The notes beneath the pieces were generated by a model that saw only the letters and a list, made by a program, of their open reading frames with translations, ran no database searches and had not been told where the DNA came from. 27,965 nucleotides of DNA from Butyrivibrio sp. (GTDB lineage Bacteria > Bacillota_A > Clostridia > Lachnospirales > Lachnospiraceae), in contig JAGOGF010000021.1 of NCBI GenBank assembly GCA_017996845.1, positions 1-27,965 on the forward strand, in the 5' to 3' direction. Shown piece after piece: positions 1-27,965 of the stretch (position 1 is its first letter; the number at the start of each line of letters is the position of its first letter). A program made the position numbers and the translations under genes.

Positions 1-89
1 CTGAACTTCATATCCTGTGAAAAAATATACTGCATTTCCCTGCTTGCATAACGTTCTGAAAGAGGACTGCTATAACGATCTGTACCCAT
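1..89 (-). CDS. purB: Adenylosuccinate lyase, N-terminal fragment (runs off the left edge)
   Basis: Only the first 29 codons are inside the window. Translating from the ATG at 89-87 gives a protein starting MGTDRYSSPLSERYASREM, followed by QYIFSQDMKF. This matches my memory of the N-terminus of clostridial adenylosuccinate lyase (SPLSERYAS...MQYIFS.DMKF). A clean AGGAG lies 6 bases upstream of the ATG and fixes the start. The enzyme belongs to the fumarase/aspartase superfamily. It acts in the cytoplasm and removes fumarate from SAICAR and from adenylosuccinate in purine synthesis. The gene follows purF on the same strand after an 80-bp gap with no terminator, so the two are probably co-transcribed. 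The identification rests on a short segment, but the segment is distinctive. Confidence 0.85.
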   Translation of the reverse strand, partial: MGTDRYSSPLSERYASREMQYIFSQDMKF

Positions 90-169
90 AATAATCTCCT
101 TTTCAACTCATTTTTCAACACAGCCGGACTGTATCCGGAATATAATATTCTCTTCTGACAGATACTGTT

Positions 170-1612
170 TCACTGATCATATTCGCCGCGGATATCTTCA
201 TCCGGCGGATCAAGCGGATAATGCCCGTTAAAGCATCCTGCGCAAATGCCAAGATTGCCTCCTACCATTTCCTCCAGTCTCTCCATTTTCAGATAGCCAA
301 GCGAATCTGCCCCGATAATCCTGCATATTTCTTCAATGCTGCGATTATATGCAATCAGCTGCTCTCTGGCAGGTACATCTGTTCCAAAATAGCAGGGCCA
401 CAGAAATGGCGGCGAACTTACTCTCATATGTACTTCTTTTGCACCTGCATCACGAAGCATACGGACAATGCGATCCGATGTGGTACCGCGTACAATAGAA
501 TCGTCGATCATGATAATGCGTTTCCCGTTTACTGCTTCCCGAAGGGCATTCAGTTTTACCTGTACACTGCTCTCTCTGCTCTTTTGCTTGGGTTTGATAA
601 AAGTACGTCCAATATATGAATTTTTGACAAATGCCTGTCCATAGGGGATACCTGACTGAAGAGAATACCCCAGCGCAGCGCAGTTTCCTGATTCCGGAAC
701 ACCAACAACCAGATCGGCTTCTACCGGTGAATCGATTGCCAGATATCTGCCGGCCTGAACACGCGCATCATATACGCTTACGCCGTCAATATAACTGTCT
801 GGTCTTGCAAAATAGATATATTCAAAAATGCAGTGTGCATGCTTTGATCTGTCTATGCATCTGCTCTTGTCTGATTCAATTCCTTTTTCCGGTGAAATTG
901 TGACAATTTCTCCCGGCTCTACATCACGAATGTACTGCGCACCAATGGTATCCAGTGCACAGGTTTCGCTCGCCAGTACATAACAGTGTTCACGTCTGCC
1001 GATTACAAGTGGTCTGAACCCATATGGATCCCGTGCCCCTATGAGTTTCCTGGGAGACATAATCACAAGGCTGTATGCACCTTTGATCTTCACCATAGCT
1101 CTTCCGACCGCTTCTTCAACGCTCTTGCTGCAAAGCCGTTCCCGTGCAATATGATAGGCGATTACTTCTGAATCAATCGTCGTCTGAAAAATAGCTCCCG
1201 TATACTCCAGTTCTTTCCTGAGTTCCAGTGCATTGACCAGATTTCCGTTATGTGCAAGTGCAAGTGTACCTTTAATATAATTCAGCACGAGAGGCTGCGC
1301 ATTCTCCCTTGTACTGCTGCCTGCCGTTGAATACCTGACATGTCCAACACCAATATCACCTTTCATTTTCTCAAGGATCTCCGGTGTAAAGGTTTCATTC
1401 ACAAGTCCCATTTCCTTATAGCTGGAAACTTTTCCCTTTGGTCCGCCTGTCTCACTGACGGCAATACCGCAGCTTTCCTGCCCGCGATGCTGAAGTGCCA
1501 GCAGTCCATAATAAATTGAACTTGCAACATCTCCTGCGTCGAAGTCGTACATACCAAAAACGCCACACTCTTCGCCAAGCTTGTCTAACTGATTCTGTAC
1601 CATTTCTCCCAT
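170..1612 (-). CDS. purF: Amidophosphoribosyltransferase (glutamine PRPP amidotransferase)
   Basis: PurF catalyses the first committed step of purine synthesis, making phosphoribosylamine from PRPP and glutamine. The 480-residue length is normal. Residues 1-15 are a short propeptide, and Cys16 in the ECGVFG motif would become the N-terminal nucleophile of the Ntn-type glutaminase domain (about 16-235). QHRGQES (41-47), RYST (93-96) and HNGNLVN (121-127) are glutaminase motifs. The phosphoribosyltransferase domain carries the PRPP loop IIMIDDSIVRGTT (366-378). Cys261, Cys407, Cys457 and Cys460 (the last two in GICAGC) correspond to the four ligands of the [4Fe-4S] cluster of the Bacillus-type enzyme, which makes that form oxygen-sensitive. 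No strong ribosome site precedes the ATG at 1612. A second in-frame ATG three codons later has GGGAG too close to it. purB follows downstream. Confidence 0.97.
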   Translation of the reverse strand: MGEMVQNQLDKLGEECGVFGMYDFDAGDVASSIYYGLLALQHRGQESCGIAVSETGGPKGKVSSYKEMGLVNETFTPEILEKMKGDIGVGHVRYSTAGSSTRENAQPLVLNYIKGTLALAHNGNLVNALELRKELEYTGAIFQTTIDSEVIAYHIARERLCSKSVEEAVGRAMVKIKGAYSLVIMSPRKLIGARDPYGFRPLVIGRREHCYVLASETCALDTIGAQYIRDVEPGEIVTISPEKGIESDKSRCIDRSKHAHCIFEYIYFARPDSYIDGVSVYDARVQAGRYLAIDSPVEADLVVGVPESGNCAALGYSLQSGIPYGQAFVKNSYIGRTFIKPKQKSRESSVQVKLNALREAVNGKRIIMIDDSIVRGTTSDRIVRMLRDAGAKEVHMRVSSPPFLWPCYFGTDVPAREQLIAYNRSIEEICRIIGADSLGYLKMERLEEMVGGNLGICAGCFNGHYPLDPPDEDIRGEYDQ

Positions 1613-1629
1613 AATTTACCCATTCTTTC

Positions 1630-1657
1630 ATCACCGAATAATTCATTCAGCGGTGAT
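1630..1657 (-). other. Hairpin just upstream of the purF start
   Basis: ATCACCG (1630-1636) and CGGTGAT (1651-1657) form a perfect 7-bp stem with a 14-base loop. The hairpin ends 17 bases before the purF start codon, so in the mRNA it would sit beside the translation start region. No T-tract follows, so it is not a terminator. A role in purF translation is only a guess. Confidence 0.4.
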
Positions 1658-1689
1658 CTGCTCCTGATTATGTATCAACGAAACGAACA

Positions 1690-1770
1690 AATGCGGCTTT
1701 ATCTTATCACTAGTTGGTCGCTGCTGACAAGTGGCAGTATCAACCATTCTGAAAAGATTTCAGCCGCATT
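1690..1770 (-). other. Possible structured RNA between the upstream operon and purF
   Basis: A perfect 9-base inverted repeat, AATGCGGCT (1690-1698) and AGCCGCATT (1762-1770), encloses 63 bases. In the minus-strand transcript the interior can form a second stem, TGGTTG with CGACCA (one G-U pair), capped by CTGC/GCAG with a 9-base loop. A small CTGAAA/TTTCAG hairpin overlaps the foot of the closing stem. The minus-strand side lacks a strong T-tract. I could not match it to the purine, PRPP, ZTP or THF riboswitch cores. It could be a purF leader or a 3' structure of the upstream operon. Confidence 0.35.
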
Positions 1771-1783
1771 ATGCATCATTTTT

Positions 1784-2995
1784 TTAATCCATTCCGTTCT
1801 CTGCCTGATACCTGCTGACCTGATCCAGTATTTCGGCTGCATATTCCGGATAGGAGTGTGCCAGATCTTCTACTTCAGCTTTGGCATTTCCGATAACCAC
1901 CTCTCTGTTGTAATCAATCCGTTTTCTGAGCGATTGTCTCTGTACTATCAGATTATGCCGGATCTCTACCGCTTCTTTCGAATCCAGAATTGCTGCTGTC
2001 TGATGCAGCCAGATATCAGGAGTCTTAATCCGAAGATTTCTGAGTAAAAACAACAAATCCTGCTGATCCGAATCTAAAAACTTCTCTGCTTCCTGAAAAC
2101 GTTCTCTTTCCTCTTTTTCTGCAGCATAACGCTGCGCCATCGCACTGAGCTGGTCTGCGCTTTGCACGCCGCATTTCAGGTAAAGATAATCAAGCAGATT
2201 TCGATTGTTTACATAACGTATCTTGACTGTATTCTGCAGCAATACCAGTCTGGCAATTGTATTTCGGATCGTTCTCTGCTCTGCCTGTGCATTGGAGCTT
2301 CTGACATACAACAGAACAATTGCAATCGCGGCAACCAGAATTACTGCCATATATCCGTATATCACTTCCAGATGTAACAGTTCATGCAGAACAAACAGTA
2401 CGATCAGTACCATTACCAGCATGATCCCACACATAACAGACATACTCCGGCAGGTATCAAGCATTTTTTCCGCCTCTTTTTCCCTGTAGTCATATGCCTG
2501 ATGCTCCGCATCCAATCGTTTCAGATCATTACGAATTTTTTTCTGATAATCTTCCGTATCAACCATTTTGCATATATTTTCCTGAATCTGGCTGTCTCCC
2601 ATCTGATCCATTCTTTCATATTCCTGATCAGACATTCGATTCTTGCGGCGTTTAAACTGCTCTCTTTGTTCTTCATGATCTGCAATTTTTCGTGCACAGG
2701 CTTCCAACTGTTCATGTTTTTCAGCTGTAAGTGCATCTATTTCCTCCATATCATGCAGATAGGAAGTAACTGCTCTGTATTCAAACTGCAGGTTATCCAG
2801 TTCCCTGTTTCCTTCCGCCATCTGTACCAGACAGTTCTGAATATATTCCCTGCGCTGCATGGCATCATGAATGTTCAGATCTTTTCTGGTATAAACGATA
2901 CGGCTCCAGTCAGATGAAAGTGTGCTTTCCTGCTCCTGTTCCTGCTCCTGCTGCAATTCCCGCGGCTTTTTCCTGAACCTGTCCCAAAAGCTCAT
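1784..2995 (-). CDS. Coiled-coil protein with a central two-helix membrane hairpin, function unknown
   Basis: I do not recognise a named family. From the ATG at 2995 it has 403 residues; a GTG one codon earlier is also possible. GGAG overlapping the end of the preceding gene gives good spacing to the ATG. Residues about 1-30 are rich in Gln and Glu (an alternating QE tract), encoded partly by a 12-bp tandem repeat. Residues about 45-185 are charged, heptad-like helix suited to coiled coil. Two hydrophobic segments near 187-206 and 213-232, separated by only a few residues, form a membrane hairpin, so both ends are probably cytoplasmic. A second coiled-coil region runs from 235 to the C-terminus. 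It is the last gene of a four-gene operon and starts with no gap after the TPR-like gene. A membrane anchor or scaffold for the other three proteins is a reasonable inference. Confidence 0.8.
   Translation of the reverse strand: MSFWDRFRKKPRELQQEQEQEQESTLSSDWSRIVYTRKDLNIHDAMQRREYIQNCLVQMAEGNRELDNLQFEYRAVTSYLHDMEEIDALTAEKHEQLEACARKIADHEEQREQFKRRKNRMSDQEYERMDQMGDSQIQENICKMVDTEDYQKKIRNDLKRLDAEHQAYDYREKEAEKMLDTCRSMSVMCGIMLVMVLIVLFVLHELLHLEVIYGYMAVILVAAIAIVLLYVRSSNAQAEQRTIRNTIARLVLLQNTVKIRYVNNRNLLDYLYLKCGVQSADQLSAMAQRYAAEKEERERFQEAEKFLDSDQQDLLFLLRNLRIKTPDIWLHQTAAILDSKEAVEIRHNLIVQRQSLRKRIDYNREVVIGNAKAEVEDLAHSYPEYAAEILDQVSRYQAENGMD
2927..2950 (-). repeat. Two perfect tandem copies of a 12-bp unit inside the coiled-coil gene
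   Basis: The plus-strand unit TTCCTGCTCCTG occurs at 2927-2938 and again at 2939-2950. It encodes the alternating Gln-Glu tract near the N-terminus. Gain or loss of units would stay in frame. Confidence 0.8.
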
Positions 2996-2998
2996 CAC

Positions 2999-3850
2999 TT
3001 ATCTCCGTGTTTCCCTGGCATCCGTCACCAGATTCCGGTACTCTTCTTTCAGTTCTTCGGCAATTTTGCCAACCTGAGCATAGTACTCGTTTGTTTTTCC
3101 TTCATTCTTATATACTGCAAGTGTATTCAGTAAATGCTTATCTTCACTTGCATCATATAGATCAGATGCTTCATTCATTCGTTTCTCCAACTTCATGGAA
3201 AAAGAATATGCCTCTTTATCTGATCCGATAAATGCAATATATTTTTTTTCAGGCATACTCATTCGCATTGCAGCAAGATAACACAGATATGCTTCTTCTG
3301 TCGGGCGATCTTTATATTCTTCCCGAAACATTACCGCCGCATTTTCATAATCAAACAGACTGGCAAGGATAACACCTTTGTTATGTGCAATCTTCGCATG
3401 CATCTCATGTTCCATCTGTGGCAGAATCTTCAAAAGTGCCTCATATGCCAGAAATGCCTGATAATACTTTCCGTTCTTCATCAGATAATCGGCACGTGCC
3501 ATTTTCTTTTCATACACATTCATGCCGGCATTTGCACGCATGATTTCCTGTGTTCTATCGATTTCTTCAGTGGTATTATAACGGACATATTCCAGTATCA
3601 TCCCGGCAAAGCCTGCTGCAGAACCTTTTCTGCGCAGAAGTTCTTCCAGTCCTTCTGCCAGCTTTATTAAACCGCATTCTTCAGACAGCCAGTTTGTCAG
3701 TTCGCTGTCAAAATCCTCTGCATCCAGTATAAAAGCATACTGTACAATGCTATAGCAAAGTTCTTCCACTGAATGGACATTTATTCCGATTTTGGCGATA
3801 TAATATGGTTTATGTGCATATGCACCTGTACATTGTATCAGTTTACTCAT
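2999..3850 (-). CDS. TPR-like alpha-helical protein, function unknown
   Basis: A 283-residue cytoplasmic protein with no signal peptide or membrane segment. The ATG at 3850 is preceded by AGAGGA. The first 90 residues are mixed, followed by helical hairpins. Residues about 115-200 read like tetratricopeptide repeats, with small and aromatic residues at the usual spacing (ADYLMKNGKYYQAFLAYEAL, then a hairpin with FDYENAAVMFREEY). The last 60 residues are charged helix. TPR proteins usually bind other proteins, in some cases the tails of chaperones. It lies 29 bp after the Hsp70-like gene and abuts the membrane coiled-coil gene, so it probably works in the same assembly. No exact family is recognised; the TPR call is by eye and could be a related helical repeat. 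Confidence 0.75.
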   Translation of the reverse strand: MSKLIQCTGAYAHKPYYIAKIGINVHSVEELCYSIVQYAFILDAEDFDSELTNWLSEECGLIKLAEGLEELLRRKGSAAGFAGMILEYVRYNTTEEIDRTQEIMRANAGMNVYEKKMARADYLMKNGKYYQAFLAYEALLKILPQMEHEMHAKIAHNKGVILASLFDYENAAVMFREEYKDRPTEEAYLCYLAAMRMSMPEKKYIAFIGSDKEAYSFSMKLEKRMNEASDLYDASEDKHLLNTLAVYKNEGKTNEYYAQVGKIAEELKEEYRNLVTDARETRR

Positions 3851-3879
3851 TCCGTATCTGTCCTCTGCTCATTATCCCA

Positions 3880-5184
3880 TTACTGAATATCAAACGTCTG
3901 TGTCCACACCTTACCGGATGCTGGATAAATATCTCCAAATCCCATATCTTCCACCAGTACTCTGATCTGACTGATTGATACCATATCCGTTGTCATTTTA
4001 ACCCGGGATGTCCTGTCCGGACGTTCTTCCATTCCATCCAGTACCACCGTAACAACCTCCGGCTGTCCGCCTCCAAGAGATACTGTCTGAAACTGGATCT
4101 CATTTCCCGATTCCAGAATAAACTCCACCTGCGCCGAGGCCTCATACCAGTTCACCCCCGCGTCCATAAGCGCATGGTAGCACTCCACACCCTGTCTGAC
4201 CAGATTAATTCCTACATTTGCCCGCAGCTTATCTTCTCCCAGCAGAATATACTGTTCAAAGATCTTGCTTGGTGTACATCTCTCCCGCGCAGCTATACTT
4301 GCTCCCTTGCTGAACAGGTTGTTTCCCTGAAATACTCTGCGCGTACGGCACAGATATTCCAACGTATGCTTCATCCACTTTTCTCTGAACCCATCTCCCA
4401 ACAGAAATGCAGAAGTCACAATCTTTTGATTGCAGTTATCTGTCATAATATGTAAAAAAGCTTCATCCAGAAGCTGCATCGTGTGACTTTTTTCTTCCGG
4501 CTCTTCGGGCAGTTTCCGTTCTGCAAGATCCAGTTCATCATATATTTTTTTCTCTACCGTCACAACAACAGGTTTTGTGTTATGATTCAGCGTCATACTG
4601 TACAGCGTAAGCGGTCCGTAATTATAATCACATGCCATCACCATATGGGTCCACAATTCTTCGGGCTGGTACAGCATGTAATAATACATACTTTCTTCAT
4701 GGCTCTGATAAAAAACCTGTTTCGTTTTCAGATCCAGCCCGTCTGTCAATGCTGACAGAACTTCTACCATGCGACTATCCAGTCTTGCTGTTGTAAACAT
4801 AACCGCTTCAATATGTTCCATGGACATCTCCATGGACAAAAGAGAAAGACTCCGCTTTACAAAAAGAGTCAGAAGCGCAACCGGATCATATTCCATTCCT
4901 GCAATTTCCAGTTTATCCCCTTTTCTTGCTGCTTCTACCAGATGCAGAACAGGAATGACATCCTCTGTCTGGATCTTCCTTTCTGCTTCCCTTCCAAAAA
5001 ACCATTGATTCACATCACGTCTTCTGCAAAGCGTAGTGGGAATATTATACAGTTCTGATCCGGCCAGAACAGAAAGTGTTTCCGGCATATCGGCATCCGA
5101 CGCCAGATAACTGATCTGTGACACTTCATCCCCCAGATCATATCCCAGCACAAAACTTTTTGTTTTCTTTCCATCAAATAACAT
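3880..5184 (-). CDS. Hsp70/actin-fold-like protein with degraded nucleotide motifs (DUF5716-like)
   Basis: Numbering here is from a TTG at 5205, which gives 441 residues. The ATG at 5184 (434 residues) is preferred because GGAGG lies 11 bases upstream. The order of elements follows an Hsp70 ATPase domain: GYDLGDE (21-27) at the phosphate-1 position, IPTTLCRRR then FFGREAERK (55-77) like the IPSxVAF...VGxxAK region of DnaK, and HIEAVMFTTA (131-140) like its ITVPA strand. DYNYGPLTLYSM (193-204) falls where DLGGGTFD lies, AFLLGDGF (266-273) where LVGGxxRxP lies, and LFSKGASIAA (297-306) where AVAxGAA lies. The glycines and threonines that hold ATP are largely lost, suggesting a pseudo-ATPase. 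The C-terminal 130 residues look beta-rich. I recall this family as DUF5716; that name is from memory. It lies between the solenoid gene and the TPR gene. Confidence 0.7.
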   Translation of the reverse strand: MLFDGKKTKSFVLGYDLGDEVSQISYLASDADMPETLSVLAGSELYNIPTTLCRRRDVNQWFFGREAERKIQTEDVIPVLHLVEAARKGDKLEIAGMEYDPVALLTLFVKRSLSLLSMEMSMEHIEAVMFTTARLDSRMVEVLSALTDGLDLKTKQVFYQSHEESMYYYMLYQPEELWTHMVMACDYNYGPLTLYSMTLNHNTKPVVVTVEKKIYDELDLAERKLPEEPEEKSHTMQLLDEAFLHIMTDNCNQKIVTSAFLLGDGFREKWMKHTLEYLCRTRRVFQGNNLFSKGASIAARERCTPSKIFEQYILLGEDKLRANVGINLVRQGVECYHALMDAGVNWYEASAQVEFILESGNEIQFQTVSLGGGQPEVVTVVLDGMEERPDRTSRVKMTTDMVSISQIRVLVEDMGFGDIYPASGKVWTQTFDIQ

Positions 5185-5232
5185 GTATCCCACATCCTCC
5201 GACAACGATATCCACTTTTGCAGGAACCGGAC

Positions 5233-8200
5233 TCAAAGCTCAGGCTGAAATAAATATCTGCCCATATATCTTCGCCTGCTGTATTCCATAAGAAGTCTGT
5301 CTGCCGTACTGTAATCCTGCAATGTCATCCCGATCATCAGATCATTGATCAGGTCATATCTGCTCATCTCATTATTCTGATTAATATCACTGTTGGAAAT
5401 TGTACCGCTTTGCGTCAGTTGTTCTGCTGCCTGTTCATTTTCATCATTACCGGAATCCGATGTTTCTTCCGTAATATAATATTGCAGCTGCTCACCAAAG
5501 AACAGAATAAATGCACTCACAAAAATGCCATCATACATCTCCTGCATCTCTTCGTGACAATATTCCCGTGTTTCTTCTGTACCGCTGTTGAGCATATAAT
5601 GAATCACACATTTGCAGCCCGGATGTGTTTTATATTCCAGCATGGTCTTATCTGCAAATCGCTTTAATTCCGGCATGATCTTCAGATAATCACGGTAAAA
5701 AGGAAAATAAATATCTTTATCCAGCAGTTGCCTCAGAAATCCCATCGCTGCTTCTGCAGACGGTTTTTCTTCATTTCCATGTTCTGCATAATATCTCAGA
5801 TATGCCATTCCACATACATCCGGAAGCGCAGCACCTTCTTCTGCAAGCTTACCGATTCTTGTAAAAATAAATCCTTCTGTCACCTGATCTTTCACAAAAC
5901 TTTCATATGCATTCTGTGATATAAATGCTTTTTCCAGATCTGTTCCTGCACCATCATGGCAATACCTGCGGAAAATATCCATTTTTTCCCCCACATATGC
6001 ACCACTGTACAGCATCTGCAAAATTATTTTTTCACACAAAATCCAAGTGTCCACACGAAACGATTCTGCAGCCTTCCACAAATCGCGCATTTCACGAATC
6101 GTGCCGCTGAAAGATCTGACCAGGAAATTCAGAATTTCTTCATCATATTTACCCTTGCGAAAAGCATAATAAACAATCTCCGCTACAGCCGGATCTCCCA
6201 GATAATTATCTCTGTCGGACATTCTGCTGCACAAGCGAACAATACTCCTTGGATCAATCCCATATGTTCCATATCTTCTAAGCCATTCCAGTGCTTTGTC
6301 ATACAGTCCTGTCAGTACCATCAGTTCCAGCATGTCACTGCGTTCACGTCCGGGCAGAATATCGGGATTGAGTGCTTTGAGATATTCCGAAAGCTGTCTG
6401 ACAAAATCATTGTCATAATAAAAACGAATCAGATTTTCTCGAATCTCGCTCCGACAGGTTTCCCGAATCAGATCCGATGCAGCAAGATCTCTGTAACGTT
6501 CCACATTCTCCATTGTGATCGTATATGCGCTCTTCCCAAGTTCGCACAAAAACAGATCCAGATTTTCTTCTCCACCACGGATATAGGGTATCGCTAACTG
6601 CGAAAGATGTCCGGGTACGATCAGTTTGCACGTATTAAATGGAATGCTCCCGGCAAATCGGTTGTCACAATGATCCGAAAGGAGCAGCGCATACTCGCTT
6701 CCGTATAAGGGAACATATGCTTTTCTGTCAACAACCGGATATCGCATTTCATTTTCACATTTATCATATACAACGATCACTTCACTGATTCCATCCTGTT
6801 CAATCGTTATTTCACAGGTATAGAGAATAGAAAGAACACGTGAAGCATTGGATGAATCAACCATCTGTCTGTTCAGCATATTCTGATAAAGAAAACCAAG
6901 TTCCCGATTAATATGTCCCTTCCCGATCTGATCAAGAAGAAATTTATCAATCTGTAACCCGTAGGATTCAAAAAGCTCCGGGTATATCTCCCGATTGTCA
7001 TAAATATATTTGTACAGAATTGCGTTCTGTCTGTATTCGAGATTGCTTTGATAGGAAAAATACATCAGAACCATCTTCGGAATCTCACAGGGAAGTTTAC
7101 CGGCAGCATCTGTGCTGACTGACATCATATAGTATTCATATAATCTGGTGATGCGCAGTTGTCTGTCTACTCCCCTGCAATACCAGCCAAAAGCTTCACG
7201 ATCCGTTCTTTCATCTTTGATGAGCTGACTGCAGACTGCTTCCAGAATATCATCCTGTTGCTGTATCTCATAGCATATTGCCAGAATCTTATATAAATGC
7301 CTGTTGTACCGTTTCTCTCTGGAAGAAAGATACACAATCTGCTCAATCAACGGTGCCGTCAGAAGTTTTCTGCGTGCAGCAAATTCCAGAACCGAAAGTT
7401 CAAAACTTTCCAGATGGGTCAGAAGCGTTACATTCTGAGCAAGTAAATGCAGACTGTCAAGATAGAGGATCGGGCTTCTGCACCCCTGTGTGTATTGGTT
7501 CTCCAGCAAAATCCATCGATGTGCCTTACTGCCGGAATTTTCTTCCGCCAGATATTGCAGCAGCCACGCAATTCTCCAATTATCCGGGTTTCTGTCAAAA
7601 ACATCTTCTATCATCTCAGATACCTGAATAATATAGGTTTCCTCGCGGCTGCACAATGTTGTCAGATACAGATAATAGCAATATAATGTTTCTCCGCCTT
7701 CATGTCTGTCCTCAATCTGTGACCGAATCTGCTCCAGGATCCATTTGCCTTCATTGACCCTCGCTGCAGTGATCAGATACTGTGCCTGATAAAGACGAAA
7801 TTCCAGGCTTTCTCCGTCCAACGCATTCATCTTGGTGATTATCTTCCCAGTTTCCAAAAGCCAGGTTCGCGAACTTATTTTTTTGGATCGAAATGAAATA
7901 TATTGCTTCATCAATTCCGCAACAAGTCTCTTTTTTTCACGATACGCCGGCATATCACTCCAGTAATCACAGTTTACGGTAGCATAAACGGGAATGCGAA
8001 ATGTCGTATACGCATTGCTGAAGCAGATACTTCCAAAGTTATTTCCATCATGCAGCCTGTCACTGTCAAGGCTGAATTTGAAATAGCAGGCATTTCCATC
8101 AAAATCCGCTTCTGTCAGACACGTTTTCTCTGCACGCAGAAAATCTCCGTCGACAGAAACAGAAAGTGCAGAATATCCCCATCCGTTTCTCATGATCGTA

Positions 8201-8838
8201 ATTGTATGATCTGTTATACCAACGGAATTATCTACATGAATTTCAGTCTGATCTGGAATGTATTCGATTTTCTGCTTTTTGCTGACAGCCAGGAGAAATT
8301 CTTCAACATTCTGTTCCGAACCAGGAACCGCACGCAGCCCCCTGTACAAGCTCTCATAATGCTTATCATTCCCGGTGAAAATACGGATAAACTCTGCTGA
8401 ATAGAATAATCTGACAGCTTCCTGCCAATTTGTCTTTGCAAGATTTGCAAAATGGAAAAGATTTCGAATATCCCCAAGGCTTGACTCTATATGTTCCATT
8501 TCTACAGACACGACAAAAGGGAGAAGATATTCTCCCTGATTTGATACAATTCTGAAATTCCCCTGCAGAACATCTCCCCCGGAAAGTCCTTCCGCATGAA
8601 AGCGATACCCGATTTCATCCTCGGACCCTGCCAGCATGGGAGTCAATACCTCCATACGCAGCTCTGTTGCCGAAATGGTTCCTTCCACAACACGGTTCTT
8701 CGGACCTTTGATTCCGAACGAGCCTTCCACATCTTCCCCGGGTTTCGTAGACAGTTCTACTCTCTCTGCTGAAAACACAAGAGATCCCCTGTCATATTCA
8801 AATTGTTCCTTCAGAATTCTTTCAACGATTTTTTTCAA
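5233..8838 (-). CDS. Giant beta-sandwich plus alpha-solenoid protein (DUF5717-like)
   Basis: A 1201-residue protein with no signal peptide or clear membrane segment. The only possible early start is TTG at 8838, because an in-frame stop lies three codons upstream and the next Met is about 60 residues in; the ribosome site is weak. Residues about 15-115 form a beta-rich, Ig-like domain ending GEYLLPFVVSVEM. Residues 118-188 are helical. A second beta-rich domain spans about 190-290. From about 300 to 1123 there is a long run of amphipathic helices like an alpha-solenoid. Residues 1124-1158 are a polar, probably disordered linker rich in Asn, Gln, Ser and Glu, and the last 43 residues are helical again. 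I recall it as DUF5717, a Lachnospiraceae family of unknown function. It is the first gene of the four-gene operon. A large protein-binding scaffold is inferred from its architecture. Confidence 0.8.
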   Translation of the reverse strand: MKKIVERILKEQFEYDRGSLVFSAERVELSTKPGEDVEGSFGIKGPKNRVVEGTISATELRMEVLTPMLAGSEDEIGYRFHAEGLSGGDVLQGNFRIVSNQGEYLLPFVVSVEMEHIESSLGDIRNLFHFANLAKTNWQEAVRLFYSAEFIRIFTGNDKHYESLYRGLRAVPGSEQNVEEFLLAVSKKQKIEYIPDQTEIHVDNSVGITDHTITIMRNGWGYSALSVSVDGDFLRAEKTCLTEADFDGNACYFKFSLDSDRLHDGNNFGSICFSNAYTTFRIPVYATVNCDYWSDMPAYREKKRLVAELMKQYISFRSKKISSRTWLLETGKIITKMNALDGESLEFRLYQAQYLITAARVNEGKWILEQIRSQIEDRHEGGETLYCYYLYLTTLCSREETYIIQVSEMIEDVFDRNPDNWRIAWLLQYLAEENSGSKAHRWILLENQYTQGCRSPILYLDSLHLLAQNVTLLTHLESFELSVLEFAARRKLLTAPLIEQIVYLSSREKRYNRHLYKILAICYEIQQQDDILEAVCSQLIKDERTDREAFGWYCRGVDRQLRITRLYEYYMMSVSTDAAGKLPCEIPKMVLMYFSYQSNLEYRQNAILYKYIYDNREIYPELFESYGLQIDKFLLDQIGKGHINRELGFLYQNMLNRQMVDSSNASRVLSILYTCEITIEQDGISEVIVVYDKCENEMRYPVVDRKAYVPLYGSEYALLLSDHCDNRFAGSIPFNTCKLIVPGHLSQLAIPYIRGGEENLDLFLCELGKSAYTITMENVERYRDLAASDLIRETCRSEIRENLIRFYYDNDFVRQLSEYLKALNPDILPGRERSDMLELMVLTGLYDKALEWLRRYGTYGIDPRSIVRLCSRMSDRDNYLGDPAVAEIVYYAFRKGKYDEEILNFLVRSFSGTIREMRDLWKAAESFRVDTWILCEKIILQMLYSGAYVGEKMDIFRRYCHDGAGTDLEKAFISQNAYESFVKDQVTEGFIFTRIGKLAEEGAALPDVCGMAYLRYYAEHGNEEKPSAEAAMGFLRQLLDKDIYFPFYRDYLKIMPELKRFADKTMLEYKTHPGCKCVIHYMLNSGTEETREYCHEEMQEMYDGIFVSAFILFFGEQLQYYITEETSDSGNDENEQAAEQLTQSGTISNSDINQNNEMSRYDLINDLMIGMTLQDYSTADRLLMEYSRRRYMGRYLFQPEL

Positions 8839-8892
8839 GCCTGCTTACCCCAAATGTTTTTTCTTTCTCCGGTGAATCTACACCCAAGTGTA

Positions 8893-8921
8893 ATTTTACC
8901 TCAAACCGCACTGCTGGTCAA
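8893..8921 (-). promoter_or_regulatory. Sigma-A-type promoter for the four-gene operon
   Basis: On the minus strand TTGACC (8921-8916) and TAAAAT (8898-8893) are separated by exactly 17 bases. Both are five-of-six matches to consensus. The start point would be near 8886, giving a 5' leader of about 48 bases before the TTG start codon. It lies downstream of the htpG terminator, so the operon can be transcribed independently of htpG. Confidence 0.7.
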
Positions 8922-8958
8922 AGTTTCCGTTTTGTACGAACAAACCCCGAAACGCCTG

Positions 8959-8994
8959 AAAAACCGGAGAAAAGCTGCTATACTCTTCTCCGGT
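8959..8994 (-). terminator. Intrinsic terminator after htpG
   Basis: A perfect 9-bp stem, ACCGGAGAA (8963-8971) with TTCTCCGGT (8986-8994), is followed on the minus strand by a run of T. It lies 28 bases past the htpG stop codon and before the promoter of the next operon. Confidence 0.85.
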
Positions 8995-9021
8995 CAAAAT
9001 AATTTCAAAAAATTTATTTTT

Positions 9022-11172
9022 TTATTTTGTAAGCAGCATCATAATATCATTGCTTCTTGCAACAAATTTTGTCATTGCTGATGCATCCAGCGGTGAATTC
9101 TGCAGTTTCGCAAGATCAAACAGCTGCTCACAGATCATATCAACATTATCATCTTCCTCATGCTCCATGACATATTTCACAAGCGAATGATTTGCATTCA
9201 GGATCAGTGTCTGACCTTCCTGTCCGAAATCTCCCATTGCACCCATTCCGTTCATGGAATACATCTTCATCATGTCAGCCATACGGCGGCTTTCTTCCGA
9301 AACGGTCAGCATGGAAGATACTTTTTTATCCTTCAGCTTCTGCAGCTTTACGTTCAGCTTATCATTCTTCAATGCCTTTTTGATTTTTTCAGACAGTTTT
9401 TTCTCTGCTTCAGCGAGTTCTTCTTCTGCTTTTTTGGAGGTTTTGCTTTTAAAGGTATCTGTCAGATCCGCATCGATTCTCTGGAAACGGATTCCTTCAT
9501 TTTTGGACTCCAACTGCTGCATGAACGGTGTATCAATATTGCTGCTCAGAATAAATGCGTCCATCTTCTGTGCCTTGAACATATTGATATACTGGCTTTG
9601 CTGCTGCTCATCCGTTACATAATAAATGATGCGAGGTTCTTTTTCCTTATTTTCCTCAGCTGTATCCTCTTTTTTATCTTCTGCCTTATCCTCTGCTGTT
9701 TCAGAAACGACCGGTTTGCCATCCGCATCCACAACATCGGCTTCCACCTTCTGTCCATTCTCATCCACAGCTTCTTCCATTGCTGCAGCTTCTGCTTCTT
9801 TGTTGATCTGAAGAGCATCAGGCAGTGTAAGATACTTTCCGTCCAGATTTTTGAACAGAATATAGTCATTCATCTTCTCACAGAACTTATCATCTTTCAA
9901 ACAGCCATACTTGATGAAAGGACTGATATCATCCCAGTATTTATCATAGTTTTCCTTGTCTGTCTTGCAAAGTCCTGCCAGCTTTTCTGCAACTTTCTTA
10001 CTGATATATTCTGAAATTTTTTTCACAAAACCATCATTCTGCAGCGCACTTCTGGAAACATTCAGCGGCAGATCCGGACAGTCAATCACGCCCTTGAGCA
10101 GCATCAGATATTCCGGAATTACTTCCTTAATGTTATCTGCAATAAATACCTGATTGTTATACAGTTTGATCATTCCTTCAATTGACTCAAATTCCATATT
10201 GATCTTCGGGAAATACAGAATTCCCTTCAGGTTAAACGGATAGTCCATATTCAGATGGATCCAGAATAGCGGCTCCTTGTAATCATGGAATACCTTACGG
10301 TAAAATTCCAGATATTCTTCCTTTGTACAGTCCTTTGGATTCTTTGTCCAAAGCGGATGGGTATCATTTAACAGTTCAGGTCTCTTGCGGATTTTATATT
10401 TCAGTTCTTCCGGCTGTTCATCCTTTTTATCTTCCCCATCCTTATTTTCTTCTTCCTTCTTTGGTTCCGGTTTTACTTCCTCAATCACAACATCATCATC
10501 GCACTTCTCAGAAGCTTTGATCGTTTCCGTATCTGTCTCATTTGCTCTGGACATATAAATATCATATGGCATGAATGAGCAGTACTTTGTGATTACTTCT
10601 CTTGCCTTGTATTCATTGCAGAATTCCAGGCAATCTTCTGACAGGTGCATGATAATGGTCGTTCCAACATCTGTCTTGCTGCCTTCCTCAATATCATATT
10701 CGGAGCTACCGTCACATGCCCAGTGTACAGGCTTTGCATCCTTCTGGCAGGACAGTGTCTCGATTTCCACCTGATCCGATACCATGAAGGTAGAATAAAA
10801 TCCAAGTCCGAAATGACCAATAATCTGATCTCCGCTTGCCTTGTCCTTGTATCTCTCCATAAAATCCGTTGCTCCCGAAAAAGCAACCTGATTGATATAC
10901 TGTTCCACTTCCTCAGCAGTCATACCAATTCCATTATCTGTGATGGTAATGGTCTTTGCCTTATCATCCAGTATCACCTTTACCTCCGGCTTAAAACCAT
11001 CCGGAAGAGCATAATCTCCCATTGCATCCATTTTGCGGATTTTTGTGATCGCATCACATGCATTGGAAATTACTTCTCTGTAAAAAATGTCATGATCCGA
11101 ATAAAGCCATTTCTTAATAATCGGAAACATATTCTCGCTGTTGATTGAAAGATTGCCTCTTTTTGCTGCCAT
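9022..11172 (-). CDS. htpG: Molecular chaperone HtpG (Hsp90) with two acidic insertions
   Basis: A cytosolic, ATP-driven Hsp90 dimer that remodels late folding intermediates. It has 716 residues against roughly 620-630 for a typical bacterial HtpG. The N-terminal GHKL ATPase domain has the catalytic Glu33 in YREVISNACDA, DNGIGM (79-84), FSGATDF (98-104), GHFGLGFYS (119-127) and GTTI (170-173). The middle domain carries NVSRSALQ (371-378) with the ATP-sensing Arg374. The extra length lies in a highly charged linker between the N and middle domains (about 219-258) and an acidic, Ala/Glu/Asp-rich segment inside the middle domain (about 457-513). The C-terminus ends MMLLTK and has no EEVD tail. 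AAGGAG lies 9 bases before the ATG. A promoter and CIRCE lie upstream and a terminator follows. Confidence 0.96.
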   Translation of the reverse strand: MAAKRGNLSINSENMFPIIKKWLYSDHDIFYREVISNACDAITKIRKMDAMGDYALPDGFKPEVKVILDDKAKTITITDNGIGMTAEEVEQYINQVAFSGATDFMERYKDKASGDQIIGHFGLGFYSTFMVSDQVEIETLSCQKDAKPVHWACDGSSEYDIEEGSKTDVGTTIIMHLSEDCLEFCNEYKAREVITKYCSFMPYDIYMSRANETDTETIKASEKCDDDVVIEEVKPEPKKEEENKDGEDKKDEQPEELKYKIRKRPELLNDTHPLWTKNPKDCTKEEYLEFYRKVFHDYKEPLFWIHLNMDYPFNLKGILYFPKINMEFESIEGMIKLYNNQVFIADNIKEVIPEYLMLLKGVIDCPDLPLNVSRSALQNDGFVKKISEYISKKVAEKLAGLCKTDKENYDKYWDDISPFIKYGCLKDDKFCEKMNDYILFKNLDGKYLTLPDALQINKEAEAAAMEEAVDENGQKVEADVVDADGKPVVSETAEDKAEDKKEDTAEENKEKEPRIIYYVTDEQQQSQYINMFKAQKMDAFILSSNIDTPFMQQLESKNEGIRFQRIDADLTDTFKSKTSKKAEEELAEAEKKLSEKIKKALKNDKLNVKLQKLKDKKVSSMLTVSEESRRMADMMKMYSMNGMGAMGDFGQEGQTLILNANHSLVKYVMEHEEDDNVDMICEQLFDLAKLQNSPLDASAMTKFVARSNDIMMLLTK

Positions 11173-11261
11173 TTCTCATCACTCCTTATAATTTTCTGCC
11201 GCAGTACTTTCTGAATACCAAAAGCACCTGCCACATTAATGTACATGAATCATCATGAAAA

Positions 11262-11290
11262 AGTTTAATTCTCATAAAATGAAAAGTCAA
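11262..11290 (-). promoter_or_regulatory. htpG promoter
   Basis: On the minus strand TTGACT (11290-11285) and TAAACT (11267-11262) are separated by 17 bases. The -35 box is five of six, the -10 box four of six. It lies 7 bases downstream of the CIRCE, so bound HrcA would crowd RNA polymerase. The leader would be about 80 bases long. Confidence 0.65.
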
Positions 11291-11297
11291 CACAAAA

Positions 11298-11324
11298 TTA
11301 GCACTCATTTTGTATGAGTGCTAA
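11298..11324. promoter_or_regulatory. CIRCE operator (HrcA site)
   Basis: TTAGCACTC, nine bases, then GAGTGCTAA is an exact match to the CIRCE consensus, including the 9-base spacer. HrcA binds this element and represses class I heat-shock genes. It lies immediately upstream of the htpG promoter. The nearest gene on the other side also runs on the minus strand and ends at 11391, so htpG is the only plausible target. Confidence 0.97.
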
Positions 11325-11390
11325 CAATGAGTTCCGAACACGCATAAATTCGGTGTTTCTATATTTATAAAACTTTTGTAAATTATTTTA

Positions 11391-11936
11391 TTAATTATCT
11401 TTTTGTTTGAAATCAACTGTTACACAGTGCGCATATACATCCTCTGCAGAATCATATTCGCTTACCGACACACTTTTTGCTGTACCTGATTCTTCATTGA
11501 AGTACGATGCAGTCCCCTCCGTATCGTATGAAACATATATATTCTGGGTCATGACCAGTTTACCGTCTGCGCTATCCACCGCGTACTTCTGAACACCCCT
11601 GTCAAGTGCCGCATATATTCCATCTTTTCCAAAAGCAATCGGATACGCGGTTCCCATACTCTCTATCGTTCCAATCTTCTGAACTTTTTTTCCAACCGGA
11701 TAATATACATCACAGTAAATAGCCGCTTCGTTACCATCCCCGTCATCATAGACGCCGTCTGTCACCAGCAGCACCGGCTTATCAAGTCCGATATTCACCG
11801 TTGCAGTGTAATCGCTTTTGGGAAGCGCTGCAATGGTATCATGATATGTATTGTCTGTTTTCTTTGCCCCGCAGGCAGTCAATAGCAGAACACTTCCAAT
11901 CAGAAAAGCCAGCAGCCGTTTCTTTCCTACTTTCAT
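11391..11936 (-). CDS. Small lipoprotein, function unknown
   Basis: A 181-residue secreted lipoprotein. The first 22 residues are a type II signal peptide: a lysine/arginine-rich start (MKVGKKR), a hydrophobic core and the lipobox LLTAC with the acylated Cys22. The mature part is short, polar and probably beta-rich, with several aspartate/glycine segments (LLVTDGVYDDGDGN near 56-69). No family is recognised. AGGGAATA and AAGGGG upstream of the ATG could serve as ribosome sites. It is a single gene transcribed away from the HEAT-repeat gene. It ends about 70 bp before the CIRCE, with no clear intrinsic terminator between. Confidence 0.85.
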   Translation of the reverse strand: MKVGKKRLLAFLIGSVLLLTACGAKKTDNTYHDTIAALPKSDYTATVNIGLDKPVLLVTDGVYDDGDGNEAAIYCDVYYPVGKKVQKIGTIESMGTAYPIAFGKDGIYAALDRGVQKYAVDSADGKLVMTQNIYVSYDTEGTASYFNEESGTAKSVSVSEYDSAEDVYAHCVTVDFKQKDN

Positions 11937-12018
11937 TATTCCCTGATTCCCCTTTCCTTCTCATCACTTCTGTAATAATCCTGCCGCACCCCGGAAAATG
12001 CACAATCAGCTTATCATT

Positions 12019-12024
12019 TATTAT
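12019..12024 (-). promoter_or_regulatory. Possible -10 box for the lipoprotein gene
   Basis: A perfect TATAAT reads on the minus strand about 83 bases upstream of the lipoprotein start. The -35 region at 17 bases is poor, so this is a weak call in an AT-rich gap. Confidence 0.3.
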
Positions 12025-12063
12025 ATACTACAATCTTTTCCGTGCGTATTCTCTCACAAATAC

Positions 12064-12092
12064 ACAGATAAAAATATTTTTTATCTGTTTTT
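12064..12092 (+). terminator. AT-rich hairpin with plus-strand T-tail and no gene in front of it
   Basis: ACAGATAAAA (12064-12073) pairs perfectly with TTTTATCTGT (12079-12088), and a run of T follows on the plus strand. It has the form of an intrinsic terminator. No plus-strand gene lies between 11937 and 12064, so it would end either a non-coding transcript or nothing. The rest of the 11937-12290 gap holds the possible lipoprotein -10 box and the leader hairpins of the HEAT gene. Confidence 0.35.
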
Positions 12093-12217
12093 ACCAGTAA
12101 CTGAATTGTAAAATCACGCACTAATAGTCACAAATTATATATTGTATATGCAATTTTATTCTTTTTTAATAATTGCCTAACATTTATGACATATTTAGAG
12201 ACTATGGTTACTTCATG

Positions 12218-12273
12218 ACAGGAATTCTCATAAATCCTGTACGCGGAGGTTGCCGTGCAGTAAACTGCTGCAC
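12218..12273 (+). other. Two leader hairpins upstream of the HEAT-repeat gene
   Basis: ACAGGA (12218-12223) pairs with TCCTGT (12235-12240). GTGCAG (12255-12260) pairs with CTGC plus GCAC (12265-12273) around a TAAA loop, with one bulged T. Both lie in the 75 bases before the start codon, and the second ends 17 bases before the ATG. No known riboswitch core was recognised. Confidence 0.4.
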
Positions 12274-12290
12274 AGAAAGGGTATTTTATC

Positions 12291-12611
12291 ATGTCAGATG
12301 AAAAAGACGAAAACAAAATTGCAAAACTTGCAGAAAAAAAGAAAACAAAGGCCATTATGAAAATAATGGAAAAAGCCAATTCAGCTGTTGTAATGGATGC
12401 ACTTGGTGCACTTGCCCAAATCAGCGATGAAGACGCCATTAATTGTATTGCCTCCTATCTTGACAGTATGGACGGTTCTATTAAAGTTGCTGCTGCAAAA
12501 GCTGCCATGTCCATCGATTCCGAATATCTCAAAACGCAGGTTCGCCGTGTATGTAACAGCGAAAAGGATGAAAACATTCATAAGCAGCTGCTTGCCACGT
12601 TAAATACATAA
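12291..12611 (+). CDS. Small HEAT-repeat-like protein, function unknown
   Basis: A 106-residue cytoplasmic protein. After a highly charged N-terminus (about 1-25, Lys/Glu/Asp-rich) come two to three helical pairs of HEAT/PBS-lyase type: NSAVVMDALGALAQISDEDA, then INCIASYLDSMDGSIKVAAA followed by KAAMSID. AAAGGG lies 9 bases before the ATG. It stands alone between a divergent lipoprotein gene and the ABC operon. Short HEAT proteins usually bind other proteins. No specific function can be assigned. Confidence 0.8.
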   Translation: MSDEKDENKIAKLAEKKKTKAIMKIMEKANSAVVMDALGALAQISDEDAINCIASYLDSMDGSIKVAAAKAAMSIDSEYLKTQVRRVCNSEKDENIHKQLLATLNT

Positions 12612-12638
12612 TAATCTCTGCTCTTTTTTTGTATCTTG

Positions 12639-12683
12639 CAATGAATCCTGCCCCTGCTTCATCTTGCACAGGCAGATTCGTTG
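12639..12683. other. Long hairpin downstream of the HEAT-repeat gene
   Basis: The arms at 12639-12652 and 12671-12683 form about 13 base pairs (one G-U pair and one bulged C) around an 18-base loop. No T-run follows on either strand, so it is not a standard intrinsic terminator. It lies in the 287-bp gap between the HEAT gene and the ABC operon. Confidence 0.45.
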
Positions 12684-12760
12684 TGAAATGCGTATAAATT
12701 TATATTCTTCCTTTCTATTTTCTTTTCTTTTTATTCTTCGGTATTCCGGTTCCCCTTTTC

Positions 12761-12774
12761 ATGACATTTGTCAT
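12761..12774. promoter_or_regulatory. Perfect 14-bp palindrome upstream of the ABC operon, possible response-regulator site
   Basis: ATGACA-TT-TGTCAT is a perfect palindrome. Its centre lies about 70 bases upstream of the likely ABC operon start point near 12838. That is a usual place for a NarL/LuxR-type activator dimer, and such a regulator is encoded next door at 16220-16846. The pairing is inferred from position only. Confidence 0.35.
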
Positions 12775-12822
12775 ATTCCTTTTCTGACAGACTTCACTGT
12801 TTTCTGTATTGCATTTTGTCTA

Positions 12823-12831
12823 TGCTATATA
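12823..12831 (+). promoter_or_regulatory. Extended -10 promoter for the ABC operon
   Basis: TGC-TATATA is an extended -10 motif with no good -35 box at 17 bases, which fits an activator-dependent promoter. The leader to the ATG at 12920 would be about 80 bases. Confidence 0.4.
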
Positions 12832-12919
12832 AAACAAAACCTATTGCAGATGCAGAAGTGTTTTTCATGCACTTAAAAAAGGATATGCACATTATTTTGT
12901 GTACGGAAATGAGGATAAA

Positions 12920-13864
12920 ATGAATCATTCAGTCGTAAAAGTTGATAACCTGGTCAAACGATACAAGGAACTGATCGCACTCGATCATCTCAGCCTTGAT
13001 ATCCCGGAAGGGGAAATCTTTGGTTTGCTGGGGCCGAACGGATCCGGAAAGACAACTGCCATTAACTGTATCCTGTCACTTCTTCACTATGACAAAGGCA
13101 GTGTCGAAATATTTGGCAAACCCATGTCGCCCGACAGTTATGATCTGAAACGTCAGATCGGCGTTGTCATGCAAAATGTTGCCGTCTGCGATGAACTGAC
13201 GGTATATGAAAACATCGACAGCTTCTGTGGACTGTATATTTCCGATTCCGCAGCGCGCAGGCAGAATGTGGAAGAAGCACTTTCATTTACCGGGCTTTCG
13301 GACTTTCGGACTTTCCGGCCCCGTAAACTTTCGGGAGGGCTGCTGCGCCGTCTGAATATCGCCTGTGGTATCGCACATAAACCACGTCTTGTTATCATGG
13401 ATGAGCCCACGGTTGCCGTTGATCCCCAGAGCCGCAATCATATTCTGACCGGAATTCAGAAACTGCGGGATGATGGTGCAACCATTATCTATACTTCCCA
13501 TTATATGGAAGAAGTGGAACAGATCTGCACCAGAATTGCCATTATTGATGCCGGCAAAAATGTCGCCCTTGGTACCTCTGATGAGCTGAAAAAAATGATC
13601 CGTAAAAGTGAAACAATCCGCATCGATATGCCTGAGCCGCTTCCTGAAGATCTCTCAGCCATTCGCTTACTTCCGCACATTTATGAAGTCACCTGGCAAA
13701 ACCATGAACTAACCGCGCTCTGCAGCGGCGGAAATCACAATCTGATCCGGGTTCTGAACTACCTGCAGGAAAAAGATCTTCCATTTGGGCATGTTTCGAC
13801 ACAGATGCCGACATTAAATGATGTATTTCTGGAAATAACGGGAAAGGAGCTGCGCGATCAATGA
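12920..13864 (+). CDS. ABC transporter ATP-binding protein (LnrL-like)
   Basis: The ATPase subunit of an ABC-2-type exporter. From the ATG at 12920 (GAGG five bases upstream) it has 314 residues; a GTG at 12899 would add seven residues but lacks a ribosome site. It has Walker A GPNGSGKT (38-45), the Q-loop in VVMQN near 85, the signature LSGGLLRRL (137-145), where Leu replaces the usual Gln after LSGG, Walker B LVIMDEP (157-163) and an H-loop in IIYTSHYMEE. The C-terminal 90 residues are the extension typical of DrrA/CcmA-like ATPases. Its stop overlaps the start of the first permease (ATGA), so the two are translationally coupled. Together with two permeases and a nearby kinase and LuxR-type regulator, the set resembles the B. 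subtilis LnrLMN exporter. Confidence 0.93.
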   Translation: MNHSVVKVDNLVKRYKELIALDHLSLDIPEGEIFGLLGPNGSGKTTAINCILSLLHYDKGSVEIFGKPMSPDSYDLKRQIGVVMQNVAVCDELTVYENIDSFCGLYISDSAARRQNVEEALSFTGLSDFRTFRPRKLSGGLLRRLNIACGIAHKPRLVIMDEPTVAVDPQSRNHILTGIQKLRDDGATIIYTSHYMEEVEQICTRIAIIDAGKNVALGTSDELKKMIRKSETIRIDMPEPLPEDLSAIRLLPHIYEVTWQNHELTALCSGGNHNLIRVLNYLQEKDLPFGHVSTQMPTLNDVFLEITGKELRDQ

Positions 13865-15033
13865 TAAAATCCCATTTTTCCAAATTTATACATTGTTTTC
13901 GTTATTATTTTCTAATTTGTATGCGAAATCGCTCACAATTGTTCTGGTGCCTTGCATTCCCCATATTATTGTCCACATTGTTTTATTTTGCATTTGGCAA
14001 TCTGACAAGCAGCGAGAATTTCAAGGCAATTCCGACTGCAATCGTCATACAGGATAGTGTTCCATCTGATTCAGCAAATGCTTTCCGAAAAGTGATTGAC
14101 TCACTCAGCAGCAGTTCCGACCCGTTTTTGACTCCGTTCTATGCCTCCGAGACAGATGCACAGAAAATGCTGCAGGATAACACCGTTTCGGGTATTCTGT
14201 GCCTGCAAAGCGACTGTTCCATACAGCTGCGTGTTTCATCTGTGGGGGATACACTGCAGCAAAGCATCCTGAATACCTTTGCAGAAGAATATAATATGCA
14301 GGAAGCAGTTATCACCAAAACGGCAATGTCGCAGCCTGACAAAATTGCAGCCGTTCTGAAGCTATCTGATCAGAATCCGGATTATATTGCCTATGTCAAT
14401 CACACCGGCAGCATGGATGAATCGCTCTCCTATTTCTACAACCTGATCGCCATGTTCTGTCTATATGCCTGTATGACAGGCTACTCAGCCGTTCTGTCCA
14501 CCCAGGCCAATCTTTCTGATGTCGGAATGCGCAATGCACTGAGTCCGGTTCACCATGGCATTGTTTTGGCGGGATATCTTACCGCAAGCTTTCTTGTTCA
14601 GTATATCTGTATTTCCATCACGCTTTTATTTGATATTTTTGTTTTGCAGATCGACTTTGGTTCCCAGATTCCCCGCGTACTTCTTACAGTTGCTGCCGGA
14701 TGTCTGACAGGCGTCTGCCTTGGATTTTTCATCGGAAGTATCGGAAGGATGAATGCACCGGTAAAGGATGCCTTTTTAATGGGATTTATCATGATCTGCA
14801 GCGGACTTTCCGGCCTTTTTGCAGGAAATGCCAGAATCTATGTGGAACATGCTGTCCCGATCCTGAATCGGATCAATCCATCCACTCTGATCTCCGACTG
14901 TTTTTTTTCCATGGTCGTCTGTTCCAGCAGCAAACGATTTTATACGGATATTCGGGATCTGTTACTTGTCGCCTTTGTCTTCTTTATATTGGGATTGCTG
15001 AATGAAAGGGGAAAGCAGTATGAAAGCCTCTGA
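13861..15033 (+). CDS. ABC-2-type permease, first subunit (LnrM/LnrN-like)
   Basis: A 390-residue membrane protein with the ABC2_membrane_3 topology: one N-terminal helix (about 27-46), a large extracytoplasmic domain (about 48-188), then about five helices near 191-212, 235-262, 272-294, 303-322 and 366-380. It starts with an ATGA overlap with the ATPase gene and its end overlaps the next permease by 14 bases. Such pairs form the membrane part of exporters that act on antibiotics or lipids in the membrane. The substrate cannot be read from the sequence; a lipid-active antimicrobial is the best guess from the LnrLMN parallel. Confidence 0.88.
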   Translation: MIKSHFSKFIHCFRYYFLICMRNRSQLFWCLAFPILLSTLFYFAFGNLTSSENFKAIPTAIVIQDSVPSDSANAFRKVIDSLSSSSDPFLTPFYASETDAQKMLQDNTVSGILCLQSDCSIQLRVSSVGDTLQQSILNTFAEEYNMQEAVITKTAMSQPDKIAAVLKLSDQNPDYIAYVNHTGSMDESLSYFYNLIAMFCLYACMTGYSAVLSTQANLSDVGMRNALSPVHHGIVLAGYLTASFLVQYICISITLLFDIFVLQIDFGSQIPRVLLTVAAGCLTGVCLGFFIGSIGRMNAPVKDAFLMGFIMICSGLSGLFAGNARIYVEHAVPILNRINPSTLISDCFFSMVVCSSSKRFYTDIRDLLLVAFVFFILGLLNERGKQYESL

Positions 15034-16219
15034 TAAAAATCAAAATGTAATTTTTAAAATATTTTTTAAAATTGCCGCACGACATGCCGGCGCAATCAGC
15101 ATATATATGTTCGTTTTTCTGCTGTTGACCTTTTGGATCACTGCATCCGGTAAACAGACAGAAAAGAATATGTTTTCTGCAAGCCAGCTCAATGTCTGCA
15201 TCATAGACCAGGATAACAGCCAGGCTTCTGCCGCACTTTATAAATATATTGCTTCCTGTCATCATATCATCACACTGCCTGACAGCAATACACAGGGCAT
15301 CGAAGACAATCTCTATTACCGCTATGTAGATTATGTTCTCACCATTCCCAAGGGTTTTGAAGACCGGCTGCAGAAAAGTGATACTTCAGGTCTGCTCTCT
15401 GTTCAGACTGTCCCCGGCAGTGCGAACAGCCGTTTTGTTGATGAACAGGTCAGGCAATACCTTCTCAGCATTCAGATGCAGCTCACAGGTGGAATGTCTC
15501 TTTCCGATGCCATATCCTCCACAAACGACCTGCTTGGGAAACTTCCTAAAACGGATATCGTTTCCTCTGCAAAAGATGTAAACAGTCAGACTGCAAGTAC
15601 AAGTCTGTATTATTATCTGCGTTACCTGCCCTATATTCTGCTCAATGTTATCGTTCTGGGCGTTGGTATCGTACTGACCATCTTCCGCAGAAAGGACTTC
15701 AGCAACCGCATTCACTGTTCCTCCATCAGTACCTTTTCCTATGAGCGCCAGCTGATCAGCGCCTGCATCGTCTTTTCTCTTGGTATCTGGCTCTTCTTTA
15801 TCGCGATCGGAGCAATTTTGTATGCAAAAGGAATGAATAACGTGCGCCCGCTGTTCGGCATCATCAATTCACTGGTATTCAGTCTGGTATCCCTCTCAAT
15901 TGCCTATCTTTCCAGCAGTCTCTCTCTCAGCGTGAAGGCAGGTGTGAACAGTACCATTACCATGTTTGCCAATGTGGTCAGTCTGGGTATGTCCTTTCTG
16001 TGCGGCATCTTCGTTTCACAGGAGCTGCTGGGTGCAAAAGTTCTCATGGTGGCACATTTTCTGCCTGCTTACTGGTATATCAGACTGAACAACATGCTGG
16101 CAGGGTTTTCCACAGAAAAATATAATCCGGAAACAATTATCCTCTGTCTGGGCGTGGAAATGCTCTTCGTATTCGCAAACCTTTCCGTTGCCGCAGCCAT
16201 AGATAAAAGCAGAAGATGA
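15020..16219 (+). CDS. ABC-2-type permease, second subunit (LnrM/LnrN-like)
   Basis: From the ATG at 15020 it has 399 residues; GGGG lies eight bases before it, which makes this start better than an ATG at 15002. The layout is the same as the first permease: an N-terminal helix, an extracytoplasmic domain of roughly 150 residues and a C-terminal block of helices (for example LPYILLNVIVLGVGIVLTIF). The two permeases are probably related by duplication and would form a heterodimer with the ATPase. The stop codon TGA at 16217-16219 is directly next to the stop of the converging response-regulator gene, leaving no room for a terminator. Confidence 0.88.
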   Translation: MKASDKNQNVIFKIFFKIAARHAGAISIYMFVFLLLTFWITASGKQTEKNMFSASQLNVCIIDQDNSQASAALYKYIASCHHIITLPDSNTQGIEDNLYYRYVDYVLTIPKGFEDRLQKSDTSGLLSVQTVPGSANSRFVDEQVRQYLLSIQMQLTGGMSLSDAISSTNDLLGKLPKTDIVSSAKDVNSQTASTSLYYYLRYLPYILLNVIVLGVGIVLTIFRRKDFSNRIHCSSISTFSYERQLISACIVFSLGIWLFFIAIGAILYAKGMNNVRPLFGIINSLVFSLVSLSIAYLSSSLSLSVKAGVNSTITMFANVVSLGMSFLCGIFVSQELLGAKVLMVAHFLPAYWYIRLNNMLAGFSTEKYNPETIILCLGVEMLFVFANLSVAAAIDKSRR

Positions 16220-16846
16220 TCACTTTCCGGCTTTCCTGAGATAGAATACCGCTAGCTGCGTTCGATCCCGCAGTTCCAGTTTGTCCAGAATATCACTGAT
16301 ATAATTGCGGACGGTTCCCTCACTTAAGAAGAGCCTGTCCGCAATTTCTTTATTACTAAGGCCTTCTGCAACAAGAGAAGTTATTTCCAGTTCTTTTTCG
16401 CCGATCTCATGCGCTGCAAAATCAAAGGTCTCCTGTTCCTGCAAAAGAGCTGGCAGTTTACTGGCTATTCCGCTTCCAAAGACACACTGCCCCTCATTCA
16501 CTGCACGCAGTGCAGGTATCAGGCCTTCAAAATCCTGTTTCAGAATATAGCCTCTGGCGCCCATGTTCAATGCCTTTACAATATACTCATTATCAGAAAA
16601 CGTAGTCAGAAAAAGAACTTTTGCATCCGGATTTCTTTTCAATACCTTCTGTGCCGCATCCAGACCGCTTTCTTCTCCCATCTGAATATCCAGAAGAAGT
16701 ACATCCGGGTGTTTCTCTTCATATAATTGCACTGCCTGAGCCGCGCTGATTCCTATTGCCAGTACTTCTATATCGCCGCTTGCTTCCAAAATTGTCTTAA
16801 GAGATACACTTACCAGTGCATCATCATCTGCAATTACCACCCGCAT
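16220..16846 (-). CDS. NarL/LuxR-family response regulator
   Basis: A 208-residue DNA-binding response regulator. The receiver domain (1-120) has the acidic pocket DDD (7-9), the phosphoacceptor Asp53 in LLLDIQM, Thr81/Thr82 in FLTTF and Lys103 in ILKQD. The C-terminal LuxR-type HTH (about 145-205) has the usual EITSLVAEGLSNKEIADRLF followed by LSEGTVRNYISDILDKL. It starts two bases after the histidine kinase stop, so the pair is co-transcribed and almost certainly cognate. The converging ABC operon is the likely target. An LnrK-like role is suggested by the neighbourhood. Confidence 0.95.
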   Translation of the reverse strand: MRVVIADDDALVSVSLKTILEASGDIEVLAIGISAAQAVQLYEEKHPDVLLLDIQMGEESGLDAAQKVLKRNPDAKVLFLTTFSDNEYIVKALNMGARGYILKQDFEGLIPALRAVNEGQCVFGSGIASKLPALLQEQETFDFAAHEIGEKELEITSLVAEGLSNKEIADRLFLSEGTVRNYISDILDKLELRDRTQLAVFYLRKAGK

Positions 16847-16848
16847 AT

Positions 16849-17946
16849 TTATTCCTCCGCGCTTTTTTTTGGCACCGATATGAATATCCGAAATCCATTG
16901 TCTTTGTCTATTCTGATATGCCCCTGTAACGCTTCCACCCGCTCCCGCATATTGCCCAGTCCCATTCCGTTCTGATCGCAGCTGCCGATATTATGCCCAT
17001 TGTCTTCCACTACCAGTTGATACAGCGCAGGGTGTTCCCGCAGCATCACATGCACTTCACTGCAGTCAGAATGCCTGATAATATTGGAAACTGCTTCCTT
17101 TACGGTTGCAATGAAACAAAAACGTACATTTTGGGGAACTTCCTGTACCAAATCATAATCAAGTGTTACATGGCATCTGTCCCGGAGTTGTTCGAGTGCT
17201 TCCTCCACGCTCAGGCGAAGATCAACCGAATCACCATGCAGATCATGTACACTCTCGCGTATGCTGTTCATGGCATGATTTAATGTAATATTCACTTCCG
17301 AAAGTTGTGAATGAAGCGGTTCCTGTTGATAAACCGTCTGCAATGCACCCATCTGCAGAATGGATCGTGTCAGCATATGTCCTACATGATCATGGATTTC
17401 CCTTGCAATGCGATTGCGTTCCTGCAGTGTGGCCATCCGCACCTCATTTTCCTGACTTTCCATCAGTATCTGGTTCTTATCCCGCAGCGTCAGATTCAGT
17501 TCCATATCGCTGTCACGTATTTCCTTCAGCCTGCAGATCAAATTCTGTTTCTGCACATTCTGAACAGCCATTCTGGCTGCTGCCGCGATGAGCAAAAACG
17601 CCGTCACGATCATTGCCGGGTTCGGCCGTATTCTTATCACAGGCCAAATTGCAGCAAAAGCAGTCAGCCACAGCAGGGAAATCTTTTTGCCTGAAATAGC
17701 CTGATTTCCGGTCAGTACATATCCTGCAGCCGGAAAAAAGAATATCAGTTCCTTCATCGGATACAGCAATACGCAAAAAAGGATAAGCAGCGCAGTATGC
17801 GCACGCCTATCCCTCCATCTGATACCGGCTGCTGCAAAAATGATTCCGATAAGAAGTGAAACCACAGACATACTGACATTTTTTTCAGTAAAAGAAAAAA
17901 GCAGGCATCCTGTAAGAATCAAACTCTGATCAATTGCTTCGCCCAT
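16849..17946 (-). CDS. Membrane sensor histidine kinase (HisKA_3 type)
   Basis: A 365-residue kinase of the NarX/DesK/LnrJ type. The N-terminal 130 residues are a membrane domain with four or five helices and very little outside the membrane, so the signal is probably sensed within the bilayer or through the ABC transporter. A coiled linker (about 130-178) leads to the H-box REIHDHVGH with the phosphorylated His185. The ATP-binding domain has KEAVSNIIRHS (N-box), EDNGHNIG and GMGLGNMRER. AGGAAGG lies nine bases before the ATG. The gene follows the parvulin lipoprotein gene by 34 bases with no terminator, so kinase and regulator may be transcribed with the two genes before them. Confidence 0.95.
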   Translation of the reverse strand: MGEAIDQSLILTGCLLFSFTEKNVSMSVVSLLIGIIFAAAGIRWRDRRAHTALLILFCVLLYPMKELIFFFPAAGYVLTGNQAISGKKISLLWLTAFAAIWPVIRIRPNPAMIVTAFLLIAAAARMAVQNVQKQNLICRLKEIRDSDMELNLTLRDKNQILMESQENEVRMATLQERNRIAREIHDHVGHMLTRSILQMGALQTVYQQEPLHSQLSEVNITLNHAMNSIRESVHDLHGDSVDLRLSVEEALEQLRDRCHVTLDYDLVQEVPQNVRFCFIATVKEAVSNIIRHSDCSEVHVMLREHPALYQLVVEDNGHNIGSCDQNGMGLGNMRERVEALQGHIRIDKDNGFRIFISVPKKSAEE

Positions 17947-17980
17947 AGCGCAAATCCTTCCTGCCTTTTATAACATTTCT

Positions 17981-19069
17981 TCAGTATGCATTTCCCTGTG
18001 ACTCCATGAAAAAATATTTGTCATATATTTCCCGAAAGCTGCTGGTCGCAATCCTGCTGTCATGTACAAGCTTAACTTTATCCCATAGTTCGGTATTAAG
18101 CTCTCTGGTAAGATTATCCGCAAAGTCATCATATTGTTTCCCGAAGGCTTCCTTTTTTCGCTCTTCCACGATTCTGACCTTATTTGCTTCGGTTTCTGTT
18201 TTGTTAAAGGTCGTCACGCATTTAATGATCTCATAACCATTTGTTGTTTCAATAATGCCGCTTACTTCATCTGTTGCAAGATTAAAAGCTGCTGTTTCCA
18301 GTGCAGCATCTTCTTCTCCTTTGCCAAAGGATATTGTCATATCATCCGCTTCATTATATTTTTCAGCAAGTGTTTCAAATGCAGTTTTGGATGCAATCAT
18401 TTTCTGGATCTGCTCCATTTTCTGATAAATCTTCTGCTTCTGGGCATCCGATACTGCTACCTTCTGTCCTTTTGCATCCAGGGTATATGTTTTGCAGAAA
18501 ATCTGCTGAACAGTCAGTTTTCTGGCTTCGTCATCACTGACTTCCGGATTGATATCCCGGATCGTGTACTGATAAAGTTTATCTGCAAGTGCATATTCAT
18601 CATACATCTGCGTAATGGCAGCAAGGGAAACATTATCCATTGCAGTCTTTTCCGTATCATTCAGCGATCCATAATACTCCTGTGCAGCCTTCTGCGCCTT
18701 TGCTTTCTCATCATCGCTGAGCATGATTCCATTCTGCTGCGCCAGAAGATTCATTGTTTTGATCTGTGATATTTTGGCAAGACACGATTCTTTTACACTG
18801 TTTTCCAGATTCTGTCCTTTTACTTTCGCATTCCAGATACCGCTTCCGAGTGTACTTTCATATTGATCCTGCGTATTGATCAGATACACCATAATCTCGG
18901 AAAGACTGCAGGAAGCATCCTCAATCCGGAAAACCTCATTTTCCCTTAATCCGGTCGTAAGAACTACCTTTATATTTTCTCCGGAAGACAGCTGCGGCAC
19001 ACATCCTGTCAGAAGTGTCACACAGCTGACTATTGCCATAAATAACCCTGTTTTCCTGATCAGATTCAT
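17981..19069 (-). CDS. Parvulin-type peptidyl-prolyl isomerase lipoprotein (PrsA/SurA-like)
   Basis: An extracytoplasmic foldase anchored by a lipid. The ATG at 19069 gives 362 residues. It overlaps the upstream stop codon (ATGA), and GGAAG lies about 10 bases upstream. A TTG at 19093 would add eight residues with no benefit. The signal peptide ends in the lipobox LLTGC with the acylated Cys23. Residues about 40-180 are helical like the SurA/PrsA N-terminal chaperone region. Residues about 180-300 form the rotamase domain, with VQQIFCKTY at its start, AFETLAEKYNEADD and SFGKGEED in the middle and TTNGYEIIKC near its end. The two catalytic histidines of active parvulins are not obvious, so isomerase activity is uncertain and a pure chaperone role is possible. 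It lies between the FAD protein and the kinase, a context that hints at an envelope-stress role. Confidence 0.85.
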   Translation of the reverse strand: MNLIRKTGLFMAIVSCVTLLTGCVPQLSSGENIKVVLTTGLRENEVFRIEDASCSLSEIMVYLINTQDQYESTLGSGIWNAKVKGQNLENSVKESCLAKISQIKTMNLLAQQNGIMLSDDEKAKAQKAAQEYYGSLNDTEKTAMDNVSLAAITQMYDEYALADKLYQYTIRDINPEVSDDEARKLTVQQIFCKTYTLDAKGQKVAVSDAQKQKIYQKMEQIQKMIASKTAFETLAEKYNEADDMTISFGKGEEDAALETAAFNLATDEVSGIIETTNGYEIIKCVTTFNKTETEANKVRIVEERKKEAFGKQYDDFADNLTRELNTELWDKVKLVHDSRIATSSFREIYDKYFFMESQGNAY

Positions 19070-20478
19070 TTGCTGTTTTCTTCCATTCTGCAAAGGATAC
19101 TGCGTGCAACACTCAATCCATTCGCGCTTGCCTGCTGTAAACCGCGGGTTACACCAGCGCCATCCCCGATTGCACGAAGACCACGGACACTTGTTTCAAA
19201 ATCATTGTCAACAATTACTCTGTTGGAATAGAACTTTACCTCTACCCCATACAATAAAGTTTCTTCCGATGCAATACCCGGTGTCACCTTATCCAGTGCC
19301 TGCAGCATTTCATCCAGATCAACCATAATTCTGTGCGGAAACACAAGGGAAAGGTCACCCGGAACAGCATCTTTGAGTGTCGGAATCAGATTGTTTCTGC
19401 AGAGTCTTTCTTCTGTTGTACGTCTGCCTCTCTTAAAATCACCATAGGTCTGTACCAGAATTCTGCCGCCGCACAGCATATTGGAAAGTTCCGCAATTTT
19501 CTTTCCATATTCAATAGGTGTCTTGAACGGTTTTGTAAAGTTCTTGGATACGAGCAGCGCAAAATTGGTGTTGCTGGTCTTGTAATCCTGTGCCTTATAT
19601 GCATGTCCGTTTACAACTGCAAGCCCGTTCTCATAGTACTCCGTTGCCACCTCTCCTGAAGGATTGGTGCAAAAGGTACGTACCTTATCATCAAATGTAG
19701 GTGTATGGTACACCAGTTTGGCCTCATACAGATTCTCGTTCAGAAACTGCATGACCTCATCACGCACTTCTACACGGACACCGATATCTACCGTTCCGGG
19801 CGTTGTTTCAATCCCGATTTCCTCACACTTATCCTTAAACCAGTCTGCGCCCTCACGCCCTACAGCGGATACTACCTCATCCGCATAAAACGTATCACCT
19901 TTATCCGTACGAATGCCCTTTGCAACACCATCCTCCACAATGATTTCCTCGACCATGGTATTGAACAAGAGCTCCACACCTGCTTCTTCCAGATGTTTTT
20001 GCAGTTTACCGTATATTTTGTAGCCTTCTTCTGTTCCAAGGTGACGGATCGGACATTCAATGAGCTTTAAATTGGCTCCGATTGCTTTTCTGCGGATTTC
20101 CCTGATTTCATTTTCTCTGTCAACACCATATACATTGGTATCTGCACCAAATTTCAGATAAATCTTATCTGACTCGTGGATCAGCTTTGCAGCCGTATCA
20201 TACCCGAGAATAGCAGGCAGATTGCCGCCTACGTCCGGGGAAAGAGACAGTTTCCCGTCTGAAAAAGCACCTGCGCCGGCAAAACCAGTCGTAATGGAAC
20301 AGGGTTTGCAGCCGACACATCTGCCCGTAACTCTTTTGGGACATTGCCTTTTTTCAATGGAACGCCCCTTCTCTACAATGAGGATATTCAGCTCCGTTTT
20401 TTTCTCTTTCAGTTCATATGCACAGAATATTCCGCCGGGGCCTGCTCCGATAATTACTACATCATATTTCTTTTCCAT
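19066..20478 (-). CDS. FAD-dependent oxidoreductase of COG2509 type, function unknown
   Basis: A 470-residue cytoplasmic flavoprotein. It has the Rossmann motif VVIIGAGPGGIFCAYEL (7-23), an acidic residue at the end of the second strand (VEKG, 35-38) and a second dinucleotide-binding segment at the C-terminus (LRAIGDGAGVTRGLQQASAN). A striking cysteine cluster follows the first motif: Cys46, Cys54, Cys57 and Cys60 in CPKRVTGRCVGCKPC. Next comes TGFAGAGAFSDGKLSLSPDV (64-83), which I recall as characteristic of COG2509 uncharacterised FAD-dependent dehydrogenases. The substrate is unknown. The cysteines could bind an iron-sulfur cluster, zinc or act in redox. It is translationally coupled to the parvulin lipoprotein gene and has its own promoter. 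Confidence 0.88.
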   Translation of the reverse strand: MEKKYDVVIIGAGPGGIFCAYELKEKKTELNILIVEKGRSIEKRQCPKRVTGRCVGCKPCSITTGFAGAGAFSDGKLSLSPDVGGNLPAILGYDTAAKLIHESDKIYLKFGADTNVYGVDRENEIREIRRKAIGANLKLIECPIRHLGTEEGYKIYGKLQKHLEEAGVELLFNTMVEEIIVEDGVAKGIRTDKGDTFYADEVVSAVGREGADWFKDKCEEIGIETTPGTVDIGVRVEVRDEVMQFLNENLYEAKLVYHTPTFDDKVRTFCTNPSGEVATEYYENGLAVVNGHAYKAQDYKTSNTNFALLVSKNFTKPFKTPIEYGKKIAELSNMLCGGRILVQTYGDFKRGRRTTEERLCRNNLIPTLKDAVPGDLSLVFPHRIMVDLDEMLQALDKVTPGIASEETLLYGVEVKFYSNRVIVDNDFETSVRGLRAIGDGAGVTRGLQQASANGLSVARSILCRMEENSK

Positions 20479-20541
20479 AAATAATGAATTGCCTTTCTTA
20501 TTTTAGAATCTTCTACAAAATGTTTGATTTGACAATTATAG

Positions 20542-20570
20542 ATTATAGCATGAAATTCCTGCGTTGTGCA
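20542..20570 (-). promoter_or_regulatory. Promoter for the FAD protein-parvulin-kinase-regulator run
   Basis: On the minus strand TGC-TATAAT (20550-20542) is a perfect -10 box with an extended TG. TGCACA lies 17 bases upstream of the -10 box as a partial -35. The leader to the ATG at 20478 would be about 57 bases. Confidence 0.7.
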
Positions 20571-20629
20571 GAGGGTGCTTATTCTCTTTTCCTTCCGTTT
20601 CCGCTTCTTTTCACCTGATAGATGCACCA

Positions 20630-20680
20630 AAAAAGATATGTGTCCATGCCCCTGCAGGCTGCATTTTCACATATCTTTTT
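20630..20680. terminator. Strong bidirectional intrinsic terminator after the sigma-factor operon
   Basis: AAAAAGATATGTG (20630-20642) and CACATATCTTTTT (20668-20680) are perfect 13-base arms. Within the loop, ATGC/GCAT and the palindrome CCTGCAGG extend the fold. T-runs follow on both strands. The upstream operon on the minus strand ends at 20720. Confidence 0.88.
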
Positions 20681-20719
20681 ACTGTCAGAAATATCAAATG
20701 ATCTGATATGACATCCCTG

Positions 20720-21028
20720 TTAACCGATGCAGAACCGGGTAATCGCATGTTCCCATGCAAAATCAATTCCCGCCAGTCCCATTCCGAAACAGATCATAAT
20801 CATTGTTAAAATGATCGCTGCCTTATCATAGGTAAAATGCTCTTCGCTGCGGTTTGCAGCCAGAATCTCCGTCCCAAGCAGAATAAACACGCAGGGCCAG
20901 AGGTGAAAAATAAACTGCAGTGATAAAGTCTGCCAGAAAATATGGATCAGATACAGAACACCCAGCAGCACCAGCGTCACGCCAAAGGTCAAACTCCCGA
21001 TACGGTGCTGTCTATTCATTTTCTCCAT
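20720..21028 (-). CDS. Small membrane protein, LiaI/LiaF-N-terminal-like (DUF5668-like)
   Basis: A 102-residue protein with about three hydrophobic helices: near 12-30 (FGVTLVLLGVLYLIHIF), 36-54 (LQFIFHLWPCVFILLG) and 68-92. The pattern GxxLVLLGVLYLI followed by LWPCVFILLGxEIL is that of the LiaI/LiaF/DUF5668 membrane family, whose members are often found with envelope-stress regulators. GGAGG lies nine bases before the ATG at 21028, inside the end of the preceding gene, which it overlaps by 17 bases. It is the last gene of the sigma-factor operon. Confidence 0.8.
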   Translation of the reverse strand: MEKMNRQHRIGSLTFGVTLVLLGVLYLIHIFWQTLSLQFIFHLWPCVFILLGTEILAANRSEEHFTYDKAAIILTMIMICFGMGLAGIDFAWEHAITRFCIG

Positions 21029-21560
21029 CTTTATGATCCTCCAGAAGTTCCTGCTTTTTACCGCGAATCATCATCATTCCTACCGCAACAATGGCAATGC
21101 CCACCAGAATCTGCGGTACATATCCGAATATACTTCCAATCATATTCCAGATTTCATGCGGCATGTAAGGGGCCAGCATCTCGTAAAATCCGCGCAGAAC
21201 CAGAATTGCACCGCCTACGATCAGTACAATCGCAAGGATCTTGTTATTTCGTATATTATTCTTCTGCAATCCCTTCAGACTTTCAAAATGATACAGATAA
21301 TCATCCTGCATATCATGCAGTTCTTCATCTGAAAGGTGTACCATATTGATCGCATGGAAAAAAGCATAACACCATACAATCAGATCCAAAAACATCATCG
21401 GTCCGATATTCAGTATGGTCGCAACAAATGCCACTGCACAGAACGCTCCGAGCAAACTGATTCCCTGCTTCATAAAACCCCAGTACATTTCTGCACATCC
21501 CGGAATCCATGAAAAAATAAATGTCCAAAATCCACTTCTTCTTTTTCTCATAATTATCAT
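21012..21560 (-). CDS. Multi-pass membrane protein, function unknown
   Basis: A 182-residue protein with four to five hydrophobic segments. Residues 8-75 resemble the TM2-type double-helix unit (a short basic start, FIFSWIPGCAEMYWGFMKQG, then a helix and a second hydrophobic stretch). A polar, acidic loop (about 76-105) is followed by two more hydrophobic stretches at about 108-130 and 142-165. The tail is charged. AAAGGA lies close to the ATG at 21560. It lies between the probable anti-sigma gene and the LiaI-like gene. No precise function can be given. Confidence 0.75.
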   Translation of the reverse strand: MIIMRKRRSGFWTFIFSWIPGCAEMYWGFMKQGISLLGAFCAVAFVATILNIGPMMFLDLIVWCYAFFHAINMVHLSDEELHDMQDDYLYHFESLKGLQKNNIRNNKILAIVLIVGGAILVLRGFYEMLAPYMPHEIWNMIGSIFGYVPQILVGIAIVAVGMMMIRGKKQELLEDHKDGENE

Positions 21561-21627
21561 AATCCTTTCCTGATTCTATCCTGTCTGCCTGTTTTCATTT
21601 TATTGTATCTATCGTTCGGTCCCTGTA

Positions 21628-22068
21628 CTATTTTTCGCTGTCCGTCATGATCATCCGATTGGAAAAATCATACAGATGACTGCAGAATGCATTGCTTTTT
21701 TCATTGATCTGATACATGACAGAAGATGTCGGATCCTGGACTTTCTGACTCGTCCAGCTGTCCGCATTTCTGACAGGTGTCAGAAACAGCATTGCTATCG
21801 CCGCCGCCGATACGGCTTCCACCTCGAGTACATATAGAAAGAATGCTCTGCGCCTGCTTTTCTGATATGCTGCAGGACGCTTTCCCGTTATTTCTTTTTT
21901 CACACTGAGATCTGACTGTTCCTGTTCTGCCGCCTGCAGAATCTCGTCTTTCAGATTATGCGGTGCATGGAGCATGGAATTTGTTTCCACTTCTGCGATC
22001 AGTTTTTTCAGTTCTTCCTCTGAGAGATAATTCCCCTCGTAATCCCGGTTCTGATTTTCTCTGCTCAT
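21628..22068 (-). CDS. Probable anti-sigma factor (single-pass membrane protein)
   Basis: A 146-residue protein starting at the ATG at 22068, which overlaps the sigma-factor stop codon (ATGA) and has AAGGAG eight bases upstream. Residues 1-70 are cytoplasmic, charged and helical (YLSEEELKKLIAEVE; HNLKDEILQAAEQ). One membrane helix lies at about 76-98 (FFLYVLEVEAVSAAAIAML), followed by a short outer part of about 48 residues. This is the layout of anti-sigma factors encoded next to ECF sigma genes. The zinc-binding HxxxCxxC motif of the ZAS class is absent. The assignment rests on topology and position. Confidence 0.7.
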   Translation of the reverse strand: MSRENQNRDYEGNYLSEEELKKLIAEVETNSMLHAPHNLKDEILQAAEQEQSDLSVKKEITGKRPAAYQKSRRRAFFLYVLEVEAVSAAAIAMLFLTPVRNADSWTSQKVQDPTSSVMYQINEKSNAFCSHLYDFSNRMIMTDSEK

Positions 22069-22625
22069 GCCCGTTTCTCCTTCACGCTGCTGATCTGCAG
22101 TTCCTCTCTGTAGATTCCTTTCAGTATCACCCTGGCTCTGTAAATCTGTGTCTGAATGGATTTCAGATTCTGCCCTTTTGCAGCTGCAATATCTGCAGGT
22201 TTCTGTTCTTTGCAAAAGTACAGATATGCAATTTCATCATAAGGAGGTCTCAAACTCCTGCAGTTTTCTTCCAGGTTTTTCTGTATCTCACGCTCAAGCG
22301 CTTCGTTTTCGGGTTCCCCGCCATCCGCTGCATATTCGTCTATCGTTTCATCCTCTGTCGGTACCATACGTCTTTCCGCTTCCCGGATATAATCGATACA
22401 TTTATTGGTTGCGATCCGGCATAGCCATGCTTTCCCGTTTGCACCGTCAAACTGCTCCCTGCTGCGGTAAGCGGATAAAAAAGTTTCCTGCGTCAGATCC
22501 TGTGCCGCAAAATAATCCGTTGTCATACGGTAGCAGACTGAAAAAATCAGATTCTGATACTGATCAATCAGTTCCGCCAGCCACTTATCTGCATCTATTT
22601 TATCCACCTCCCTTACTTTTTTCAT
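22065..22625 (-). CDS. ECF-type RNA polymerase sigma factor
   Basis: A sigma-70-family protein with region 2 (LIDQYQNLIFSVCYRM; DLTQETFLSAYR; KAWLCRIATNKCIDYIREAERR) and region 4 (YDEIAYLYFCKEQKPADIAA then GQNLKSIQTQIYRARVIL), separated by an acidic linker. The start is uncertain. The ATG at 22625 (MKKVREVDK; 186 residues) and one at 22688 both lack a ribosome site. A strong AAGGGAGG lies just inside the coding region, and the only in-frame codon at ideal distance is ATA. The protein is co-expressed with the probable anti-sigma factor through an ATGA overlap, and the two membrane proteins after it are likely part of its response. ECF factors of this layout commonly answer envelope stress. Confidence 0.9.
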   Translation of the reverse strand: MKKVREVDKIDADKWLAELIDQYQNLIFSVCYRMTTDYFAAQDLTQETFLSAYRSREQFDGANGKAWLCRIATNKCIDYIREAERRMVPTEDETIDEYAADGGEPENEALEREIQKNLEENCRSLRPPYDEIAYLYFCKEQKPADIAAAKGQNLKSIQTQIYRARVILKGIYREELQISSVKEKRA

Positions 22626-22729
22626 AGGTCTGCATCGGTATTTCAGCCCGGTTCTGATATCCTGATCTGCCTTTTTCAGCCCTCTCATTTATCATAACGG
22701 ATCATCGCAACAAAAATCTTCAGAATTTC

Positions 22730-22771
22730 AAAAAAAATGTGACAATTTGAAAAATCTCTCAAACTGTCACA
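22730..22771 (-). terminator. Intrinsic terminator after the LeuA-AraC gene
   Basis: Arms of 13 bases (22738-22750 and 22759-22771, containing GTGACA and TGTCAC, with one G-U pair) enclose an 8-base loop. Eight T follow on the minus strand (22737-22730). It lies 46 bases past the leuA stop. Confidence 0.9.
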
Positions 22772-22817
22772 TCCTTATCCTGCTTATAGACACTTCTACT
22801 GCTTCTGTAAATCAGAT

Positions 22818-24815
22818 TTATCTGGTCGAGCTGCGATACTGTACAGGCGTCATCCCATACTTTTTCTTGAACAGCCTGTTAAAATGCTCTACATTCTGAT
22901 ATCCTGCCGCTTCTGCAACACGTTCCACCTTCATGTTACCGTTGCGCAGAAGGGTACTTGCCTTTTTCAGTCGGATTTTCTTGACATTTTCTCCAAAAGT
23001 TACACCAGACTTTTCCTTAATATATTTAGACAGATACGGTTTTGACAGATAAAATTTATTAGACAGATCATCCAGTGTAACCGTCAGGTAATTTTCCTGA
23101 ATATAATTCACAATTGCATTGATTCGTTCATCTTTACTATCCCGGACATTTCGTACACTGTCAATCTGATTGACCGCCACCGCAAGCGCGTTAATGGATG
23201 ACTTGATGATATCCTCATCTGTTCCGACACCCCAGAAATTCCTGCCCTCCTGCGTAACACCTACATAGGTGACTGCTTTGGAGGATGATCCTCTTCCAAG
23301 TGCATGCTCTTCATAGGTTGTCAGTTCATAACTGATATCAAAATACTGCTTGATCGCATTGCTGACAGCATCCAGACGACCGTTTCCATTGGCTGCAACC
23401 ACATGCTCCTTACCTGCATGCAGAATCGTAACTTCAGCAAGGATTCCGTCTCCCTGTTTGAAATGACAGTCGATAATCTGAAATGCACCATCATTATGCA
23501 CATATTTGTCTTCAAAGATCTGATAGATGCGTTCCGGTGAAAGTTCTGCATGTTCCCGATCGGAGATATCCTTGATCGTATAGCTGACATCTTCCTGCAT
23601 GGCCTTGGGTACCATCATGCCATAATTGGTCTTCAGGATATAGCTGACACCGCCCTTACCGGACTGACTGTTGATTCGGATGACATCACCGTCATATTCT
23701 CTTCCAAGATCTTTCGGATCAATCGGAAGATACGGAACACTCCAGATCCCTTTATCCTTCTTTTGTTCATGCCATGCAAAGCCCTTGGAAATCGCATCCT
23801 GATGAGATCCTGAAAAAGCGGTAAATACAAGTGCTCCCGCATAAGGCTGACGCTCATAGATATGCATTCTGGTCAGTCTCTCATACGCCTCTCCGAGTTC
23901 CGTGATATGGCTAAAGTCAAGTTTGGGATCAACACCGTGTGAAAACATATTCAGGGCAAGCGTCACAATATCGACATTCCCGGTACGCTCTCCGTTTCCA
24001 AATATGGTTCCTTCAATACGATCCGCTCCCGCAAGTATTCCAAGCTCCGCATCGCTGACTCCGCTGCCTCTGTCATTGTGCGGATGAAGAGAAAGCACGA
24101 CTGCATCGCGGTATTTCAGATTCTTATGGATATATTCCACTTGTGTGGCGAAAACGTGCGGCATTGCTATCTCAACCGTTGTCGGAATATTAATAACCGC
24201 TTTGTATCTGGTATCCGGTTTCCATACATCCAGTACCGCATTGCAGACATCTACCGCATAGTCTACTTCTGTCCCCGGAAAACTTTCCGGAGAATACTCA
24301 AAGGAGAAATCACCCGATGTCTCATCTGCCAGTTTTTTCAGCAGCAATGCACCATCTACCGCTATTTTCCGAATTTCATCCTTATCTTTTTTGAATACCT
24401 GTTCACGCTGTGCTACGGAAGTCGAATTGTACAGATGAATGATGGCATGCGGTGCACCATTGACCGCCTCAAACGTTCTGCGGATAATATGCTCCCTTGC
24501 CTGTGTCAGAACCTGAAGCGTTACATCATCCGGAACCATCTTCTTTTCGATCAGGGTTCTGGCGAATTCAAATTCTGTTTCAGATGCTGCAGGGAAACCG
24601 ATTTCGATTTCCTTAAAGCCGAGTTTTACAAGCAATGTGAAAAATTCCAGTTTTTCTTCCAGACTCATCGGTTCGATCAGTGCCTGATTTCCGTCCCTTA
24701 AATCAACACTGCACCAGATCGGCGGTTTATCGATATGGTCTTTTTGTACCCAGTCATATGTAACTTTGGGCGGCATGAAATACTGTCTCTGATACTTCTG
24801 ATAATTTTCCATCAC
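22818..24815 (-). CDS. leuA: 2-isopropylmalate synthase fused to an AraC-type DNA-binding domain
   Basis: LeuA condenses acetyl-CoA with 2-oxoisovalerate, the first step of leucine synthesis. The protein has 665 residues from a GTG with AGGAG nine bases upstream; an ATG is the next codon. Residues about 30-300 are the HMGL-like TIM barrel, with DLRDGNQ (38-44), the metal-binding HPH (244-246) and GNGERTGN (273-280). Residues about 430-553 match the LeuA_dimer regulatory domain, which binds leucine in known enzymes, including [12 protein letters not shown] (477-488). Residues about 563-665 are not part of LeuA: they form a complete AraC/XylS double helix-turn-helix, with [20 protein letters not shown] (581-600) and [20 protein letters not shown] (633-652), then YGMTPVQYR. 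The fusion is in one frame with no break. The gene stands alone, with its own promoter and terminator. Confidence 0.95.
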
Positions 24816-24854
24816 AATGCTATGCTCCTCTTAATTTTTGCATCATTTTTCTTG

Positions 24855-24921
24855 ATTGATCTTATCATAGCACGGTCGAATTATTATACCAGTATATTAT
24901 TTAATCACTTTTATTGATCTT
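24855..24921 (-). promoter_or_regulatory. Two 9-bp direct repeats flanking the leuA promoter, possible operator
   Basis: AAGATCAAT on the minus strand occurs at 24921-24913 and again at 24863-24855, 58 bp apart. One copy is upstream of the -10 box and one just downstream of the start point. AraC-family domains typically bind direct repeats, so these are candidate sites for the protein's own DNA-binding domain. The region is AT-rich, so chance is possible. Confidence 0.35.
24883..24891 (-). promoter_or_regulatory. Extended -10 promoter for leuA
   Basis: TGG-TATAAT reads on the minus strand: a perfect -10 box with an extended TG. The -35 position is poor. The start point would be near 24876, giving a leader of about 60 bases, too short for a leucine T-box. 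Confidence 0.65.
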
Positions 24922-24969
24922 TTTTATCTTTCTTTTTTTCAATTCAATCAGTTGCAGCCTTCACTCTCT

Positions 24970-24983
24970 TGTAAACGCTGACA
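24970..24983. promoter_or_regulatory. cre site (CcpA binding) upstream of leuA
   Basis: TGTAAACGCTGACA matches every position of the consensus TGWNANCGNTNWCA. Its centre is about 100 bp upstream of the likely leuA start point. From memory, CcpA activates the B. subtilis ilv-leu operon from a cre in a very similar position. The site also lies about 20 bases past the stop of the preceding gene. Confidence 0.65.
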
Positions 24984-25002
24984 AGATTTTCAAAAGTTCA
25001 AA

Positions 25003-26367
25003 TTAAAACGGGATTATTTTCATCGTGCGCGCAGCTGCCTCATCCAGCCTGATCTGCTCATACCTGCTGATACTGGAATGCAGAACAGGCTCCAGATCTT
25101 CTGTCCATTTCTCTTCAATCGCCCGGAAACCGCCCCGCATTCCCAAAATCGATCCTACCGTGGCGCCATTACAGTCTGTATCAAACCCTGCCGTTACTGC
25201 ATGTGCAATTGCTTCACCAAAAGACTTTTCATAGCAGAGAACTACCGCAACACAAATCATCGTATTGGGATTGACATAGCACCAGTCAAATGACTGATCC
25301 GGATCATACTGCCGGTAGATCTGTTCTTCCAGTTTTTCGTAGGACACACCCTTTTCAAAATGTTCTACGATCTGCAGCACATCCTGATACAGACGGGAGG
25401 TCTGCGGAATCTGCTGCAGTGCTTTTCTGCAAATCTGCGGCATGCTCATTTCCGGCTGCGCCGCAAGACTGATCAGTGCTGCAATGAACATCTCTCCATA
25501 TATGCCATTTTTCGTATGACTGATTGCAGCATCCCGATAGGCCATGGAAGCCGCTTGCGTTGGATTCCCGGGATTGATGTATCCAAAGAAATCTCCCCTG
25601 ATCTGTGCACCGATCCATTCCCGATAGGGATTATATACCGTAGCCGTTGCGGTTACTGGAATCAGGTTCAGCGCATTCTGACAGGCTACTCTCTCCGCCG
25701 TACAGGAATGCAGAAACGGAAAAGAAATGAGCCAGTTCTCCATCACATTCTCACTGCTGAAATCTCTTCCAAAATCTTCCAGCAGTTTCATCGCCGCAAT
25801 CAGATAATTCAGATCGTCATCAACCGGGAAAGACGAAATATTATTTTTCCAGCAAATGACACGTCTGTCATAAGAATGATTGGGATCCAGATCCATGATC
25901 TGATATTTTTCCCGAATTTCCAGATCCGCATCGGAACGAATATATCCAGCCAGCGGATACTGTCCGCTCTCTTTCAGATATCCCAATATTCTGGCACGGC
26001 TCCAGCCCTCCACCGGTATCCCGAGCAGACAGCCGATTGCGCGGCCATACCAAGCACCGCGAAGATGTTCCGGATATGTCTGCTTGTGAAACGGAAAAAC
26101 ATCTGACGCTTCTTTGGGCAATACCTGTCGGATGCCCGCATATGTTTGTGGTTCCTGAAACAGAAAGTCTGCACGGACAGGGCTTTCCTCAAGTTTTTTG
26201 TATACGGCATCCGCCAGCCGTTCCTTATCGGTTCCTTCCTGAAGATTCAGTACGATCTGTACTTCCTGCTCCAGTCTCTGTACGTCCTTACCTTCATAAC
26301 GACATTGTATGATTTCATCCTTCAAACGTTCCGAATGCTTCATCCACATCATCCGCTCTGCTAACAT
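25003..26367 (-). CDS. ADP-ribosylglycohydrolase-family protein
   Basis: A 454-residue cytoplasmic protein. GGGAG lies six bases before the ATG. The family (PF03747) removes ADP-ribose or related groups from protein, nucleotide or small-molecule acceptors using two metal ions. The family body starts near residue 100 with RGAWYGRAIGCLLGIPVEG (103-121), followed by VDDDLNYL (182-189) in place of the usual TDDT metal-binding motif. GFDTDCNGATVGSILG (394-409) near the C-terminus is the second metal site, with its DTDCNGAT aspartates. The first 95 residues are an extra, mostly helical and charged domain that I do not recognise. It lies 128 bp after a ribokinase gene with no clear terminator, which suggests breakdown of a ribosylated compound rather than protein de-modification. 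Confidence 0.88.
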   Translation of the reverse strand: MLAERMMWMKHSERLKDEIIQCRYEGKDVQRLEQEVQIVLNLQEGTDKERLADAVYKKLEESPVRADFLFQEPQTYAGIRQVLPKEASDVFPFHKQTYPEHLRGAWYGRAIGCLLGIPVEGWSRARILGYLKESGQYPLAGYIRSDADLEIREKYQIMDLDPNHSYDRRVICWKNNISSFPVDDDLNYLIAAMKLLEDFGRDFSSENVMENWLISFPFLHSCTAERVACQNALNLIPVTATATVYNPYREWIGAQIRGDFFGYINPGNPTQAASMAYRDAAISHTKNGIYGEMFIAALISLAAQPEMSMPQICRKALQQIPQTSRLYQDVLQIVEHFEKGVSYEKLEEQIYRQYDPDQSFDWCYVNPNTMICVAVVLCYEKSFGEAIAHAVTAGFDTDCNGATVGSILGMRGGFRAIEEKWTEDLEPVLHSSISRYEQIRLDEAAARTMKIIPF

Positions 26368-26495
26368 AAGAATCTCCCTTGTTTATTAATCCTTTTTCTT
26401 CCGCCTGGTCTTACGTATTGATCCAGATTTTTATCATCTCAAACTCCTGTTTCATACACATTTCCAGTCACCAGCTTCCGTAACTGATTATTCTG

Positions 26496-27425
26496 TCATT
26501 TTACAATTGACTGATAAAAGGCTTCCCACTCTGCCTTATCCGGCATGGATATCTGTGCGCCTTTCCTGGTTACACTCAGAGCCGATGCAGCATTTGCCTT
26601 TTGAATTGCCTCCTGCGTCTGCATACCCTCTGCAATTGATACAGCAAGTGCACCGTTGAAGCAGTCACCGGCACCTGTTGTATCAATGGCATTAACCTTT
26701 ATGCCAGGGACAGTCTTCTGTCCGCTCTCCCGGATCCATACAGCTCCTGCCGCGCCTGCCGTCACAACGACATTGCGTACACCCTTTTGTATCAGAAGTT
26801 TTCCTGCAGCAATGATTTCCTCCTGCGCCGCTGTACTTTGCCCGGTCATACTGGCCAGTTCTGTTTCATTCGGCGTCAGATAATCGATGCGGGACAAAAT
26901 CTGATCCGGTACTTTATGCAGCGCCGGCGCCGGATTCCATATGATGATTTTATGTTCCTCGTATGCCATTTCAATCAAATGGAAGATTGCTTCCTCCGGA
27001 ATCTCATTCTGCAGAAGCACGATATCGCAGTTTTTCACCAGTTCTCTGCTCTGGTCAATTCTTGCACAGTCGCAGCAGGCATTTGCACCCTTGATCGTTA
27101 CAATGCTGTTATGTGCATCCTGATCTGCAAAGATATATGCCATGCCTGTTGATTCCGCTGCTTCCGCAATCGCATTTACATCAGCTCCTGCTGTCGCAAG
27201 ACTTCTCTTAAGGATCTGCCCGTAAGAATCATTTCCAATGCATCCAAGCATCTGCACATTTCCGCCAAGTTTTGCTGCAGCGCAGCACTGATTTGCACCT
27301 TTTCCGCCCGGACTGTGCCAGTATCCGCTGCCCTCCACTGTCTCTCCGACAGCAGGAATTTTTTTCATATTGATGACAATGTCCATATTCAGACTGCCAA
27401 CTACCAGTATTTTCTTCTTTGTCAT
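26496..27425 (-). CDS. rbsK: Ribokinase (PfkB family)
   Basis: A 309-residue sugar kinase that phosphorylates ribose to ribose 5-phosphate with ATP. It has the N-terminal VVGSLNMDIV (8-17), the first PfkB signature with GGKGANQ (40-46), NPAP (179-182), TPNETE in the central region, and the second signature DTTGAGDCFNGAL (248-260) with catalytic Asp254. Length and motifs are those of RbsK. AGGA lies nine bases before the ATG. No ribose transporter is visible in the window. It precedes the ADP-ribosylglycohydrolase-family gene on the same strand, so free ribose from that enzyme's product could be its substrate. Another PfkB nucleoside kinase remains possible. Confidence 0.92.
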   Translation of the reverse strand: MTKKKILVVGSLNMDIVINMKKIPAVGETVEGSGYWHSPGGKGANQCCAAAKLGGNVQMLGCIGNDSYGQILKRSLATAGADVNAIAEAAESTGMAYIFADQDAHNSIVTIKGANACCDCARIDQSRELVKNCDIVLLQNEIPEEAIFHLIEMAYEEHKIIIWNPAPALHKVPDQILSRIDYLTPNETELASMTGQSTAAQEEIIAAGKLLIQKGVRNVVVTAGAAGAVWIRESGQKTVPGIKVNAIDTTGAGDCFNGALAVSIAEGMQTQEAIQKANAASALSVTRKGAQISMPDKAEWEAFYQSIVK

Positions 27426-27509
27426 GTTGTCGTATCCTGCTGACCCTTTGTGCTGTTTCTGATCACAAGCTCTGCCGACAGGATAATATCCTCCAATTGT
27501 CTGTGACTG

Positions 27510-27965
27510 CTATTCCAGAATTTCGTCTATTATATGGATTCCTGCCGCATAGGACTGCCTTACCTCCGACAGCATACTGTTATAAAAAGAAACTGCCGCC
27601 TGCTGCCGCTGCGCTGCTATTTCTGTGCCTCTCCTGGTATAGAATTTCGTATACATCTTCTCCAGCTTATATTTATATTCCTGAAAAAAAGACGGTTCGG
27701 TGTCACTTGTTCCATCCAGCACACTGCCGTTTTCATCGAGTGTGTATAAAGGCTCTGCAACCTGTCCCTTATAAAAAATAGTCCTTGCAATTCCGATTGT
27801 TCCCGAGACATCAATCTTATCCGCATCAAACAGAATCTGTGCCTCAATACTTTCCGGCGCACTGTTTGTTCTGATTCTGGGCGCCGCAATACAGGAAGCA
27901 ACACGATCAGCAAAATCCACTGAATAAGCATGTGCTGTCAGGAAGCATCGCGCCTTTTCCGCACC
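27510..27965 (-). CDS. HD-domain phosphohydrolase, C-terminal part (runs off the right edge)
   Basis: The reading frame is open from the right edge to the stop at 27510, so about 150 C-terminal residues are present. The segment EAQILFDADKIDVSGTIGIA, followed by RTIFYKG, is the second half of a YedJ/YpgQ-type HD domain, where the last Asp of the metal site sits in the FDADKID motif. The first HD pair would be beyond the edge. A helical tail follows (YKLEKMYTKFYTRRG). Such proteins cleave nucleotides or other phosphate esters. It precedes rbsK by 84 bp on the same strand and may share its transcript. Confidence 0.8.
   Translation of the reverse strand, partial: GAEKARCFLTAHAYSVDFADRVASCIAAPRIRTNSAPESIEAQILFDADKIDVSGTIGIARTIFYKGQVAEPLYTLDENGSVLDGTSDTEPSFFQEYKYKLEKMYTKFYTRRGTEIAAQRQQAAVSFYNSMLSEVRQSYAAGIHIIDEILE

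Follow-up and report, generated by a model that had tools for sequence, protein, structure and literature searches.

The closest described relatives of the gene analysed here are the 2-isopropylmalate synthases of the M. tuberculosis type (LeuA; PDB 1sr9 and, with leucine bound, 3fig), which comprise the same catalytic, linker and leucine-binding domains as the protein reported below. The M. tuberculosis chain matched carries no AraC domain, and unfused clostridial relatives likewise lack one. In these unfused relatives, leucine-dependent control of leuA would be the task of a T-box leader (RF00230), an RNA that reads tRNA charging, whereas the fusion is a protein that could sense leucine itself.

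The second half of the protein resembles the AraC/XylS regulators, whose members do not all have the classical N-terminal effector domain and whose sites are usually direct repeats. Single chains that combine catalysis with gene control, as proposed here for the fusion, are found among the trigger enzymes PutA, BirA and NadR, which have a DNA-binding domain; these are other enzymes, with other DNA-binding folds. A count of the domains accompanying AraC/XylS modules arrived at 106, and the main text of that source mentions neither ‘leua’ nor ‘isopropylmalate’ (PMC5882156). BzdR is a regulator thought to stem from an HTH fused to an enzyme, shikimate kinase, and has lost catalysis (PMC3602430), whereas the LeuA–AraC fusion keeps the catalytic positions checked. 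We found no description of such a fusion in the open-access literature searched.

In one family of gut and rumen bacteria, many members have a leucine-synthesis starter enzyme with a DNA-binding tail of its own, and a matching DNA site upstream suggests that the enzyme helps to control its own gene. The 33-bp dyad operator upstream of the fused leuA genes is newly found. The fusion is real and recurrent, and there is good evidence at the sequence level that the HTH regulates the gene that encodes it.

Architecture of the fusion gene

The window (the whole stretch of 27,965 nucleotides analysed) contains the leuA–AraC fusion gene as a single open reading frame of 665 amino acids on the minus strand (22818..24815), with a GTG start; the following codon is ATG at 24812, and the database counterpart protein has 664 amino acids. 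Pfam matches on this strand comprised the catalytic HMGL-like domain (residues 33–308, 23892..24719; PF00682, 226 bits), the post-catalytic IPMS_D2 domain (residues 329–395, 23631..23831; PF22615, 110.7 bits) and the allosteric LeuA_dimer domain (residues 424–551, 23163..23546; PF08502, 93.6 bits), which binds leucine in the M. tuberculosis enzyme. A linker of residues 552–583 (23067..23162, minus strand), the least conserved stretch among those compared, leads to an AraC-type double HTH at residues 584–662 (22830..23066, minus strand; PF12833 and PF00165), where HTH_18 scored 68.9 bits over 584–662 (cut-off 33.6) and HTH_AraC 51.3 bits over 623–661 (cut-off 26.6).

All LeuA domains and HTH_18 scored above their curated cut-offs in one reading frame, and the protein matched NCBIfam NF002991 with 794.8 bits (cut-off 455). 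No classical AraC N-terminal effector domain was matched by Pfam at 0.001; only LeuA domains precede the HTH. The first-pass annotation had described an intact LeuA joined in frame to a complete double-HTH AraC domain, with a whole enzyme in the place of the AraC sensory domain, and both points are borne out. The fusion thus shares the complete C-terminal HTH_18 of AraC/XylS regulators and differs from them in the whole enzyme before it. The best sequence match was M. tuberculosis LeuA (512 bits), and 3fig came first by E-value in a fold search. The predicted structure is middling (mean pLDDT 75.4, pTM 0.53), with low values over 320–386. Both halves of the fusion, enzyme and HTH, look intact.

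Same-strand neighbours are an ADP-ribosylglycohydrolase-family gene upstream and an ECF sigma factor gene downstream. At 21628-22688 (minus strand), the sigma factor gene (Sigma70_r2) overlaps the next ORF, which has no Pfam match and, by eye, a hydrophobic stretch; this ORF perhaps encodes its anti-sigma factor.

Recurrence of the fusion in related genomes

When the best 120 of 4534 matches to residues 540–665 were examined, all 120 had LeuA_dimer together with HTH_18, and 117 had HMGL-like too, the exceptions (P0027, P0086 and P0087) being 375–378 amino acids long. Hosts of these best matches were Butyrivibrio and other Lachnospiraceae, and the product name, where given, was 2-isopropylmalate synthase. 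A scan of species genomes yielded 34 fused (L001–L034) and 46 unfused genes among the best 80 loci. We then sampled 299 genomes of the family to which Butyrivibrio proteoclasticus P18 (genome G007, locus L018) belongs. LeuA was matched at E <= 1e-100 in 270 of them, and at least 68 had the full-length fusion (match to residue 661 or beyond), although in one of these, G165, a stop interrupts the match. The earlier annotation had named the lack of any related genome with the same fusion as a finding that would speak against it; such fusions are instead common. In 62 of the 68 listed fused genomes there was a single match at E <= 1e-100, few candidates being scored per genome.

Beyond the 68, G278 was cut by a contig end, and G179 and G196 had the HTH out of frame. 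In these last two (L290 and L326, respectively) the HTH follows leuA immediately but in a different frame, and the operator described below is retained; a sequencing error or a recent break could account for this, and in G196 the gene may be split. An HTH gene neighbouring unfused leuA was considered as a pre-fusion stage and rejected, as a tblastn search of the 46 unfused loci with the HTH (E <= 1e-4) remained without a match.

Conservation of catalytic, leucine-site and HTH residues

Residue counts, like the trees below, leave out L033, whose frame ends after 51 amino acids in the record. Fourteen catalytic or substrate positions of M. tuberculosis LeuA, as listed in PMC2704214 and, for R80 and E218, PMC10464499, were kept in 34/34 fused and 46/46 unfused proteins. 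Nine leucine-site positions were likewise taken from PMC2704214. The equivalents of G531, G533, Y554 and A567 were kept in all 34 fused proteins and that of L535 in 33. A536 was D in 34/34 fused and 33/46 unfused proteins, V551 was L in 34/34 and 27/46, and A565 was S in 30/34 and 41/46; at A558, fused proteins had A (21), S (12) or T (1), and 39/46 unfused ones had A. The leucine site of fused LeuA appears usable, and a working 2-isopropylmalate synthase is predicted as part of the best explanation of the fusion.

Among the 34 fused proteins, the commonest residue had a mean frequency of 0.87 in the catalytic domain, 0.86 in IPMS_D2, 0.75 in LeuA_dimer, 0.58 in the linker and 0.76 in the HTH. 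Helices 591–603 and 642–653, which we take to be the recognition helices from the AraC fold, reached 0.89 and 0.84, above the HTH as a whole. Loss of the DNA-contacting residues, raised earlier as an argument against DNA binding, was not found: both presumed recognition helices have conserved positions. The proposition that the HTH is as conserved as the catalytic domain held among the 120 best matches (HTH 0.88), a biased value because their ranking itself rested on the HTH end, and did not hold among the 34 proteins chosen by whole-protein comparison.

A proposed operator upstream of the fused genes

Fused genes have in common an A+T-rich 33-bp dyad with the consensus TTAAAATAaATCAAtaAAAtTGATTAAATTTAa. 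In the window this operator, op1, lies at 24895..24927 (minus strand; leave-one-out score 33.6 bits), and a second, weaker site, op2, lies 62 bp from it at 24833..24865 (minus strand; 13.6 bits). Leave-one-out scores reached at least 16 bits in 33/35 of the first fused loci (18.9–42.2); in L033 and L034, which fell short, the upstream DNA spans 135 and 164 nt. The 45 unfused loci all stayed below 16 bits (best 7.8; L067, with 1 nt upstream, excluded), and 0.1% of 1050 shuffled sequences, about 1, reached that score. The fusion site differs from the usual AraC/XylS site in being a dyad. Its symmetry is nominal at most: the value of 0.72 stands against a 99th percentile of 0.725 under column permutation.

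The same matrix was applied to genomes outside the training set. Sites of at least 12 bits were present within 620 nt in 57/63 evaluable fused genes (L248, with 47 nt, set aside), or 58/63 with a site at -824, beyond a T-box. Among 36 further leuA genes listed as unfused, two reached 12 bits, and in both the HTH sits downstream of leuA in a different frame; the other 34 had no operator at this threshold (best 9.8). Thirty more Butyrivibrio leuA upstreams yielded the operator in 26. A good operator was absent in fused G352, G346, G372, G251 and G404 and in Butyrivibrio G113, G073 and G115; the fourth Butyrivibrio leuA without one (G101) is a fragment.

Sites of the op2 type, scoring at least 7 bits 36–75 nt beyond op1, were found in 22/33 loci. 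The 11 loci without a second site are nine with a T-box signature together with L010 and L027; where fused leuA has no T-box, an op2-type site is thus usually present, and all nine T-box carriers lack it.

Promoter geometry

A proposed extended -10 box, TGCTATGAT, lies at 24864..24872 (minus strand) and is assigned by consensus only. The distance from operator to extended -10 box is nearly fixed: the motif TGnTAnnWT begins 56–57 nt after the start of op1 in 27/33 leuA promoters, and 35 leuC promoters (described below) gave 34 matches at 56–58 nt and 12 at 30; the short L213 is left out of this comparison. No -35 box was evident by eye in op1 promoters. Because of this spacing, op1 would be centred near -55 in the usual numbering, an activator-like position; AraC's own site lies at such a position. 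The proposed operator adjoins the -35 region, as in AraC/XylS systems. The op2 site may be the element that took over shut-off from the T-box.

T-box leaders of fused and unfused genes

The window had no Rfam match at the gathering score, so fused leuA has no T-box leader there. A T-box signature was present in 33/46 unfused vs 10/35 fused loci, and Rfam confirmed a T-box in 11/11 unfused loci scanned and 7/34 fused ones. Further genomes gave 28/36 unfused vs 11/64 fused. Fourteen leaders were read, seven from fused and seven from unfused genes; the specifier codon after GAA was CTC or CTG in all of them, both leucine. The reading follows the rule that the specifier-loop codon comes after GAA, and one leader was examined as an alignment. 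A THF riboswitch was noted just downstream of fused leuA in Suipraeoptans intestinalis (L026, 8153-8255).

leuC as a second candidate target

Neither the window nor any of the 34 fused loci gave a LeuC match (tblastn, E <= 1e-20); 10/46 unfused loci have one. LeuC was found in 32/34 fused and 29/30 unfused genomes searched; L171, with no upstream, is left out of the leuC counts below. When the leuA-trained matrix was applied to 34 LeuC upstreams of fused genomes, three scored (28.9–37.7), all from Butyrivibrio; the remaining 31 did not exceed 2.1, nor 28 upstreams of unfused genomes 7.6. We therefore rejected leuC as a general target, no site having been found outside Butyrivibrio; several LeuC matches in those other genomes are only 42–45% identical and may be paralogues. 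Within Butyrivibrio, the matrix trained on leuA alone reached 10 bits in 35 of 56 leuC upstreams and 16 bits in 32. The leuC upstreams of L116 and L151 are A+T-rich and, by eye, partly symmetrical, and may mark another regulator.

Whole genomes were also scanned with an operator model. In 10 fused genomes the best match was the leuA site in seven; in one, leuC came first and leuA second, and in two the leuA site was unlisted. In 12 Butyrivibrio genomes, with 150 candidates scored per genome, the 29 matches at E <= 0.1 were 12 at leuC (every genome), 8 at leuA (8 genomes) and 9 elsewhere. G105, whose protein is closest to that of the window (94%), had operators of 34.7 at leuA and 19.2 at leuC; the 32 genomes behind this comparison purposely include those without a leuC site.

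Support for linked evolution of the HTH and the operator

A tree built from 80 LeuA rows places all 34 fused ones on one side of a branch (support 78/90), so the match between fusion and operator could largely be one event; on this first tree it is mostly shared history. A second tree used 70 hand-picked rows, operator misses and the closest unfused genes being included on purpose. It required at least seven changes of HTH label, four forced by well supported branches. The HTH-less genes of G202, G229, G300, G224 and G304 were nested among fused rows, on branches of 0.25–0.64 with partly weak support, and the operator was present in 0/5.

A two-trait Markov test (own script), with the operator of L034 entered as missing, favoured linked evolution of HTH and operator (LR 30.8, df 4, p 3e-6), also when the two out-of-frame cases were counted as HTH-less (LR 18.0, p 0.001); for HTH and T-box, LR was 12.6 (p 0.013). 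Absence of the HTH was searched directly in 16/34 HTH-less genes and judged by match end in the others, among them that of G256, whose match runs to residue 625 through stops. Because of the long branches and hand-picked rows, the result is support, not proof, of linked evolution. DNA binding by the fused HTH gains support from the conserved operator that accompanies it, and the first-pass annotation's reading of the fusion as a possible trigger enzyme is supported in part.

Proposed mechanism and alternatives

The sequences document an apparently intact enzyme and HTH in one chain, an operator that tracks the HTH, a site at leuC and a T-box missing from most fused genes. LeuA is probably both an enzyme and, through its AraC domain, a sequence-specific, leucine-responsive regulator of its own gene and, in part of Butyrivibrio, of leuC; a bifunctional, self-regulating LeuA that took over from the T-box is, as a partly inferential account, our best reading. 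We infer that the HTH binds the operator and that it does so as part of a dimer. The LeuA dimer would present its two AraC domains to op1, which adjoins the -35 region on its upstream side. The promoter, in which an extended -10 box is proposed but a -35 box is not evident, would be activated from op1; op2, near the transcription start, would serve for shut-off. Leucine bound in LeuA_dimer, next to the linker, would most likely shift the placement of the two DNA-binding domains, and at high leucine the enzyme would be inhibited and the promoter turned down. That leucine is coupled to transcription is likely, judging from a leucine site that is for the most part conserved and from the lack of a leucine T-box. 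We are evenly divided on a more specific proposal, in which a single binding of leucine inhibits catalysis and repositions the AraC domains, this arrangement having replaced a tRNA-Leu-sensing T-box in several lineages through a stage with both (op1 and T-box, then op1 and op2 without it).

The HTH might also bind op1 and regulate leuA in response to occupancy of the catalytic site, by 2-ketoisovalerate, acetyl-CoA or 2-isopropylmalate, rather than to leucine. Retention of the 14 catalytic positions checked would fit, as would the second target in part of Butyrivibrio: 2-isopropylmalate is the substrate of the leuC enzyme, and yeast Leu3 responds to it. We consider such a signal unlikely, since the domain adjoining the linker is the leucine-binding one and what fused genes have less often is a leucine-codon T-box. 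Ownership of the operator by a different, unlinked regulator of the same lineage, the fused HTH having another role or none, is decidedly improbable. Five fused genes and three further Butyrivibrio ones without a good operator, and the near-single origin of the fusion, speak for it; yet the operator was found in 0/45 unfused loci and 0/34 others, is gone from the five nested HTH-less rows, persists in both out-of-frame cases and, by the two-trait test, is favoured to have evolved in linkage with the HTH.

Still less credible is the HTH as a passive tail that plays no part in transcription. The C-terminus influences the activity of M. tuberculosis LeuA (PMC2704214), so that a domain added at this end could be structural; the greater conservation of the two presumed recognition helices than of the whole HTH, and the operator evidence, argue against this. 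A frame created by misassembly of two separate genes has practically no probability: two copies with the HTH out of frame indicate that frames do break in such assemblies, but recurrence of the same frame in at least 68 genomes (that of G165 with its internal stop), including isolate contigs of several Mb, rules this out.

If the self-regulating LeuA is correct, the feedback site of an enzyme may set transcription of its own gene. The relatives form a natural series (T-box only; T-box and operator; operators only; HTH and operator lost) which, with the operator defined, lets one ask how an RNA sensor yields to a protein sensor.

Operator-like sites elsewhere in Butyrivibrio

A weak third operator-like site (16–20 bits) was seen in three Butyrivibrio genomes (L355, L358 and L360, about position 1500), some 200–355 nt from an ORF that, named by eye, is peptide-permease-like. 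In two Butyrivibrio genomes (L344 and L345, about position 1493), an operator-like site scoring 21.1 bits by the matrix adjoins an ORF named, again by eye, as radical-SAM-like.
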